Source: Methanosarcina vacuolata Z-761
GTDB taxonomy: Archaea; Halobacteriota; Methanosarcinia; Methanosarcinales; Methanosarcinaceae
Direction: 5' to 3'
DNA length: 64,000 nt
Assembly: GCF_000969905.1 (NCBI RefSeq)
Contig: NZ_CP009520.1
Location: 3,906,001-3,970,000 of the forward strand
Shown here: positions 1 to 64,000 of the stretch, piece by piece
Position numbering within the stretch: the first letter of the stretch is position 1
Layout of the letters: each line of letters starts with the position of its first letter
Made by a program: the position numbers and the translations under genes
The notes under the pieces: model-generated
Told to the model about the DNA's origin: nothing
Databases searched by the model: none
Seen by the model: the letters and a program-made list of their open reading frames with translations, nothing else

Positions 1-844
1 CCTGAAGTGGTACAAAGCCCAGATCGATAATATCATTTCTATTTTCAGAGGGTATTTCTATTGTTCCACTACCAATAAGAACGAGCTTTAATTCATTATT
101 TCTATGCTTTTTATATCTGGCAAAAAAATCAATTAGAAGAGGGACATTTTTCCCGGCTTCCTTCCTGCCTGCATAAAGAATGAAGTCGTTTTTTATACCA
201 TATTTTTCCCTGAATCGATCTGGATTATACACAAAATCCATATCAATTCCCTCTCCTAAAACAGTCTGCCTGTTATTTAGATTATAAAGCTGATTTGCTA
301 ATATTTTTTCAGGAAACGCATGAAAAATAACGCCTTTGACATTTTCAAACATAGTCTTATAAATATTCAGGTAAGCATAGCTTTCGTCATGAAGGCATGG
401 AATTAGAACTGATTTTTCAGGGTATATACAAGATCCATAGTAAGTCGTACCGAACATATATGGAATAAATAAAAAGTAATCATAATCTACACCATGTTCA
501 GCAATATAAGAATAGAGACCGGGACTGTTAACCATTTCCCGCATAAACGTCTTCTCTTCTTCGGGAGAGATCTTAAGACCATGCATAAGTTTGTAGTTTA
601 TTTTATCAAAACGGACAGTATCTCTTTTCCTGACTGAAAACCTGCGTATATTGACCCCATTTAAATTATAAATACCCTCTTCATAAAAATCAGTGTTCCA
701 ATCACTCAAGAATTCTTTGATGCAAGTAGTAAGTATTTCAACCTCAATACCATGTTTTTGCAGGTTTTCAACTGTTCTTCTGCATTCACTTTCTGCTCCA
801 CCAGGAATGTTCCCGTACCAAGGAGTTACAAATGCTAGTTTCAT
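1..844 (-). CDS. Glycosyltransferase family 4 (partial, runs off window)
   Basis: Reading the minus strand from ATG at 844 gives an open frame of 281 codons that continues past base 1. It starts MKLAFVTPWYGNIPGGAE, the usual GT4/GT-B N-terminus with the glycine-rich acceptor-side loop. Near residues 230-270 it has ILYAGRKEAGKNVPLLIDFF and LKLVLIGSG, the start of the nucleotide-sugar-binding Rossmann half. The protein is therefore probably a cytoplasmic sugar transferase acting on a lipid-linked or surface glycan. The E-x7-E region would lie beyond the window edge. It is followed on the same strand, in transcription order, by nothing visible; upstream lie the methyltransferase and ABC exporter genes, so it probably belongs to the same glycan cluster. 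Donor and acceptor sugars cannot be told. Confidence 0.85.
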   Translation of the reverse strand, partial: MKLAFVTPWYGNIPGGAESECRRTVENLQKHGIEVEILTTCIKEFLSDWNTDFYEEGIYNLNGVNIRRFSVRKRDTVRFDKINYKLMHGLKISPEEEKTFMREMVNSPGLYSYIAEHGVDYDYFLFIPYMFGTTYYGSCIYPEKSVLIPCLHDESYAYLNIYKTMFENVKGVIFHAFPEKILANQLYNLNNRQTVLGEGIDMDFVYNPDRFREKYGIKNDFILYAGRKEAGKNVPLLIDFFARYKKHRNNELKLVLIGSGTIEIPSENRNDIIDLGFVPLQ

Positions 845-909
845 ATTAATTTATCCCCGGGTCTCTCAAAATATCAAATTATGATAATAATCCAACATTA
901 TTTAGTCCC

Positions 910-2265
910 TCATTTTTTTCCGATGACCGCATAGTCCTGCTCTCCGTATAAAGTATTGTTTAACATATTGATGTTTTGATTAAAAGTTTCAAACAGGACT
1001 TTCTCTCTGTCTTTCAGGTCACCAAATTCTGGCAACTTCTTCAATTTCATGCTGTCCGGAACGGGAGAAATAAATTTTGTTTCAATTTCACGGAAATTAA
1101 CTGCACTTAATAAAAACTTGAGTGTCTCGGGATGTACTGGTTTTATATGAGTAAAATCAATGTAAAAGTTGGTAAAAGAAAAGAATGACAGGGGATTTAC
1201 AGTCTCTACTATTAAATAAAAACCATATTTAAGTTTTTTGTTACAAAGGTGTAGCATTTTGATAAGGTAATTAGGAGCCAGATGTTCAACTACCTGACTG
1301 ATGAAAATCCCATCCAGGCTTTTGTCTTCCATACTTTGAAGGGCTTCTATTGCATCTTTTAACTCTACATTAAAACCTTTTGATTTGCAGAAATTAACCA
1401 TATCTTCATCGACGTCTATTCCCTTTGCACCGATATCTTTCTGCCTGGCCAGTTCCAGAAATTCCCCTCTTCCACAACCGATATCCAACACATTTTTACA
1501 ATCCTTGAAGTAGTCTAAAAACACTTTTTGATGTTGTTGAATATGATCCCTTGAGCCTCTGAACTGTTCTTCAAATGCATAATAATTTATTTCAGACTCA
1601 TTGTTTTCAGGTTTCTGTACCTTATGATTCTGCAAGTTTTTTTTAAAACGATTCTCAAGCACACTGTTAAGCCAGCTTTTGTTATTCAGGTCCAGATCAA
1701 TTGCAGAAATGAAGCTATTAACTTCAGATTTGATATTTTGGGGGGAATCTACTTTTAAATGTTCAAGCTCGGTTTTTAAATATCCGGCGTCTGTTTTCAA
1801 AGATTTAACATCAATTTTTAAACTTTTTGAGTTATCATTTAGACGTTCAAGACCAGTGTTCAAATTTTCTACATTAGTTTTTAAGTATTGGGACTCAGTT
1901 TTTAAATCTTTTACAACATCTGCAACGCCAAAATTAAACTCTTTTTGTTTTTGGAAAACTGGATCAACATATCTCCGGACCTCTCCGTGAACCATTTTTC
2001 TTCCTTCAATCAGAAATTTTCCAGTTACTGGACGATGAGAACTTATTGTATAACTTTCATTGGAGATGTCACAATAATTTATAAATTCGAGACCTTCAGG
2101 AATATCTCTTTTTATAGGGGAAACTGCAGAAAACGTTTCACTCATTATTTCCGGTTCATTTTCTGTATAAATACTCTCTTTTTTTCTCTTGTCTATGTTC
2201 TCACGGATTTTTTCCATGATCTTCTCGACATCTACCTCTTCGTCTTTAATTTCCAGTGTATCCAA
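910..2265 (-). CDS. Coiled-coil SAM-dependent methyltransferase, possible glycan chain-capping enzyme
   Basis: 451 residues. The C-terminal half (about 230-420) is a class I methyltransferase: motif I VLDIGCGRGEFLELA, an acidic residue after the second strand (AKGIDVDEDMV), and motif IV-like LDGIFISQVVEHL. The region about 105-180 is a strongly heptad-like coiled coil built from degenerate LKT/LNT/LKV repeats. The first 100 residues are charged and contain an acidic segment. The gene lies just downstream of wzt/wzm-like genes and between two glycosyltransferases. In bacterial O9a-type export, WbdD caps the growing glycan and uses a coiled coil as a length ruler, and Wzt then recognises the cap. 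By analogy this protein may methylate the nonreducing end. The methyltransferase call is secure; the capping role is inference. Confidence 0.8.
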   Translation of the reverse strand: MDTLEIKDEEVDVEKIMEKIRENIDKRKKESIYTENEPEIMSETFSAVSPIKRDIPEGLEFINYCDISNESYTISSHRPVTGKFLIEGRKMVHGEVRRYVDPVFQKQKEFNFGVADVVKDLKTESQYLKTNVENLNTGLERLNDNSKSLKIDVKSLKTDAGYLKTELEHLKVDSPQNIKSEVNSFISAIDLDLNNKSWLNSVLENRFKKNLQNHKVQKPENNESEINYYAFEEQFRGSRDHIQQHQKVFLDYFKDCKNVLDIGCGRGEFLELARQKDIGAKGIDVDEDMVNFCKSKGFNVELKDAIEALQSMEDKSLDGIFISQVVEHLAPNYLIKMLHLCNKKLKYGFYLIVETVNPLSFFSFTNFYIDFTHIKPVHPETLKFLLSAVNFREIETKFISPVPDSMKLKKLPEFGDLKDREKVLFETFNQNINMLNNTLYGEQDYAVIGKK

Positions 2266-2474
2266 TTTAGATTCCTCAATGAACTTGATTATTATATGGA
2301 TCCATTTCCAGAGTATGTGTTTATTGGATATGGCATGAAGTCTGTTAACCCGAGGTTACGTTTATTTCTCTCAGTTTTTTATCCTTTAAGACAACATGTT
2401 CATTTTCGGTATCTGTTTCAACAGAAAAATTATTGATTTAATCAAAAGCATTACAGTTTTTCACCGAGCAATGC

Positions 2475-3737
2475 TTATGACTTATTACCGTACATTTCTT
2501 GAATTTTGATTTTTGGTTTCATGTTGAAAACGCCGGAATAGATAATTGCACTATCATTAGGAATTACTTTTAAAACCTCTATATCGTGAGCCATAAGCAA
2601 ATATTCTTCAAAAGCATCTTTTCCATATCCTTTATTTGCCACACCAACAGAGAATGAATAGTCTCCTGCCGAAAGCGGAAAAAAGAATTCCCAGACTAGT
2701 TCTGCAATCTGTCCCTTTTTTAGAGTAAAAGTCTTAATGCCGCTACAATATGTATTTGTTTCAAATACTGATACACCCAGATTGTTTCTAACGTGAAGGC
2801 CAAAGTGAGGATCAGATAATTCTTTTAGGGCCTTGACTTGATATATAACTTTAATTACCTGTTCACTCTCAATGTATAATGTTTCCTCGTTTTTTGAGTT
2901 CAGAATTTTAAAGGAAATAAGTTCAACTTCCCCGGTTGAAGCATTCGGATTTTTTCGACCTGTGCAATCTTTCGTATCATTCATGTCATATACTATTACT
3001 TCTGCGTCCCCCATGTGTGCTTTTTGTAAAATCATTCCATGATAATAATCAATTATATCTTTTGGGTCGCCGGAACTAATTATATGACCGTGGTCTAATA
3101 AGATTGCTGAATCACATACAATTTTCACAGCATTCATGTCATGAGATACAAAAATAATAGATCCACCATTATTTTTAAATTCCAGAATCTTTCTCATGCA
3201 TTTTTGCTGAAAATACGCGTCCCCTACAGAGAGCGCTTCATCTACCAAAAAGCACTTTGGTTCTGCATGCATTGCTATTGAGAATGCAAGCCTCATAAGC
3301 ATACCCGACGAGTATGTTTTAATCGGGTCATAAATAAAATCCTCAAGCTCTGTGAAATCAATAATCTCGTCTTTTTTCCTTTCAATTTCGGTTTTATCCA
3401 TTCCTAGAAATGTCCCATTCATGAATATATTTTCAAGACCTGTAAGTTCTTGATCAAAACCTGTTCCCAATTCAAGTAAACCGGTGATTTTTCCGTCTAC
3501 TTCGATTAATCCTTCGTCAGGAAGCATGACACCGGAAAGTACCTTTAATATCGTAGATTTGCCAGCTCCGTTTTGCCCTACTATCCCGAGGGTTTGTCCG
3601 TCCTTCACTTCAAAAGAAATATTTTCTAATGCGGTGATCTCTCGATGGTACTTTTTCCTTAAGATTTTCTCTTTTAATCTGTCAGTGGGTGTATGATACA
3701 ACTTGAACTTTTTTGAAACACCTGATACTTTGATCAT
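2475..3737 (-). CDS. Polysaccharide ABC transporter ATP-binding protein (Wzt/TagH-like) with C-terminal carbohydrate-binding domain
   Basis: 420 residues. The nucleotide-binding domain fills about residues 1-245: Walker A GQNGAGKSTILKVLSG, signature YSSGMLMRLAFSIAM, Walker B KCFLVDEALSVGD and switch histidine in IIFVSHDMNAV. The remaining 170 residues are beta-rich and resemble the Wzt C-terminal domain that reads the capped end of an exported glycan (for example the segment FGLHVRNNLGVSVFETNTY). It is preceded by the permease with a 25-base gap, so the two form a transport pair. The presence of the extra domain fits export of a finished, capped polymer, and a methyltransferase that could supply a cap is the next gene. 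Substrate unknown. Confidence 0.9.
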   Translation of the reverse strand: MIKVSGVSKKFKLYHTPTDRLKEKILRKKYHREITALENISFEVKDGQTLGIVGQNGAGKSTILKVLSGVMLPDEGLIEVDGKITGLLELGTGFDQELTGLENIFMNGTFLGMDKTEIERKKDEIIDFTELEDFIYDPIKTYSSGMLMRLAFSIAMHAEPKCFLVDEALSVGDAYFQQKCMRKILEFKNNGGSIIFVSHDMNAVKIVCDSAILLDHGHIISSGDPKDIIDYYHGMILQKAHMGDAEVIVYDMNDTKDCTGRKNPNASTGEVELISFKILNSKNEETLYIESEQVIKVIYQVKALKELSDPHFGLHVRNNLGVSVFETNTYCSGIKTFTLKKGQIAELVWEFFFPLSAGDYSFSVGVANKGYGKDAFEEYLLMAHDIEVLKVIPNDSAIIYSGVFNMKPKIKIQEMYGNKS

Positions 3738-3762
3738 ATTGAGTCACAACTTGTGATTTTAA

Positions 3763-4530
3763 TTATATGAAATCTCGAATATCTTTTTCTAGTTTTTTGA
3801 AGATAATTTCTGCAAAGAATAGAATTACAAAACTTAACAAAAGCAAATATAAAATAGGTTTTAAACTCGGGATTTCTTTATATATAAATATAGTTTGATA
3901 CAGGTGGATGAATGAAAACGCCGGATTATAATTCATGAGTTTTTTTACAACATCTGGGAGTACATCATAAAGATATACTATTGGGGTAAACCAAAACCAG
4001 ATTTTAAGTACAATTCCTACAACTTCTTTTAAGTCCCTTACGAAAACAACAAATACTCCAATAAAAAATCCAAGGGAATAAGCGAAGATCTGCTGGATAA
4101 TATATATAAATGGGACTACTAGAATTACACGGCTTATTCCATACCCACTGATTAGAAGTAAAAACAGGAATATTCCCATTGTCACAACATAAGTAATACT
4201 CTCCGAAACTGCAATATAGAGAGGAAATGAGGACAGATCAACCTTAACTTTGGATATGATATATTTCTTGTCTAAAAAAACACTAGATGTCCTTGTGACA
4301 GTATTCGAAAAAGCATTCCATGCAATTACACCAGAAGTAAGATAAAACCCATAAGCGTAGACCGAAGACGAACCAGGCAACCGCGATCCCATAAGATTCG
4401 CAAATATGACGGTAAATATAAAAATATCCACAAGTGGATAAATAAAGTTCCACAAAGCTCCTAAAGTAGATCCGGAGTACTTTTCAGTAATATCCCTTTT
4501 TGCTAATTCAAGAATTAAACCTATATTCAA
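3763..4530 (-). CDS. ABC-2 type polysaccharide export permease (Wzm-like)
   Basis: 255 residues with about six hydrophobic segments. The N-terminal cytoplasmic part contains LAKRDITEKYSGSTLGALWN, the typical start of Wzm/TagG permeases (R-D/x-I-x-x-K/R-Y-x-x-S-x-L-G-x-x-W). Aromatic-rich FWFTPIVYLYDVLP near residue 180 and NPAFSFIHLYQTIF near 205 are also family features. It partners the ATPase gene just downstream and would form the membrane channel for lipid-linked glycan export. The length is normal for the family (about 255-265). Start ATG is followed by a conventional N-terminus; no alternative is needed. Confidence 0.9.
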   Translation of the reverse strand: MNIGLILELAKRDITEKYSGSTLGALWNFIYPLVDIFIFTVIFANLMGSRLPGSSSVYAYGFYLTSGVIAWNAFSNTVTRTSSVFLDKKYIISKVKVDLSSFPLYIAVSESITYVVTMGIFLFLLLISGYGISRVILVVPFIYIIQQIFAYSLGFFIGVFVVFVRDLKEVVGIVLKIWFWFTPIVYLYDVLPDVVKKLMNYNPAFSFIHLYQTIFIYKEIPSLKPILYLLLLSFVILFFAEIIFKKLEKDIRDFI

Positions 4531-4606
4531 ATTAATATCTCCTGATTATTACTTCGCCGGGGGGAAGAATATTATATTTTTTGAGAAACAATCTGATTAT
4601 CGGAAG

Positions 4607-5704
4607 TTATCTATCACAAAAACAATTTTCGCAGGCAATATTTTTTTTTATGCTATTTTCAAAAATAGAGATATCAAACATAGCTGCTCTTTTAAAACAT
4701 TCATTTCCATAGCTTGATGGGTTTTTCGAGATATTCTTTACTGCCCTGATTATATTTTGAACATCCGCTTCCACAAACACGCCGGTTTTCCCGTCGACTA
4801 CCGTTTCCTTAAACCCACCTTCATTTACAGCTACTACAGGTTTTCCACTTGCCATAGCTTCCACAGGAGTCATCCCGAAATCCTCATCCATGGCAGTACA
4901 GATAAAACCTCTACAGCGGGAATAAAGGTCAAGCAATTCCGTCTCGGAAACTTCCCCAAGAACCTTCACGTTTTCAGGTAAGTTGTCAAGAATATTTTTT
5001 GCATAACTTTTTGCGTGATCTCCTTTGGAGTACCCCCCAACAATGACAAGCTTTTCTTCGGGCATTTTCTTGAATGCTTCAATTTGAATTTCCACCCGTT
5101 TTTCAGGATAGAGCCGGTTTACTGAAAGCCAGAAGTCTCCATATTCTTTACAGGTAAATTTTGAAGTTTCGACAGGGGGGTAGATAACTTCAGCGTCCCT
5201 GTGGAAATACTTTTTGATTCTTGTGGAGGTATTTTTAGAGTTAGTTACGATTTTACACACATGGGAAAGGTAATATTCCGAAACTGGCCTGTGAAGCCTG
5301 ACCCAGATCCGGAAGAAGATCGAGATCCAGATCGGTTGCCTACTGATAAATGTCTCGTAAAGGTCATAGAAAGCTCGTGTAGGAGTATGGCAGTAATACA
5401 GGTTGGGCTTATGTTTCTTTGCCGCGAAATATGCCCAGTTGCCTGAAAAAATGAAAAAATCGTATTCCTTTGAAAAATCACAGGCTGCAAAATGATATGA
5501 TGCGGAAATCTGCTTCAGAGGAGGTATTTTTGGAGTTTTTCCCAGGCTGATTATGTGTATGTTGGAATACCCCATCTTTTTTACGGACTCCATATTCAAG
5601 TCAGTAGTGATAACATCGGCATTGAGGTATTTTGCGAGCATAAGGACAAGTTTCTCTCCACCGCCAATGGCTCCGAAATAATCATGAAATATAGCTATTT
5701 TCAT
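4607..5704 (-). CDS. Glycosyltransferase family 4
   Basis: 365 residues. The N-terminal Rossmann half begins [20 protein letters not shown] with the GGGE loop typical of GT4. An [12 protein letters not shown] motif near residue 125 is common in mannosyltransferases of archaeal and bacterial glycan clusters. The C-terminal half contains [20 protein letters not shown] and [19 protein letters not shown], the E-x7-E donor-phosphate/sugar-binding element (Glu of EDFG and EAMA). It lies upstream of the wzm/wzt pair on the same strand and is probably the first gene of the cluster. A mannosyl donor is plausible from the HTPTR motif but not demonstrated. Confidence 0.88.
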
Positions 5705-5924
5705 TGATTTCTCACTTTTTTCAGGGGTTTAAACAAATACAGATAAAAAGCTAATTTAATTATAAATGTAAACATCGAGTCCCCCAGTAGTAGGAAGAGT
5801 ATCGTGTCATGTTTTTATAATTTAAAGTTTCCTATCTATCCTTGAAATATCAATATAAAAGTTATCTGTGGTTTCTGATTTCCGATTAATAGTACCCAAT
5901 TTCCTGCAAGATTTCAACAATTCC

Positions 5925-6044
5925 AGGACTTACTACGCAGTTGAACTGAAAAATCAACAGCATCAGAAGGTTAACTGTTTAAAACGTGACCTTAACCCAT
6001 AGTCTTTGACATAATTGATTTTGTTCCTCAAGTGCATAAGTCCT
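5925..6044. repeat. Inverted-repeat intergenic element, copy 1 (MITE-like)
   Basis: An approximately 120-base stretch begins AGGACTTACTACGCAGTTGA and ends with GTGCATAAGTCCT, so the ends are imperfect inverted repeats. Its internal segments (TTGAACTGAAAAATCAAC near the left end and CATAATTGATTTTGTTCCTC near the right end) match another intergenic element at 55276-55391. No open frame is present. It sits between the glycosyltransferase gene and aglB. Confidence 0.6.
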
Positions 6045-6165
6045 AAATTCATTGAACTCAACGATTATAAATATATTGAAAATTGTATATCAACAGTAAA
6101 GACATACGATACTTTCCAGATGAGATGGTTCATTAGATATATATAATACTTCCCAGATGGATTCT

Positions 6166-6352
6166 GTTCCAAAATCTAGTGATTTTTGCATTTTTGGATT
6201 GAAAATCTGAATTCGCAAGAAGAATCCAGTTATCATCAAAACCAATATTCGATATCTAAAGACTTCAATTCTTAAGTCGTATCACAAGGATTGTGACTAA
6301 TTACAAGGTCCAATGATTTTGAACTTTACATTTATCACTAGATTTTGGTACT
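6166..6352. repeat. MITE-like element with CCAAAATCTAGTGAT inverted ends
   Basis: The left end reads GTTCCAAAATCTAGTGAT and the right end, reverse complemented, reads GTACCAAAATCTAGTGAT, enclosing about 150 AT-rich noncoding bases. The same terminal sequence occurs at 32630-32681 and, in a diverged form, at 60102-60363. It looks like a non-autonomous element or a dispersed structured repeat. Confidence 0.65.
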
Positions 6353-6372
6353 GAGTCAAAACAACCTTAAAG

Positions 6373-6387
6373 TTATTATATAAATTC
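6373..6387 (+). promoter_or_regulatory. Putative TATA box of aglB
   Basis: TTATTATATAAATTC is a good archaeal TATA-box candidate about 160 bases before the aglB start codon. If used, transcription would begin near 6405 and the following tandem array would lie in the 5' untranslated leader. Confidence 0.5.
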
Positions 6388-6422
6388 AACTACTATCAAA
6401 GATTAAGATATTCAAGAGTTAA

Positions 6423-6541
6423 ATGAATTCAAGAGTTAAATGAATTTAAGAGTTAAATGAATTTAAGAGTTAAATGAATTCAAGAGCGAAATGAATTCAG
6501 GGGCGAGATGAATTCAAGAGCGAAATGAATTCAAAAGTGCG
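6423..6541 (+). repeat. 17-bp tandem array in the aglB leader, made of overlapping mini-ORFs
   Basis: Seven units with exact 17-base spacing (ATG at 6423, 6440, 6457, 6474, 6491, 6508, 6525) run into the aglB ATG at 6542, which is the eighth. The unit is ATGAATTCAAGAGTTAA with variants GCGAA and TTTAAG. Each ATG opens a six-codon frame (MNSRVK or MNSRAK) whose TGA stop overlaps the next ATG, because the unit length is not a multiple of three. The last copy escapes the stop and becomes the N-terminus of AglB. Confidence 0.85.
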
Positions 6542-9121
6542 ATGAATTTAAGAGTTAAAAAACTAAAAGAGATGATTACTACGAACAAAGGCATGGGATG
6601 TCCGGTGGCAAAACGGCCCGCTCATAGGTTAAAATTCAGTATTATTTCTTTGATTGCAGTTGCATTGGTTGCTTTTCTCATGCGCATGATCTCATATTCC
6701 GCCGCTACTGCAAACGGAAGCATAAATCTTATGGGATATGATAGTTTCTACCATATGCGGCGCATTTTATATACAACTTTCAATTTTCCACATCCCCTTA
6801 ATTTCGATACTTATATTAATTATCCTGCGGGATTTGAAGTCGGATGGCCGCCTTTTTTTGACTTTTTAGGTGCGCTGCTTGCAAAAGTCCTTGGAGTAGG
6901 CAACCCTAGTTTGTATACCACAGAATTTGCAGGAGCCTTGCTGCCAGTGCTTCTGGGAGTCCTGACAATAATTCCACTGTATATAGCAGCTGCTGCGATA
7001 TTTGACCGAAAAACCGCACTTCTTGGAGCCTTAGTTTTTGCAGTGATTCCCGCCCATGTTTACGTATCACGGTTTGGAGCAGTTGACCATCACGTAGCAG
7101 AAACCCTCCTCTCAACCTCAGCTTATGCATGCTTCATACTTGCTTTAAAATGGGCAAGAGAGGGATCTCTTTCCCTGGCCTCTCTTAAAACTATCTCTTC
7201 CGAAAAGAAACTAATTAAATCGCTAGCTTTCGCAGGAGCATCCGGATTATTCTTTGCGCTTCTGATTTACACATGGATAGGTGCCCTTGTCTTTGTAAGC
7301 TTTATTTTACTTTACGCATTCATACAGACCATAATCGACCTTAAGGCTGAGAAAAACTCCGACTATCTTCTTATATCCTCTACAGTAGCCCTTCTTGCAA
7401 CGCTTATCTTTACAATTCCACTATCAGCAGGGTCCTTGCGTCCAGGCCTGGAAATGAGTGCAATGTATCTTTCCTGGTTCCAGGTATTCTATGTGTTCAG
7501 CATGCTAGCCGGAACCTTGATCCTCTGGGGCTTTTCCCTATATATCTCGAAAAAAGGTCTTGACTGGAAATACTATCCAGCTGCCTTAATACTGATCTCT
7601 GTAGCAGGTCTTCTGTCCCTCAAAATTTTATCTGCCGAATCTTATTCTTTTGTGATTGAAGGAATGAGTTTCTTCCTCGGAAAAGGTGAATACATAAGCA
7701 CGATTGCCGAAGCCCTGCCAATATTTTTAACTACAGATGGAACACTTACTTTTTCGCCAATATTGGGAAGTCTTGGGCTTTGTTTCATTACCGCTCTGGG
7801 AGGATTATTCCTGCTCGGCCTTGAGTGGATAGGAGAAAAATCAAAGTCTGAAGGAGTATTTTTCCTATTATGGTCGGTCTTTTTCGCATATTTAACACTC
7901 TCTCAGAGGCGTTTCTCATATCTGTTTGCAGTAAACGTTGCAATCCTTACATCATATTTCCTCTGGGTTTTACTGGACTCCTTTGACTTTGAGACTGAAG
8001 TAAAAAAACTGGCAAAATCTGTTCCGATTCACGGAAATAATGCAATGATTACATCTAAGGCAGAAATGGAAACAAAGTCAAAAAGGGCAGAAAAAGAAAC
8101 AAAGTCAAAAAAAGCAGAAAAAGAAACAAAGTCAAAAATAAAATCAAAATCGAAAATTAATAATCTATCAGGTTCAAAACAGAATTCTCAGCCGGACTAT
8201 TTCAAAATTTTCTCATCCCTGGTACTTATAGGGCTTGTGTTTATACCCTGCATATTGGCAGGATTTGCCTTTGCAAAAGATCAAGGCTTGATTGATCCTG
8301 TATGGAAGGACTCTCTCACCTGGCTTGGAGCTTCGAGCCCTGAAACTTCTTACTACCTTGATCCTGCCGGGACTCCCGAATATGGGGTTTTGAGCTGGTG
8401 GGACTACGGAAACTGGATTGTTTACCAGGCTCAAAGGCCTGCAGTTTCAAATAACTTCCAGACCGGCGTAGACGATTCTGCACATTTCTTCACAACGGAC
8501 TCCGAGGAAGAAGCAAAGGCAATTATAGAAAAGCTTAAAGTAAAGTATGTAATGACCGACAATCTGATGGCAGGCGGCAAATTTGGGTCTATTGTTAAGC
8601 TTGCAGGCGAGAACATAAGCAAGTATGTAAATGTTCAAACCGTCAACGTAAATGGCGGGCTTCAAACGATTGCAACTGCTAAAAAGGAATTCACAGAGAC
8701 CGAAGTATACAGACTTCATCAACTTGACGGATCAAATCTCGGAAACCTGAGGCTTGCCCATGAAAGTACTGCATCTGTGGATGATAATGACACAGTTAGT
8801 GATGTAAAGATATTCGAATTTGTCCCCGGAGCCAGGCTTTCAGGTACTGCAGACCCAGGGCAAAACATTACTGCGACCCTTGAGCTAAGCTCAAATACAG
8901 GCCGAAAATTCACATATCAGAATGAAGTAATGTCGGATAAAAATGGTTCATTTGAAATAACCGTACCTTACTCGACCGATAACAATGCAGGTGGAGTTAG
9001 TGCTCTATCGACCTATTCCCTGAATGCAGGAAGAAATACAACCGTTTCAGAAATCCAGGTAACGGAAGACGATGTCCTGAAAGGAAACAAGATAGAGGTG
9101 AAAATCCCGGACTCAAAATGA
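6542..9121 (+). CDS. aglB: Oligosaccharyltransferase AglB (STT3 family)
   Basis: 859 residues. It transfers lipid-linked oligosaccharide to asparagine in N-glycosylation sequons on the outer face of the membrane. Residues about 30-490 contain a dozen hydrophobic segments. The first external loop holds GYDSFYHMRRI with the metal-binding Asp, and FGAVDHHVAETLL carries the second acidic/His motif. After the membrane part comes the signature WWDYGNWIVY near residue 625, and the rest is an extracellular beta-rich domain. A Lys/Glu/Ser-rich insertion at about 503-540 is encoded by an imperfect 24-base repeat (8059-8156). The first eleven codons come from the leader repeat, so translation could instead begin at Met12 (MITTNKG). 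It neighbours glycan genes, fitting a common role in surface glycosylation. Confidence 0.95.
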   Translation: MNLRVKKLKEMITTNKGMGCPVAKRPAHRLKFSIISLIAVALVAFLMRMISYSAATANGSINLMGYDSFYHMRRILYTTFNFPHPLNFDTYINYPAGFEVGWPPFFDFLGALLAKVLGVGNPSLYTTEFAGALLPVLLGVLTIIPLYIAAAAIFDRKTALLGALVFAVIPAHVYVSRFGAVDHHVAETLLSTSAYACFILALKWAREGSLSLASLKTISSEKKLIKSLAFAGASGLFFALLIYTWIGALVFVSFILLYAFIQTIIDLKAEKNSDYLLISSTVALLATLIFTIPLSAGSLRPGLEMSAMYLSWFQVFYVFSMLAGTLILWGFSLYISKKGLDWKYYPAALILISVAGLLSLKILSAESYSFVIEGMSFFLGKGEYISTIAEALPIFLTTDGTLTFSPILGSLGLCFITALGGLFLLGLEWIGEKSKSEGVFFLLWSVFFAYLTLSQRRFSYLFAVNVAILTSYFLWVLLDSFDFETEVKKLAKSVPIHGNNAMITSKAEMETKSKRAEKETKSKKAEKETKSKIKSKSKINNLSGSKQNSQPDYFKIFSSLVLIGLVFIPCILAGFAFAKDQGLIDPVWKDSLTWLGASSPETSYYLDPAGTPEYGVLSWWDYGNWIVYQAQRPAVSNNFQTGVDDSAHFFTTDSEEEAKAIIEKLKVKYVMTDNLMAGGKFGSIVKLAGENISKYVNVQTVNVNGGLQTIATAKKEFTETEVYRLHQLDGSNLGNLRLAHESTASVDDNDTVSDVKIFEFVPGARLSGTADPGQNITATLELSSNTGRKFTYQNEVMSDKNGSFEITVPYSTDNNAGGVSALSTYSLNAGRNTTVSEIQVTEDDVLKGNKIEVKIPDSK

Positions 9122-9179
9122 GGACCTTTTGAGCCGGATTTTTAAAATGAAAACAGAAATTAAAATCTTTTAGAATATG

Positions 9180-9230
9180 AAAAGAGAAAAAGAAATTTTT
9201 TCATTTTCTTTTTCCTCTTCTTTTTATTGT
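9180..9230 (+). terminator. A/T-rich hairpin and poly-T downstream of aglB
   Basis: The segment has AAAAAGAAA followed after a short loop by TTTCTTTTT and further T runs ending near 9230. This is 60 bases after the aglB stop and before the converging DHH gene, consistent with an archaeal oligo-T terminator. Confidence 0.45.
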
Positions 9231-9305
9231 TTTTCAAATCGGCTTTACTCAATATTTTGGGAAGACAACTTTAGTAATGGGGCTGCACCGAAAATCTTGA
9301 AGTTT

Positions 9306-10772
9306 TCATTCTCCAGCACTTTCAACTCCTACGGCGCTCAGGAACCTTTTCACTACGGCTTCATTAACCAGCCTGAGTAACGTCTGCCGGTCTTTTGTAG
9401 CGCTGAAAACTCCAAGGGGAATCTGGGCTCCTGCTGCGTTTGCATGTCCACCTGCATCTTCGCCGAAAGCCTGTCGCATAACTTCGCCGAGGTTAATTCT
9501 GATATCATTGCTTCGTCCGGAGATGTAGATGCGGTCTTCAGTTACTCCAAAGACTACGGTTGTAGAGATCCCTTCAAGGCTCAAGAGGTAATCTGCAGCT
9601 TGTGGAAGCGTATCCCTGTCCCTTATGTTCCCTACATTCGAGAGAAGGTAACTTCCCAGCACCTGCCGGTTTCTTATGGCTTCCCCAAGCACCTCAAGGG
9701 TTTCAGTGGCCATCGATGGCTGCTCAAGCTGGTCCAGGATTCCGTGGTTTGAAAGGGGGTAAAGGTATGAAGCGGCTGATAGATCAGCAGGGTCGGTCTT
9801 CCTCTTGAAGTCCTGGGTATCAGTCCGGATTCCATAGAGCAGGGCTGTTGCCAGAGTCTTGGAAATATTGATATTAAGCTGCTGCAGGTACTTTGTCATT
9901 ATAGTAGCCGTTGCTCCGAAGTTAGGCCGGATATCTATGTACTCAGCCTTTATCTCGGTTTCTCCTGGAGGGTGATGGTCAATTACAATACCCACAAACG
10001 AGTTTGGGGGAACCATATTGTTAACTCCTGGAATGGAGCAGTCTATAAGGGCGATTTCATCGTAGCCTTTGAGGCCGTTCTCTTCCATCTTACCGAGATC
10101 GATCCCTAGCAGGTTTACAAAGGCTTTATTTTCCTGATGCCCGATTCGGCCATGGTAGAGGATGTTTGCTTCAACCCCGATACTTTTTGCAATCTCTTTC
10201 AGGGCCAGCCCGCTTGAAATGGCATCAGGGTCGGGGTTATCGTGGATTACTATAGCAAGTTTTTTGTCCCTTATTCCCTTCAGCCACCGCGCAAGCCTGT
10301 TACCTCTGTGGACCGATTCGGCTCTCTCAAGAGAACGGGAAAGGGAACTTGCAACAAGCTTGGAAGACATAAAGACATAATCTGCCCCAAGGTCTTCCAT
10401 TTTTTCCTTATTGATAATATCTGAAGCTCGGGAAAATAGCTGAACATCAGGGTTAACTGCTTTTTTGAAATTCTCAATCCCCTTTCTGTTAGCCTCATTA
10501 TTGGAAGTCAGGAAAAGTATAACAACAACATTTTTAAGGTCAATCTTATCGACAAGCTCAGGGTCGGAAATATCGCCTACAATCGCTTCAAAACCCTCTT
10601 CCCTGAGAGTCTCGACCTTAGCTTCGTCTTTATCTACAATAATCACGAGCTTATTGCTTTCCCTGAGCTCTTTTGCAAGCGCAAAACCGACACTTCCACT
10701 GCCCAGAACAAGGTATCTGGGTTTGACTGTACTTTTAAGATTGCTATCCGCATCTTTTGATAAGTTAAGCAA
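9306..10772 (-). CDS. TrkA-N domain / DHH-DHHA1 phosphoesterase
   Basis: 488 residues from TTG at 10772, which is preceded by GGGAGG with 7-base spacing; a longer ATG-initiated frame from 10823 has no such signal. Residues about 18-140 form a Rossmann fold (YLVLGSGSVGFALAKEL), as in TrkA-N/RCK nucleotide sensors. The rest is a DHH phosphoesterase: DNPDPDAISSGLALKEIA, a diagnostic DHHPPGE, and a C-terminal DHHA1 motif GEDAGGHANAAGAQIPLG. Such proteins hydrolyse small phosphorylated substrates or linear/cyclic dinucleotides and oligoribonucleotides. The pairing of a nucleotide-binding domain with DHH suggests ligand-controlled hydrolysis, but the substrate is unknown. It converges with aglB. 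Confidence 0.85.
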   Translation of the reverse strand: MLNLSKDADSNLKSTVKPRYLVLGSGSVGFALAKELRESNKLVIIVDKDEAKVETLREEGFEAIVGDISDPELVDKIDLKNVVVILFLTSNNEANRKGIENFKKAVNPDVQLFSRASDIINKEKMEDLGADYVFMSSKLVASSLSRSLERAESVHRGNRLARWLKGIRDKKLAIVIHDNPDPDAISSGLALKEIAKSIGVEANILYHGRIGHQENKAFVNLLGIDLGKMEENGLKGYDEIALIDCSIPGVNNMVPPNSFVGIVIDHHPPGETEIKAEYIDIRPNFGATATIMTKYLQQLNINISKTLATALLYGIRTDTQDFKRKTDPADLSAASYLYPLSNHGILDQLEQPSMATETLEVLGEAIRNRQVLGSYLLSNVGNIRDRDTLPQAADYLLSLEGISTTVVFGVTEDRIYISGRSNDIRINLGEVMRQAFGEDAGGHANAAGAQIPLGVFSATKDRQTLLRLVNEAVVKRFLSAVGVESAGE

Positions 10773-10857
10773 AAATAGTCCTCCCTGTTTTATATAAGTC
10801 CAGACACATGTAAAGGAAAGCAAACATTTGATCAGAATCCTGCCTATTCACATTTTA

Positions 10858-10968
10858 CTACAGTTAGTTATAGTCACGAGGCTAAATAATGCAACTGCCC
10901 AATAGGTACAATGAAGTTTTTTGTTGCAACAATTACAGGCGTGACTATAACTGTAAGGCTAACTGTAG
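10858..10968. repeat. 111-base inverted-repeat hairpin element
   Basis: The left arm CTACAGTTAG + TTATAGTCACG (10858-10878) is the reverse complement of the right arm (10940-10968) except that the right arm has eight extra bases CTGTAAGG between the two blocks. The loop holds GTTGCAACAATTACAG. No coding frame is visible. The region 10773-11190 contains nothing else recognisable apart from a doubled AAATTCCGGTATA near 11068-11095. Confidence 0.6.
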
Positions 10969-11189
10969 TTTTTTGGACTGTTTTTCTTGCTGATTAGACA
11001 CTCTTATGAAACTGCATTTTAGATATCGTACTCTTTAAGAAATAATATGCTTTTTATGGGAAATTCAAAAATTCCGGTATAAATTCCGGTATATTATGTT
11101 ATATTGGAATGTAACATATATACTTAATAACATCAAATAGGTTTTCCTCGGTGTAGAAATATAAGAAATAAATTCCCTCAATTGCTCTG

Positions 11190-11203
11190 GAGATATATAA
11201 AAA
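11190..11203 (+). promoter_or_regulatory. Putative TATA box of the NAD(P)HX repair gene
   Basis: GAGATATATAAAAATT is a good TATA-like element. It lies immediately before the 26-base tandem array and about 200 bases before the likely start codon, so the array would fall at the beginning of the transcript. Confidence 0.45.
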
Positions 11204-11205
11204 TT

Positions 11206-11325
11206 TCTACTCCAATCTATGAGCTAGAGTATCTACTACAATTTATGAGCCAGAGAATCTACTCCAATCTATGAGCCAGAGAATTTACTCCAATCTATGA
11301 GCCAGCGAGTCCATATGAGTCAGAT
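11206..11325 (+). repeat. 26-bp tandem array upstream of nnrDE
   Basis: Four units start at 11206, 11232, 11258 and 11284, with a decayed fifth after 11310. The unit is TCTACTCCAATCTATGAGCC followed by AGAGAA. Units differ at one to four positions. The array sits between a TATA-like box and the start codon, as in the aglB leader, but its sequence is unrelated. Confidence 0.8.
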
Positions 11326-11403
11326 AGTTCAGGCTTGCAGAAAGATTTGAAGGATTAAATGGGTAACAGAAGATCACATGAGATAATCCGGCAGGTAATA
11401 GTT

Positions 11404-12912
11404 ATGAAGTGCATTAATTCTTTGAGGATGAAAGCGATAGACCGAAATTGCGAATGTCTTGGGCTTTTACCCGTCCAGTTAATGGAAAATGCGGGGGCTG
11501 TTATTGCACAGCACATACGGGAAAAGCTTGAGAGTGGCATGGTACTTCTTCTCGCAGGCCGGGGAAACAACGGGGGAGATGCATTTGTCGCAGCCAGACA
11601 TCTTGCAGGCTCTTCAGGATACACTGTAAAGGTAATCCTGCTGGGAAAAGCCAGGGACATAGGAACGGAAGAAGCTTTCCATAACTTTTCCCTCTTGAAG
11701 TTCAGCCGTGTTGATGTTCTAGAAATAACGGATTCAAGCCAGCTTGAAGCTTCGGCTTCTAAATGGTTTCAGGAAGCCGATCTACTCGTAGACGCGGTAT
11801 TCGGAACCGGAATAAGAGGAAAGCTCAGAGAACCTGAATCAAAGGCTATCGACTTTATAAACCGGGAAGGAAAAGCCGGAAAAACCGTAATTTCGGTTGA
11901 CATACCCTCAGGACTTGACCCTGATGGTGGAGATTTTGAAAAAGCCGTGCATGCAGAGTTTACAGTCACTTTTCACCACATGAAGACCGGGCTTTTGAGC
12001 GAGAAGGCAAAAGAATACACTGGCATGATAAAGGTTGCAGACATCGGAATCTGTGCTGACGCCGAACAGTATGTTGGTCCCGGAGACCTTATGATGCTGC
12101 ACAGGCGAGAGTCCGGGGAACACAAAGGTGATTCCGGAAAAATCCTTGTTATAGGAGGAGGCCCGTATTCAGGAGCTCCGGCCCTTGCGTCCCTTGCAGC
12201 CCTTAAATCTGGAGCAGACCTTGTAACTGTAGCAGTTCCAGAACCTGTAGCCGAAATAGTAGCATCATATTCTCCAAACCTGATCGTCCGAAAACTCTCT
12301 TCAAATGTCCTCTGCCCTGAAGATCTTTCAATCCTTATGGACCTTATAAATTCCCATGATGTAGTTGTGATGGGGATGGGGCTCGGAAGAGCGACAGAAA
12401 CCCTGGAAGCCGTCCGAAAAATCCTGCCCTTTTGCAGGAAAGCAGTTCTTGATGCCGATGCCCTCTCAGCTCTCTCAGGCGCTATTTTTGAAAGCCTTGC
12501 AGGCAACTGCGAACTGATAGTAACTCCGCATGCAGGAGAATTTGCCCGCCTGAGAAATGTGGAAACTCCTGAGGACATGGAATCCCGTATTAAAGCCGTC
12601 AGGGAGTTTTCGGAGGAAAAAGGGGTTGTAACACTTCTCAAAGGAAAAATCGATATTATCTCGGACGGAAAGCAGACCCTGCTGAACAGGACAGGAAATC
12701 CGGGCATGACCGTGGGAGGCACAGGAGATGTCCTTGCAGGGCTTACAGGATCGTTTTTTTCCAGAAATCCCGCATTCCTCGCGGCAGCCTGTTCTGCACA
12801 TATCAACGGGGCAGCCGGTGATCTGGCTTTTGAAAAAGCAGGAAACGGGCTGCTTGCAACGGATGTTCTGGAGAAAATTCCTGAAATAATTAAAGCGGCT
12901 GAGATAGGGTAA
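11404..12912 (+). CDS. nnr: Bifunctional NAD(P)H-hydrate epimerase / dehydratase
   Basis: 502 residues from ATG 11404; a longer frame from 11359 adds an untypical N-terminus. The enzyme repairs hydrated NAD(P)H. Residues 1-215 are the YjeF-N epimerase domain: MKAIDRNCECLGL, a phosphate-binding LLAGRGNNGGDAFVAARHL and the metal/active-site segment LVDAVFGTGIRGKLREPE. Residues 225-500 are the ribokinase-like dehydratase: KILVIGGGPYSGAPALASLA, VVMGMGLGR, an AVLDADAL motif, TPHAGEFARL and the ATP/ADP-site Gly-rich segment NPGMTVGGTGDVLAG. The length is normal for the fused enzyme (about 490-510). Confidence 0.95.
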   Translation: MKCINSLRMKAIDRNCECLGLLPVQLMENAGAVIAQHIREKLESGMVLLLAGRGNNGGDAFVAARHLAGSSGYTVKVILLGKARDIGTEEAFHNFSLLKFSRVDVLEITDSSQLEASASKWFQEADLLVDAVFGTGIRGKLREPESKAIDFINREGKAGKTVISVDIPSGLDPDGGDFEKAVHAEFTVTFHHMKTGLLSEKAKEYTGMIKVADIGICADAEQYVGPGDLMMLHRRESGEHKGDSGKILVIGGGPYSGAPALASLAALKSGADLVTVAVPEPVAEIVASYSPNLIVRKLSSNVLCPEDLSILMDLINSHDVVVMGMGLGRATETLEAVRKILPFCRKAVLDADALSALSGAIFESLAGNCELIVTPHAGEFARLRNVETPEDMESRIKAVREFSEEKGVVTLLKGKIDIISDGKQTLLNRTGNPGMTVGGTGDVLAGLTGSFFSRNPAFLAAACSAHINGAAGDLAFEKAGNGLLATDVLEKIPEIIKAAEIG

Positions 12913-13002
12913 AAAAGAAGATTGAGTATCAGAGATTGAGTATCAGAGATAGAGTAAAGTAAGTATAAAATACTGTAAATTTGCTAAGGGGAGGCAATTA
13001 GT

Positions 13003-13188
13003 ATGGTACATGAAGCTGAAAGAAAAATCGAGCTGAAAATAGAAAGAAACCGGATAAGAGTTACGATTTTTCATGGGGAAGACGAACAGGTTATAAAACT
13101 CAACCTTGAAGAAGCCAGAGAACTTAGAGAAGAGCTGGATAAAGTAATTGAAGACTATTCCCAAAGAAAGCAAATAAGAATCGACTGA
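13003..13188 (+). CDS. Small conserved charged protein (61 residues), function unknown
   Basis: 61 residues preceded by GGGGAGG with suitable spacing, which supports real translation. The sequence predicts two short beta strands (KIELKIERNRIRVTIFHG) followed by a charged helix (LNLEEARELREELDKVIEDY). There is no cysteine, signal peptide or membrane segment. It lies between nnrDE and moaC on the same strand. I do not recognise a family; the fold is suggestive of a small ribbon-helix type protein but there is no motif for DNA binding. Confidence 0.65.
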   Translation: MVHEAERKIELKIERNRIRVTIFHGEDEQVIKLNLEEARELREELDKVIEDYSQRKQIRID

Positions 13189-13226
13189 TCCGAGAAAATA
13201 TGTGTTGAAGTGCCAAAAAAGCATAA

Positions 13227-13282
13227 AATGTCAGGAAAACATTAGAATGTCAGGAAAACATTAGAATGTTAAAAAGGCATTG
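13227..13282 (+). repeat. 19-bp tandem repeat upstream of moaC
   Basis: AATGTCAGGAAAACATTAG occurs at 13227 and 13246 and begins again at 13265. Further related GCATTGAAATGCC / AGAAATGCC pieces follow to about 13300. It is another short array just upstream of a gene. Confidence 0.7.
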
Positions 13283-13416
13283 AAATGCCAGAAATGCCAA
13301 AAAGAGATTTAATTTCAAAAATAAGTACTAAAATTTCATAAAAAGGGAATTGAAATCCAGGTTGGCTCAAAACAGAGAAATCAAGGTTATATATGTACGA
13401 AAAACGTGGTGATTTT

Positions 13417-13884
13417 GTGGAAAAGCAGTTTACTCATATTAAGTCCGGCAGAGCGCATATGGTAGATATCAGCGAAAAACGTGAGGTTCCTAGATTGGCG
13501 CGGGCTGCAGGAGAAATTATACTTTCCGAGGAGACTATAGAGAAGATCCAAACCGGAAACGTGGAAAAAGGCAACGTGCTTGCAACTGCACGGGTTGCTG
13601 CCTTGCTTGCGATTAAAAAGACCCCTGAAATAATCCCAATGTGCCATCAGATCCCTATAACTGCCATAGACGTGGATTTTGAGATCGGCAAAGGGATGAT
13701 TTCAGCAGAGGTAAAAGTCCGGACTGTCGGGAAAACAGGAGTTGAGATGGAAGCCTTAACAGGGGTTTCGGCAGCACTGCTGACGATCTGGGATATGGTT
13801 AAATCAGTAGAAAAAGACGACAGTGGAAATTATCCAAATACTTCAATACAAAATATCAGGGTGCTCGAAAAGCTCAAAGGATAA
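13417..13884 (+). CDS. moaC: Cyclic pyranopterin monophosphate synthase MoaC
   Basis: 155 residues if translation begins at GTG 13417 (preceded by GGTGAT); an in-frame ATG at 13393 would add eight residues. MoaC converts the MoaA product to cyclic pyranopterin monophosphate in molybdopterin/tungstopterin synthesis, needed by formylmethanofuran dehydrogenase. Diagnostic features are HMVDISEK, GNVLATARVAALLAIKKT, the catalytic PMCHQIPI and the metal/substrate region GVEMEALTGVSAALLTIWDM ending with the conserved KS-x-E. Length is typical. It ends shortly before the PRPP synthetase gene on the same strand. Confidence 0.95.
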   Translation: MEKQFTHIKSGRAHMVDISEKREVPRLARAAGEIILSEETIEKIQTGNVEKGNVLATARVAALLAIKKTPEIIPMCHQIPITAIDVDFEIGKGMISAEVKVRTVGKTGVEMEALTGVSAALLTIWDMVKSVEKDDSGNYPNTSIQNIRVLEKLKG

Positions 13885-13960
13885 GGCTCAGGGTAAGCCC
13901 ATAAAAAATAAGCTTTTTAAAGGATGGGATATATCAAGACCGCAGACTGAGGTATATATC

Positions 13961-14812
13961 TTGAAGATCATAGGTGGACCAGCATCACAATTACTTGCCA
14001 GCCGCACTGCCCGGGCTTTAGGGATAGAGCCTGTACTTTCCGAGTTTAATCGATTTCCTGATGGGGAACTTTATCTCCGAATCGCAGAAGATATCGAAAA
14101 CGAGCGTGTAACCCTTATTCAGAGTACGCCCACTGATTCTGATCTTGTTTCCTTGCTCCAGCTTATCGATGCCTGTGAAGGAGCAAAAGAACTCAATGTC
14201 GTGATCCCTTACATGGGATATGCCAGACAGGACAAGAAATTCAAGCCCGGAGAGCCGATAAGTGCCCGTGCAATTGCCCGCTGTATAAGGGCTGACCGTG
14301 TCTTTACGATAAACATCCACGAAAAAAGTGTGCTTGAACATTTCCCTGGCTCTGCGGAAAACCTTGACGCAGCTAAACTTGTCGGGGACTATATTGCAGG
14401 GCTTAACCTGGAAAATCCACTTCTGCTTGCTCCGGATTCGGGAGCCGAAGGGCTTGTAAAGCGTGTCTCGTTAGGTCTGGGCTTTGATTACGATCACCTG
14501 GAGAAAACAAGGCTCAGCGGGGACACAGTTGTAATCAAGACAAAGAATCTCGATGTAACAGGCAGGAACGTTGTCCTTGTAGACGATATGATTGCAACAG
14601 GCGGGACAATGGCGGGATCTATCAAAATGCTCAGATCTCAGGGGGCTGCAGATGTTTACATTGCCTGTGTACATCCAGTACTTGCAAGGAACGCAGCTTT
14701 AAGGCTCTTCAATGCGGGCGTAAAGGATATTCTCGGAACCGACACCCTTGAAAGAGCAGAGAGCAGGCTGAGCGTTGCTCCCCTTATTGCAGATGCCCTT
14801 AAAGGACTCTGA
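13961..14812 (+). CDS. prs: Ribose-phosphate pyrophosphokinase (PRPP synthetase)
   Basis: 283 residues from TTG 13961, which has GAGGT seven bases upstream; the open frame extends back into moaC but that part is not family-like. The enzyme makes PRPP from ribose-5-phosphate and ATP for nucleotide, His/Trp and, in methanogens, cofactor synthesis. Visible features are FNRFPDGELYLRI, the metal/ATP loop YMGYARQDKKFKPGEPISAR, NIHEKSVLEHF, the flexible-loop Lys/Arg LEKTRLSGDTV and the PRPP-binding signature NVVLVDDMIATGGTMAGSI. Length matches the short archaeal class (about 285). Confidence 0.95.
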   Translation: MKIIGGPASQLLASRTARALGIEPVLSEFNRFPDGELYLRIAEDIENERVTLIQSTPTDSDLVSLLQLIDACEGAKELNVVIPYMGYARQDKKFKPGEPISARAIARCIRADRVFTINIHEKSVLEHFPGSAENLDAAKLVGDYIAGLNLENPLLLAPDSGAEGLVKRVSLGLGFDYDHLEKTRLSGDTVVIKTKNLDVTGRNVVLVDDMIATGGTMAGSIKMLRSQGAADVYIACVHPVLARNAALRLFNAGVKDILGTDTLERAESRLSVAPLIADALKGL

Positions 14813-14872
14813 TTAAAATAGTTTAATTTTATTACCGTTAACTATTTTTTATGTTCTGTTGTTTCTAGTACT

Positions 14873-15607
14873 ATGACTCTTCCAGAAGTCTGTCCACTTG
14901 ATGAAAGTCAGACATGTAAAGGGCGGGAGTGTCACCTCTTCTGCCTTGAATGGAGAACAAGAGAACCCACCTGCCTTATAGGCTACAGTGTAACAAGTAA
15001 AATTAAATCCGGAAAAGCTGACCGTAACAGGGATACCTATGCTGAAGATACTTTCCGAAAACTAGGGCGGCAGCCGCTTTCTAAGAGAAATAATGTCTCT
15101 AATAAAGGAGACTGGACCCCTTCAAGGCTCACAAAAAGACCTCAGGAAAAACCTGTTGAAAGAAATGAAAGGAATACTTCTAAGAGCCGGTACTTCCAGG
15201 ACACAACTGTAAAGAATCCTGACCTGAAGCCTGAGGAAAAACCTGAGGAAAAACCTGAGGAAAAACCTGAAGAAAGGCAAAGATATGCTCCAAGTGATAC
15301 TGAGAAAGTCTCTATAAGGCTGGAACCCGGATTGAAAACTGAGCTGGCTGAACAGAATTCGGTTATATATGCAAACAATCAGCCAAAAGTACATGAAAAG
15401 TCAAAGGCCCCGGAAAAAGTCATTTCAAGAGATAAGCATACTACAATCTTTGCACCTTCTGATGCCGATAAAAAAGATACCTCTTGCCCGCCAGGGAGAG
15501 AAGAAAAAGCAGAAAAGTCCCCTGAAAACAGGGAAAAACGCAAAAAGCTTGATAAAGCGATGGAGATAGACCTTCCTGATACTTACGAAGATGATTTCTG
15601 GAGTTAA
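14873..15607 (+). CDS. Methanosarcinal protein with Cys-rich N-terminus and low-complexity PEEK repeats
   Basis: 244 residues. The first 45 contain five cysteines in a compact arrangement (CPLDESQTCKGRECHLFCLE ... TCLIG), which could bind zinc or an iron-sulfur cluster. The remainder is charged and probably disordered; residues about 119-136 are a run of the four-residue unit PEEK. The C-terminus is acidic-aromatic (YEDDFWS). No membrane segment is present. It follows prs on the same strand with a 60-base gap. I do not recognise a named family and assign no function. Confidence 0.6.
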   Translation: MTLPEVCPLDESQTCKGRECHLFCLEWRTREPTCLIGYSVTSKIKSGKADRNRDTYAEDTFRKLGRQPLSKRNNVSNKGDWTPSRLTKRPQEKPVERNERNTSKSRYFQDTTVKNPDLKPEEKPEEKPEEKPEERQRYAPSDTEKVSIRLEPGLKTELAEQNSVIYANNQPKVHEKSKAPEKVISRDKHTTIFAPSDADKKDTSCPPGREEKAEKSPENREKRKKLDKAMEIDLPDTYEDDFWS

Positions 15608-15639
15608 CCGTTTTCAGCCCGAAAATGGCTGTTTTTCGC

Positions 15640-15756
15640 TCAACCGTTGACCCACAACCGTTGACCCACAATCGTTGCGCCAGTTAATCACGCTGTTATA
15701 GCGTTTTAGATTTAGCAGTAATTTTTGCTCAAGCCTTTTTTGAAAAGGCTTGGCAG
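15640..15756 (+). other. Structured 3' element, copy A (AACCGTTGCGCC + CAAGCCTTTT hairpin)
   Basis: Downstream of the preceding gene are AACCGTTGACCCAC repeated twice, then ATCGTTGCGCCAGTTAATCACGC, written here as CGTTGCGCC and TTAATCACGC, and a hairpin GCTCAAGCCTTTTTTGAAAA with GGCTTG. The same components in the same order occur on the minus strand downstream of rad50 (17018-17151). Both copies are therefore in the same orientation relative to the gene they follow, consistent with a conserved 3'-end or termination element. Confidence 0.6.
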
Positions 15757-16040
15757 TTAACCACCCCCCAGCTCAAAGAAATAGCTCAGACATACAGGCA
15801 GAAGTCCGGAAAGGGGTTCTTACCCTTGAAGAAAAAAATTATTATCTTTACGCCGGCGTTCCTTAAGTGAATTTGCTTGATTCCTTTATGAAACCGATTG
15901 TTCATGATTTTAAGACATTGAGTTTAAAGATGTTGAATGATTATAATCCATGAATATAGAAGGAATTATGAGGAAATCAACTATACGTCTGAGAGAGAAT
16001 TTTGATATCTTAAGATTCTCATTTTTTGTGCCGTTTAACT

Positions 16041-16152
16041 ATGCTGCTTAACTTATGCTGCTTAACTTATGTTGCTTAACTTATGCTGCTTAACTTATGC
16101 TGCTTAACTTATGCTGCTTAACTTATGCTGCTTAACTTATGCTGCTAACTTT
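16041..16152 (+). repeat. 14-bp tandem array upstream of the TPD nuclease gene
   Basis: Eight units begin at 16041, 16055, 16069, 16083, 16097, 16111, 16125 and 16139. The unit is ATGCTGCTTAACTT; one copy has GTTGC and the last is truncated. The array ends about 50 bases before the ATG at 16201. Each ATG runs into a TAA within the unit region, so no long peptide is encoded. Confidence 0.85.
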
Positions 16153-16200
16153 TATTTTGCATGCTCGGGAAGGAAACAAAAAAGGATATGATGATTCAGG

Positions 16201-16989
16201 ATGGACCGCCAGACATACCAGACAATCTACAGCTCACTGCATGACTTTAAAGATGTTTTTCGACTTTCGGAGGAATATTCCAAACCCGTAGGTGTGCTTG
16301 CAACAATTCTCAATCAGAAAGTCGTGAAAAAGACTCGGTTCAAACACAGGAAAGTTTATTCAAGAGAAACTGAACTTTTTTTAAAATGGAAACAGGGACG
16401 CACTATTCTTGACCTTGCGGAATACACAGGCTTTCCTCCAACCCTTATGGCATCCCTTATTATGAAAAATTGTCAAATTTCCAAGAAAAGCATAAACTGG
16501 CTCTTCAAAAATGTGGATTTAATCGAAAACCGCCGTCTTCAAAAGGAAGTCAAAAAAGCTCTTGATGTCGATCACTTCTTTTCGCCTCATGCCCATGAGA
16601 TGCAGTGTAAGAAAGGAGAGATGGGAGAAGCACTTATCCAGAAATGGCTCGATGATAGAGAAATTTCGTATTGCACCGAAGCAGACATTCGGGCCAGGGG
16701 AGAAGGCAAGACTCCTGATTTTGTCCTGGAAAATCCCGTATGTATAGACAATCTTATGGTCAACTGGATTGAAAGCAAAGCGCTTTTTGGAGACGAGTTC
16801 GAGCATGAACATTATTCAAAGAAACAATTTCGGGAATATGCAGAGATTTTCGGGGAAGGTATGGTTGTCTACTGGTACGGGTATCTCGAAGATCTCCCTG
16901 CTGAAGGCTATCTTGTAAAGAACTACAGCTTTTTTGAAGAATATCAAGAGGATATTGACGAGCTATTTAATTATCTGGTATATTGGTGA
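16201..16989 (+). CDS. CDIN1 (C15orf41)-like / TPD-motif nuclease
   Basis: 262 residues. The C-terminal 110 residues look like a PD-(D/E)xK nuclease fold: KKGEMGEALIQKWLDDREI with the leading Glu, GEGKTPDFVLENP carrying the TPD motif Asp, and VNWIESKALFGDE with the E-S-K catalytic pair. The N-terminal part has helix-turn-helix-like segments (RTILDLAEYTGFPPTLMASL). Archaeal proteins with this layout are homologues of the animal CDIN1 protein, which is mutated in dyserythropoietic anaemia and whose archaeal function is unknown. The family assignment rests on recognition of the TPD and ESKA motifs and the domain order. It converges with rad50 and may act in DNA repair, but that is inference only. 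Confidence 0.75.
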   Translation: MDRQTYQTIYSSLHDFKDVFRLSEEYSKPVGVLATILNQKVVKKTRFKHRKVYSRETELFLKWKQGRTILDLAEYTGFPPTLMASLIMKNCQISKKSINWLFKNVDLIENRRLQKEVKKALDVDHFFSPHAHEMQCKKGEMGEALIQKWLDDREISYCTEADIRARGEGKTPDFVLENPVCIDNLMVNWIESKALFGDEFEHEHYSKKQFREYAEIFGEGMVVYWYGYLEDLPAEGYLVKNYSFFEEYQEDIDELFNYLVYW

Positions 16990-17017
16990 ATCGCAAGCCT
17001 TTTCAAAAAACTGCTTG

Positions 17018-17151
17018 CCCGCAAGCCTTTTAAAAAAAGGCTTGAGCGAAAACCCAAGCAACATTTGTTGAGTTTAAGAAACTTGGCCCCAAACCCTATC
17101 GGCGTGATAAACCGGCGCAACGGTTTTGGTCCAGCCGGCGCAACGGTTGTA
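17018..17151 (-). other. Structured 3' element, copy B
   Basis: Read on the minus strand after the rad50 stop, it contains AACCGTTGCGCC twice, TTTATCACGC, then GCTCAAGCCTTTTTTTAAAA with GGCTTGC, matching copy A at 15640-15756. A second related CAAGC...CTTGC hairpin follows near 17000-17025. It lies between the convergent rad50 and TPD nuclease genes, so it could end transcription of either. Confidence 0.6.
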
Positions 17152-20100
17152 TTAAAGCTTTGCAATAGACGACATATTGGTAATAGGGTCTTTTTCTACC
17201 TGGAAGACGTGGTCTGCCGAATCTATTAGGGATTCATCATGGGATACCACAATAATCTGGCCTACACCTATGCCGCGCATCATGTCTATGAGTTTCAAAA
17301 GCTGGTTTATATGCCCGCGGTCCAGGAAAACCGTAGGCTCATCAAGGATCATAGGGGGGAGCCCGTCTGCTCTATCTCCGCCAAAACCCATGGCAAGAAG
17401 CCTGTAGATCGCACAGCGCAGGACGAGGTTAAAGATTGCACGTTCTCCCCCGCTAAGGAGTTTTGGTTCAAGGGGGGTGCCGTCTTTTCTGTAAACCGTC
17501 AGGTTATATTCCGGGTCAAGTTCGATATGGGAATAGGCATTATTTGTATACATAAAGCTGAACATTTCATTCAAAAGGGTAGAAAGAGCTCCTATGTTTT
17601 TTGTCCGCATATCAGCCCGAACGCGCATATACATGCTCTCAAGCTCCTCGGCGTTGCTATATACGGCTTCGAGGTACTGCTGCCTGTTCTCAAGAGCTTT
17701 GAGTTCTTCTTTCAGCTCATTGCGACGTTTTAGACTATTCTCGACCATACCGACTTCTTTTAAGAGCGCATCTTTGGCAGCCGTTATTTGCCGGATTTTT
17801 TCAGTAAGGTTTGCCTGATACTCTTCAAGCTGGGCACGCTGTGACTGAAGATCTTCGAACCTGCTCCCCTGCAGCTTTCCTTCAAGCTGTTTTACCCGTT
17901 CGTTTCTTTCAAGGATTTCCCTGTCAAAGAAGCCGACTTTTTCGGCAAGGTTCCTGATTGAAGCCTCAAGCTCGGAGATTTTGTGCTTAACGTTATCCAT
18001 CTGGATCAGGTTTGCCCCGAGTTTTTTTGTCTTCAAGAGACGCTTTGCACTCTCTTCATAGGTTTCTTTTACCGCGGCTTCTTTTTTCCGCAGGGTTTCA
18101 AGCTCAACTCCCAGGGTTTTGAGTTTTTCCTTTTCCTGAGTCTCCCGCTCGGCAAGCACTTTTAGTTTCTCATTGAGCTCTTCAAGCCTCTGCCCGTAAT
18201 TTTCGATCAGTGCCAGGGAAGTCCTGATTTTCCCGTTCAGGCTTTCTCTTTCAGAGGTGTTTTCGGCAAGCTTTTTCTCAAAGGCTTTTGCCTCTCGAAG
18301 TACTCTTTCACTCTCACCATGGGCTTTTTGAGCTGCTGCCTCCCATCCCTGCAGGGCTTTAATGTCAGGAAGAAGCTTACCCATCTTGGTCTCAAGTTCT
18401 TCCTTTTGTTTATTAAGGCCTTCAAGTTTAAGGGAATCTTCCTCGGTTCGGGTTTTGTGGATCTCTATCCTTTCTTGCAGGTCTTTTGCCTTATTTTTGA
18501 GTCTTTCGGTTTCCATGTCGTAATCCGAAATCCGCTTCTCCAGCTTTTTTGCATCCTTAAGCCGATTGAGTTTTTTCTCGACTTCGGCCTGCTGGAGCTT
18601 TATATCGAGAAGTTCTGCTGCAAGCTTTTCTCTCTTCTGTTCGGATTCCCCGGTTGTGCATGCGATTTCAGAGCCTTTAAGATCCTGCCCGCATGTAGGG
18701 CATTTTCCTTCGGCAAGCAGCTGCCGGTTTTTACGGATAACTTTATCAAGCTCCCTGACGGTAGCTTCAAGCTCTTTTTCTCGCCCATGCAGTCTGTTTT
18801 TGTTTTCCAGCAGAAGTTCACTGAGGTACTCCAGGTCCTCTAGCTGTTCTCCGGTAAAGCCAAGACCCTTTAACCCTGCAGAAGCTTCGGATTTTTGCTC
18901 CTGGACTTCCAGAACTGCCTTTTCATTTTCCCTGAGCTCCTCTTCAAGAATTTCAATCTCTGTTTTACTTTTCCGAACTGCGACCCTGGCATTTTGAAGT
19001 TCCTTATCGAGTGTGAGAAGATTTATGTCTCCGGTTTCTTTTTCTTTGAAAGCAAGCGCAAGTTTTGTCGAGGCTTCGTTTTTTCGTTCGCGCAGAAGGC
19101 TTTCTTTTTCTTCGAGCTCATTTATAAATAAAGGAATCTCATAAGTGTCCGTGAAGCCTGTAGTCTCTTTTGCAGTTTCTTTTAGCTTTTTATTTTCATC
19201 CTCGATTCTCAGTATATTTTTCCTATTTCCTTCAATTTCCCGGTTTGTAGACCCGATATCCTCCCTGCAATGGATCAAAGTCTGTTCGGTCTCAGCCTTT
19301 TCGTTTTCAAGGTCGTGCAGAGCCTGAGTGTGAACCTCTTCTTCCCTGAGGAGAAGAGCAAGTTCTTTTGAGACTGCGTTTACCTTTTCTCTGGCAAGAA
19401 ATTCCTCTTTTTCCTGCTGCAGGCTCAGAGCCTCAATCTCAAGATCTCCAAAACCACATTTTTCTCGAATAAGATTATTTTCTTCTTCCAGTCTGAGCAG
19501 AGCTTGCCTTTGTTCACGGGATTCTACGGCGAAGGTTTCTTTTTCCCGGATACAGCCAGCCTTGTCTTCCTGAGATTTAACCAGGGCCTGCTTCAGAGCC
19601 TGGATTTCCTGGAGACGTTCCCTGTGCTCTGTGATCATAAGGTCGAGTTTTTCTTTCTGGGCGGCTGCCGTCTCTTTATTTTCATTATATTTTTTTAAGA
19701 TAGCATCGTTTTCCTTTATCTTCTGCCTGAGCCCATTCAAAACGGCATGCGGTTCTGTACTTTCAATTCCCTCAATTTCAGATTTTACGCTCGAAAGGCT
19801 GTTACCTGTGTCCCTTTGAAGCCTTTTTACAGCCGTTTTTGCGCTTCCTGCCCTTTCCCTGTATTCTTCGAGCTTTCCGAGCTGCAGAAGGCCGTCGATC
19901 ATTCGCTGCCTATCTTTTGGTTTTGCATTAATGAGTACATCAATTTCGCCCTGCCTGATATAAGCACAGTTCCTGTACGCATCTTCGTCCATATTCAGAA
20001 GAGAACAGACCTCTTCGTAAGTCCGTGTAGCCTGATCAACAATACTCTCCCCGTCGGCATAGAGCACGCATTTCGAATTCGAAGCGTTCTCACTTTTAGA

Positions 20101-20376
20101 AGAATACCTGAAAGCCTGTTCTATAAGGTAGTCCTGCCCTAAATGCTCAAAACCCAGGTTTATTTTCGCATTTTCAGCCCCTTTGAAGATTACATCTGCA
20201 AGCACAAAGTCCTTTGAAAGAGTTTTGCTCCCAAAAAGCCCCATAAAACATGCTTCAAGCAGGCTGGACTTCCCGCTCCCGTTCACCCCGGAAATGACTG
20301 TAACTCCATCTTCAAATGTAAAATCCAGTTTTTTATAACTCCGGATGTTTTCAATATGCAGGTTTTTGAGTTTCAC
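17152..20376 (-). CDS. rad50: DNA double-strand break repair ATPase Rad50
   Basis: 1074 residues. Rad50 is the SMC-like ATPase of the Mre11-Rad50 complex. The N-terminal ATPase half has VNGSGKSSLLEACFMGLFGS and a Q-loop region (YIRQGEIDVLINA). Two very long coiled coils surround the zinc hook CPTC, with the cysteines at residues 559 and 562. The C-terminal half has the signature LLSGGERAIFNLVLR, Walker B MILDEPTVFLD and VVSHDESLID. Domain order and length are normal for archaeal Rad50. Its start codon overlaps the mre11 stop by four bases, so the two are translated from one transcript in the order mre11-rad50. Confidence 0.98.
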   Translation of the reverse strand: MKLKNLHIENIRSYKKLDFTFEDGVTVISGVNGSGKSSLLEACFMGLFGSKTLSKDFVLADVIFKGAENAKINLGFEHLGQDYLIEQAFRYSSKSENASNSKCVLYADGESIVDQATRTYEEVCSLLNMDEDAYRNCAYIRQGEIDVLINAKPKDRQRMIDGLLQLGKLEEYRERAGSAKTAVKRLQRDTGNSLSSVKSEIEGIESTEPHAVLNGLRQKIKENDAILKKYNENKETAAAQKEKLDLMITEHRERLQEIQALKQALVKSQEDKAGCIREKETFAVESREQRQALLRLEEENNLIREKCGFGDLEIEALSLQQEKEEFLAREKVNAVSKELALLLREEEVHTQALHDLENEKAETEQTLIHCREDIGSTNREIEGNRKNILRIEDENKKLKETAKETTGFTDTYEIPLFINELEEKESLLRERKNEASTKLALAFKEKETGDINLLTLDKELQNARVAVRKSKTEIEILEEELRENEKAVLEVQEQKSEASAGLKGLGFTGEQLEDLEYLSELLLENKNRLHGREKELEATVRELDKVIRKNRQLLAEGKCPTCGQDLKGSEIACTTGESEQKREKLAAELLDIKLQQAEVEKKLNRLKDAKKLEKRISDYDMETERLKNKAKDLQERIEIHKTRTEEDSLKLEGLNKQKEELETKMGKLLPDIKALQGWEAAAQKAHGESERVLREAKAFEKKLAENTSERESLNGKIRTSLALIENYGQRLEELNEKLKVLAERETQEKEKLKTLGVELETLRKKEAAVKETYEESAKRLLKTKKLGANLIQMDNVKHKISELEASIRNLAEKVGFFDREILERNERVKQLEGKLQGSRFEDLQSQRAQLEEYQANLTEKIRQITAAKDALLKEVGMVENSLKRRNELKEELKALENRQQYLEAVYSNAEELESMYMRVRADMRTKNIGALSTLLNEMFSFMYTNNAYSHIELDPEYNLTVYRKDGTPLEPKLLSGGERAIFNLVLRCAIYRLLAMGFGGDRADGLPPMILDEPTVFLDRGHINQLLKLIDMMRGIGVGQIIVVSHDESLIDSADHVFQVEKDPITNMSSIAKL

Positions 20377-22781
20377 AGATAATCACCAAGGTTATACTGT
20401 CGAGGTACAGCAGTCTTTCTCCTTCCCTTTTTTGGTCCGATTGTTCCCGTTTTGTCATTTAACTCTGTAACCCTGGCAGGTTCCTCTTCAGGCAGCTTTT
20501 TAGCTTTGTCTGTATTTTCCTTTACAGGTTTGCCTTTAACCCCGGGCTCAGAACGCTTTCTACTCTTCTTCTCAGGTTTACTTTCAGGAAATTCACTTTC
20601 CGGGTTATTTTGAGGTTCATTTTCAAGATTACTTTCGGCTCGACGTTTAGATTTACCTTCAGATTTACCTTCAGATTTAATTTCAGGTTTAATTTCAGAT
20701 TCACTTTCAAGTTCGGTTTCAGTTTTACTTTCAGATTTAACTTTAGGTTTACTTTCTGCTCGGCTTTTAGGTTTAATTTCAGGTTTACTTTCAGCTTGAA
20801 TTTCAGGCTCGCTATCTTTGTCTATCCTTAACTCGGTTTCAGCCTCTTGAGTTTTTCCTGAAGTCCTGGAAGTTTCCTGTGGAATATCCGATTTAGGCGG
20901 CACTACAGGTTTACTGTCCGGCTCTGTTGATCTTGAATCAGGCGGCTTCAAAAGCTCCAAATCAGATGAACACTGAGAGTTTGATGCTGGTAATTCGGAA
21001 CTATCGGGACTCACGGCTGAAATCTCAGTACTTTTTGATGTCTCAATGCCCTTTGATGTCTCAGTGCTCTTTGATGTCTCAATGCTCTTTGATGTCTCAG
21101 TACTCTTTTTAGTACCATTTTTTTCAGCATTCTTAATTCGGTCTGAAGTCCTCAGAATTCCTGAAAGTTCAGTAATTTCAAGCCTGTCGGAAACTATTCC
21201 CTCTGACCCGTTTTTACCAACAAACCCAGCCTCTCCTACAGTATCAGGGTTTATTTCTTCAAATTCCAGAAGTTTGGGAGTGATGGCAGAACTTGCAGCG
21301 CTGGGAATGTCAGCAGAACCATCGGGACTGGAAGAATTGGCGGGAATCTCTATCCTGAAATCAGGGTTTTTGAAGTCCGTAGCTTTAGCTTCAATAAGTT
21401 TCGATAGGCGGTCCTCGGTTTCTTCGTCTACCCTTGACTTTGAGATATCAGTGCTCCGGACAATTTCATCAATAATCAGCCCGCCGTCATTTAAGTTCAT
21501 TTTCCGGATCTCGCTTGCAACGGCATGGTCAGGATCAGAAAATGTTACTGTTAAGACTTCCTCCGGGAAGGACTCTTTTGCCCTCCGGTCTATAAAGTTT
21601 GACACAAGAGCTCCTTTTTTAAGCAGGTATTCCTCAAGTTCGCTCTGTGACAGGACTGCCCCCGAATCCCCGAAAATTTCCAGAAATGTCACGGATTCAG
21701 GGATATCTTCCAGATATTCATCTACTTTAGAAAATATCTGTTCATAGGGCTTATCTTCCCCTTTCAAATCTACTCGAATGGAAAGGAATCTCCGGGTTGG
21801 AATCGTGCGTTTGCTAATTTCAAGTCCTTTTTCGGAAAGAGTGATAATATTATAGGAACGAGCTTCTTTTTCGGACAGACTGTTCCGTTCCGTACTGCCG
21901 GGGTAAGTAATCCAGGTCTCGCCGGTCTTATTTTTGAGTATTGAATGTTCATGGTAGTCGCCAAGAAGAACTGCATCAACCTTGAAAGGAAGGTTTTCAA
22001 GCACTTCATCACAGTCCCATTCAGCATATGGAAATGGATTCATAATCTGGTGCATCACAAGCAGTTTCCAGCCGTTTTCCGCAGGGGAGGAAGGGATAGA
22101 AGAGATGGAAGGAGTAGAAGGGCTGGATAAAGTAGAAGAGGCAGAAGAGGCAGAAGGAGTAGATGGGTTGGGAGGAGTTGAAGACGTGGACGAAATGGGA
22201 GAATTGGAAAGGTTTGAAGAAGTAGAAACAGTTGAAGAAGTAGAATCAGTGGAATCAGTGGAATCAGTGGAATCAGTGGAATCAGTGGAATCAGTGGAAG
22301 GGTTTGAATCAGTGGAAGAAGCAGAAGAGTTGGAACTGTCAGGAGAGCCCGGCGCCTCAAATCCTGAATAGTCAAATATAGGAATTTTTGATTTTGGGAC
22401 ACTGTCAATCCCGTAGATGGCTGCATTACCTACCATTAGAGGTTTTTTTCCGAGCCTTGCCGCAAGTCCCATTTCCTCAAAAAGGTCGAGCCACTGGGTA
22501 TTCTGTTTGCTCTCATGGTTCCCTACAATTCCTAAAAAAGGTATGTCAGCCGCCTTCAGCCTGGACAGGAGATTTATTGTATCAAGGAGGTCTTCAAGGG
22601 TCGGGTTCCTTGAATCAAAAAGGTCTCCCGCATGCACTACGGCATCGACCTGCATCTCAACCGCATCATTTACAACAAGTTTGAAAGCTGCAAAAAAATC
22701 GTTTCTCCGGACCTCGCTATGATATTGCCTGTATCCCAGATGCGTGTCTGCAGTGTGGAGTATCCTAATTTCCCTGGCCAT
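20373..22781 (-). CDS. mre11: DNA double-strand break repair nuclease Mre11, with large low-complexity insertions
   Basis: 802 residues, clearly longer than most archaeal Mre11 proteins. All phosphoesterase motifs are present: HTADTHLGYRQYHS, VVHAGDLFDSRNP, GIVGNHESK, LVMHQIMNPFPYAEWD and LLGDYHEHS. Between the third and fourth motifs (residues about 145-232) there is a Ser/Thr/Asp/Pro-rich insertion built from STD units; its DNA is an 8-9-fold direct repeat. After the capping domain, residues about 520-790 are a second disordered, Lys/Glu/Ser-rich tail with further short repeats (KSTETS, ESKPE). Nuclease and capping domains look intact, so the protein should be functional. It overlaps rad50 by ATGA. 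Confidence 0.97.
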   Translation of the reverse strand: MAREIRILHTADTHLGYRQYHSEVRRNDFFAAFKLVVNDAVEMQVDAVVHAGDLFDSRNPTLEDLLDTINLLSRLKAADIPFLGIVGNHESKQNTQWLDLFEEMGLAARLGKKPLMVGNAAIYGIDSVPKSKIPIFDYSGFEAPGSPDSSNSSASSTDSNPSTDSTDSTDSTDSTDSTDSTSSTVSTSSNLSNSPISSTSSTPPNPSTPSASSASSTLSSPSTPSISSIPSSPAENGWKLLVMHQIMNPFPYAEWDCDEVLENLPFKVDAVLLGDYHEHSILKNKTGETWITYPGSTERNSLSEKEARSYNIITLSEKGLEISKRTIPTRRFLSIRVDLKGEDKPYEQIFSKVDEYLEDIPESVTFLEIFGDSGAVLSQSELEEYLLKKGALVSNFIDRRAKESFPEEVLTVTFSDPDHAVASEIRKMNLNDGGLIIDEIVRSTDISKSRVDEETEDRLSKLIEAKATDFKNPDFRIEIPANSSSPDGSADIPSAASSAITPKLLEFEEINPDTVGEAGFVGKNGSEGIVSDRLEITELSGILRTSDRIKNAEKNGTKKSTETSKSIETSKSTETSKGIETSKSTEISAVSPDSSELPASNSQCSSDLELLKPPDSRSTEPDSKPVVPPKSDIPQETSRTSGKTQEAETELRIDKDSEPEIQAESKPEIKPKSRAESKPKVKSESKTETELESESEIKPEIKSEGKSEGKSKRRAESNLENEPQNNPESEFPESKPEKKSRKRSEPGVKGKPVKENTDKAKKLPEEEPARVTELNDKTGTIGPKKGRRKTAVPRQYNLGDYL

Positions 22782-23006
22782 GGTTCTATCAGTCTCTAAT
22801 TTTTATCCTATGAGGGTTTCTATATTAGTAATTAACTAATTTTTACAGAAGATAGACTTCCTCCAGATGGGAAATTAACATCTTTCATGCCGGAATGCTG
22901 ACTAATTGACATAAATCTGACATAAGATTCAAAAATAAACTTTGGGAGGGCTTCTGGTGGTTCGCAGTGTGTATAATTGTCAATTCAAGGAACTACAATG
23001 ATGCTT

Positions 23007-23066
23007 TTATTTCAGTCGAATACCCCGCTAGCTTGCTGCGGAGTGCGCCAGTGCAACTTTGATTTT
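23007..23066. repeat. Dispersed 60-base intergenic repeat, copy 1
   Basis: The sequence beginning TTATTTCAGTCGAATACCCC and continuing through GCTTGCTGCGGAGTGCGCCA GTGCAACTTTG recurs in related form at 44642-44700 and 57533-57590. It is noncoding. The rest of 22782-23160, between mre11 and the STAND gene, shows nothing else that I recognise. Confidence 0.6.
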
Positions 23067-23167
23067 ACTGAAAAATTATGCACAATCCTACCACTTGTTT
23101 TTATGATCTGTCTTTTTGCAAACTTTTTTGAATTTAGAGACCTTATCGTCTGTTAAACTTTGAGCAT

Positions 23168-23180
23168 GTTTATATATTCA
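23168..23180 (+). promoter_or_regulatory. Possible TATA box of the DUF4062/NB-ARC gene
   Basis: GTTTATATATTCA lies about 110 bases upstream of the probable ATG at 23286. It is a plausible archaeal TATA box in an otherwise unremarkable region. Confidence 0.35.
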
Positions 23181-23285
23181 TAAGTATACCTATCGTGACA
23201 ATATAAAAAGATCAGAGGACTTCAGCAGTGGGCTGAAAATACTTAGCGATAAGCTTTGGATAATTAGTTGAAACTGGTGGATAAA

Positions 23286-26200
23286 ATGGCTCGTATATAT
23301 GTGTCTTCTACTTTTAAAGATCTTGAGGAATGCCGTGAAAAAGTAAGATTAAGTTTGAGGCAAATGGGCCATGAAGATATAGCAATGGAATATTATGTTG
23401 CTGGGGACGAAAGACCAGTTGACAAATGCCTGGAAGATGTTGCCTCTTGCGATCTATACATAGGTATTTTTGCGTGGCGATACGGTTTTGTGCCTAAAGG
23501 ATATGATAAATCCATTACAGAACTTGAGTATAGAAAAGCAGTCGAAACAGGAAAACATTGCTTAATATTTTTACTACATGAAAATGCTCCCTGGCCACGT
23601 AATCTTATTGATAAAGGTGAAGATCAAGAGAAAATTGAGGCTTTAAGGAACGAATTGTCTGCTGAAAAGACAGTTAGCTTTTTTAATACACCCGACGAAC
23701 TTGCCAGCGTTGTAGGCTCAGCTGTTCACAATTGGGAAATTAATAATAGAAACCCAGTTAGAAATCCAGTTCGTGAGCCTTTCCATATAGCACCCATTCA
23801 AGTCCCATCATTAACAGAATCTTTTGTAGAACTCCCTGTAATGCAAGAGATTAAAAGCCATCTCCTCAATGGTAGCAATTCGCAAGGGATACTTGCTATT
23901 ACCGCAATTCAGGGACTGGGAGGCATTGGAAAAACAACCCTTGCTAAGATTGTAGCTCATGATAAAGAGGTCCAAAGTTATTTTTCAAATGGAATACTCT
24001 GGGTTACTCTTGGTCAGGAACCTGATAAACTCTCTTTGCTAAATGGCTGGATAAAGGAACTTGGAGATTCTCAATCTAATCATACAACGGTAGAAACAGC
24101 ATCGAATCATTTGATAACACTGCTTTACGAAAAACACATTCTTTTAGTCGTAGATGATGCCTGGAACTCCAGGGATGTAAAACCTTTTTTAGTAGGCGGG
24201 TCCAGCTGCCAGACTATAATAACAACAAGAAAAGCTTACATAGCTGATGATTTAGGTGCAAAATGTTATTCTTTGAATTTAATGACAGAAGAGCAATCTT
24301 TAGAGTTATTTGCCAAAGTTCTGCAAGATTCCTGGAAAGAAAATGAAAAAGAGCACGCCCTTAAAGTCGCCAAAGATGTGGGTTACCTTCCATTGGCTTT
24401 AAATCTGGCAGCTAAAAGAAGAAAAAGGGACTATCCCTGGGTCAAGATACACGAAGCACTTGAAGAAGAAATTGCTCTTCTTAGTGTTTTAAGTCCACGA
24501 GTATTAGGAAAAAGAGAAGAAGGGCTGGAAGCATCTTTAAATTTAAGTTTAAAAGCTCTCAGATCCTATGATGAAGAAGCCTTTTTAAATTTTATATGGC
24601 TTGGAGTTCTGCCTGACGACATTAAAGTGAATGAAAAAATGGCTTCCACTCTTTGGGGCATAGATAAAGAAGAAGCTGGATATGTGCTGGAATTTCTATG
24701 GGAAGAAGGTCTGCTTACACAAGATTCAATAATTCAGTTGGGAAATGAAAAACTAAAAACATATCGTATACATGACCTTTTTCATGATATTGCCTGTCAT
24801 TATTTGACACGTTCCCCTAATACGGAAAATAGCACAGAACTTCCTGGTTTAGGATTAACACTTAATGAAGCCCATACTTCTTTATTAAACCGTTATCAAT
24901 CAAAAATGCAGAAAGTGGGTTTATGGCATACATTAGAAGATGATGCTTACATCCACAGTCACCTGACCTGGCATATGGAGAAAGCAGGAAAGATTGAAGA
25001 TATCCATAATTTATTAATTGAAGAAACCGAAAACGGAAAAAATGGGTGGTATGAAGCCCTTGAATCCCTCGAATTAAATGCAGTTTTTATTGAAGATCTT
25101 ATGAAAGCTTGGAATTTATCCGAAAAAAATTCAGAGCACCAAATAGAACAAGGTAATAAAACTTCTTTCATTGGACTGGAACTTCGTTATGCTCTTATAT
25201 ACACTTCAATAAACAGTTTGTCATCTAATATTTCTACAGAACTACTGGTTGCACTTCTTGAAACTAAAAAATGGAATGAAACTAAAGTGTTTATATACGC
25301 ACAAAAAGAACCTGATTCTTATGAAAGAGTAACTAAATTAATCTCAATTTATCGAATAATAAATGATGAATCTATGAAAGAAGAAGTGATGGACAAAGCC
25401 CTTGAAATCACCTCAAGGATTCAATATGATTATGCTAGATCAAATGCCCTTTCTGCTCTTGTCCCTCATTTGGATGGCCAAAGAAAAGAAGAAGTGATAG
25501 AAAAAGCCCTTGAAATCGCTTCAAAGATTCAAAATGACTATTACAGATTAAATGCCCTTTCTGTTCTTGTCCCTCATTTGGATGGTCAAAGAAAAGAAGA
25601 AGTGATGGACAAAGCCCTTGAAATCACCTCAAGGATTCAAGATGACTATCACAGATCAAATGCCCTTTCTGCTCTTATTCCTCATTTGGATGGTCAAAGA
25701 AAAGAAGAAGTGATGGACAAAGCCCTTGAAATCGCCTCAAGGATTCAATTTGATTATGCTAGATCAAATGCCCTTTCTGCTCTTATTCCTCATTTAGATA
25801 GCCAAAGAAAAGAAGAAGTGATAGAAAAAGCCCTTGAAATCGCTTCAAAGAGTCAAAATGACTATTACAGATCAAATGCCCTTTTGGCTCTTGTACCTCA
25901 TTTGGATGGCCAAAGAGAAGAAGTGATAGAAAAAGCCCTTGAAATCGCCTCAAAGATTCAAGATGACTATCACAGATCAAATACCCTTTTTGCTCTTGTC
26001 CCTTATTTGGATGGCCAAAGAAAAGAAGAAGTGATAGAAAAAGCCCTTGAAATCACCTCAAGGATTCAAGATAATTATTACAGAGCACGTGCCCTTTCTA
26101 CTCTTGTTCCTCATTTGGATGGCCAAAGAAAAGAAGAAGTGATAGAAAAAGCCCTTGAAATCGCTTCAAAGATTCAAAATGACTATTACAGATCAAATGT

Positions 26201-27278
26201 CCTTTCTGCTCTTGTCCCTCATTTGGATGGCCAAAGAAAAGAAGAAGTGATGGACAAAGCCCTTGAAATCACCTCAAGGATTCAAGATGACTATCACAGA
26301 TCAAATGTCCTTTCTGCTCTTGTCCCTCATTTGGATGGCCAAAGAAAAGAAGAAGTGATGGAAAAAGCCCTTGAAATCACCTCAAGGATTCAAGATGACT
26401 ATCACAGATCAAATGCCCTTTCTGCTCTTGTCCCTCATTTGGATGGTCAAAGAAAAGAAGAAGTGATGGACAAAGCCCTTGAAATCACTTCAAGGATTCA
26501 AGATGACTATCACAGATCAAATGCCCTTTCTGCTCTTGTCCCTCATTTGGATGGCCAAAGAAAAGAAGAAGTGATAGAAAAAGCCCTTGAAATCACCTCA
26601 AGGATTCAAGATGACTATTACAGATTAAATGCCCTTTCTGTTCTTGTCCCTCATTTGGATGGTCAAAGAAAAGAAGAAGTGATGGACAAAGCCCTTGAAA
26701 TCACCTCAAGGATTCAAGATGACTATCACAGATCAAATGCCCTTTCTGCTCTTATTCCTCATTTGGATGTCCAAAGAAAAGAAGAAGTGATAGAAAAAGC
26801 CCTTGAAATCGCTTCAAAGATTCAAGATGATACTCTCAGAGCAGATGCCCTTTCTGTTCTTGTCCCTCATTTGGATGTCCAAAGAAAAGAAGAAGTGATA
26901 GAAAAAGCCCTTGAAATCGCTTCAAAGATTCAAGATGATATTCTCAGAGCAGATGCCCTTTCTGTTCTTGTCCCTCATTTGGATAGCCAAAGAAAAGAAG
27001 AAGCGATGGAAAAAGCCCTTGAAATAGCCTCAAAGATTCAACTTGATTATGTAGGAGTAGATGTACTTTGTTTTGCATTATCCTCCATGAGAAATTCGCC
27101 ATCGAATAAACTTTATTTTTTGTGGCGAAAAGGAATTAGAATCCTCAGAGAATATCCTCGAAGTAACTTACTTTCTAATATCATCACATTAATTCCAGTT
27201 ATGAATGATTTAGGTGAAGATGAAACCTTATTTGAAATTTCTCGGGCTATTATAGACGTGTCTAATTGGTTTCCGTAA
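23286..27278 (+). CDS. STAND NTPase: DUF4062 + NB-ARC + fifteen 36-residue helical repeats (putative defence protein)
   Basis: 1330 residues from ATG 23286 (GGTGG five bases upstream; an in-frame TTG at 23268 is the alternative). Residues 1-150 are a DUF4062-type domain (MARIYVSSTFKDLEECREKV, IGIFAWRYGFVP). Residues about 205-560 are an NB-ARC ATPase: QGLGGIGKTTLAKI, Walker B HILLVVDDAW, a sensor-1-like TIITTRKAY, GYLPLALNLAAKR, and an MHD-like YRIHDLFHDIACHYL. From about 700 to 1250 are fifteen full copies of a 36-residue two-helix unit, KALEITSRIQDDYHRSNALS plus ALVPHLDGQRKEEVMD; one copy lacks a single Lys. The DNA repeat unit is 108 bases and copies are nearly identical. Such architecture is typical of STAND sensors, including antiviral ones; the repeats would be the sensor. 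No effector beyond DUF4062 is visible. Confidence 0.88.
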   Translation: MARIYVSSTFKDLEECREKVRLSLRQMGHEDIAMEYYVAGDERPVDKCLEDVASCDLYIGIFAWRYGFVPKGYDKSITELEYRKAVETGKHCLIFLLHENAPWPRNLIDKGEDQEKIEALRNELSAEKTVSFFNTPDELASVVGSAVHNWEINNRNPVRNPVREPFHIAPIQVPSLTESFVELPVMQEIKSHLLNGSNSQGILAITAIQGLGGIGKTTLAKIVAHDKEVQSYFSNGILWVTLGQEPDKLSLLNGWIKELGDSQSNHTTVETASNHLITLLYEKHILLVVDDAWNSRDVKPFLVGGSSCQTIITTRKAYIADDLGAKCYSLNLMTEEQSLELFAKVLQDSWKENEKEHALKVAKDVGYLPLALNLAAKRRKRDYPWVKIHEALEEEIALLSVLSPRVLGKREEGLEASLNLSLKALRSYDEEAFLNFIWLGVLPDDIKVNEKMASTLWGIDKEEAGYVLEFLWEEGLLTQDSIIQLGNEKLKTYRIHDLFHDIACHYLTRSPNTENSTELPGLGLTLNEAHTSLLNRYQSKMQKVGLWHTLEDDAYIHSHLTWHMEKAGKIEDIHNLLIEETENGKNGWYEALESLELNAVFIEDLMKAWNLSEKNSEHQIEQGNKTSFIGLELRYALIYTSINSLSSNISTELLVALLETKKWNETKVFIYAQKEPDSYERVTKLISIYRIINDESMKEEVMDKALEITSRIQYDYARSNALSALVPHLDGQRKEEVIEKALEIASKIQNDYYRLNALSVLVPHLDGQRKEEVMDKALEITSRIQDDYHRSNALSALIPHLDGQRKEEVMDKALEIASRIQFDYARSNALSALIPHLDSQRKEEVIEKALEIASKSQNDYYRSNALLALVPHLDGQREEVIEKALEIASKIQDDYHRSNTLFALVPYLDGQRKEEVIEKALEITSRIQDNYYRARALSTLVPHLDGQRKEEVIEKALEIASKIQNDYYRSNVLSALVPHLDGQRKEEVMDKALEITSRIQDDYHRSNVLSALVPHLDGQRKEEVMEKALEITSRIQDDYHRSNALSALVPHLDGQRKEEVMDKALEITSRIQDDYHRSNALSALVPHLDGQRKEEVIEKALEITSRIQDDYYRLNALSVLVPHLDGQRKEEVMDKALEITSRIQDDYHRSNALSALIPHLDVQRKEEVIEKALEIASKIQDDTLRADALSVLVPHLDVQRKEEVIEKALEIASKIQDDILRADALSVLVPHLDSQRKEEAMEKALEIASKIQLDYVGVDVLCFALSSMRNSPSNKLYFLWRKGIRILREYPRSNLLSNIITLIPVMNDLGEDETLFEISRAIIDVSNWFP
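25390..27040 (+). repeat. 108-bp intragenic minisatellite (15 units)
   Basis: The 3' part of the STAND gene is a head-to-tail array of 108-base units (one of 105). Many units differ at only a few bases, so the array is recently expanded or homogenised. Differences concentrate at the codons after IQ and after DY, giving DDYHRS, NDYYRS, FDYARS, DDTLRA and DDILRA. Confidence 0.95.
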
Positions 27279-27500
27279 AGTAAGTATTCTGATGGATACT
27301 CTGTAGTCTACGGGGTATGTGTTAAATTTTCAGTATTCAATGACGTCTGTATGGAGGTAAAAACCCATCAATTACACAGTACCTCACAGAGCCTTTTCTA
27401 TGAATAGAGATATTTTATGTGAAGATAAGACATACTGGATAAAATAAAATCAAAATATGAAATAAGATATCTTTTACATTTAAAGACAGTGGGATCACGT

Positions 27501-28127
27501 ATGAAAAGCACAGTATATCTTTACGTATTTGACACAATGGCTGACTGGGAAATCGGTTATTTAAGCGCTGAATTAAACTCGGGAAGATTCTATAGAAAAG
27601 AGTCGCAGCCTTTAAGAATAGTCACAGTTGGCATAGATAATACTCCTGTAATTACAATGGGTGGCATAAAAATAATACCTGATATCGGACATGAAGAATT
27701 TATCATTGAAGATGCTGCAGCCCTGATCCTCCCTGGCGGAAATACATGGACAGAACCGATTCACGACCCAATTCTAAAAAAGGCTGAAGAGTGTTTGCAG
27801 AAAGGTGTAGTTGTTGGGGCGATTTGCGGCGCTACAATGGGACTTGCTGAAAAAGGGATGCTGAATAATAGATGGCACACCAGCAATGATCTCGGATTTC
27901 TTAAAATGATGTGTCCAAACTATGCAGGAGAAATGTATTATAAACAAGAACCGGCTGTAACTGACGGAAATCTGATTACTGCTTCCGGAACAGCTTCACT
28001 GGAATTTACTGTTCATGTGTTGAAGAAACTGGACGTATTCTCGCTGGAAACGTTAGATTCATGGTACAATCTTTATCGTACTCAAGAACCGAAATATTTC
28101 TATGAACTAATTAGCTCTATTCAATGA
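27501..28127 (+). CDS. DJ-1/PfpI family protein (class I glutamine amidotransferase-like)
   Basis: 208 residues from ATG 27501; a GTG at 27489 would add four residues. The nucleophile-elbow cysteine is in VVGAICGATMGLAEKG, and the early Asp/Glu pair is in YVFDTMADWEIGYLSAEL. ALILPGGNTW is the phosphate/oxyanion-type loop of the family. The sequence resembles the YdeA/YoaZ-like branch used as putative chaperones, deglycases or amidases; activity cannot be assigned. It is a cytoplasmic single-domain protein of normal length, standing alone between the STAND gene and the convergent PHP gene. Confidence 0.85.
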   Translation: MKSTVYLYVFDTMADWEIGYLSAELNSGRFYRKESQPLRIVTVGIDNTPVITMGGIKIIPDIGHEEFIIEDAAALILPGGNTWTEPIHDPILKKAEECLQKGVVVGAICGATMGLAEKGMLNNRWHTSNDLGFLKMMCPNYAGEMYYKQEPAVTDGNLITASGTASLEFTVHVLKKLDVFSLETLDSWYNLYRTQEPKYFYELISSIQ

Positions 28128-28234
28128 ACTGCAAGAAGTTCATTTAATTTTATAAAGATTGAACTTACACGGTTGAACCAAAAAATCAATATGTTTTAAC
28201 CCTTCAATTGTTGAAAACATTCATTATGCTGGAA

Positions 28235-28909
28235 TTAAGCTTTACGAAACAATTTTTTCCGAATTTTTCGCCTGGCGCTGCCTGACATCTGTTTAAGAAT
28301 GATGGGTGTAGGCGTGTTTTTTCCCGCAGGGGCGACTTTTCCTTCCCTGATTGCTTCCAGTACGGCATCAAGGGTATTTTCCGAGGCATTGATCGTGGTG
28401 TATGCCTGGCCTACCATTTCGGGAATATGAGAATCGCTTCCTGCAACGCCCGGAATTCCAAGCCTCTTTGCCTCGGTTGCAGCTTTTCGGTTGGCTCTAT
28501 TAAAAAGGCAGCGGGAATTGAAGACCTCAATGGCATCAACGTCAAGCCCTTCAAAACTTCCTATCCCGTGAGAACTGCGCTTGAAGGGATGAGGGATAAT
28601 AACCGTGCCTCCGAGTTTCCTGGCTCTATCTATCGTTTCTTCCGGACTCAGATGAGGCTCGATATTCTGGCTGATTCCGAGAACAAGGATATGGCCCTTC
28701 GAAGAACTAACCTCAACCCCGGGAATGACCGTAAGCCCAAGGCCAAGTTCCAGGGCTCTTTTTTCACAGGCAAGCCCGCCTTCCACATTGTCGTGGTCAC
28801 AGATAGCAATCCCGTCAAGCCCTTTTTTACGTGCAGTTTTAAGGATGTCATCATGGCTTGATTTGCTATCTTTTGAATACTCGGAATGTACATGCAGATC
28901 GAATTTCAT
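28235..28909 (-). CDS. PHP-domain phosphoesterase
   Basis: 224 residues. The N-terminal metal-binding motif DLHVHSEYSKDSKSS and the following GIAICDHDNVEGG are characteristic of PHP enzymes. Further ligand motifs are VIPGVEVSSSKGHILVLG, VIIPHPFKR and VAGSDSHIPEMVG, so the full metal site appears intact. The C-terminal end is basic (GSARRKIRKKLF). Stand-alone archaeal PHP proteins of this type hydrolyse phosphoesters such as 3',5'-nucleotide bisphosphate or histidinol phosphate; the substrate cannot be inferred. No ribosome-binding site precedes the ATG and a TATA-like box lies about 28 bases upstream, suggesting a leaderless mRNA. Confidence 0.88.
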   Translation of the reverse strand: MKFDLHVHSEYSKDSKSSHDDILKTARKKGLDGIAICDHDNVEGGLACEKRALELGLGLTVIPGVEVSSSKGHILVLGISQNIEPHLSPEETIDRARKLGGTVIIPHPFKRSSHGIGSFEGLDVDAIEVFNSRCLFNRANRKAATEAKRLGIPGVAGSDSHIPEMVGQAYTTINASENTLDAVLEAIREGKVAPAGKNTPTPIILKQMSGSARRKIRKKLFRKA

Positions 28910-28931
28910 GCTAACAGGAAAATGAGGAATG

Positions 28932-28945
28932 GATTTATATAAATT
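28932..28945 (-). promoter_or_regulatory. Putative TATA box, PHP gene
   Basis: On the minus strand, AAATTTATATAAAT ends about 24 bases before the ATG at 28909. That spacing places transcription start at or within a few bases of the start codon. Confidence 0.5.
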
Positions 28946-28991
28946 TTGAAACGGGAGTCCATCGACATCCGAGTTTATTACAGACCGCAGA

Positions 28992-29080
28992 AAATTTCGT
29001 TTACTTACGGCAGAAAATTTCGTTTACTTACAACAAGAAATTTCGTTTACTTACGACAAGAAATTTCGTTTACTTACGAT
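28992..29080 (-). repeat. 23-bp tandem array upstream of the PHP gene
   Basis: Four units start at 28992, 29015, 29038 and 29061 with exact 23-base spacing. The core AAATTTCGTTTACTTAC is invariant and the linker varies (GGCAGA, AACAAG, GACAAG). It lies upstream of the TATA-like box rather than in the transcript, so it could act as an activator or repressor site array. Confidence 0.85.
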
Positions 29081-29424
29081 CAAATCATGTTTTAAAAACG
29101 AGATAAAAATTATGGAGGAATTGCGAACGGGCCGAAACATAGCAAAAATCTGGTTTTAAGGGTGTAGTTTAGGATATTAGGAGGGTCTGACATTTTCAGT
29201 AAACACCCGTTCGCATGTAAACAAACAACTTCTGGATATAAATATCTTTCGTGAATATACGAACAATATTCAGGTCATACAAAAAACTCCCTGAGAAAAA
29301 GATATTGGAAAACGTTATATTAATATTCCAGTAGTTTTTATAAAATTCAAAAAGCTTTATACTCTTCGGAAAAACCCTGGAGTGATACATATTCTCGGGC
29401 ACAAATCTTAGAGAGGTTTGATCC

Positions 29425-29515
29425 AAACTTTTTCAAAAAAAGTATGATCAAAAACCAGGTCTTTTAGAAATTTCAGACTCAAACTTTTTTTGAAAACGTT
29501 TGATCAAAGACGCAG
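29425..29515 (-). terminator. Tandem hairpins downstream of hflX
   Basis: On the minus strand two copies of GATCAAACGTTTTCAAAAAA-AGTTTG-like sequence follow the hflX stop: one near 29485-29507 and a diverged one near 29423-29450. Each can fold (CAAACGTTTT with AAAAAAGTTTG). The remaining 29081-29420 shows nothing recognisable. Confidence 0.5.
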
Positions 29516-29539
29516 GCTTTTTAGAACATCGAAGCAGAA

Positions 29540-30844
29540 TCACTCACTTCTTTGAGCTTCCTGAGGTTCAAGGAGTGCATGTGCCCGGCTAATTATTTCT
29601 GTTCTTGCTTCATAATCCAGAAAGATTTGCTCTCCGAATTCAACATTGTGCACAATTCCTTCTTCATACAGCCATGAGAGGATTGACATCCCTTTTTCCG
29701 AATTAGGAAGGGAAAGAGAGCAAAAACACCAGGGAGGCAGATGTTTTATTATCTCGTCTTTTAGCGCAGCCATACCTGTGCCTTTTTTCGCAGAAACAAA
29801 GACCGGATTCGGGGCCATATAGCCTATATGATCCATAATGGCTTCAAGCTCGGATTCATTTACCAGATCGGCTTTATTAAGCACGGTAATAATAGGAACT
29901 CCCCGTATCCGGTCCCAGAGAGTATCGTGAGATGTCGAAAGTTTCTGAAGGATCGTTTCGGGTTTTTCGCTTGCATCCACTACCAGGAGTATAAGGTCCG
30001 AGAGAAAAATCTCGTCAAGGGTGGACTTGAAGGCATCGACCAGCCAGTGAGGAAGGTCTTCTATAAAACCCACGGTATCAGTCAAAAGAGCTTTTCGCCC
30101 CCCAAGGTCCAGAGCTCTGGTCATGGGCACAAGCGTTGTAAAAAGCATGTTCTTTGCCTCAACACTTTCATTTACAATTGCGTTGAAAAGCGTGCTTTTT
30201 CCGGCGTTTGTATATCCTGCAAGAGAAATCAAGGAAAAACCTTTCCTGTGCCTTAAGGTCCGCAGGGATTCGTCATCCTTTTCTGCAGATTCAAGCTCAT
30301 TCTGAATTCTTGTTATCCTCTTCTTCAGGTCCTGTTCATAAGAGTCCTCGTAGTCTCCAAGCCCCATGAAGCCTGCCCTTTCCTCCTTTTTAAGGAGAGA
30401 CACAACAGCTCTTGCCCTTGGCACCTCATATCTCAGTCTTGCCAGTTCGACCTGGAGTTTTGAACGGTGGGTAGTTGCTCTTTTTGCAAATATCTCAAGG
30501 ATGAGCTGGAATTTATCGATAACCTGGCATCTGCAGATTTCCGAGATATTGAAGAGCTGGGTTGTAGAGAGCCTGTTATAGAAAATGACTTTCTCTGCAC
30601 CCGCACTCCTAACAAGTTCGGCAAGTTCCTCTATTTTTCCCCGGCCAAGCTGGTATTTTGAATCAGGATTCCTGGTTTGCTTAAGCTCACCGACCGGCAG
30701 GTAACCTGCAGCCTTTGCAAGTTCTCGGAGTTCCTGTAAGAGGTATTCTTCACGTTCAGAGTCCGAATTGGGAATTGTTCTTTTAACGAGAATTACCCTG
30801 TTACCGTTGTCGGATCCGTTATTGGATTTCTGTTCAGTTGAAAT
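29540..30844 (-). CDS. hflX: Ribosome-associated GTPase HflX, apparently with ATT start codon
   Basis: 434 residues if started at ATT 30844-30842. The frame contains clear HflX sequence far upstream of the first ATG/GTG/TTG (GTG at 30424): a glycine-rich GRGKIEELAELVRSAGAE near residue 70-90, then ILEIFAKRATTHRSKLQVEL and LRYEVPRARAVV. The GTPase domain has GYTNAGKSTLFNA, LTDTVGFIEDLPHWL and LNKADL. There is no ATG, GTG or TTG between the in-frame TGA at 30860 and 30424. ATT 30844 is seven bases after GAGG (30855-30852). HflX is normally about 420 residues, so the longer protein is the right size. It overlaps the end of the upstream gene's leader closely (three bases between its stop and the ATT). 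HflX binds or splits 50S-type ribosomes under stress. Confidence 0.85.
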   Translation of the reverse strand: MSTEQKSNNGSDNGNRVILVKRTIPNSDSEREEYLLQELRELAKAAGYLPVGELKQTRNPDSKYQLGRGKIEELAELVRSAGAEKVIFYNRLSTTQLFNISEICRCQVIDKFQLILEIFAKRATTHRSKLQVELARLRYEVPRARAVVSLLKKEERAGFMGLGDYEDSYEQDLKKRITRIQNELESAEKDDESLRTLRHRKGFSLISLAGYTNAGKSTLFNAIVNESVEAKNMLFTTLVPMTRALDLGGRKALLTDTVGFIEDLPHWLVDAFKSTLDEIFLSDLILLVVDASEKPETILQKLSTSHDTLWDRIRGVPIITVLNKADLVNESELEAIMDHIGYMAPNPVFVSAKKGTGMAALKDEIIKHLPPWCFCSLSLPNSEKGMSILSWLYEEGIVHNVEFGEQIFLDYEARTEIISRAHALLEPQEAQRSE

Positions 30845-30846
30845 TC

Positions 30847-31254
30847 TTACGCCTCGATTTCAAGTTCTTTTATCAGTAAATTGCGGGCGCTCAGGGATAT
30901 ATGGTGCACGAGTTCAATCGATTGTCTCTCGGCAATTGATTCCTGATATTTAAAAGCCCTGGAAAACATACTTTCGGTTACCCATTTGGGTTTATTATAC
31001 ATATCCCCCTTTTCTGCCACAATCGTACCCTCAAAGGAAAGCTGGTCAGCCGTGTCCTCGATTAGCTGTACGACGTCCAGCAGGCTGGGGGCTCTTTTTT
31101 GCCAGAGAGGAAGTATTTTGATCTGCTTGATTTTTTCAATATGGCTAGCCGAAACCGTAAGCGCTGCAGCCGCACATACCATATAATACCCTCCTTTAAT
31201 CCTGTGCCTGCCAGAGATGTCTACTGCGATAATATCCCACATATGCTTCACCAT
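30847..31254 (-). CDS. DUF2209-like archaeal protein
   Basis: 135 residues from ATG 31254 (MVKHMWD) or 131 from 31242. The open frame extends back to 31494, but that part overlaps endA in another frame and encodes a repeat-derived Ser/Tyr run, so I exclude it. The core starts WDIIAVDISGRHRIKGGYYMV, an RNase H-like first strand with an Asp, followed by CAAAALTVSASHIEKIKQIK and a final segment ESIELVHHISLSARNLLIKE, approximated from the sequence. The pattern matches the archaeal DUF2209 family as I remember it; function is unknown. It lies between endA and hflX on one strand, with its stop three bases from the proposed hflX start, so the three are probably co-transcribed. Confidence 0.7.
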   Translation of the reverse strand: MVKHMWDIIAVDISGRHRIKGGYYMVCAAAALTVSASHIEKIKQIKILPLWQKRAPSLLDVVQLIEDTADQLSFEGTIVAEKGDMYNKPKWVTESMFSRAFKYQESIAERQSIELVHHISLSARNLLIKELEIEA

Positions 31255-31330
31255 CGGCTGAAAATCTGTTTTTTCATAAAATTCAGAACCGTTAAGATCA
31301 GGGAAACTCCTTCCGGTCAAGTCTGAACTA

Positions 31331-31366
31331 ACACTCGAATAAACACTCGAATAAACACTCGAATAT
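31331..31366 (-). repeat. 12-bp triplicate between endA and the DUF2209-like gene
   Basis: ACACTCGAATAA occurs at 31331, 31343 and 31355. It fills part of the spacer after the endA stop and before the next start, another short array just upstream of a gene. Confidence 0.8.
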
Positions 31367-32419
31367 TTACATCTTTGTCCGGCTGATGTCAAGGTATTCG
31401 ATTTCTTCTCCTTTCTCAACCGCAAAAAGCATTGTTTTCCTGACGCTGTTTGCGAGCCTGACAGCTCCGGACATAACCGGAAGCCTGAATTCAAAATCCG
31501 CAGGAATGGAATTTACAAGATATTCCGAGTGCGGAATTTTTTCTATTGACTCAACCTTTCGGTATACCCTGAAATTCGTCCCGAATTTAAAACCGGTTTT
31601 AACCACATGTCCCGAATCCCTGAGATTTTTATATGCGCTGTACTTTCTCAGGAAAGAGCTCTCAATCTCCGAGGCTTTCTCGACAAACTCGTCAAACGAA
31701 AACACTTTACCTTTCCTGTCCCGAACCGTTATTACGCCTCTTGAAAAGAGGTAAAGGGATTCTACAAGGGAAAGCTGAAGCCTTTCGGAGTCCAGCATTT
31801 TCCCGTAAAAACCCCTTTTATAGAGAGTTTCCGAAGCCTGAGCATCCCAGGCTATTACCCTGTCTTCCAGGAAAGTGGCATCGGCTTTGACAGCAGGATA
31901 TAGCTCAGACATTTCTCCTTCAGGAGCTGCGGTTTTAACCTCATAGAAAGTAAGGTCACTTTCTTCATCCACCACAGCAAGGATAAACTGCTTATGCACG
32001 TTCTCTGCCGAGGTAACTGAGTCCTGAAGAAGTTTTACGGGAAGGAGCTGCCTTTCAGACTGGACATGAACAAAAATGTTTGCCGCACTTTTTCCTGGGT
32101 GGCTGCCTCTGGGATACACCCGGAAATCCGCAGCTGATGGCTGGACATAATATCCCCTTTCTTTAAGGTCCTTATAAACTATGTATTTCAGCTCAAAATT
32201 CGGCTGCCTCAAAGAAGCCTGTTCGAAAAAGGCTCTGAAATCTAGCAGTATGCCTTCGAGTTCGATTTCGAGCTTTCCTCTGGACAGGAGAAAAGCAGCT
32301 TCTACAAGAGAGAGTTCAAGCCCCTCGCCTTTAGGACGCCCGAAGTAACCATTTTTATAAAGTTCGGCTACCGCTTCCTTTCCGGCAAGGACCCGGTCTC
32401 CTTTAAGTTGTGTTTTCAA
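31367..32419 (-). CDS. endA: tRNA-splicing endonuclease EndA, two-repeat (homodimeric) type
   Basis: 350 residues from TTG 32419, which has AGGTGA five bases upstream; an in-frame ATG at 32461 would add 14 untypical residues. The enzyme cuts bulge-helix-bulge introns. The chain contains two copies of the endonuclease fold: the first (about 1-165) has LELSLVEAAFLLSRGKLEI and FRVYPRGSHPGKSAAN-like sequence, the second (about 185-350) has LQLSLVESLYLFSRG, FGTNFRVYRK, the catalytic His in KIPHSEYLVN and the Lys in ANSVRKTMLFAVE. This arrangement is the alpha2 type found in Methanosarcina and other Euryarchaeota. Only the second repeat retains the full catalytic set, as expected. Confidence 0.93.
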   Translation of the reverse strand: MKTQLKGDRVLAGKEAVAELYKNGYFGRPKGEGLELSLVEAAFLLSRGKLEIELEGILLDFRAFFEQASLRQPNFELKYIVYKDLKERGYYVQPSAADFRVYPRGSHPGKSAANIFVHVQSERQLLPVKLLQDSVTSAENVHKQFILAVVDEESDLTFYEVKTAAPEGEMSELYPAVKADATFLEDRVIAWDAQASETLYKRGFYGKMLDSERLQLSLVESLYLFSRGVITVRDRKGKVFSFDEFVEKASEIESSFLRKYSAYKNLRDSGHVVKTGFKFGTNFRVYRKVESIEKIPHSEYLVNSIPADFEFRLPVMSGAVRLANSVRKTMLFAVEKGEEIEYLDISRTKM

Positions 32420-32629
32420 TAGATTCACCTGAGAAGAAAATGAAATGAAAATAGTTGCCAATCTGACTTACTATGATCTGACTTTTTATAAGTTAGTTTG
32501 GTATAATCTAACCTATTATATTTTATTGCAATAAACTGATCTGCTATATTTTAGTTTATTGCGATTTGACATGTATAGTTTAATTTGTTATAATTCAGTT
32601 TTTATAATCTAATCTGTTATAAAGACTTG

Positions 32630-32681
32630 GTACCAAAATATAGTGATGAATGTAAAATTCAAAATCACTAGATTTTGGGAC
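32630..32681. repeat. 52-base palindromic element with CTAGTGAT-family ends
   Basis: GTACCAAAATATAGTGAT at the left and its complement ATCACTAGATTTTGGGAC at the right enclose only 16 bases. The ends match those of the 187-base element at 6166-6352. It lies fifteen bases from the IS boundary. The neighbouring 32462-32629 is AT-rich with repeated TTATA/ATCT patterns and no gene. Confidence 0.65.
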
Positions 32682-32695
32682 AGAGTCGTTTTAAG

Positions 32696-34442
32696 CCTGA
32701 CTTCCGCTTTTTTTAAGCGCATAAATTCAATTTTTCCATAATTTCTTTTTGCTTTCTTGTGAGTTCTGTAACTATTACCTCTCCATTTTGCAGTTCTACT
32801 TTTCTGATCTTCTCAAGCTCTAAAAGTAAACTCTCTACTGTATAATCCTCAATAATTTTTGTTTCCTTCATCATACTCAGTAGCTTCATTCTAATAATTA
32901 GTCCGATAAAGCAGACAAAAATGAATCCCTTTGTTGTTGAATCTTTGTTTGTGTTTAGTGGAAGCGACTGAATATCATTTTTCATTACTTTGAATCCTTT
33001 CTCAACAATATCTCTTTCTCTGTAGTAAGTGAGACATTCTACCCAATCACGTTCTCCATAATAAAAAAGGAAAAACTTCCCCATTCTGTTTATTCTCTGC
33101 GATACTGCATTTTTCTTGATATTGATTTTGAAATGGTCATCTATCTTTTTCCACGAATAGAAACTTGCCATTTCCCTTGCTCTCTCTTTGAACACCTCTG
33201 CCGCATTTCTCCATCCTGGTATTGCTGTTTCTTCCAGTTTTTCCTTCATATCATAAAGACGGGAGTAAAATGTGCTTTTTTCTTCCATTTCTCTCTTTGG
33301 ATCATAGAAACAGTATCCATTGATCTTGAATTCCTTTTCCTCAAGAGTCACTGGCTTTACAAATATTGGTTTTTTGTGAAACTTATGAAGATATTCCGGA
33401 CTTTCGATGTCTTTTTGTACTGAACTCATAAGCTCTTTGACACTTTTAAGTGCCATTGTAGCTGGCATAATAAAAGGAATCTTTTCCCTTACTAATTCCT
33501 CAATGTTTCCCTTGCTGAAAAAGCCTCTATCCATTACCAGTGTATAGTTTTCCATTCCATGAGCTTCTATCTTTTTTAGAGTATTTTTAAGAGTTGTAAC
33601 GTCTACAATACTTCCAGGATAGATGTCATACATCACCGGAATTCCTTTTTCCTTATCCACAATCATGGAGAGATTTATTTGAGGAAGATCGCAATTGTCT
33701 CTATTGTATCCGTATTCAAGAAGATTAATTAGTTGTGAGTAGCTCGATAAACTGGTAAGATCGTACATTAATGTGCGTTTTGTCCCAAGATTTCTAAACA
33801 TTTTACCCATAAACATGGATGGAATGTCGCTATTACCTACTTTTGCAAGTAGATTACTGATGTTTTGACTTTTCAAGGGTAACTCAGGCCACTGGAGAGA
33901 AAGAACAGAATTCTCATACCAGGTTTTAAGGTTATACATAGCTGTAGGACGAATTACACGATTAAGTGCCATTGAAAGTATCATGTTTCTGTCTTTCTCA
34001 TTGAACAGATCACCAAGATACTCTTCAATTTTGAGTTCTTCTACGATTTTTTGCAATGGAAGGAACTCACCATAGTTATAAGCATTTATAGGTTTGCTGG
34101 AAACGAAAGAAGTCTCATCTTGCACGATTTCATCGGAAGAGTTTAATGCGTCACGAACTCTAACAGGTTTACCGTTTATGTTTCTGCCAACATATTTGGA
34201 TTTATGGCGAATTTGTTTCTTTTCCTTATCGTAATAAGGAATATCTTCGTACCAGTACTCAATTCCATTTATTTTCTTGATGCGGAGTGTGGACTTCATG
34301 TGCTTATTATATAAGCACATAAGAGTATATAAAAGTTTTGAATTGTTGTTTGGAAATGAATAAGTTCGCATGCATCTGCACACGAATTAATTGAGCAAAA
34401 TAGGGATACAAGAATTATGCGCTTAAAATTTGGGAATTAAGG
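32696..34442 (-). mobile_element. Complete IS1634-like insertion sequence
   Basis: The element spans 1747 bases. Imperfect terminal inverted repeats of about 28 bases run CCTGACTTCC...TTTTAAGCGCATAA on the left and, reverse complemented, CCTTAATTCC...TTTTAAGCGCATAA on the right; the inner 14 bases are identical. TTTAAG occurs immediately outside both ends (32690-32695 and 34443-34448), a plausible 6-base target duplication. It contains one transposase gene. A second copy begins at 63721 with the same left end. Confidence 0.85.
32713..34299 (-). CDS. IS1634-family-like DDE transposase
   Basis: 528 residues from ATG 34299 (MKSTLRIKKINGIEYWYED), the start also conserved in the second copy at 63866; an upstream in-frame ATG at 34383 lies near the terminal repeat and is less likely. 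A catalytic Asp region is MYDLTSLSSYS, the second is YTLVMDRGFFSKGNIEEL, and the conserved Tyr/Glu element is YYRERDIVEKGFKVMKNDI (Y-x2-R-x3-E-x6-K type), as in IS4/IS1634 transposases. The final stop codon lies inside the terminal inverted repeat. The frame is intact, so the element could be active. Confidence 0.92.
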   Translation of the reverse strand: MKSTLRIKKINGIEYWYEDIPYYDKEKKQIRHKSKYVGRNINGKPVRVRDALNSSDEIVQDETSFVSSKPINAYNYGEFLPLQKIVEELKIEEYLGDLFNEKDRNMILSMALNRVIRPTAMYNLKTWYENSVLSLQWPELPLKSQNISNLLAKVGNSDIPSMFMGKMFRNLGTKRTLMYDLTSLSSYSQLINLLEYGYNRDNCDLPQINLSMIVDKEKGIPVMYDIYPGSIVDVTTLKNTLKKIEAHGMENYTLVMDRGFFSKGNIEELVREKIPFIMPATMALKSVKELMSSVQKDIESPEYLHKFHKKPIFVKPVTLEEKEFKINGYCFYDPKREMEEKSTFYSRLYDMKEKLEETAIPGWRNAAEVFKERAREMASFYSWKKIDDHFKINIKKNAVSQRINRMGKFFLFYYGERDWVECLTYYRERDIVEKGFKVMKNDIQSLPLNTNKDSTTKGFIFVCFIGLIIRMKLLSMMKETKIIEDYTVESLLLELEKIRKVELQNGEVIVTELTRKQKEIMEKLNLCA

Positions 34443-34480
34443 TTTAAGACTTGCTTTTAAAAATATCCAATCTCCTTTAT

Positions 34481-34758
34481 CCTAGATTCGACAGATCGAC
34501 ATTTCATTTTCGATGAGTTTTACTGATGGCGATTTTGGAATGATGTTTCCTTATTGTGTGTAGTTATTAGGTTTACATATGATCTAAACATAATCTCTCA
34601 TACTAAACTTTAATGGAAAAATGATTCAGTGTTTATATGTGTCGTGGGAGTTAAGCTACACGTTACCCAGTTTTAAATTTAATGTAAATTTATTAAATGT
34701 TCAAAAACGATATCATGAAAAATATTTAAATTCCTTATGTCGACCTGCCGAATCTAGG
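34481..34758. repeat. 278-base inverted-repeat element beside the NACHT gene
   Basis: The left end CCTAGATTCGACAGATCGAC(AT) and the right end, reverse complemented, CCTAGATTCGGCAGGTCGAC(AT) match at 20 of 22 positions. The interior is AT-rich with no open frame. It starts 38 bases from the IS end and stops 29 bases before the STAND gene stop codon, so it could be a MITE, a boundary of a mobile island or a structured 3' element. Confidence 0.7.
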
Positions 34759-34787
34759 CTTTATGGTTACATATTAACTATTTAATA

Positions 34788-37700
34788 TCATTTGGAAGTA
34801 ACGGCTCCTCCATTTTTTAATTCTTTTAACTGTTCATTACTTAGATTATACACATTATCTATTTTCATTCCGTTACAAGTAATACCCATCTTAAATCTGC
34901 GTATTTCCCGATATTCATCAAACTCTGTGTCAACGTACCATATATGTATACTATCAACATTCCACATATCGTATTCATCATATTCTGCAAAAACTAGGTA
35001 GTTTTTTTCGCTAAAAATAACATATTTAATATGACTATCGAAATACGGATTATATCCTGCATCATTATTACAATAAGAAATACTATTAACTAAAAAAGAT
35101 TTTACTTCTTTGGCATCATTCATAAAGATTAAATAATATCTCTGGTAATGCGATGAAGTGTTATGCCACGACTCAATATTATATTTATAATGGTATAATA
35201 ATATTACATATTTATCCCAACTTCCCAAATAACATACATCTAATATGGAATAAATTTCGTCCTTTCCATCAGTACCCCCAATTACGTCTTCTCCATCTTC
35301 ACCGTATCCTTCCAATATCCATGGAGATTCATGGACATAAGACGACCAATAGCGTAGATCATTCAACTCCATATTGCCAAGGGATAATCTTTTCAGCCAA
35401 ACTTCATAATCTATCCATTTATGATCACTGTCTTTGTTCAAAAAATAATCTCGCAAATTAAAGTTGCATTGTCCATTACAGCAATTGTTAGCTAGTAATA
35501 CATTGTTTTCATTATTATTTATTGATAAAATCGGCGAACCGATGGATACTTCATCTACTAACTTGAAGTTCTTATCTAGTATCGCAATATGATCATTAAA
35601 TGATAGCAATATGTTATCTTTTTTAGAGAAACAACGTATCATGTTAATAGGATTATGCATATTAGTATCATGAACTATATTCCAGTTATTTTTAGAATCA
35701 AATGCTTTAATATTACCAGAGTGGTCAGTATACAATAACCACTCAGTATTTTTCATCCATACAATTATTTTGGGATTTTTCTCTACTTTGATAACATTAC
35801 TTATTGTCCAACTATAAGTATCCCAAATTATTATTTTTTTATCTGCTCCACAGCTAATTAGCAGCCTATTATTAGGCCAACACAACGCTATGATACGGTC
35901 GGCATGTTCATATAATGATTGTAACCTGCTTCCTGTGCTCATATCACATATTATTATTTGACCGCCTAAACCACCGAGTGCAAAATATTTGCTATCTGGA
36001 CTTAATACAAAACAATTGATTCCTAAATTATCGGTAAATATTGCCCCTTCCAGGTCTGTATAAGTAAAATCGGCATTTGTTAAATTACAATTAATTATTT
36101 CAGCATCTTTTAAGATGGAATTTTTAAATGATGTATGGATAAGATCACAATTTAATAGATAAGCCCCCGACAGCACTAGTGAAGAAAAATCTTTTTCAGA
36201 AAAATTTTCATTCATTAACCCTAAAATCGTGAGTGAATTTCCACCTAAAAAACCTATCTCGTCGAAGTTTTTATACTTTGTATTATGAATGATTGCATAC
36301 AAAGCGTCTTTATCAGTAAGGAGATCTTTCATAAAATTTCCAATAGTTGGAGAAATTCTTCTTTTCCCAAAACTGCTACTATTTACTTTATTGCCTTTAA
36401 TTTCATTTACAAATTTTTTTGCTATGAAAAATTCCATCAATGATTTATGAAAAAAGGTGTATTCGTCACTGGACGTCCTGTTTAAAAAGGAGCAAGTTCT
36501 AATTTTGCCATCCAAGTTATTTAAGTCGATATCATTATATGCATTTTTTGCATTTAGTTCTTTTATCAAATTAAATATTTGTTCAGAAGTCACTTTGCTG
36601 TTACCATCAATAAACATTCTTAACGCTAATTCTTCCATTATTTCATATACATCCGTGGAGCAGATGTCCCTCCATCCTTCCCTTATAATACACATTTTAA
36701 CATATTCAACATAAAGTTTATCTATAGTAATCGTACTTTTTAATTCCTCTAACTTAGGTAAAGTTTGTGCTATTATACTTAAAAAAATAGGACGATGAGC
36801 TAAATCCCAAAGATTATATATGTGACTCATTCTTTCAAGCTGATTTTCGCTCTGGTTTCCAAAAAACTTTTTAAAATATTCATTAATGTCGGCGTCATTA
36901 AAAAGTTGTATATATACCATCTGTAAGTTAATGTTCTCTTTTAATCTTAACCCCGTATAGTTTTTACTTATGGGGTTAAGCACGTCTCTTTCTCTATTTT
37001 TCTCTTTAAAATAATGGGTTCTTGAAGTAATAATAAGTTTATTTTTTCCCAACGCTAACTTATCGATTTTATAAAAGTTTTTATATGCAGTTGATTCTCG
37101 CATATCTACCGACATTTCGTCAAAGCCATCAAGAATAAATAGTAGTCGCCCATCTTGATATAACATATTAAAGTAACTGTAATCTATAGTGGTTCCAAAA
37201 GGTGCATGAGATTTTAGCTGCTTGTTGAAGAAATCATTAATGCAACTTTCATCATCCATGTCCCTTAGATATAGTAAAATCGGTACATAGCTGTTTATAA
37301 CACCTTGAAGATATTTTTCAGCAAGGTCTAGAGTTAATTTTTGACAATATAACGTTTTACCTGTACCATAATCACCTAATATGGCAAGAACTTGTGAACT
37401 TTTATCCTTTATCCATCTGCCAACATATTTATCAACATATTTTACTTCTTTATAACTTTCATCAAAGCATCTAATTTTTATATAATAATTTAACTCTCTA
37501 ATAGAGTTAAGATCACTGATTATCTCATTTAAGTAGATTTTTAGTTCGTTATTTATTTTATAATTCTTTGATTTCAATTGCTCAAACTCGTCTGATTGGT
37601 CTACAAAATGACCCTCGAGACTAGGATCAATCTTTAAGAAATGACAAGATTGGGAAGATTTTTGTATTTGCTTATTATATTTTTGATTTAATAATTTAAA

Positions 37701-38264
37701 TTCCTTATCGAATTCTTCTAATTTATCCTGTGAATCCTGCATTTTTTTAATAATTTTTAACAACATCTCAACAATAGTTTTAGAACGATATTTAGATTGA
37801 GCTTCATGTGCAGCTAAGTCACCTTCCTCGTTAATCATTATGTCCAAGGATCGCTCACAGCATTTAGTAAGTACATGAAAAAGTTGTGGGGCAGCAGCTG
37901 AGATTCCAACTTTATCATAAAAATATTGGCTACATAATAAACAGAAATCTTTTCTGACAATTTCTAAACTCTCTCTATTTTTGTCATCTATATCATAGAA
38001 TGAGTAAATTCTTACAATTATTTTTTCAACGTTACCACTCTCAAATTTTAAAAAAGTATAAAAGTCTTCAGGGTTTAGAAAATTATATAAATCTTTGAAT
38101 TCTTCTTCTACAACAACTTTAATTTTTTTATTAACTAGTAATCGTTCTTGAATCTCTTCTTTGCTAAATGCATAATCTTGAACTTTATCTCCAGTAAAAG
38201 CAATTAATGAGCATAATCCATTAGTCAGCAATCCTACAATTATAGAAATAATGTTAGGGTCCAT
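34788..38264 (-). CDS. STAND protein: NACHT ATPase + pentapeptide repeats + WD40-like repeats (putative defence)
   Basis: 1158 residues. The N-terminus has a hydrophobic segment (IISIIVGLLTNGLCSLIAFT) and then helical sequence to about residue 280. The NACHT domain follows: Walker A VLAILGDYGTGKTLYCQ, NSYVPILLYLRDMDDES, Walker B LLFILDGFDEMSVD and KLIITSRTHYF. Residues about 690-745 are pentapeptide repeats (NSILKDAEIINCNLTNADFT). From about 750 there are WD40-like blades (FVLSPDSKYFALGGLGG, LLISCGADKKIIIWD). The composition is much more AT-rich than neighbouring genes and it is flanked by an IS and an inverted-repeat element, suggesting transfer. STAND proteins with repeat sensors are commonly antiviral, but the effector function of the N-terminal region is unknown. 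Confidence 0.85.
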   Translation of the reverse strand: MDPNIISIIVGLLTNGLCSLIAFTGDKVQDYAFSKEEIQERLLVNKKIKVVVEEEFKDLYNFLNPEDFYTFLKFESGNVEKIIVRIYSFYDIDDKNRESLEIVRKDFCLLCSQYFYDKVGISAAAPQLFHVLTKCCERSLDIMINEEGDLAAHEAQSKYRSKTIVEMLLKIIKKMQDSQDKLEEFDKEFKLLNQKYNKQIQKSSQSCHFLKIDPSLEGHFVDQSDEFEQLKSKNYKINNELKIYLNEIISDLNSIRELNYYIKIRCFDESYKEVKYVDKYVGRWIKDKSSQVLAILGDYGTGKTLYCQKLTLDLAEKYLQGVINSYVPILLYLRDMDDESCINDFFNKQLKSHAPFGTTIDYSYFNMLYQDGRLLFILDGFDEMSVDMRESTAYKNFYKIDKLALGKNKLIITSRTHYFKEKNRERDVLNPISKNYTGLRLKENINLQMVYIQLFNDADINEYFKKFFGNQSENQLERMSHIYNLWDLAHRPIFLSIIAQTLPKLEELKSTITIDKLYVEYVKMCIIREGWRDICSTDVYEIMEELALRMFIDGNSKVTSEQIFNLIKELNAKNAYNDIDLNNLDGKIRTCSFLNRTSSDEYTFFHKSLMEFFIAKKFVNEIKGNKVNSSSFGKRRISPTIGNFMKDLLTDKDALYAIIHNTKYKNFDEIGFLGGNSLTILGLMNENFSEKDFSSLVLSGAYLLNCDLIHTSFKNSILKDAEIINCNLTNADFTYTDLEGAIFTDNLGINCFVLSPDSKYFALGGLGGQIIICDMSTGSRLQSLYEHADRIIALCWPNNRLLISCGADKKIIIWDTYSWTISNVIKVEKNPKIIVWMKNTEWLLYTDHSGNIKAFDSKNNWNIVHDTNMHNPINMIRCFSKKDNILLSFNDHIAILDKNFKLVDEVSIGSPILSINNNENNVLLANNCCNGQCNFNLRDYFLNKDSDHKWIDYEVWLKRLSLGNMELNDLRYWSSYVHESPWILEGYGEDGEDVIGGTDGKDEIYSILDVCYLGSWDKYVILLYHYKYNIESWHNTSSHYQRYYLIFMNDAKEVKSFLVNSISYCNNDAGYNPYFDSHIKYVIFSEKNYLVFAEYDEYDMWNVDSIHIWYVDTEFDEYREIRRFKMGITCNGMKIDNVYNLSNEQLKELKNGGAVTSK

Positions 38265-38598
38265 CTGAGATCACTTGAGATAACTGTTCTGGATCAAATA
38301 ATAAGATAGTAAATTCTCTGAAATTCAGGTACATGTTGACCTTAATGACGGTACTTTATCTCATAGGAATTACATACTCGAAGTATAAAAAGTACAGTGA
38401 CCATTAAATGCGATTGTTTTTTGGTTCAAATGTACGAGTCATCACAATTGTAGGATCAAGTTTAATTTTAAGACCCTCTCTTAAACCTGCAATCTGGAGT
38501 GTTTCATGCGGGATAATCGTCTATAAGCGCATCTTCGTTTGAAGATCTGCATACTTTATAAAAGCATATACACATATTACGGAATAAGCCTTCACATA
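38265..38598. other. Intergenic region between STAND and cfb genes, nothing recognised
   Basis: 334 AT-rich bases. I see no gene, tRNA or array. CATATACACATATTACGGAA and CACATATCACGGAA near 38566-38608 form a weak direct repeat at the cfbB 3' end. Confidence 0.6.
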
Positions 38599-40086
38599 TC
38601 ACGGAAGAACCCTCGACTCTCTGAAATTTCTTGCAGCTTCTACAAGTGAGCTTGCAAGCTCCCTGTAAGCAACTCCGTGCAGGTGGGCATACGAGCCCAG
38701 GGTATTTCCAGAAATAAGCCCGTCCATGTCGTTCTTTATGCCTGTGCCTCTTGACAGAGTTATTGCAAATTCAGCATCTTCAGGAATTTCCCATATTTCA
38801 GAATGGTGGAATTCGTGTCCCTTGAAGCTGTTGCCTTTTTTCCCTAGAAGGCAGTCCTGATTAAGGGTTCCTATATTGTAGCTGACCACTCTTGTCTGTC
38901 CCATTATAGTATGCCCTGGCAGGGCCCCAACCATTGAGTATGTAGATTCCGGCATTGATGCATCGTGATAGGTGCCTTTTCCGGGGACGCCTGTGCTTAT
39001 TTTTTCCGTGAGGTACATAAGCCCTCCGCACTCAGCATAAATAGGCATACCTGCAGCAGACGCCTTTTTAATATCCTGGCGCATGGACTCGTTAGCTTCA
39101 AGTTCGGCTGCAAAGAGTTCGGGATAACCTCCCCCTATATAGAGCCCGTCAACCTCGGGAAGTGAGTGGTCTTTAACAGGGCTAAAGTAAACGATTTCTG
39201 CGCCTGCAAGATTCAGGAGATCTATGTTATCGCGATAGTAGAAGTTAAAAGCCTCATCAAGGGCGACCCCTATCTTTGGCCTGGTTGCTCCGGGATCGGA
39301 GACAGAAGTAAAAACACTATTATCAGGGGTTTTCAGGGGTTTTGCGCTTTTTGCGATTTCCATAAAGCGGTCTACGTCAATTCCTTTATTGATAATTTCT
39401 TCAATGCCGTGAAGGCGGGCTTCAAAGCCTCCGTCCCCAAGCCGTCTTCGGCCTTCGAGAGCTGGCATAAGCCCTAAATGGCGCATGGAAATCTGCATTG
39501 CGGGGTCTCTTGGAACAATTCCTATAACCGGAACGCCTGTATAGTGTTCGATTGCCTCTTTTGCTTTTTCGGCATGGCGGCGGCTTCCTATGTTATTAAG
39601 GATAACTCCTGCAATTTCCACATCAGGGTCGAAGTTCCTGTATCCGTTGATAAGAGCAGCACTCGAACGGGTAATGCTCCGGGCATTGATTACGAAGATC
39701 ACAGGACAGTTAAGGATCTTTGCGATCTGAGCAGTGCTTCCAAGGTCGCTTAAGCTGTCAAAACCTTCGTAAAGACCGCGAACCCCTTCAATAATTGCAA
39801 TATCAGCTTTCTCACCGGCATCACAGGCATGGGTATAGACATCCAGAATCCCATTCTCATCCATAAGGTAGCCGTCAAGGTTTCGGCAGAACCTGCCAGT
39901 TATTTCAGTATGATAACTCGGGTCGATATAGTCCAGAGCGACCTTAAAAGGCTGGACTTTGTATCCCCTTGAAACGAGAGCAGCCATCAGGCCCATGGAG
40001 ATTGTAGTCTTGCCTGAAGAAGAACGGTCTGCGGAAATGAGAATCCTGGGAATATTCCCTGCTGTGGATTGCTTGCCATTAAGCAT
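38599..40086 (-). CDS. cfbB: Ni-sirohydrochlorin a,c-diamide synthase CfbB
   Basis: 495 residues, CbiA/CobB family. It amidates the a and c acetate side chains of Ni-sirohydrochlorin with glutamine and ATP in coenzyme F430 synthesis. The N-terminal ATP-binding domain has ILISADRSSSGKTTISMGLM and the ligand region YIDPSYHTEITGRFCRNLDG. The C-terminal glutaminase-like domain has YIGGGYPELFAAELEAN and MPIYAECGGLMYLTE with the nucleophile Cys, and GHEFHHSEIW. CbiA proteins of cobalamin synthesis look the same, but the presence of cfbC, cfbD, cfbE and cfbA in the same cluster favours CfbB. It is the last gene of the group. Confidence 0.92.
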   Translation of the reverse strand: MLNGKQSTAGNIPRILISADRSSSGKTTISMGLMAALVSRGYKVQPFKVALDYIDPSYHTEITGRFCRNLDGYLMDENGILDVYTHACDAGEKADIAIIEGVRGLYEGFDSLSDLGSTAQIAKILNCPVIFVINARSITRSSAALINGYRNFDPDVEIAGVILNNIGSRRHAEKAKEAIEHYTGVPVIGIVPRDPAMQISMRHLGLMPALEGRRRLGDGGFEARLHGIEEIINKGIDVDRFMEIAKSAKPLKTPDNSVFTSVSDPGATRPKIGVALDEAFNFYYRDNIDLLNLAGAEIVYFSPVKDHSLPEVDGLYIGGGYPELFAAELEANESMRQDIKKASAAGMPIYAECGGLMYLTEKISTGVPGKGTYHDASMPESTYSMVGALPGHTIMGQTRVVSYNIGTLNQDCLLGKKGNSFKGHEFHHSEIWEIPEDAEFAITLSRGTGIKNDMDGLISGNTLGSYAHLHGVAYRELASSLVEAARNFRESRVLP

Positions 40087-40149
40087 TTTTGATACCCCTG
40101 ATGTGTTTATTCACCCTGATGTGTTTACTCAACTTATTTCCACTCTAAT

Positions 40150-40947
40150 TCATTTTGTCAATTCCCTCAACCGCTCGTCACTCAGGGAATCGACTGTAAC
40201 TCTGTTTTCGTTTTCAAGGATTGCTTTCCCAAGCTCGCGATAGATCTGAGCAATATCGGATTCAGGTGCCTTTTCCATTACAGAGTAACCTTCCCTTTCA
40301 CAGTCCTGGACTACCTGCCTCTTAGGGATAAAAGCCATAAGCTGGCTGCCGATCTCCTCAGAAAACTTTGAAACGATTTCCTTTTCCCTGCTCACGTTTC
40401 TTGAATTACAGATTACCCCGCTAAGCGGCATTCCTATCTTCGATAAGCCTTTGCAGATATTATTTGCTGCATAAAGGGGCATGTACTCTCCTGAGGTCAG
40501 TACATAAATCTCATTTACGAACCCTTTCCTGACAGGGGCAACAAACCCTCCGCAGACAATGTCTCCTGGTACATCGTAAATGATCAAATCCTGCTCTTTT
40601 AAGAGATTTCCTGAGACGCTTTTCAATTTCTGGATGGCAACAATGATTCCTCTACCTGCACACCCTATGCCTGGTTCCGGGCCGCCTGCTTCTACGCATT
40701 TGACGCCTGCATACCCTTCAAAGACCACATCTTCTTTCTTTATGTCCACACCCTCGCGCAGGAGGTCGAGAATCGTTGGAATTCTCCTGCCTCTTAGAAG
40801 GGTGATTGATGAGTCACTTTTAGGATCGCAGCCTATAATCATAACCTTCTTTCCTGCCTCGGCGCAGGCAGCGGCAATGTTTGAGGCCGTACTTGATTTT
40901 CCTATGCCGCCTTTTCCGTAGATCGCTATGATCTTCTGGTTTTTCAA
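40150..40947 (-). CDS. cfbC: NifH-like reductase component CfbC (F430 synthesis)
   Basis: 265 residues from TTG 40947, preceded by GGAGG. This Fe protein homologue donates electrons to CfbD for the six-electron reductive cyclisation of Ni-sirohydrochlorin a,c-diamide. Visible features are the P-loop [28 protein letters not shown], the first cluster Cys in GIGCAGRGI and the second in [10 protein letters not shown], matching the two Cys of NifH that hold the intersubunit [4Fe-4S] cluster. It lies 37 bases after cfbD on the same strand. Confidence 0.95.
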
Positions 40948-40984
40948 AGGATCTTCCTCCTGATTTTATCCTGGATCTTCCTAT

Positions 40985-42097
40985 TCAGGCTTCCTTTGCA
41001 ACTTCCCTTAAGGTAGCCCCAAACTCTGACTCCACAATTTCACTGACTCCCAGCGTTTTCGGGTGGAGGTCAATTTCAACCAGCACATACTCATGCCCCA
41101 TCTCTTTTAAGGGCAGGACCTGTCTAGGGCCGTTAGTAATTGAAATAAGCTCCATGTCCTTTATGTGTTCCATAGGGATTGCGTGCGGGACACCTGTAAT
41201 GATCGCAAAATCAAAGTCACTATATTTTTCCTTTATTAATTCGCTGACCTTTTCGCCTGCAACCGGGTACTCGTCCATGCCGCCAATGATCTCATGCACC
41301 TCAATTCCATGTGCTGTGAAGTCTCTCATTATGTACTCGGCATGCTGCCTTACTCTGGGAAGCCCGAGCTCTGGATCGATATTTGCCATATTGATAAGGT
41401 TTTCTTTTTTCCCGAGAGTTGCTGCAACCTCATTGACTGCAAGGGTAATGTCTGCAAACATGTAGCCGGTTTCTTTTTTGGCATTCATGATGACAAGGCC
41501 CTTCTTTCCTTCCTTGAGGAGTTGAATTACACGCTGCGCGGCTTTGTATTTAACATCCCCGCGGGAGGGAGCAAGGTATTCCCTGCTCGCAGCCCCAAAC
41601 CGTTTTTCCACTTCGGTCGCTTTTTCAAGGAGATATTTCTGACGCTCGAACTCTTTGTGATCAATAATCCCTACATCGAGTGCGGATTCCAGGGCAAAGA
41701 GTACTCCTTTTGTGTTATTGTGATAACCTGCATGCACCTCAACTTCGATTACAGGGACATCAGGATTTGCCTCTAGCACGGCGTCATGCATTTCTTCTCC
41801 TATAATCATGCTGGGGCAGGTTCCTACAATACCTATAAGTTTCGGATTGAAAAGTTCCACTGACTTGTTGATAAGCTGGACAAGTTTGTCATGCCCTCCG
41901 AAAACGAAATTGTTCTCGTCAAGGCCTGTGGTAACCACATGTATACCGTCTTCTTCGAGCAGCCTTGCGTGTTTAAAGGAACATCCGGGAGGCCCATGCA
42001 GGATAGCAACATCAACATTTAAGTCTCTCAGAGTGTAAAGAGCCGCAACTATGGAACTTGGGCGGGGATGAATGATTGAAATCTCTTTTTCAGCCAT
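40985..42097 (-). CDS. cfbD: NifD-like catalytic component CfbD (F430 synthesis)
   Basis: 370 residues, nitrogenase component 1-like. With CfbC it reduces the tetrapyrrole and forms the gamma-lactam ring of 15,17(3)-seco-F430. Cysteine-containing motifs appropriate for an Fe-S cluster are [16 protein letters not shown] near residue 38 and [19 protein letters not shown] near 90; unlike NifD/NifK a single homomeric subunit is used. GAGG precedes the ATG. The 269 bases between it and cfbE hold no convincing gene. Confidence 0.95.
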
Positions 42098-42366
42098 GGC
42101 GAATCCTCTTGCTTAGATAATAGGGATATTGATGAAAATGATAGAACGCATTTCCCTGAAAATTTCTGTATCCTCAGGATATGAACTACCACCTGTACCA
42201 AAATGGGATTGGGAAACACGATCAGTTGAAATTAATGCGAGTAATGGAAACGAATACAGATTGGAAGAGCCTGTATAAAACTCTATCATAAAAATTTCGG
42301 CAAACATCTGAAGTCTTATTCTGGCCTGTATCCAGAATCGGCTTTTAACGGAAGCTTTAACGAGCT

Positions 42367-43974
42367 TTAACGGAAGCATTTCACTGAAGAGAGTATTATA
42401 TCATCGCCTCCTGCAAATTCCGAGGCTTTTGAAAGACCTTCCGGAAGACTCCTTGCATAAGAAATATTTTTCCCATTTACTGTCTTCATCCGTTCTCCTA
42501 CCAGGATAATCTGCTTACACTTTGTACCGAACTTTTCTACAAAGCCCTGCACGAGTTCAGGAGGCAGCCCTTCACAGACCTGAGAGGCTTCTTCTCCCAA
42601 CACAAGGATGATGCCTTTCTTTTTTTCGTCCTTTCTCTTAAGGAGGGCATAATCAAGGGCTTTTTCGGCTGAGAGAATATCCATGCCTGAATTGGAATTG
42701 TCTATTAGGGAAATACCATTCATTTCTTTTTCCTGCATCCTGCCTGAAAGCCCTCTGAATCCTTCAATTACCGAAATAATAGCTTCAGGTTCAATTCCAA
42801 GTTCGAGGGCTGCTGCCGACGCTGCGACAAAGGCAGTTCTGTAAGCTGAAATATTATATCCTGGACGCAGGGAAGCTGACAAAATTTCCTTTCCCCTGTG
42901 CATGAATCGAATGCCATAGCTTGAAAATGTAGGCGAAGCCTGTAGCTCGGTTGAGCCTGCTGGCATTGATGAACTTGATAGACCAGTTGACCTTGATGAA
43001 TCTAATAGGCCGATTGATGAACTTGATAGCCCGGTTGGCCTTGATGAGCTTGATAGATCGTCTGGTCCTGGTAAGTCTGAAGGCATTACTAACTCTGGGG
43101 GTACTGATAGGGCTGAAGTCCCGGACCCGGTTTCTAGCACAAAATCGGCTGTTTGGTCTGAAATTCCGGAAAGCTGGCCACTGAAAGGGTCTTTGAAGGT
43201 TAATACTTTTACTTTGTCTGTTTTTGCAGCTTTAAGGGCTTTTTTGGCCCCGACATTGATTAGAAGGATACTCCCGGCTTTTGCGAGCTTTACAAGCTGG
43301 AGTTTTGCCTCGCTTGCAAGGGCTGTATTGTTTGCAATTCCGTAGTCCGGAGAAAGGGTTGTAAGAATCCCCAGGTCAGCAGTGCCTGTGCCTCCTATTG
43401 AGATTTCAAAGATAAAAAAATCCGGCCTGAGTCCGGCTTCAAAAACTTTCTCAACTGCAACCAGAATGCTTCCTGGAGTTATGCTCAGACCCCTGTAAAT
43501 AAGAGAAGAAATACCTGCTTTCCAGTATTCGAGCCCCCGTGAAGTGTGCAGCACTACTTCAAAATGCCTGGAGAGCATATCGGCCAGGAGGGAGGAGGCA
43601 CTTGTTTTTGCTTTTACGCCGGTAACCTCAACCGTTTTTATGCCTGAAAGCCTTGAATCGTTTTTAAGTATTTCTCCGACAATTTCGTGGTGCGAAAGGA
43701 TGTCTTTTTTCTGCGCCCTGGCTTCTACAAGCATCGGATAGGCAGGATCAAGATGCACAGGCGCTACAATGATGTCGAATCCTGAGGCAGGAAGAGGATT
43801 TTTTGAGCAGTGTATCCCGTACTTCTCCTCAAGTTCAAGCAGCGTTTCAGGCTTGACTGTCCCGTATACGTCTATTCCGCTTACTTCATTTCCAGCGGCT
43901 GCAAGGCTTTTTACGATAGGAATGCCGCCGTGGGTCAGGTCGAGCACGGCGAACTTCTTTCGGTACAGGTCCAT
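42367..43974 (-). CDS. cfbE: Mur-ligase-like coenzyme F430 synthetase CfbE
   Basis: 535 residues. It activates the g-propionate with ATP to close the carbocyclic ring in the last step of F430 synthesis. The P-loop is [20 protein letters not shown], followed by the Mur-ligase central domain ([20 protein letters not shown]) and C-terminal domain with [20 protein letters not shown]. Residues about 280-345 are a Ser/Leu-rich low-complexity insertion made of repeated SSS-x-GLL/PTG units, encoded by short direct repeats (42955-43090). Members without the insertion would be shorter. The core motifs look intact. Confidence 0.93.
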
Positions 43975-44000
43975 GATAAAACCGGACCCCAGGTGTGAAT

Positions 44001-44393
44001 TTAAAGGGCTTCCTGAACCCTTTTGAACACAAGGTCTGCGATAAGCTCATCGGCCCCTAGAGGGTTTGCATAGCATAAAGGAATGGTTTTTCCGTCAATT
44101 TCCAGGATACCGCAGCCATTTTTGTCCAGGCTCAGTATCTCCGGGATGTCCTTTGTGATATGAACTCCAGATGCCAGGAAAACCGGTACTGCTGCAATTT
44201 TTGTCACGCCGGTACCTGAAAAGCCTTCAATTGCCTCTTCAAGGGTTGGCTCACTGTTTTCCATAAAGCCGGCTCTTACAACAACATCAGAGTGTTTACG
44301 TGCAATATAGTCTGCGATCTTAGTGACTACTTCTTTATTGTAAGGCAGCTTGCTCCCGTGGCCTATGGCCAGAATTCCGAGTTTTTCTGTCAT
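44001..44393 (-). CDS. cfbA: Sirohydrochlorin nickelochelatase CfbA
   Basis: 130 residues from ATG 44393, preceded by GAGGT at seven bases; the upstream open frame is not family-like. CfbA inserts nickel into sirohydrochlorin, the first committed step of F430 synthesis. It is the small, single-domain CbiX-S type that acts as a homodimer. The two metal-site histidines are in [15 protein letters not shown] and [16 protein letters not shown]. It is the first gene of the cfbA-cfbE-cfbD-cfbC-cfbB series. Cobaltochelatase activity also occurs in this family, but the cluster indicates nickel. Confidence 0.95.
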
Positions 44394-44641
44394 ATTAAAA
44401 ACCTCAATATCTATCTGTTCAGGCTTAACACAATTGTTTGAATTTGTAATAATGAAGAGTTTAACATAGTTAGGATTTATATGATATAATCCTTTTGAAA
44501 AAGAAACAGCGGGAGAAAGTTTTGAGAGATCTGGACGTAACCTACTATTATTATACAATTATAATGTGGATGTATGTATTTATCGTATTGATTTAAGTTT
44601 TTTCAATTTTGATATGCATCATTTGCCTGGGGCTAAGGTTG

Positions 44642-44700
44642 TTATTTCAGTCGAATTCCTGTAGCTGCTTTGGATATATTCTCGCCAGCGCAACTTTGGT
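44642..44700. repeat. Dispersed 60-base intergenic repeat, copy 2
   Basis: TTATTTCAGTCGAATTCC ... CTCGCCAGCGCAACTTTGG matches the elements at 23007-23066 and 57533-57590 at both ends; the middle is diverged. It lies between cfbA and the divergent metal ATPase gene. Confidence 0.55.
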
Positions 44701-44812
44701 TTCTTACAATTAAATCTAATTTTATTATTTAGTATTAAATCGTAATAGCTTTATGTTATTGATATTTATATGTTTTAACATTTAAAATTTTGATTTTATT
44801 TGGGTAGATAAT

Positions 44813-46741
44813 ATGACGGACAACACTTACAGTCATACTGGAAGCTTTTGGAGCAGCATCCGTAACCTGGCAACTCGTTATCAGGAGTTTTTACTTGACC
44901 CCGGAACATTATTTACTGTGGCAAGCGGGGTTTTGCTTATAATAGCAATAGCTGTTTATCCGCAAAATATGCTTGGTAAGACAGGCGAAGGCAACTGGTT
45001 ATATTTATTATCTGCATTGGTCGGATCATCATTCATATGGTGGTCTGCCTACCAGGGGATTAAAGAAAGGGATTTTACTGCTGATATCCCGGTTACTATC
45101 GCAACAATTGCTGCTATTGCTTTCGGGCAGTATTCAGCCGCTGCAGTCGTAGCCGTACTTTTGCTTCTGGGGGGTATGCTGGAGGAGCTTGTCTCTGCAA
45201 GAGCAGGAAAGGCACTAGAATCTCTGGCAAAACTATTGCCTGATAGAGTCACAGTCAGGCGTGATGGACACGATATTGTAGTGTCTCTTGAGGAAATTAA
45301 GGTAGGTGACACGATCCTGGTCAAGTCTGGAGAACGTATTGCTGTTGACGGAACTGTTCTTTCAGGCACTGCTTCAGTAAATCAGGCTGCTATTACCGGA
45401 GAGAGTCTGCCAGTTGATAAACAGGAAGGAGATAACGTTTTCGCAGGCACTCTTAATGAAGCAGGTGCAATGGAAATATTAGCCGCAAAAGTTGGAAATG
45501 AGACGACCCTCGGACAAATACATCGTTTGATCGATGAAGCGCAGACTCAGAAGCCAAAAGTAGAGCGACTTTTGAACCAGTACGCGAAGGTTTACACGCC
45601 TACTGCAATTATCTTAGGCGTTTTGCTCTGGTGGTGGAGTGGGGATATAACACGAGCAATAACTATGCTAATTGTATTTTGTCCATGCGTGATGGTACTC
45701 GCTACGCCTACAGCACTGGTGGCTTCAGTTGGTAATGCGGCGTTAAAAGGCAATCTCATTAAAAAAGGAGCTACGATAGAATCTATGGCCAGGATAGATA
45801 CCGTTATTTTTGATAAGACAGGGACACTTACTCACGGTAAACCAAAACTTGCCAGCATCATAGCATTGAACAAAAATAAAGCTGAAGACTTATTGTTATT
45901 GGCTGCAATCGCAGAGAAGTTCAGTGAGCATCCGCTTGGAAAAGCTGTTGTCAAAGCTGCGGAAGAGAAGGGGTTATTAATCCCGGACCCAGAATCATTT
46001 GAATCCTTATCAGGAACAGGCATAAAGGTTAAAGCCAAAGGGAAAAACATCTTTGTAGGCCGTCTGAAACAAGCATCCGAATTTTATATATTAATCTCTC
46101 ATGAAGCTGAAGAAAGCATTGAAAAACAATCTCAATTGGGACGTAATGTAGTCATGATAGGCATTGATAACGAGATCGCAGGATTGCTAACATTTGAGGA
46201 TAGAATCAGGCCGGAGTCAAAAAAGTCTATAGAGAACCTTCATAGACTCGAAATAAAGACAATAATGATCACAGGTGACAGCAAAGTAGTTGCAGAACAG
46301 GCAGCTAAAACCCTTGGTATAAATGAAATATATGCCGAAGTAATGCCCCAGGAAAAAGTCGAAATTGTGAAACGTCTACAGCTTGAAGGTCATAAAATCA
46401 TCTTCGTAGGCGACGGTGTTAATGATGGTCCGGCACTTGTCACGGCTGATGTAGGAATAGCTATGGGACTTACAGGAACAGATGTGGCAATAGAGACAGC
46501 AGAAGTTGGACTATTATCCGATGACCTTTTAAAAATTCCGTACCTTATAAGCGTATCCAAGAAGGCAATAAGCACTATTTGGCAAAATGTTGTATTCTCG
46601 CTTAGCGTTCTCTCAATGGCAGTTATATTGACTATACCGGGCATACTTACACCCGTAACAGGAGCATTACTACACGAACTCTCGTCAATTCCGGTAATAA
46701 TGAACTCAGCAAGATTAATTACGTACAGTCCCAAAGACTGA
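44813..46741 (+). CDS. P1B-type heavy-metal translocating ATPase
   Basis: 642 residues, with no N-terminal heavy-metal-associated domain. Membrane segments occur at about 35-130 and 250-310 and two at the C-terminus. The ion-binding segment is IVFCPCVMVLATPTALV (CPC). The actuator has ITGESLPVDKQEGD, the phosphorylation site is VIFDKTGTLTHGKPK, the nucleotide-binding domain has SEHPLGKAVVKA, and the hinge is VGDGVNDGPALVTADVGIAMG. The last helix region has ALLHELSSIPVIMNSARLI. It would export a soft metal from the cytoplasm. CPC usually suggests copper, but the HELSS segment resembles the HEGGT/S type of Co/Zn pumps, so the metal is undecided. Confidence 0.88.
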   Translation: MTDNTYSHTGSFWSSIRNLATRYQEFLLDPGTLFTVASGVLLIIAIAVYPQNMLGKTGEGNWLYLLSALVGSSFIWWSAYQGIKERDFTADIPVTIATIAAIAFGQYSAAAVVAVLLLLGGMLEELVSARAGKALESLAKLLPDRVTVRRDGHDIVVSLEEIKVGDTILVKSGERIAVDGTVLSGTASVNQAAITGESLPVDKQEGDNVFAGTLNEAGAMEILAAKVGNETTLGQIHRLIDEAQTQKPKVERLLNQYAKVYTPTAIILGVLLWWWSGDITRAITMLIVFCPCVMVLATPTALVASVGNAALKGNLIKKGATIESMARIDTVIFDKTGTLTHGKPKLASIIALNKNKAEDLLLLAAIAEKFSEHPLGKAVVKAAEEKGLLIPDPESFESLSGTGIKVKAKGKNIFVGRLKQASEFYILISHEAEESIEKQSQLGRNVVMIGIDNEIAGLLTFEDRIRPESKKSIENLHRLEIKTIMITGDSKVVAEQAAKTLGINEIYAEVMPQEKVEIVKRLQLEGHKIIFVGDGVNDGPALVTADVGIAMGLTGTDVAIETAEVGLLSDDLLKIPYLISVSKKAISTIWQNVVFSLSVLSMAVILTIPGILTPVTGALLHELSSIPVIMNSARLITYSPKD

Positions 46742-46829
46742 GAATAAACAAAAATTCTCTCAGGGCTATTTCTTCCTTGCATTAGTAGATCATTGCATTA
46801 GTAGATGTTGATATTTATCTTTGAATACT

Positions 46830-46943
46830 TTTGCTTGGTTACTCTATTTCCTGAGTTTACCTGTATATTTGCTTGGTTACTCTATTTCCTGAGTTTACCT
46901 GTATATTTGCTTGGTTACTCTATTTCCTGAATTTACCTGTGTA
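46830..46943. repeat. 38-bp tandem repeat (three copies) between convergent genes
   Basis: Units begin at 46830, 46868 and 46906. The unit starts TTTGCTTGGTTACTCTATTT and ends CCTGAGTTTACCTGTATA; the first two copies are identical and the third has two changes. Just before it, TTGCATTAGTAGAT is also duplicated (46778-46806). It lies downstream of both the metal ATPase and glnK. Confidence 0.9.
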
Positions 46944-46996
46944 CAGGAAGTTTATAAGTGCGTCCGTTTACCCGGAAATTTATATAGGAAAGGCCT

Positions 46997-47335
46997 TTAA
47001 ATGGCCTTTCCATCTCTTTCACCTGTTCTTATCCTGATTACCTTTTCTACGGGTAAGACAAAGATTTTACCATCTCCAATGTTGCCGGTTCTGGTTGAAC
47101 TAACAATAACATCGGTAGCTTTATCCTCGTCTTCATCGTTTACTACCAGCTCGATCTTTATCTTCGGTAGGGCATCAACCCGATATTCCTGGCCTCTCCA
47201 TTGCTGGATAATACCTTTTTGTTGGCCGCGGCCTTTTACGTCAACAATTGTGAGGCTATTGAAACCGGCATTTTCAAGCGAGGCTTTTACTTCTTCAAGT
47301 TTTGTGGGCCTGATGATCGCTTCTATTTTCTTCAT
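46997..47335 (-). CDS. glnK: Nitrogen regulatory PII protein GlnK
   Basis: 112 residues, the normal PII length. It senses 2-oxoglutarate and ATP/ADP and plugs the ammonium channel. MKKIEAIIRPTKLEEVKASL is the standard N-terminus. The T-loop GIIQQWRGQEYRVDALPKIK keeps the Tyr51-equivalent (in GQEY) but has Trp where enteric proteins have Tyr46. TGNIGDGKIFVLPVEKVIRIRTGE is the C-terminal signature (positions about 83-106). Its ATG overlaps the amt stop by four bases, so it is coupled to amt. Confidence 0.95.
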   Translation of the reverse strand: MKKIEAIIRPTKLEEVKASLENAGFNSLTIVDVKGRGQQKGIIQQWRGQEYRVDALPKIKIELVVNDEDEDKATDVIVSSTRTGNIGDGKIFVLPVEKVIRIRTGERDGKAI

Positions 47336-48945
47336 ATAGCCTTCCCCTTTTTAGTCTCGGTAGCTAACGCTATTTGGCCACGAATTTGACTCGGTTCAGG
47401 GCTTTTATTCATTCCAGTCTCAGGGATGTCCCCAACATAGCCAGGGCAGCCTACCTCGGGCACGTCAAGCCCTCCTATCTCAACTTCGGTACTCACACGC
47501 ATCGGCGTGATCAGATTGATCAACTTGTAGATGACAAAAGCCAGTCCACCAACTACGATGAAGTTGGTAGCCACGCCTATAAGTTCTGCCACAAATTGCA
47601 GAGGCTGGCCATATAACAAACCGGTAACTGCGGTAGGCACTCCATTCAATCCAGCGCCATAGCTGCCGTCTGCGAACAGACCTAGAGCTAGACAGCCCCA
47701 TGCGCCGTTGACCATGTGTACAGAGACAGCACCAACCGGATCATCTATTTTTAACTTTCTTTCAACGAAGAAGACTGATTCGACTACAAGAATGCCTGAA
47801 ACAAGGCCAATGACCGCAGCACTTATCTGATTGACGAATGCACAGGGGGCAGTGATAGCGACAAGTCCTGCCAGCATACCGTTACATGCCATTCCAGGAT
47901 CTGGCTTTTTCGTGCGCACGGCCCACATCCATGCCGTAGCTGCGACAGCACCGGTAGCTGAAGCCAGCATAGTGTTTGTGGCTACAACAGCTAGTCTCAG
48001 GTCTTCACCTGCCATGGTTGAGCCCGCATTGAATCCGAACCAGCCGAAAGCCAGGATGAAAGTGCCGATTATGGCCATAGGGATACTGTGACCGGGTATT
48101 GCATTAACCGAGCCATCTTTGTTATACTTACCTATGCGCGGTCCGATTAACCATGCGCCTACGAGGCCGATTACTCCTCCGGTCATGTGCACTACAGATG
48201 AGCCTGCAAAGTCCACGTGGCCATGACCCAGGCCAAAGTTAACTCCAAGCTGGGACAGCCAACCTCCGCCCCACACCCAGTTTCCGAAGAGTGGGTATAT
48301 GAAGGCACCAATAGCAAATCCCATTATACAGAATGACAGGAACTTCCAGCGTTCTGCAAGCGCTCCGGTAGGAATAGTTGCGGTCGTATCCATGAAGACC
48401 ATTTGGAATAAGAATAATACGAATACACCCACATCGTAAGTGCCTATCAGTCCAAATCCAGTCATTCCAAAGAGCCCGAATTGATGCCCTAAAAGAGTGA
48501 TAGAGAACTCATGGCTAAGTCCTGTATAGCCTCCCAGAGTGGCAAGTGGGCCGATACCTCCGAACATGATGGCAAAGCCCGTGACAAAGAACCCTAGCAT
48601 ACCCAGTGGATACACAAGGAAGTTCATGGCCATTGTATGCGCTACATTCTTCACGCGGACAAATCCAGTCTCGACCATAGCGAACCCTGCTTGCATGAAC
48701 ATAACCAGGAAACCCGCGAGCAATGTCCACATCATATTTATGGCTACGCTGTTATGTCCTACAGCACTGGTAACGTCTGCTAAAGAAGGTGCACCTCCGG
48801 TGCTCGACGCTACATAGCTGGAATAATCCGTATCAGCTCCTGTAGGGTCTGCCTGCTGGTCCGCCAGCACTATAGCCGGAAAAGCAACGACCAAAATAAA
48901 TAGTACTAAAAAACTAACAAATAACCCGTTTATTTTGTTTCGCAT
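47332..48945 (-). CDS. amt: Ammonium transporter Amt
   Basis: 537 residues. A signal-peptide-like hydrophobic start (FVSFLVLFILVVAFPAIVLA) precedes eleven predicted membrane segments. Pore motifs include FVMxx-like LLAGFLVMFMQAGFAMVETG, DFAGSSVVHMTGGVIGLVGA with the first pore His, and SVHMVNGAWGCLALGLFADG with the second. A 65-residue C-terminal tail (from about 473) contains the GlnK-contact region and a longer hydrophilic end. TAAGGAG precedes the ATG. Amt and GlnK form the usual ammonium uptake unit for growth, including diazotrophic growth, at low ammonium. Confidence 0.95.
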   Translation of the reverse strand: MRNKINGLFVSFLVLFILVVAFPAIVLADQQADPTGADTDYSSYVASSTGGAPSLADVTSAVGHNSVAINMMWTLLAGFLVMFMQAGFAMVETGFVRVKNVAHTMAMNFLVYPLGMLGFFVTGFAIMFGGIGPLATLGGYTGLSHEFSITLLGHQFGLFGMTGFGLIGTYDVGVFVLFLFQMVFMDTTATIPTGALAERWKFLSFCIMGFAIGAFIYPLFGNWVWGGGWLSQLGVNFGLGHGHVDFAGSSVVHMTGGVIGLVGAWLIGPRIGKYNKDGSVNAIPGHSIPMAIIGTFILAFGWFGFNAGSTMAGEDLRLAVVATNTMLASATGAVAATAWMWAVRTKKPDPGMACNGMLAGLVAITAPCAFVNQISAAVIGLVSGILVVESVFFVERKLKIDDPVGAVSVHMVNGAWGCLALGLFADGSYGAGLNGVPTAVTGLLYGQPLQFVAELIGVATNFIVVGGLAFVIYKLINLITPMRVSTEVEIGGLDVPEVGCPGYVGDIPETGMNKSPEPSQIRGQIALATETKKGKAI

Positions 48946-49024
48946 TCAATAAACTCCTTAATTTTTCTATTCGGGCTTTAATAATAGGCGGTCAGCGACA
49001 TGCGAGGTCGTATTATCTTATTAT

Positions 49025-49065
49025 ATGATATACGAGATTGTATTCTCTTGTTCTCTGTATATCAT
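49025..49065. promoter_or_regulatory. 9-base inverted repeat upstream of amt
   Basis: ATGATATAC at 49025-49033 and GTATATCAT at 49057-49065 are perfect complements separated by 23 bases, about 80-120 bases upstream of the amt start. It could be an operator or overlap a TATA region. I found no obvious NrpR-type GGTA-N6-TACC or GGAA-N6-TTCC site. The rest of 48946-49432 is AT-rich without features. Confidence 0.35.
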
Positions 49066-49432
49066 CCGTCTAATAGCCCTATATCATATCACCAGCAATT
49101 TATTGCCTTGTGTTTCTATATTAATCTTTCGTATGTCTAGGAAATGTGATTCCTCTTTTATAATATATTAATATATCGAAACTATATAAATAAATATTAA
49201 TAATTATATTAAAAATAAATGAATACTCATGACTGATTCCTATATGAAGATGCAGCAATAGCGGTGCATAAAAAGCCATATACTTTAAATTTTGAGAAAA
49301 CAAAAGTAGAGTAATTTTTATAAGGATCTAAAAAAGCATCTTTACAAGAAAAAGATGGAAGAAGAAAAACCCGAAATAGATAAAAAGGTAAAAGGATTCC
49401 GGAGAATAATTTCAGTTTAAATTCACGCGTAT

Positions 49433-49873
49433 TCATCCTTTCGGCGCGATTTCTTCCGGAAACCACTCCTGAATCTCTTTTGGCATATTGAATTTTACAT
49501 CCCGGAGTTCGCCTTCTCCCATGTGCCTGTACATGACCCACATGACAGCCCGAATAACTTCAGACGGATTTACATTCTCATCGAACTCAAACTGTGCGTG
49601 CACTCTTCTTGCAAACTCCTCTTTTTTGAATTTCTCGGGCTTATCCCTGAGAGTCCAGCCGTCATAATATATTCCTTTAATTATAAGGGGCAACTGTGAA
49701 GCAAGATCAACTGCTTCTTCTACCGGAAGCCTGTCCCGGATAGCGTGCAATGTACCCCTCAATGCCTGATATGCACTATCCTTGCTCTGCCATTTCAACT
49801 GGGTCAGAATATCTCTGAGCCATACATTGGTTAAGTCTATACTGTTTTCAAGATTCCTTACTCCCGTAGTCAT
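49433..49873 (-). CDS. DUF2267 family protein
   Basis: 146 residues; ATG preceded by a strong GGGGGAG. The sequence has the two-helix-bundle pattern of DUF2267: YQALRGTLHAIRDRLPVEEA, LASQLPLIIKGIYYDGW, then FARRVHAQFEFDENVNPSEV and a final helical segment ending VMWVMYRHMGEGEL. It is soluble, acidic-basic mixed, with no catalytic motif. DUF2267 proteins are widespread stress-associated or gas-vesicle-neighbourhood proteins of unknown function. A tandem array and TATA-like box precede it. Confidence 0.85.
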   Translation of the reverse strand: MTTGVRNLENSIDLTNVWLRDILTQLKWQSKDSAYQALRGTLHAIRDRLPVEEAVDLASQLPLIIKGIYYDGWTLRDKPEKFKKEEFARRVHAQFEFDENVNPSEVIRAVMWVMYRHMGEGELRDVKFNMPKEIQEWFPEEIAPKG

Positions 49874-49902
49874 TTCAACTCCCCCTAAAGCTTAAAAACA
49901 AA

Positions 49903-49985
49903 TATCGTTAGGCAATAATATCGTTAGCAAGAATATTATTAGGCAAGAATATCGTTAGCAAGAATATCGTTAGCAAGAATAAATT
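49903..49985 (-). repeat. 15-16-bp tandem array in the DUF2267 gene leader
   Basis: Units beginning TATCGTTAG-CAAGAA recur at 49903, 49919, 49934 (variant TATTATTAGG), 49950 and 49965, ending near 49985. The array lies between the TATA-like box at 49993-50006 and the start codon at 49873. Confidence 0.8.
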
Positions 49986-49992
49986 ATGGGTT

Positions 49993-50006
49993 GTATTTAT
50001 ATAATA
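49993..50006 (-). promoter_or_regulatory. Putative TATA box of the DUF2267 gene
   Basis: On the minus strand TTATTATATAAATA is closely similar to the aglB TATA-like box. Transcription from it would start near 49975 and include most of the tandem array. Confidence 0.5.
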
Positions 50007-50106
50007 ATATCTAAGAACAAAACTAGAAGAGGAAGTCCGGGTCATGGACGGATTTCGGGATCAGAAAACCGAAAAAAGCTCTATTTTTACAGACCAGCAA
50101 GGTATT

Positions 50107-50697
50107 TCAATGCTTTACCAAATCAAGAACTTCTATGTCATCAGCCAATTTTGGAATCACGTTGTGTTCAGCTCCGATGAACAAAATTCCAGTTTCTTCG
50201 TTCTCCAGAGTTTTGTTTATCCTTGAAGCTATGTATGCATCCCTTTGTTCAAGCAAAAAATCTTTTTTAGCAATATATCTCTTTTTTGCCTCTTCCTTTT
50301 CGGAAGTGGAAGAGACTTTTAACATATTAAGCAACAAATTACGTTCTTCAATTAGAAGCTCAGGATTTTCAGTGGCAATGATCCTGGCTCCCTTTGCCAC
50401 CATTTTTTCAATAATCTGATAATTTTTACTTCCTAGCTCTGCTGTATTGTGAATAATTTTAATTCCCATTTCACCTTCACATGGCAAGCCGTCCTGATAA
50501 ATTCTAGTATTCTCAAGATTTAGATTGAGCCCAAAAATTTCCTTTTCAAGTTCATCCCAGAATTTTTCGATAAGCCTCTGATTATTTTCCCATTTTTCCC
50601 TGCCGAGTTTAGAAATAGCTACCTGTGTTAGTTCTTTACTTAAAGAACCCATATCTGCAGAGGTATGGACAATTCTTACATATACAAGCTTTCTCAT
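50107..50697 (-). CDS. Uncharacterised 196-residue protein beside the gas vesicle region
   Basis: 196 residues. It begins MRKLVYVRIVHTSADMGSLS, reads as alpha/beta with a helical middle and ends with a strand-turn pattern (ETGILFIGAEHNVIPKLADD). The final GAEHNV and the KIIHNTAELGSKNY segment could form a ligand or active site. There is no signal peptide or membrane segment. It lies downstream of the PadR-like regulator on the same strand. I do not recognise the family and assign no function. Confidence 0.7.
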   Translation of the reverse strand: MRKLVYVRIVHTSADMGSLSKELTQVAISKLGREKWENNQRLIEKFWDELEKEIFGLNLNLENTRIYQDGLPCEGEMGIKIIHNTAELGSKNYQIIEKMVAKGARIIATENPELLIEERNLLLNMLKVSSTSEKEEAKKRYIAKKDFLLEQRDAYIASRINKTLENEETGILFIGAEHNVIPKLADDIEVLDLVKH

Positions 50698-50798
50698 GTT
50701 CCCACGCTATATCAGTAACTGTTAGAAAAACATATTAGTCAAATTTTTAATAGAATTGGTTTTGAATTGATGATAATGAATTTGAACTTTAATACAGC

Positions 50799-51167
50799 CT
50801 ATTCATCTATCCAAATTATAAAATACTCAAGAGCTTCTTTAAATTCTCTTAACCTTATATCGATTATCTGTTTCCCTATTTCTGTGGGAACATAATATTT
50901 TGTTCTCAGGTCACCTTTTACAGTATCGATTTCAAGCAAGTTCTGATCTTTCAATGCATACAATATAGAATATATTGCACTAGGGGATATGTAAACACGA
51001 TGTTTAAAAAAAAGTTCCTTTGCAATATCTTGCCCAGACATCGAATTATTCCTGATCGTAGAAAGTACTGCAACGTTCAGATGCTTCTTTAATATGTCTT
51101 CAATGTAAACATTTTGGGAATCCGATTCTCGGGCTTGAGTTATATGTTTCTCATTTTCAGGATCCAT
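50799..51167 (-). CDS. PadR-like winged-helix transcriptional regulator
   Basis: 122 residues; AAGGTGA precedes the ATG. Residues about 30-110 form a winged helix: LNVAVLSTIRNNSMSGQDIA, ISPSAIYSILYALKDQNLLE (recognition helix) and a wing RTKYYVPTEIGKQII, as in PadR-type regulators. The usual long C-terminal dimerisation helix is short here. It lies 880 bases downstream of the last gas vesicle gene on the same strand and may control that cluster or its own neighbour, but no operator is evident. Confidence 0.8.
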   Translation of the reverse strand: MDPENEKHITQARESDSQNVYIEDILKKHLNVAVLSTIRNNSMSGQDIAKELFFKHRVYISPSAIYSILYALKDQNLLEIDTVKGDLRTKYYVPTEIGKQIIDIRLREFKEALEYFIIWIDE

Positions 51168-52044
51168 TGCTTCACCTTAGTCGATGCCAAAATTGTCATA
51201 TACGATACTGTAATTTAATTGTCAAATTATTCTCGGGTCTGATAATTTCATATTTTCCATTACACCGACTTTTCATCCCGAATTTGACAGAAACATATGT
51301 TTTTTGGTGTATAGATGGGGTTCAAGTTTCTGTTTTCCTGATATAATTCAAAGTTCGGCATTACTTTTTTTATTTTTTCTTTTTCCATTTTTTTGAACGA
51401 TTCTGTGTCGATGCAATATTTTTAGTAAGTATATGCCCTACTCACCTGGTTTTTGGATGTTTAGAGCGACTTCAATATTTCATTTTTATATACAGTTCTG
51501 GGTAGCGCAGTGAAATTGCTGTAAATTTAAAGTACCGTTTTTTATACTGTATAATCTATAGATTCTTTAAAAGTGATGTTTTTTCCAGGGAATCCTTGAG
51601 ATTTGTGATTTTACAGAAAAATTAATAAACTGCCTGATCACATGATCCCACACATTTTAAATATATTTTCCTAAACTTTTTTTCTTAGTCATCATTTTTT
51701 AATATCTTTTATTCATGCACTTAATATATTTACATGCTTATTCAGACTAATTGCTTGATTCGGTCTAAAGTTTTCTTATTCTATTATAATTCCAAATATT
51801 GGTCAATATTGCAATCTAGATTATCGGGAAGTCACAAGAAGGTTCCTGAAGTTGCATACTACTTCTTTAAATATATTTGACCTATCCTATATATAATCTT
51901 TTATCCCATGAATTTTTTAAATTTGTTAATATTTTTACAAACTTTGAAAATTTATCATTTAATTATGGCTATATAATTCTATTTTTATTAATTTTTAAAT
52001 CGAAATGGTTTTCTAATCCATAGCATTTCGATTATTCATCCAAT
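51168..52044. other. Long AT-rich intergenic region after the gas vesicle cluster
   Basis: About 880 bases with no convincing gene. AATTGTCA is repeated near the PadR-like start (51193 and 51221). TATA-like stretches occur at about 51490 (TTTTATATACAG) and 51890 (CCTATATATAATC), but no gene follows them. A small RNA cannot be excluded; I see no tRNA-like fold. Confidence 0.5.
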
Positions 52045-52590
52045 CTATTCGCTATAAATTTTGCTTATAAGTGCGTCGTGAACATCTTCTATATCTGGAG
52101 CGTGTATCCAGAGGACATTGTTATTGTTAATCTTGATACACAATTCTTTCCTTTCTTTTTCCTCGTGAACATTTGTGACTAGAACGACTTCCAGTATATC
52201 TTTCAGTGCGATTTCGTACAATATTTTATTAAAGGCCTTGTGCCAGCCAAAAATTCTGCGATTTGTCAAATACATGTAACCATAATTCCAGGCTTTCCCC
52301 TGATCCTTAGAATAGGAACCAAAAAAATTCATTTTCGTTTCTTCTTCCGCCATAAGAGTTGGCGAAGTCACTCTATGTTCAAGTGCCCAGGCTCTTGTAC
52401 TCTGGTCAAACTGTTCAAATATGCCGTATTCAAGCATTGTTTCAATTCCAGCAGCTAATAGTCTGAGACTCAAGCCTATCAGGGGTACACCTGCAACTGT
52501 GATCAGAACATCGGCGTTTAAAACGAGTCCTTTGTTAAGTAACCTATCAAGAAGTTCCACTAAGGAGTCTTCTCCACGTTCCGGCATCAT
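52045..52590 (-). CDS. GvpA/J/M-family gas vesicle protein fused to a PH/GRAM-like domain
   Basis: 181 residues. Residues about 5-75 match the GvpA/J/M fold: LVELLDRLLNKGLVLNADVL, ITVAGVPLIGLSLRLLAAGI and an amphipathic ETMLEYGIF. Residues about 85-180 are unlike GvpM: GYMYLTNRRIFGWHKAFNKI followed by LYEIALKDILEVVLVTNVHE and ELCIKINNNNVLWIHAPDIE, the strand pattern and TNRRI signature of bacterial PH/GRAM/SHOCT-adjacent domains. The gene overlaps gvpL by ATGA and is last in the cluster, the usual place of gvpM. It may be a GvpM whose extra domain binds lipid or protein; this fusion is unusual. Confidence 0.8.
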   Translation of the reverse strand: MMPERGEDSLVELLDRLLNKGLVLNADVLITVAGVPLIGLSLRLLAAGIETMLEYGIFEQFDQSTRAWALEHRVTSPTLMAEEETKMNFFGSYSKDQGKAWNYGYMYLTNRRIFGWHKAFNKILYEIALKDILEVVLVTNVHEEKERKELCIKINNNNVLWIHAPDIEDVHDALISKIYSE

Positions 52591-53390
52591 GTATGTTCAA
52601 AATCCTTTTTAAGATCAATAAAGCTATAAGGTGACCAGGGTCCTGTAAACCTGACTGCAAAACCTTCATGTTCGTTTATTTGTTCAAGAACTTGCCCCAG
52701 ATTTTCAACATTTTCATTAGAAACGAGACAGGAAAGTGTAATCACAGATTTTTTACCTTTGAATTTCTCTGGAACATTGGATTTTTTTTCTTCAGGAACC
52801 GTCTCTTTTACATTCTCATGGATAGCTCTTCCAAATTCGGCTCCAAGTTTTGAAAGTTCCTTTGTTATTGCCTGATCTCGCCGAACATCAAACTGCTTCT
52901 GAAGGATGTAGCCTTTTCCTTTTGACATTCCTTGAATCTTTGTATTCAATTCTTGAAGTTCAGGGCTGTCTTTGAGGACCTTTTCAGCAAGAATTTTTGG
53001 ATCATAAAAAATTTGGACTAAATACTCTGCAGTACCACTTAATTTCTCAAGTTCACTTTTAAAGGGTTCATAATTTTTCTGCAGCCAGGATTTTATGGTT
53101 TCGTCATTCCCGAGTGCGACACATCCAAACGAAAATGGAAGCAAAGTACCAAATTTTTCAGTCATCTTATCGATTGCATAGTTATGAGTGAATACCCATT
53201 CTTTTGCTTGCTGTTCATCCTTTGCTGGTTCGGGTTTCTTTTCTAAAAAATGCACAGCTGCAGCAATGTCTTTATAGACAATTGTATACACAGGATTGTC
53301 ATCAATCCCAATCGTCCCCAGGTTCTGTTCAGTAGCTGTATTGAGAATCGAGTAAACATAAAGGCAGTTTTCCTGTTCTGTTTCGTTCAT
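52587..53390 (-). CDS. gvpL: Gas vesicle protein GvpF/L family
   Basis: 267 residues from ATG 53390, preceded by GAGGAAG; an in-frame TTG at 53408 overlaps that signal and is less likely. The N-terminal ferredoxin-like half begins CLYVYSILNTATEQNLGTIG and has the family HNYAIDKMTEKFGTLLPFSF motif near residue 85. The C-terminal half ends GFAVRFTGPWSPYSFIDLKK, the GPWPPYSF signature. GvpF/L proteins contact GvpA at vesicle nucleation. I name it gvpL from its position after gvpK and its larger size; a shorter paralogue lies at 56072-56731. Confidence 0.9.
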   Translation of the reverse strand: MNETEQENCLYVYSILNTATEQNLGTIGIDDNPVYTIVYKDIAAAVHFLEKKPEPAKDEQQAKEWVFTHNYAIDKMTEKFGTLLPFSFGCVALGNDETIKSWLQKNYEPFKSELEKLSGTAEYLVQIFYDPKILAEKVLKDSPELQELNTKIQGMSKGKGYILQKQFDVRRDQAITKELSKLGAEFGRAIHENVKETVPEEKKSNVPEKFKGKKSVITLSCLVSNENVENLGQVLEQINEHEGFAVRFTGPWSPYSFIDLKKDFEHT

Positions 53391-53399
53391 TTTAATCGG

Positions 53400-53560
53400 C
53401 TTCCTCAATCCACCCTATTGGATTTAATAATTTTACAATTACCTCGTCTACTACCTTATCAAGTCCGTCCCGCACAGAATAAACACAAATTCAAATGCAT
53501 TATTAGCTTTTACCATCCTCAAGTCGTCATGCAGATCCAAATTGAGTTAATTCCAATAGG
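53400..53560 (-). pseudogene. Decayed duplicate of the gvpK 3' end
   Basis: The stretch aligns base by base with the end of intact gvpK at 53755-53900: TATCAAGTCCGTCCCGCACA here versus GATCAAGTCCTTCCCGCACA there, and similar runs on both sides. On the minus strand it encodes a remnant ending NPIGWIEEA, matching NPRWWAEEV of GvpK, but stop codons and small indels break the frame. It lies between gvpK and gvpL, and its last bases provide the GAGG before gvpL. This is best explained as a tandem duplication of gvpK followed by loss. Confidence 0.75.
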
Positions 53561-53690
53561 CTTCAGGTCCTTTTAGGAATGATTCAAATATAATATCAAA
53601 GATTTTTGTTGCCAAAAATAATTATTTAGGGAAATGGAACTATAGATTAATTTCCAAGCTGAAAATTTGAAGTTATATTTTTATCATTCC

Positions 53691-54062
53691 TTAGTGGCTG
53701 TATTGAGAATCAAGTATCGGTAAAGTATGTTCGTCGTCGCGTAGTTCACCATTTTTTACTTCTTCAGCCCACCACCTTGGGTTTAAGAATTTGTCGACTA
53801 CATCATCTACAACTTGATCAAGTCCTTCCCGCACAGAAGCAACACAATTCTCAAGTGCGTTATCCTCTTTTATTCTCTCAAGTGCTTCATGCAAGTCTGA
53901 AAGAGCCGCTCCTAGCCTTTCAATCTCTTCGTCGCTCAAAGATTCATTTTCGATTCTCAATAATGCCTGTTTTTCGAGTAAGTCCTGAATAATCTCAACA
54001 AGAGCCACAACAAGGCCTAATAATCCCTTCTTTAAATTATCCTCATCAATTGTGATTGTCAT
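53691..54062 (-). CDS. gvpK: Gas vesicle protein GvpK
   Basis: 123 residues. Typical GvpK motifs are present: DEDNLKKGLLGLVVALVEII, QDLLEKQALLRIENESLSDE, EIERLGAALSDLHEALERI and the C-terminal NPRWWAEE. It is a small helical assembly protein required for vesicle formation. Its start overlaps the end of gvpH by 17 bases, indicating coupled translation. Confidence 0.93.
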   Translation of the reverse strand: MTITIDEDNLKKGLLGLVVALVEIIQDLLEKQALLRIENESLSDEEIERLGAALSDLHEALERIKEDNALENCVASVREGLDQVVDDVVDKFLNPRWWAEEVKNGELRDDEHTLPILDSQYSH

Positions 54063-54714
54063 TGTTTTCCCTTTTTATCTTAAGCTGAAGTACCCCGTTT
54101 TTGTAGCTTTTCTCTTCGATGGACCCCGATTTACATGGCAACGATATTTTCTTACTATAGACACCGGCAGAAATATCCAGCGTATCGCCTTGAATTTCTA
54201 TGTTTATGTCCTTCTCTTCTACATCAGGAATTTGAGCTATTACATAAACAGAATCCTGTTTTTCAAATACATCAAAAATCGGTCCGGATGGTTCTGGAGC
54301 TTCGACGGTTACATTTTTTATATTTCTTGAAGCTCTACCTGGACTTTTAGAAGATTCATTTCTAGAGGGCATAGGTCTTATGGACAGTCCATAGCTCACT
54401 ACTGGTTTGCTGCTCCAGCCGGTTTCAAGCCTGTGCTTTATTTCCATATCTGTTTCAGCAATTCTCTGCCTGAATTCCGGGGAACTATTCTCAAGGATCT
54501 TTACAATTTTCCCGAAGCCCGGAATTGATCCCACGATATCTTCTACAAAGCTGGGATGTTCATAATCTGTAGCTCTGTTTTCTTTTTCTTCAAGTTTCTG
54601 TTCAAGTTCTTTAATTCTATTCCCCAGGTCCTGGATTTTAGTTTCTAGATCTTCAGCTTTTGTATCACTTTTTGTTTCTTCCTCTTTGTTATCCTTTTCA
54701 TCATCATTACCCAT
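54046..54714 (-). CDS. gvpH: Hsp20-like gas vesicle protein GvpH
   Basis: 222 residues. Residues 1-60 are highly charged and coiled-coil-like (DLETKIQDLGNRIKELEQKL). The middle carries SFVEDIVGSIPGFGKIVKIL. Residues about 140-218 form an alpha-crystallin-like beta sandwich (FDVFEKQDSVYVIAQIPDVE, INIEIQGDTLDISA, YKNGVLQLKIKRE with the G-V-L motif). GvpH is thought to chaperone or stabilise vesicle assembly. It lies between gvpJ and gvpK. Confidence 0.88.
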   Translation of the reverse strand: MGNDDEKDNKEEETKSDTKAEDLETKIQDLGNRIKELEQKLEEKENRATDYEHPSFVEDIVGSIPGFGKIVKILENSSPEFRQRIAETDMEIKHRLETGWSSKPVVSYGLSIRPMPSRNESSKSPGRASRNIKNVTVEAPEPSGPIFDVFEKQDSVYVIAQIPDVEEKDINIEIQGDTLDISAGVYSKKISLPCKSGSIEEKSYKNGVLQLKIKRENNDNHN

Positions 54715-54803
54715 GGATAGATCTCTCCCAGTTACTCGAATTATAATTTTTTTAGGGAAGTGTGCTGTATAAAATACGGAACTGGCAGCAACGTTTAATA
54801 CTG

Positions 54804-55214
54804 TTAATTTTGCTCCTCAAGTGTGGAGTTTCCTTCTTGCTCAATCTCAATGTAACTTGCAGGGATTATTGCACGTTTTTTCTTAGAAAGTGGGCTTGTC
54901 CATCCACAGATTGGGCACCCTTTTTCAATTAAAAGCTTTTCTTCCCTTCGATTTCCACATTCCGGGCAATAAGCATGGGCTTCGTGTACTTTCTCCCAGG
55001 CCGGGGTATCAATCTTTGTTCCTGAAGGGAACTCGAGCCCATATTTTGCTGCGGTTTCAAAGGATGCCAGAGTAGCTGTAATTTTAACTCCAAGAAGCTC
55101 AGTTCCTGCGATAGATACTGAAATATCAGCATTCAGTACAAGTCCTTTATCCAGAATCCTATCTATTACATCCGCAAGTCCGCCGGTTTCCCTGACAACA
55201 CTTCCGTTGCTCAT
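54804..55214 (-). CDS. gvpJ: GvpJ-type gas vesicle protein with C-terminal zinc ribbon
   Basis: 136 residues from ATG 55214 (MSNGSVV); an upstream in-frame start at 55244 is untypical. Residues about 8-75 are the GvpA/J fold: LADVIDRILDKGLVLNADIS, VSIAGTELLGVKITATLASF and ETAAKYGLEF. Residues about 80-115 contain AYCPECGN and, after 15 residues, GCPICGW, a four-Cys zinc ribbon. The last 20 residues are acidic. Ordinary GvpJ lacks a zinc ribbon as far as I know, so this may be a nucleation/tip protein with an added binding module. Confidence 0.85.
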   Translation of the reverse strand: MSNGSVVRETGGLADVIDRILDKGLVLNADISVSIAGTELLGVKITATLASFETAAKYGLEFPSGTKIDTPAWEKVHEAHAYCPECGNRREEKLLIEKGCPICGWTSPLSKKKRAIIPASYIEIEQEGNSTLEEQN

Positions 55215-55275
55215 ATTATTCCTCCGTTCATAGTATTTCCTCAATTGATTATCTCAGGGACTTTTTTATATCTCG

Positions 55276-55391
55276 GGAACTTACGCAATTGAACTGAGAA
55301 ATCAATAGCATCAAACCTTTGACTGTTTTAATTTTAAATTAAAACTATAACCTTTATCATAATTGATTTTATACTTCAGAGCGTAAGTTCT
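55276..55391. repeat. Inverted-repeat intergenic element, copy 2 (MITE-like)
   Basis: The ends are GGAACTTACGC and GCGTAAGTTC, perfect complements over 10 bases. Internal matches to the 5925-6044 element include TTGAACTGAGAAATCAATAG and CATAATTGATTTTATACTTC. It occupies the gap between gvpJ and the upstream gene within the gas vesicle cluster. Confidence 0.7.
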
Positions 55392-55507
55392 ATACCTGGC
55401 ATTAGTTCTAACTACAGCTGGCCGTCATCAATCAAAAGTCTCGAAGATATTGAAAAATCTTCATTCCTTATAGATCGTAGTCGTTTCACCGAAGACAAAT
55501 GAAATGC

Positions 55508-55816
55508 TTATTTTCTTCTTTTTAAGTGGCTTGTTACAGGGCTCTTGGTCAAAAGTTTTGGGTAAATTTTTAGAGTATGGAAGTCATTGGGTTTTGTATC
55601 AATCGTGATACTGTAACCATACTCAGCTTTCGAGCTAAAAGGCCCTTTAGTTGTGCCAGATCCGGATTTTTGACTGATATTTTGAGTCTCCATTTCCTCA
55701 AGTAATTTTAGAAAATTGAATAACTTGGAAGGTTTTTCTTCGGTTGTTAGCGATTTTGAATTCTCTTTTTCCTTTCCATGCAATGGTTTATCAGGACAAG
55801 ATGTCGGTTCTGACAT
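55508..55816 (-). CDS. Small basic protein of the gas vesicle cluster, unrecognised
   Basis: 102 residues from ATG 55816 (MSEPTSC), which lies inside the end of gvpG; an upstream in-frame start at 55846 is possible. The chain is hydrophilic with KPSKLFNFLKLLEEMETQNI as the only likely helix and YGYSITIDTKPNDFHTLKIY as a likely strand pair, ending in a basic tail LKRRK. The position between gvpG and gvpJ corresponds to gvpH/gvpI in haloarchaeal clusters, and GvpI is a small basic protein, so it could be GvpI-like. I cannot see sequence proof. Confidence 0.6.
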   Translation of the reverse strand: MSEPTSCPDKPLHGKEKENSKSLTTEEKPSKLFNFLKLLEEMETQNISQKSGSGTTKGPFSSKAEYGYSITIDTKPNDFHTLKIYPKLLTKSPVTSHLKRRK

Positions 55817-56072
55817 TGAGATTCGTCTCCAATACTCTTTCTGCAAATTTTAGTTGTCTCATAAGCTCGGCTTTACTTTCCTCATATTCTTCTCTTGAGA
55901 GCTCATCAAACTCATAGAGCATTTGGTTTTCCTTGATCTTGTTTTTAATTTTATCAACATTATAAAGTTCCTTATAAGCAAAGTCCTTTATTATTTCAAT
56001 GTTTGAAATAAGGTCGAGTCCAGGGATTTCAATTCCTAGCATCCTCAGAAAAAGATCATCAAAGAAAAACAT
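55791..56072 (-). CDS. gvpG: Gas vesicle protein GvpG
   Basis: 93 residues. It starts FFFDDLFLRMLGIEIPGLDL, close to the family start, and continues as a charged helical protein (EEYEESKAELMRQLKFAERV). It overlaps the gvpF stop by one base and the downstream small gene by 26 bases. GvpG is an accessory nucleation protein that interacts with GvpF and GvpL. Confidence 0.9.
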   Translation of the reverse strand: MFFFDDLFLRMLGIEIPGLDLISNIEIIKDFAYKELYNVDKIKNKIKENQMLYEFDELSREEYEESKAELMRQLKFAERVLETNLNVRTDILS

Positions 56073-56731
56073 TACCTGAAGCCACCTTTTTTATTAGATA
56101 AAATATGTATATCTACAAAGTTATAGGGAGGCCAGGGCCCACTATATTGAAATTTATACTCAGGATATTTTAGTTTAAGCTTTTCAACCTCACCTGAGAA
56201 ATCCTGAACTTTTTCCTTATCTATAAGATAAGAAGTATTCATCAAAAGACGAGAACTGAAAAGGTTAAGAGTTTTCGAATGGGAAGCTATTTCCTCAAGC
56301 CTTTCAGTTGATTCGGACTTACATTGTTCCATTTTTTGATTGTCAATCTTAGCGTCTTTTGGCAAAAAAATTTTTATCCCGAGTTCAACTTTATTATCCA
56401 CAATTGTAATGGCTTTTTTAATAGCTTTTTTTCCAGCCCTCATGGATACTTCGATCAATTTCTTGTTTTTAAATATCATTCCATAAGCTACCGGAATAAT
56501 ACTGTAATGTTTCATTACTTCATTGACAACATTTTGATGAATACTTATTTCCTCTTCATCATCAATCTCGTATTTTTTGAAGGGTTCATTGCTTACAACA
56601 GGACAAAAATCATTGCAATCCAGCGTGTATACCTCATGTCCTTGAAAACCTATATTACCAAAGTTAATAGCTTCCTCGGGGGATTTGATTATGCAGTAGA
56701 CATATTTACTATTTTCAGGAGCACTCTTCAT
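56072..56731 (-). CDS. gvpF: Gas vesicle protein GvpF
   Basis: 219 residues, GvpF/L family. The start KYVYCIIKSPEEAINFGNIG resembles GvpF, VNEVMKHYSIIPVAYGMIF is the conserved middle motif and the C-terminus is KFQYSGPWPPYNFVDIHIL. It is shorter than the paralogue at 52587, as GvpF is than GvpL. GvpF binds GvpA and is needed at the start of vesicle growth. It begins the gvpF-gvpG-...-gvpM part of the cluster and is preceded by a 364-base spacer that may carry its own promoter. Confidence 0.92.
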   Translation of the reverse strand: MKSAPENSKYVYCIIKSPEEAINFGNIGFQGHEVYTLDCNDFCPVVSNEPFKKYEIDDEEEISIHQNVVNEVMKHYSIIPVAYGMIFKNKKLIEVSMRAGKKAIKKAITIVDNKVELGIKIFLPKDAKIDNQKMEQCKSESTERLEEIASHSKTLNLFSSRLLMNTSYLIDKEKVQDFSGEVEKLKLKYPEYKFQYSGPWPPYNFVDIHILSNKKGGFR

Positions 56732-56902
56732 CGAATCTTCCTTCCAGGCTTTCTAAAGCAATTTTCCAATATTTATTCGGAGCTTCGTTTAATATACTTA
56801 CCGGAATTTATTTTACATAATTACAATAACACAATCATCGTGTGCTTATATCTTCTTCAGTTACCTTTGTAGTATATTCATTATTCAGGTTTAATGGGAT
56901 TA

Positions 56903-56956
56903 TTGAGACTCATTTGTACCTTGAGACTTATTTATATCTTCAGACTCATTTGTACT
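56903..56956 (-). repeat. 18-bp tandem array upstream of gvpF
   Basis: TTGAGACTCATTTGTACC recurs at 56903, 56921 (TTGAGACTTATTTATATC) and 56939 (TTCAGACTCATTTGTACT). It lies between a TATA-like box at 56980-56995 and the gvpF start at 56731. Confidence 0.75.
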
Positions 56957-56979
56957 CGGACAAGATACAAAATGTACAA

Positions 56980-56995
56980 ACTACGCTATTTATAT
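56980..56995 (-). promoter_or_regulatory. Putative TATA box for gvpF
   Basis: On the minus strand TTTAATATAAATAGC is TATA-like and would place transcription start near 56960, just before the 18-base array. A separate promoter here would divide the cluster into gvpA-N-O and gvpF-M units, as in haloarchaea. Confidence 0.4.
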
Positions 56996-57095
56996 TAAAG
57001 TATACGAAATATACAGGAAATTTTCTATAATTTACATTATATCCTGTGTATATGAATTATTAATTGATGATAAATGTATTGAATTTTGCTTATAG

Positions 57096-57392
57096 TTATT
57101 CTTCTTGCGTGAACATATCACTTCTTCGCCGCATTCCGATTTTACTATAGTCTATTATATCCATATTTGAGTTAAGTTTCATTTCATAAATGCTCAATAT
57201 GTCCTGCGAGTCGGGAATTGATTTTCGTTCAAGGACCTCTACCAGGAGTTTAAGTATACCTTCTTCTCTGGACATACTTACAACCCCCTCAGCTTTTTTT
57301 CTAGTAATGCTTTCGATCAATGATGTTGCGTTATTAAGTTCTTCCATCAGTGAATTTATCTTAATCCCATCTTCTTTAACATTAGCGCTCAT
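57096..57392 (-). CDS. gvpO: Gas vesicle protein GvpO
   Basis: 98 residues; AAGGAG precedes the ATG. Family features are the helical N-terminus (ITRKKAEGVVSMSREEG), LLVEVLERKSIPDSQDILSI and YEMKLNSNMDIIDYSKIGMR ending with a basic patch. GvpO is an essential accessory protein in haloarchaea. It lies downstream of gvpN as usual. Confidence 0.88.
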   Translation of the reverse strand: MSANVKEDGIKINSLMEELNNATSLIESITRKKAEGVVSMSREEGILKLLVEVLERKSIPDSQDILSIYEMKLNSNMDIIDYSKIGMRRRSDMFTQEE

Positions 57393-57532
57393 TTTTTCTC
57401 CTTTCTCTCCAGTTTTTTCCTGTTTGTTTCCATCTCAACTCTCCCAAACTTATTCTGAGCCTTTTATCCCTGAATTTTGAATATGCCTGTGCGTTTTTAA
57501 GTCTCTTGTCCCTTATTTTAAATACGCCTTTT

Positions 57533-57590
57533 TTATTTCATCAAATTCCCGTTTGCTTACTGCGGATGCGCCAGCGCATTCTTGTTTGTT
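57533..57590. repeat. Dispersed 60-base intergenic repeat, copy 3
   Basis: TTATTTCATCAAATTCCCGT and GCTTACTGCGGATGCGCCAG match 23007-23066 with a few differences. It lies between gvpN and gvpO. Confidence 0.55.
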
Positions 57591-57612
57591 CCCACAGGAA
57601 TTTCAAAAACAT

Positions 57613-58992
57613 TTATGCAAGTTCTGAAACTGCTTTATCTACGAGTTTCTCGTTCTTGATTACCTTTGCAGGATCTTGTTTTTTATTAATTTCAGGGGTT
57701 GTTTTACTTGCGGTTTTTTCTGTCTTGATCATCGGCGCTGGATCTTGCTTTTTATCAACCGCAGGAGCTGGTTTGCTTACGGTTTTTTCTGTCTTGATCA
57801 CCGGTGCTGGATCTTGCTTCTTATTAACCGCAGGAGCTGTTTTACTTACAGTTTTTTCTGCCTTGATCACCGGTACCGGATCTTGCTTCTTATTAATCTC
57901 TGGGGCTGTTTTATCTACGGACTTATCGGTCTCATGCATTTCAGCGTTGGAACTCTCTTTTTCTGAATTAAGCTCTAAAATAACTTCATTTACAATCTTC
58001 TCTTTCTTAAGAAGCTCTGCATTGGAACTTGTTTTAGTTGCAATCACATCGACAAACAATTGATCAAAATAATCTTTTGTATTGCCGTTCAGTTTTTTCA
58101 TAGCTTTTCCAACCATAATGCCGGACCTGATTCCAGGTTTCTGGACATCATCAGTTTGGTCCCTGATCTTCCGGATGATTGATACAATTTTTTCAGTGTC
58201 TTTCTCCGGAAGGCCTGTATGTTCTTTTACTATCTGGACCTCGGTTTCAAAGCTATAGTAGTCCATGTATATGCCCACCATTCGATCCAGTAAAGCATCC
58301 TGAGGAACGTGAACTCCTGCATATTCAATTGAATTACTTGTCAGAATTGCCCTGAAATCCGGATGCACTTTGATGTATTTTTCCCCACCAAACCTGGATG
58401 GTAATTCAAGGATTCCTTCTTCAAAAACCGAAAGTAAAACGTTGTTTGCAATTGGCTTTGCCCTGGAAAACTCATTATATATGAGGGTATATCCGTATCT
58501 ACATGCAATAGCCAGAGGATTGTCAATCCACTCGGGCTTTATAATGTCTGAACTTTTAAAAACATTATGAATATAATTATCTCTGACAGATTCCTGCTTG
58601 ATTTGAGCATATCCACCTATGAGATCCTTTGTTGTAAGTGACTCATCCCCATTAATCCATATAACAGGGCGTCCAATTTCTTTTGCAATATGTACAGCAA
58701 GACTTGTTTTTCCACAGCCTGTAGGGCCAATTAAATGAACGGGATATCCGACTTTTATCCACAATTTAATTCTTTCACTTAATTTCTGGATTTCAGTATT
58801 ATTTATAAAATATTCCATTTCAGGAACAAGGTACTTCTTTTCTTCAGAGCAGTTTTTCAAATTTACACTATATGGAAGTGGTTCCTTTATGGGATTCAGG
58901 TCCTCAGTGTCTGATTCCTGTTTTGTTTCCTCTAAAGTTTTGTGAATAGGTTTACCTCTTACTATTCTCTGATGCGTTGCTTTATATTTCAT
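57613..58992 (-). CDS. gvpN: Gas vesicle AAA+ ATPase GvpN with repetitive C-terminal tail
   Basis: 460 residues from ATG 58992, preceded by GAGGAAAG; the longer frame from 59076 lacks a signal. The MoxR/GvpN-type AAA+ domain has Walker A LIGPTGCGKTSLAVHIAKEI, GYTLIYNEFSRAKPIANNVL as Walker B/sensor region, and FRAILTSNSIEYAGVHVPQD. Residues about 365-455 are a tail of four tandem repeats of about 24 residues, each containing NKKQDPAPVIKTEKTVSK-like sequence, encoded by near-identical DNA. GvpN drives elongation of vesicles by ATP hydrolysis. The tail is not part of the ordinary family and may be disordered. Confidence 0.93.
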   Translation of the reverse strand: MKYKATHQRIVRGKPIHKTLEETKQESDTEDLNPIKEPLPYSVNLKNCSEEKKYLVPEMEYFINNTEIQKLSERIKLWIKVGYPVHLIGPTGCGKTSLAVHIAKEIGRPVIWINGDESLTTKDLIGGYAQIKQESVRDNYIHNVFKSSDIIKPEWIDNPLAIACRYGYTLIYNEFSRAKPIANNVLLSVFEEGILELPSRFGGEKYIKVHPDFRAILTSNSIEYAGVHVPQDALLDRMVGIYMDYYSFETEVQIVKEHTGLPEKDTEKIVSIIRKIRDQTDDVQKPGIRSGIMVGKAMKKLNGNTKDYFDQLFVDVIATKTSSNAELLKKEKIVNEVILELNSEKESSNAEMHETDKSVDKTAPEINKKQDPVPVIKAEKTVSKTAPAVNKKQDPAPVIKTEKTVSKPAPAVDKKQDPAPMIKTEKTASKTTPEINKKQDPAKVIKNEKLVDKAVSELA

Positions 58993-59694
58993 TTTTCTTT
59001 CCTCTTTTTTGTAATTACAGTCTTCAATATTTGTTTTATATCGGGCTATTACCTTGTGCTTTGAGGCAAAAAACACAGTTTTAAAATTACTAAATTTAAT
59101 ATTGTGAAAGTGTGATCGAACAATCAGTAGTATAATGAATATAAAATTTCAAAAGACTGTTTCTCCATTGTTTCTTGCAGGCAATCTTCTCTCAAACGAT
59201 GACCTATGAATTATACAGTTTTTTATTACCCATGCAAAGTCGCAAAGAGCCACAGATCTTTTGAAATTGTCTTCGGTTAAGACGTGAAATACCAGGGGAT
59301 GATTTGTATCCTCTTTAAATTGGGTGTAAAACAGTAAATTATATCTGTGGAAACGCAAATAAGAAAATGTAAGTTCTGGAGTAATAACACAAGTAAAAGA
59401 GTGATAAAACTCTTTTAGAGTGTAATGAAAATATTCTTATATTTAGAATGCTTATCACCAAATCTAAAGAGTATACTTTTATTATGAGTATTCACTTTGG
59501 AGTCGATAAACTCTCCTTAAAGGGACTATTACAAAATAACTTCCTCAATGCTCTAATTTGTTGTCTGGTAATTAACTCCAAAAGCTTTGAAATAATACGC
59601 TTGAGGTAGAGTTATTGAATTTGTTATTTTGGTGTGGATCCCAACCGAATACAAGTGGATTTTCTATTCTTTTTAAACTCTCTGCATCCACAGA
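58993..59694. other. Intergenic region between gvpN and the coiled-coil gene
   Basis: About 700 bases. An open frame of 69 codons at 59149-59358 starts at TTG without a ribosome-binding site and is probably not a gene. The rest is AT-rich with no repeat or RNA that I can identify; a promoter for gvpN may lie here. Confidence 0.5.
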
Positions 59695-60006
59695 TTATCC
59701 ATAGAATTCTTTGGTATAGAGATCAATTTCGTTCTGTAATCCACTTATATCGGATTCCAGATTACAGACTTGATCTTTCATCCAGCTTGATTTTTGTTCA
59801 AAGAGTTTAATTTCTTCATCTACTCCTTTCTTGATCTCTGCGACTGCGGATTGGATCTGACTGGCTCCAGCATTGATCTGGGCAGCTTTTTCCTTACTTT
59901 CCGACTGAAGCTTTATTATTGCAGAATTAATCATCGATACTGCTTCTTTCTGTTCTAGCGCCTTAGCACTTATGTCTCTGTTTAGATCAGCAACGCTTTT
60001 GTGCAT
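59695..60006 (-). CDS. Coiled-coil protein in the gvpC position
   Basis: 103 residues, almost entirely helical: KALEQKEAVSMINSAIIKLQ, SESKEKAAQINAGASQIQSA, VAEIKKGVDEEIKLFEQKSS and a final coiled stretch. It has no Cys-His site, membrane segment or signal. It lies directly after the gvpA genes and before gvpN, where gvpC sits in many clusters. GvpC is a helical repeat protein that stiffens the vesicle wall. There is no clear 33-residue repeat, so GvpC-like function is inferred from location and helical character only. Confidence 0.65.
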   Translation of the reverse strand: MHKSVADLNRDISAKALEQKEAVSMINSAIIKLQSESKEKAAQINAGASQIQSAVAEIKKGVDEEIKLFEQKSSWMKDQVCNLESDISGLQNEIDLYTKEFYG

Positions 60007-60101
60007 GTTTTAACTTCCTTTTCTTTTTCTATATTTTTTTGTGGTTTGTTTTTCTACATCTTGCAGAAAAGTTTTTATCATTCTAATTCAAATATAGCTA
60101 G

Positions 60102-60363
60102 CTTAGTTCCAGAATCTATTGATTCTTGTTTTTTATCACTGAATCTTGCAATAGAGTTATAATTCGTGGTATCCGGTCTTTAATAATGACTCTATTACTA
60201 AATTCAGTGACATTTTCTTTTTTTCAAGATGGCTTAGTCCTTAATTAACCTGATATTCAACACTTCCTGATATCAATTAACAGAAAGTGTTACACAGTTC
60301 GGAATCTGTTTTAAAAACATAACTATCTTTTATTTACATGCGTCACTAGATTCTGGAACTAAG
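60102..60363. repeat. 262-base inverted-repeat element inside the gas vesicle cluster
   Basis: CTTAGTTCCAGAATCTA at 60102-60118 is exactly complementary to TAGATTCTGGAACTAAG at 60347-60363. The ends resemble those of the 6166-6352 and 32630-32681 elements (CTAGTGAT family) with substitutions. No gene is inside. The remaining spacer to gvpA (60364-60555) shows nothing recognised. Confidence 0.65.
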
Positions 60364-60555
60364 TTCTAATAATCCACTAGTCAACTGTCTCAAAACTATG
60401 TTTGATTTTACAATTGGATTAAAGCATCTTACTACAAGGTTAATTTATAACTGAAATTGGAGTACATTTTTGTCTGAGTTTAAGGTCAACAATGCTCATT
60501 ATCCAATTATCAAAGTGAGTCAAGTTTTGATACAATCTTTTTATTTCTTTAGAAA

Positions 60556-60786
60556 TTATGCTGCAATTACTGGTTTTTCCTCTCTTGCAGCAATTTCGAT
60601 TTTTGTAATCTCTTCTGCATAGTGCAGGAAAGTGTCAACAGATGCGACAACAACTCTTGCTTCAATAGCCAGTATTTCAATGCCAACAAGTGAGACTCTT
60701 GCCCATGTGTCAACAACTATACCTTTATCGAGAATTCTGTCAAGCACTTCTGCTAGACTGGAACAGTCTGGACTCTGTGAAACCAT
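60556..60786 (-). CDS. gvpA: Major gas vesicle structural protein GvpA (copy 3)
   Basis: 76 residues. The GvpA fold is clear: [40 protein letters not shown] and [14 protein letters not shown]. It forms the ribs of the hollow vesicle wall. It differs from the two upstream copies only by Cys for Ser at residue 8. The start has a weak AAGTGAT signal. It is the most promoter-distal of the three. Confidence 0.97.
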
Positions 60787-60820
60787 TTATATCACTTCCA
60801 ATTTTTCTATTTTTTAGAAA

Positions 60821-61051
60821 TTATGCTGCAATGACTGGTTTTTCTTCTCTTGCAGCAATTTCTATTTTTGTAATCTCTTCTGCATAGTGCAGGAAAGTGT
60901 CAACAGATGCGACAACAACTCTTGCTTCAATAGCCAGTATTTCAATGCCGACAAGTGAGACTCTTGCCCATGTGTCAACAACTATACCTTTATCGAGAAT
61001 TCTGTCAAGCACTTCTGCTAGACTGGAACTGTCTGGACTCTGTGATACCAT
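60821..61051 (-). CDS. gvpA: Major gas vesicle structural protein GvpA (copy 2)
   Basis: 76 residues from ATG 61051 (the frame extends three codons further to 61060, but AGTGGT precedes 61051). The protein is identical to copy 1. Both the coding sequences and the roughly 35-base spacers are similar, so the three genes form a tandem duplication with units of about 266 bases. Confidence 0.97.
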
Positions 61052-61087
61052 TTTTACCACTTTCGATTTTTTTTATTTTTTTAGAAA

Positions 61088-61318
61088 TTATGCTGCAATT
61101 ACTGGTTTTTCCTCTCTTGCAGCAATTTCGATTTTTGTAATCTCTTCTGCATAGTGCAGGAAAGTGTCAACAGATGCGACAACAACTCTTGCTTCAATAG
61201 CCAGTATTTCAATGCCAACAAGTGAGACTCTTGCCCATGTGTCAACAACTATACCTTTATCGAGAATTCTGTCAAGCACTTCTGCTAGACTGGAACTGTC
61301 TGGACTCTGTGATACCAT
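61088..61318 (-). CDS. gvpA: Major gas vesicle structural protein GvpA (copy 1)
   Basis: 76 residues. It is the first gene of the cluster. GGTGAG lies six bases before the ATG and a TATA-like box lies about 110 bases upstream. The protein has the canonical GvpA helix-strand-strand-helix sequence. Three identical copies in a row probably raise expression of the main structural protein. Confidence 0.97.
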
Positions 61319-62036
61319 TATTTACTCACCATCCATACTCTAATTTTTAGCATTTGTTAGTTAGAGAGAAGATTTCATCTCTGATGGAAGCGACATACTT
61401 TGGCATAAATTGTACTCAAAATTACCTTTTTATATACCAAAAAATCCAGTAAGATAAAATCTCATGTCTCTAAATCTATACAAATTTTGTTCGTTTTTAA
61501 TTGAGTAAATCCATAACGGTATACCTTACTATAGTTGCTCTTCTTTATATACTTTAGTATGTAATATATTTTGTTTTAAAAAACAGATTAAATAAATGTG
61601 TAAATATTATATGAAAAAATACTCTAAATTTCATACTAGCTTTATTCAAAAAAATATTCTAAATTATTATACAAATTTTATTTCAAAAATAACATTTTTT
61701 TCAAATTGTATAAAATCGTTTTCTATGTTTTATGAAAGATTAAAACTTAGATGGTAATTCCCAACATGTAACTTATAACTCTACACTTATAAATAATTAT
61801 TTATGTGACGTTCACAGCGTTTAACTTTCGCAAGTGGTCAGCTTGGATAAGACAACATCGATAATTGTCTTTGAGCTCATCCCAAAACCAATTTTATTTC
61901 CACATCAGAAAGAGTTTCCAAATTATTATTCAGGGTCTGGAGCTCAATTGATAATCCAGAATATGATATTCAGAGAAGCAATTTTGAGTTTTGGGACCAG
62001 CTCTTTATTAAGATTCAATTCTCAAACTTGCGCTGT
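61319..62036. other. Upstream region of the gas vesicle cluster
   Basis: About 720 very AT-rich bases between gvpA and the DUF2892 gene. It holds the putative gvpA promoter and a second TATA-like CTTTATATACTTT at 61543-61555 (minus strand AAAGTATATAAAG). Runs such as AAAAATATTCTAAATTATTA recur loosely near 61620-61660. No gene is supported. Confidence 0.55.
61425..61440 (-). promoter_or_regulatory. Putative gvpA TATA box
   Basis: On the minus strand TTGGTATATAAAAAGG is a strong archaeal TATA-box candidate, about 110 bases upstream of the first gvpA start, giving a leader of roughly 85 bases. Confidence 0.55.
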
Positions 62037-62474
62037 TTAATTGCTCTCCTGAGGTGCAATTTTTTCAGAATCTCTGCGTAAAGCTTTAAGTGCATATTTT
62101 TCCAGATCTATTTCCGGTCTCGTACGAAAGCCAAATCTTCTTAGTATAGATACAGGAGGGCACCAGCCCTGCACAGCGTACATGAGCAGGAAGGTTGAAG
62201 CCATTGTAGGCAAAATAAGCCATATTTTGCTTCTTTTTAAGCCAAGTATTATTCCAATTAAAGAAACTGTAGATGCGCGAATTTCCATAATGCGTCCTAT
62301 ATCCCACTCCTTATCAAGTTCTTCAATCCTTTTGCCTATTTCATAGTCGGTTTTGCTTGCATAAAACCTGACCATTGCAGCTATCTCTGTATCTATTGCC
62401 TGGTTAATCTCAGGAGGTGTATTCGCCCGTACCCTATCTCCTCTTATGAGTTCGCTGTAATTGCTCACTTCCAT
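62037..62474 (-). CDS. DUF2892-like small membrane protein
   Basis: 145 residues. The first 75 are soluble with a charged helix (YEIGKRIEELDKEWDIGRIM). Two hydrophobic helices follow (TVSLIGIILGLKRSKIWLIL and STFLLMYAVQGWCPPVSILR). The GWCPPVSILRRFGFRT segment is the conserved end of DUF2892 domains, also found fused to rhodanese in YgaP. No catalytic rhodanese part is present. Function unknown; probably in the cytoplasmic membrane. Confidence 0.8.
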   Translation of the reverse strand: MEVSNYSELIRGDRVRANTPPEINQAIDTEIAAMVRFYASKTDYEIGKRIEELDKEWDIGRIMEIRASTVSLIGIILGLKRSKIWLILPTMASTFLLMYAVQGWCPPVSILRRFGFRTRPEIDLEKYALKALRRDSEKIAPQESN

Positions 62475-62741
62475 AAAATTCCCCCTCTTAACAATCTTTT
62501 TTCAAATAATCAGACCTGAGTTGCTTTATCAGACCTGAGTATTCTTTCCTAAAAGGGGTAGAGGTACACGAATATAAAGTTAATCAGAAAAACTTAGTTT
62601 TAAGACTTGATTTTGTAAACGAAAAAGAAGTGAACACACTTTTTCCCCGTTTTTGTTTGTTTTCTAAGCTGTTGCAAGAAAAAATGAATTTTTACATATT
62701 AAGAAAGGGTTCTTTTTGGGAATCCTTACTTATCTCCTATT

Positions 62742-63611
62742 TCATAACTCGATTAGTCCATTGGGGTAATAAATTACCTCTGTTCCTTTAAAATATATGC
62801 CTCCAGGATGTCTGTATCCATTTGACCCACTCCAGTCAAAATTCAGCCAGTACTGAAGTTTCCCATCTTTAAGTTCTCTTCCTGAGTACCAGATATTTTC
62901 AGCATAGTAATATCTGCCCTGTAAATACCTGAGGATTTCAGACGCAGTTTCCTTGTCGTCTCCGATGTAAAGTTCAGGATAGGCGTGTCCGTAGCTCTCG
63001 TTTGTTGCAGTAACGACTCTTGTATTGAACCCCATATTTTTTAAAAGGGCAGACATGACTATGGAATAGTCGTCACAGTCTCCTTTATAACCTTCTTTTA
63101 TAGTCTGAGAGGCATCAAAGAAAAACTCGCCGTTTTTTTCATAACGATACTCCCAATGCTTGTTCACGTAATCAAAAACATCACAGGCGTCTTTAATATT
63201 GTATCCTGAGGTCTTTCCAGTTATATTGAAAACTTCGGATGCGATTTTCTCATTTTCTGACCCAATACCTCTCTGGAGATTCACGGACAATAGTCTGTAT
63301 TCCCTGGGATATACGACGTTTGTTTTTTCTTCATGATAAGTAGGAACCTCTGGTATTTCAGAAGACGTCGAATCGACCAGGTATACAGTGCTCTCATTCT
63401 TTTCGGTCTTATTCTGGTCTTCCAATCCTGTCTCATCATACAAAGGGTTATTCGTTCCGTTAGGTGTTAAATTCTGTAAATCCTTTGCCAGATCTTCGGA
63501 GTTTAGACCTGCAACAGGAATATTATCGGTAGCGTCAGGATATATACATCCGGAAGCAAATGCAAAAAGAAGAAGTAGACTTAAAAATTTAAAATAGTTC
63601 ATCCTGATCAC
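62742..63611 (-). CDS. Transglutaminase-like lipoprotein
   Basis: 289 residues. A signal peptide (FLSLLLLFAFASGC) ends in a lipobox-like AFASGC, so the mature protein is probably lipid-anchored outside the cell. Residues about 25-95 are a Thr/Ser/Asn-rich linker. The C-terminal domain has a transglutaminase/protease-like triad: Cys in YKGDCDDYSIVMSALLKNMG, His in SYGHAYPELYIGDD, and Asp in WLNFDWSG, as in archaeal DUF553-type domains. It may cut or crosslink surface protein. Start could be Met1 or Met4. Confidence 0.85.
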   Translation of the reverse strand: MIRMNYFKFLSLLLLFAFASGCIYPDATDNIPVAGLNSEDLAKDLQNLTPNGTNNPLYDETGLEDQNKTEKNESTVYLVDSTSSEIPEVPTYHEEKTNVVYPREYRLLSVNLQRGIGSENEKIASEVFNITGKTSGYNIKDACDVFDYVNKHWEYRYEKNGEFFFDASQTIKEGYKGDCDDYSIVMSALLKNMGFNTRVVTATNESYGHAYPELYIGDDKETASEILRYLQGRYYYAENIWYSGRELKDGKLQYWLNFDWSGSNGYRHPGGIYFKGTEVIYYPNGLIEL

Positions 63612-63720
63612 TCTGTCGACTTCCTGGATACATATAATTGAAATAAAATACAGTGCAAAGAAGGTATTAATTTATAATGCAGATTTTGTAGCTATAAACC
63701 TGCAAAGTATAAATTTGTAA

Positions 63721-64000
63721 CCTTAATTCCCAAATTTTAAGCGCATACTTTTTGTATCCCTATTTTGCTCATTTAATTCGTGTGCAGATGCATACTAACT
63801 TACTCATTTCCAAACAACAATTCAAAAACTATCTATACTATTATGCGCTTATTATATAAGCGCATGAAGTCTATCCTCCGCATCAAGAAAATAAATGGAA
63901 TTGAGTACTGGTACGAAGATATTCCTTATTACGATAAGGAAAAGAAACAAATTCGCCATAAATCCAAATATGTTGGCAGAAACATAAACGGTAAACCTGT
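63721..64000 (+). mobile_element. Second copy of the IS1634-like element (truncated by window end)
   Basis: From CCTTAATTCCCAAATTTTAA at 63721 the sequence matches the right-hand end of the 32696-34442 element read in reverse, through the start of the transposase gene. Several substitutions distinguish the copies (for example ATGCATACTAACTTACTC here versus ATGCATGCGAACTTATTC). The rest lies outside the window. Confidence 0.88.
63866..64000 (+). CDS. IS1634-family-like transposase, 5' fragment
   Basis: The open frame begins MKSILRIKKINGIEYWYEDI and continues to the window end (45 codons). It is nearly identical to the transposase at 32713-34299 (Ile for Thr at residue 4), which supports ATG 34299 as the start there. 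Confidence 0.9.

Follow-up and report, generated by a model that had tools for sequence, protein, structure and literature searches.

Gas vesicles are the hollow floats of microbes. Their seeding is described as the least understood step of assembly (PMC11445434), and the stretch of the Methanosarcina vacuolata Z-761 genome analysed here (64,000 nucleotides, hereafter the window) raises a question about a protein that may take part in it: is the product of the gene that closes its gas vesicle (gvp) cluster a special fusion or GvpM in another form, and what would its C-terminal domain do? An earlier note, made from the window alone, had described a GvpM-like protein ending in a PH/GRAM-like part and had suggested that this part is a membrane- or partner-binding module. 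The open reading frame lies exactly where that note placed it, at 52045-52590 on the minus strand, and encodes 181 amino acids.

The gene is the last of an intact Methanosarcina gvp cluster and adjoins gvpL (Table 1). On the minus strand, the cluster runs from three gvpA genes through a coiled-coil ORF, gvpN, gvpO, gvpF, gvpG, a further ORF, gvpJ, the gvpH-like Hsp20 gene, gvpK, and gvpL to gvpM. The stop of gvpL and the start of gvpM share four bases (ATGA), so the two genes are probably translated jointly. The zinc ribbon that ends GvpJ in the window is common to the GvpJ of relatives in most of the lineage; at some Methanoperedens-type loci it is found in a separate or shifted ORF.

Table 1. 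Features of the gvp cluster and its flank in the window
Feature	Position	Strand	Evidence
gvpM, 181 aa: GvpA/J/M-type head and PH-like tail	52045..52590	-	ORF and profile evidence
GvpM head, residues 1-73	52372..52590	-	Pfam Gas_vesicle PF00741, E 8.8e-15 (core residues 9-47); NF046091, 4.4e-24 (residues 1-66)
Predicted PH-superfold domain, residues 85-180, seven strands and C-terminal helix	52051..52338	-	AlphaFold2, Foldseek, VIA
gvpL, immediately upstream of gvpM	52587..53408	-	PF06386, 4e-55; NF045778 GvpL, 2.2e-58
gvpK	53691..54062	-	PF05121, 6.5e-18
gvpH-like Hsp20-domain protein	54046..54714	-	NF041800 Hsp20, 1.3e-18
gvpJ with C-terminal zinc ribbon (CPEC...CPIC)	54804..55244	-	PF00741, 3.5e-14; NF046090 GvpJ, 9e-28
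gvpG	55791..56072	-	PF05120, 7e-10
gvpF	56072..56731	-	PF06386, 7.9e-40
gvpO	57096..57392	-	PF05800, 3.7e-15
gvpN (AAA ATPase)	57613..59076	-	TIGR02640, 6e-102
Three tandem gvpA genes	60556..61318	-	PF00741 matches, own-genome search
Conserved neighbour, 196 aa; possible partner (unproven)	50107..50697	-	Co-occurrence with gvp clusters
PadR-like regulator, adjoining the gvp cluster	50799..51167	-	PF03551, 1e-7

The head of the protein identifies it. Its best NCBIfam model is halo_gas_GvpM (NF046091), at 84 bits versus 43.5 for GvpJ and about 35 for GvpA, and in a tree of 144 heads it shares a clade with haloarchaeal GvpM, with the clades of GvpA and GvpJ lying elsewhere. NF046091 is a model of the "exception" type, named for haloarchaea, and the score of the window protein lies under its curated cut-off of 109 bits; the claim made here is therefore one of orthology, not of membership of that model. 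Judged from best match, tree, and gene order, the window protein is a GvpM orthologue.

For the tail, a search with the single protein sequence was rejected as proof of a PH domain, being too weak by itself; the matter was settled by relatives and by a structural model. In the Pfam profile search of the isolated tail, PH appears at E 0.0045 with sialidase BNR repeats nearly equal, no single family exceeds its cut-off, and bPH_3 (PF14470) is not among the matches of the window protein. Among 24 members, bPH_3 weakly matches 11 (best E 0.0056) and Vps36 GLUE 6, and PH, GRAM, and CheF also recur; nearly all of the recurring weak matches are to PH-superfold families, with sialidase BNR repeats recurring in 3. 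GRAM (PF02893) weakly matches one member in the first PH copy (PH1; E 0.02) and four of five in the second copy that some relatives carry (PH2; best E 0.0021). Vps36 GLUE (PF11605) reaches 25.0 bits against the second copy of one relative, versus a gathering cut-off of 24.1, and 13.4 bits, under that cut-off, against the window protein. The profile search against bPH and GRAM families proposed in the earlier note thus puts no family over its cut-off for the tail taken singly, but the matches of 21-24 relatives recur within the PH superfold.

An AlphaFold2 model of the tail, built from a 21-sequence alignment, has seven strands and a C-terminal helix (pLDDT 88.8, pTM 0.79). Foldseek matches it to PH domains with probability 1.00 and E 1.9e-5, and VIA places it on the Vps36 GLUE domain with Z 15.0 and an rmsd of 2.5 A over 104 residues, and on GRK2, TAPP1, MTMR2, and other PH domains with Z 12-14.6. 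VIA rows within one Z unit count as tied, so no one PH subfamily stands out. When the full-length protein is modelled, confidence in the head is low (pLDDT about 45-60), and the model gives no domain orientation. Comparison of the tail profile with PDB sequences gave nothing significant, the best match (0.06) being BBS5, itself a PH-domain protein, and a viral fold search returned distant phage and giant-virus matches only. At the level of the predicted model, it is established that the tail is a PH-superfold domain, a seven-stranded beta sandwich capped by a C-terminal helix. The earlier description of an intact GvpA/J/M-type domain followed by a PH/GRAM-superfold domain is therefore borne out by PF00741, NF046091, AlphaFold2, Foldseek, VIA, and the matches of relatives. 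The "TNRRI-type" pattern named there forms part of a broader W-x(7)-T-x-x-R signature. Across the GvpM of the order, nine residues of the tail do not vary; the invariant positions, E82, G90, W100, T108, R111, and F113 among them (180-aa numbering), look like a fold signature.

Is the tail peculiar to this protein? Within the order, the window protein finds matches in 20 of 186 genomes, GvpM was recovered in 19, and all 21 GvpM from those 19 genomes carry the tail. An even sampling of the phylum (393 genomes) contains 56 genomes with Gas_vesicle genes, divided by the haloarchaeal GvpM model into 34 of presumed haloarchaeal type, all of which match that model and 33 of which pass its cut-off, and 22 others. 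No GvpM was recovered in two of the 22 (G073 and G366); the tail is present in 18 of the remaining 20. None of 30 haloarchaeal GvpM sequences examined has a PH-like tail; these proteins finish 1-74 residues past the head, in mostly hydrophilic sequence. Outside the phylum, tailed GvpM was found in two of 300 genomes of a Bathyarchaeota phylum sample (L097 and L127). One Bathyarchaeota MAG contig encodes a fusion of a GvpF/L protein with a DnaJ domain (L097:3044-4030; PF00226, 6.9e-15) and an Hsp70 gene lies beside the fusion gene (L097:4051-5820); an Hsp70-like ORF is also seen near the tailed gvpM of G511 (L127).

A scan of genome contigs with one conserved peptide pattern, which diverged bacterial members could escape, gave a single bacterial match, on a "Nitrospirae" MAG contig. 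We rejected it as a bacterial member: the contig is probably archaeal and mis-binned, because its gvpM groups with Methanoperedens-type proteins, because the neighbour gene known from the archaeal loci is present together with a gene for a CDC48-like ATPase, and because it is the sole match among 198 genomes of that phylum. A search for a bPH_3 source gene in the genome of M. vacuolata itself found none. The PH tail is thus the usual form of GvpM in methanogenic and methane-oxidising archaea, not a rare or special fusion. The earlier note was right that the domain is a separate one; what does not stand is its special status. As to whether all ordinary GvpM proteins share the tail, it is normal in the methanogen and ANME-type proteins but absent from all 30 haloarchaeal ones.

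The tail has been both multiplied and lost. Two tandem PH domains are present in the groups f10 and f17 and on the Bathyarchaeota contig L097; PH1 and PH2 are homologous (hhalign probability 98.4, against 0.2 for a reversed-sequence control). In f10, the second PH domain is followed by a zinc ribbon, the same that ends GvpJ in this lineage. The two genomes of the 20 without a tail (G281 and G310) have a shortened GvpM whose remaining end ("EGEEVVQKEKM" in G281) resembles the start of a second PH domain, so that the PH region looks to have been removed by internal deletion; the gene, at least, can therefore be kept without the domain. At these two loci (L106 and L107) an ArsA-like ATPase gene, recognised by eye, adjoins gvpM; ArsA homologues in bacterial gvp clusters have been described previously (PMC2963123). 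A second GvpM copy in G354 has lost the tail as well. Elsewhere, a PH-tail match (L052, G209:C95:1195-1413; 1.3e-14) contains three stops and is possibly a decayed gvpM; its genome gave no Gas_vesicle match. Two Methanosarcina genomes, G150 (L008/L027) and G177 (L009/L026), each encode two diverged PH-tailed GvpM, which suggests two gvp clusters of different origin.

The tail is conserved beyond chance, given its conservation across several archaeal families, its nine invariant residues, and a dN/dS mostly of 0.1-0.4. In 11 of 12 pairs, tail dN/dS is 0.09-0.39, with the head more constrained; the twelfth, whose members are nearly identical, gives 0.88 from very few differences. Which way the change ran is less firm. 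A tree of 76 head columns puts the haloarchaeal GvpM in a single group (SH-aLRT 99) inside the PH-tailed proteins; on that topology, haloarchaea would have lost the tail. Monophyly of all PH-tailed rows is not rejected (p-AU 0.29), and the tree is a quick one with many open forks; a test with the tail-lost rows added gave p-AU 0.004 but is disregarded, because a GvpJ (L044|+|825) had entered that set through the score cut-off. The textbook, tailless GvpM of haloarchaea may thus be the derived form, although this is not statistically secured.

Beyond the end of the cluster lies a gene for a 196-aa protein without a match in Pfam or NCBIfam. It occurs in 25 of 29 tested non-haloarchaeal genomes with gvp genes, often within a few kilobases of gvpM, and in none of 15 Methanosarcina genomes without gvp genes or of 30 haloarchaea with them, which makes it a candidate for a new gene associated with gas vesicles. 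It persists in the tail-lost G310 and is missing from the tailed G509 and G511, and is therefore not strictly tied to the tail. PadR-like ORFs, seen by eye, are also found near the gvp genes of L102 and L127. A broader scenario, possible in our judgement but doubtful, would make PH-tailed GvpM ancestral in archaea and the tailless haloarchaeal protein derived, with the PH domain, sometimes doubled and extended by a zinc ribbon, serving as an assembly hub that brings the accessory complex to the seed of the vesicle, and with the 196-aa neighbour as a new member of that machinery.

What the tail may do is judged in part from Halobacterium, in which gas vesicle formation requires GvpM and vesicles form without its last 25 amino acids (PMC8716928), the same residues that contact GvpF, GvpH, and GvpL (PMC8716928, PMC6107691). 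In Bacillus, GvpJ and the GvpM relative GvpS have been proposed as seeding and tip proteins (PMC11445434). The reading we favour, and to which we give somewhat better than even chances, is that the window protein is GvpM in the form used by methanogens and methane oxidisers, its head seeding the shell and its PH tail docking an accessory complex. As a low-copy GvpA paralogue, GvpM would act early in gas vesicle assembly; the head would insert in, or seed, the nascent shell, presumably at its tip, leaving the PH domain on the cytosolic face. There the domain would serve as a protein-docking platform that keeps a complex of GvpF, GvpH, and GvpL at the growing vesicle, and it may hold lineage-specific partners too. 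Some lineages carry the domain twice in tandem, which fits a modular docking unit. The haloarchaeal C-terminal peptide is short and hydrophilic, so its analogy with the PH tail is one of position only; and the dispensable Halobacterium C-terminus, together with the losses in some f10 genomes from an otherwise similar gene, suggests that the PH domain may have a modulating role and not be required.

The earlier note had offered two roles for the tail, and of these partner binding is the better supported, membrane anchoring weakly supported at best in view of charge and of the WNYG sequence discussed here. That the domain binds a membrane lipid such as archaetidylinositol, and so tethers nascent vesicles to the cell membrane, is rather improbable. 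PH and GRAM domains are commonly lipid-binding, the structural matches include the lipid-binding PH domains of TAPP1, GRK2, and MTMR2, and 19 of 24 relatives have a basic residue after the invariant Trp (WR/WK); the window protein and its closest relatives, however, lack that residue (WNYG), the net charge of the tail runs from -8 to +3 and is mostly negative, and the invariant residues resemble a fold signature. A phosphoinositide-binding PH domain would have a conserved basic pocket in its first beta hairpin; judged from sequence, the tail is acidic to neutral and the subclade of the window protein shows no conserved group of basic residues. PH-like domains of archaeal CheF (PMC9126983) and of the bacterial PHb type (PMC2817789) are argued to bind protein, not phosphoinositide, and are judged unlikely binders of phosphate or lipid. 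Docking to Gvp proteins is the likelier role because the domain is neutral to acidic, because the literature argues that the domains of archaeal CheF and the bacterial PH-like ones serve as platforms for proteins, and because GvpF, GvpH, and GvpL bind to this end of GvpM in Halobacterium.

The domain might instead be mainly a module for solubility or capping, which prevents aggregation of the hydrophobic head or stops ribs from growing at one face and has no specific partner. Haloarchaeal GvpM aggregates and GvpH is reported to prevent this (PMC7688916), the zinc ribbon of GvpJ and the PH domain of GvpM occupy the same C-terminal position on minor paralogues, and the tail evolves faster than the head; yet a gvpH-type chaperone gene is still present in the cluster, and purifying selection with invariant residues across several archaeal families suggests more than a bulk tag, so we hold this explanation to be unlikely. 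Least probable of all, and in our view very unlikely, is that the domain is an evolutionary passenger of little consequence for gas vesicle formation. The losses in G281, G310, and the second G354 copy, the tailless haloarchaeal proteins, and the dispensable end of Halobacterium GvpM (PMC8716928) would fit such a passenger, but the domain is kept in every Methanosarcinales GvpM found, is under purifying selection, and has been duplicated in other lineages.

A folded, conserved, and separable domain on a proposed seeding protein offers a direct experimental handle, as bait or for deletion and swap, and a possible fusion site for gas vesicle engineering. The result that the C-terminus of the tailless Halobacterium GvpM is dispensable may not extend to methanogens.

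A search of the open-access literature found no published description of a GvpM with a PH-type domain. The nearest known protein, GvpM of Halobacterium salinarum (NF046091), shares the head domain and the place beside gvpL at the end of gvpF-M, but it is 84 amino acids long (PMC9501494) and its haloarchaeal form has a short hydrophilic end in place of a PH domain. Bacillus GvpS is likewise a minor GvpA paralogue related to GvpM, a likeness taken from its description, which mentions no PH domain (PMC11445434). With bPH_3 (PF14470), GRAM, and Vps36 GLUE the tail has fold and weak sequence similarity in common, whereas the window protein lies under their curated cut-offs and joins the domain to one of gas vesicle wall type. 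CheF, the archaeal chemotaxis adaptor with two PH-like domains, is also an archaeal PH-like protein and is argued to be a platform (PMC9126983). A borrowing of the GvpM domain from CheF was considered and rejected: PH1, the copy present in the window, has no significant similarity to CheF (hhalign probability 1-4), and PH2 resembles the second PH domain of CheF only weakly (87.6). Set beside these systems, PH-tailed GvpM is a known protein with a new domain architecture, one that is widespread within part of the archaea.
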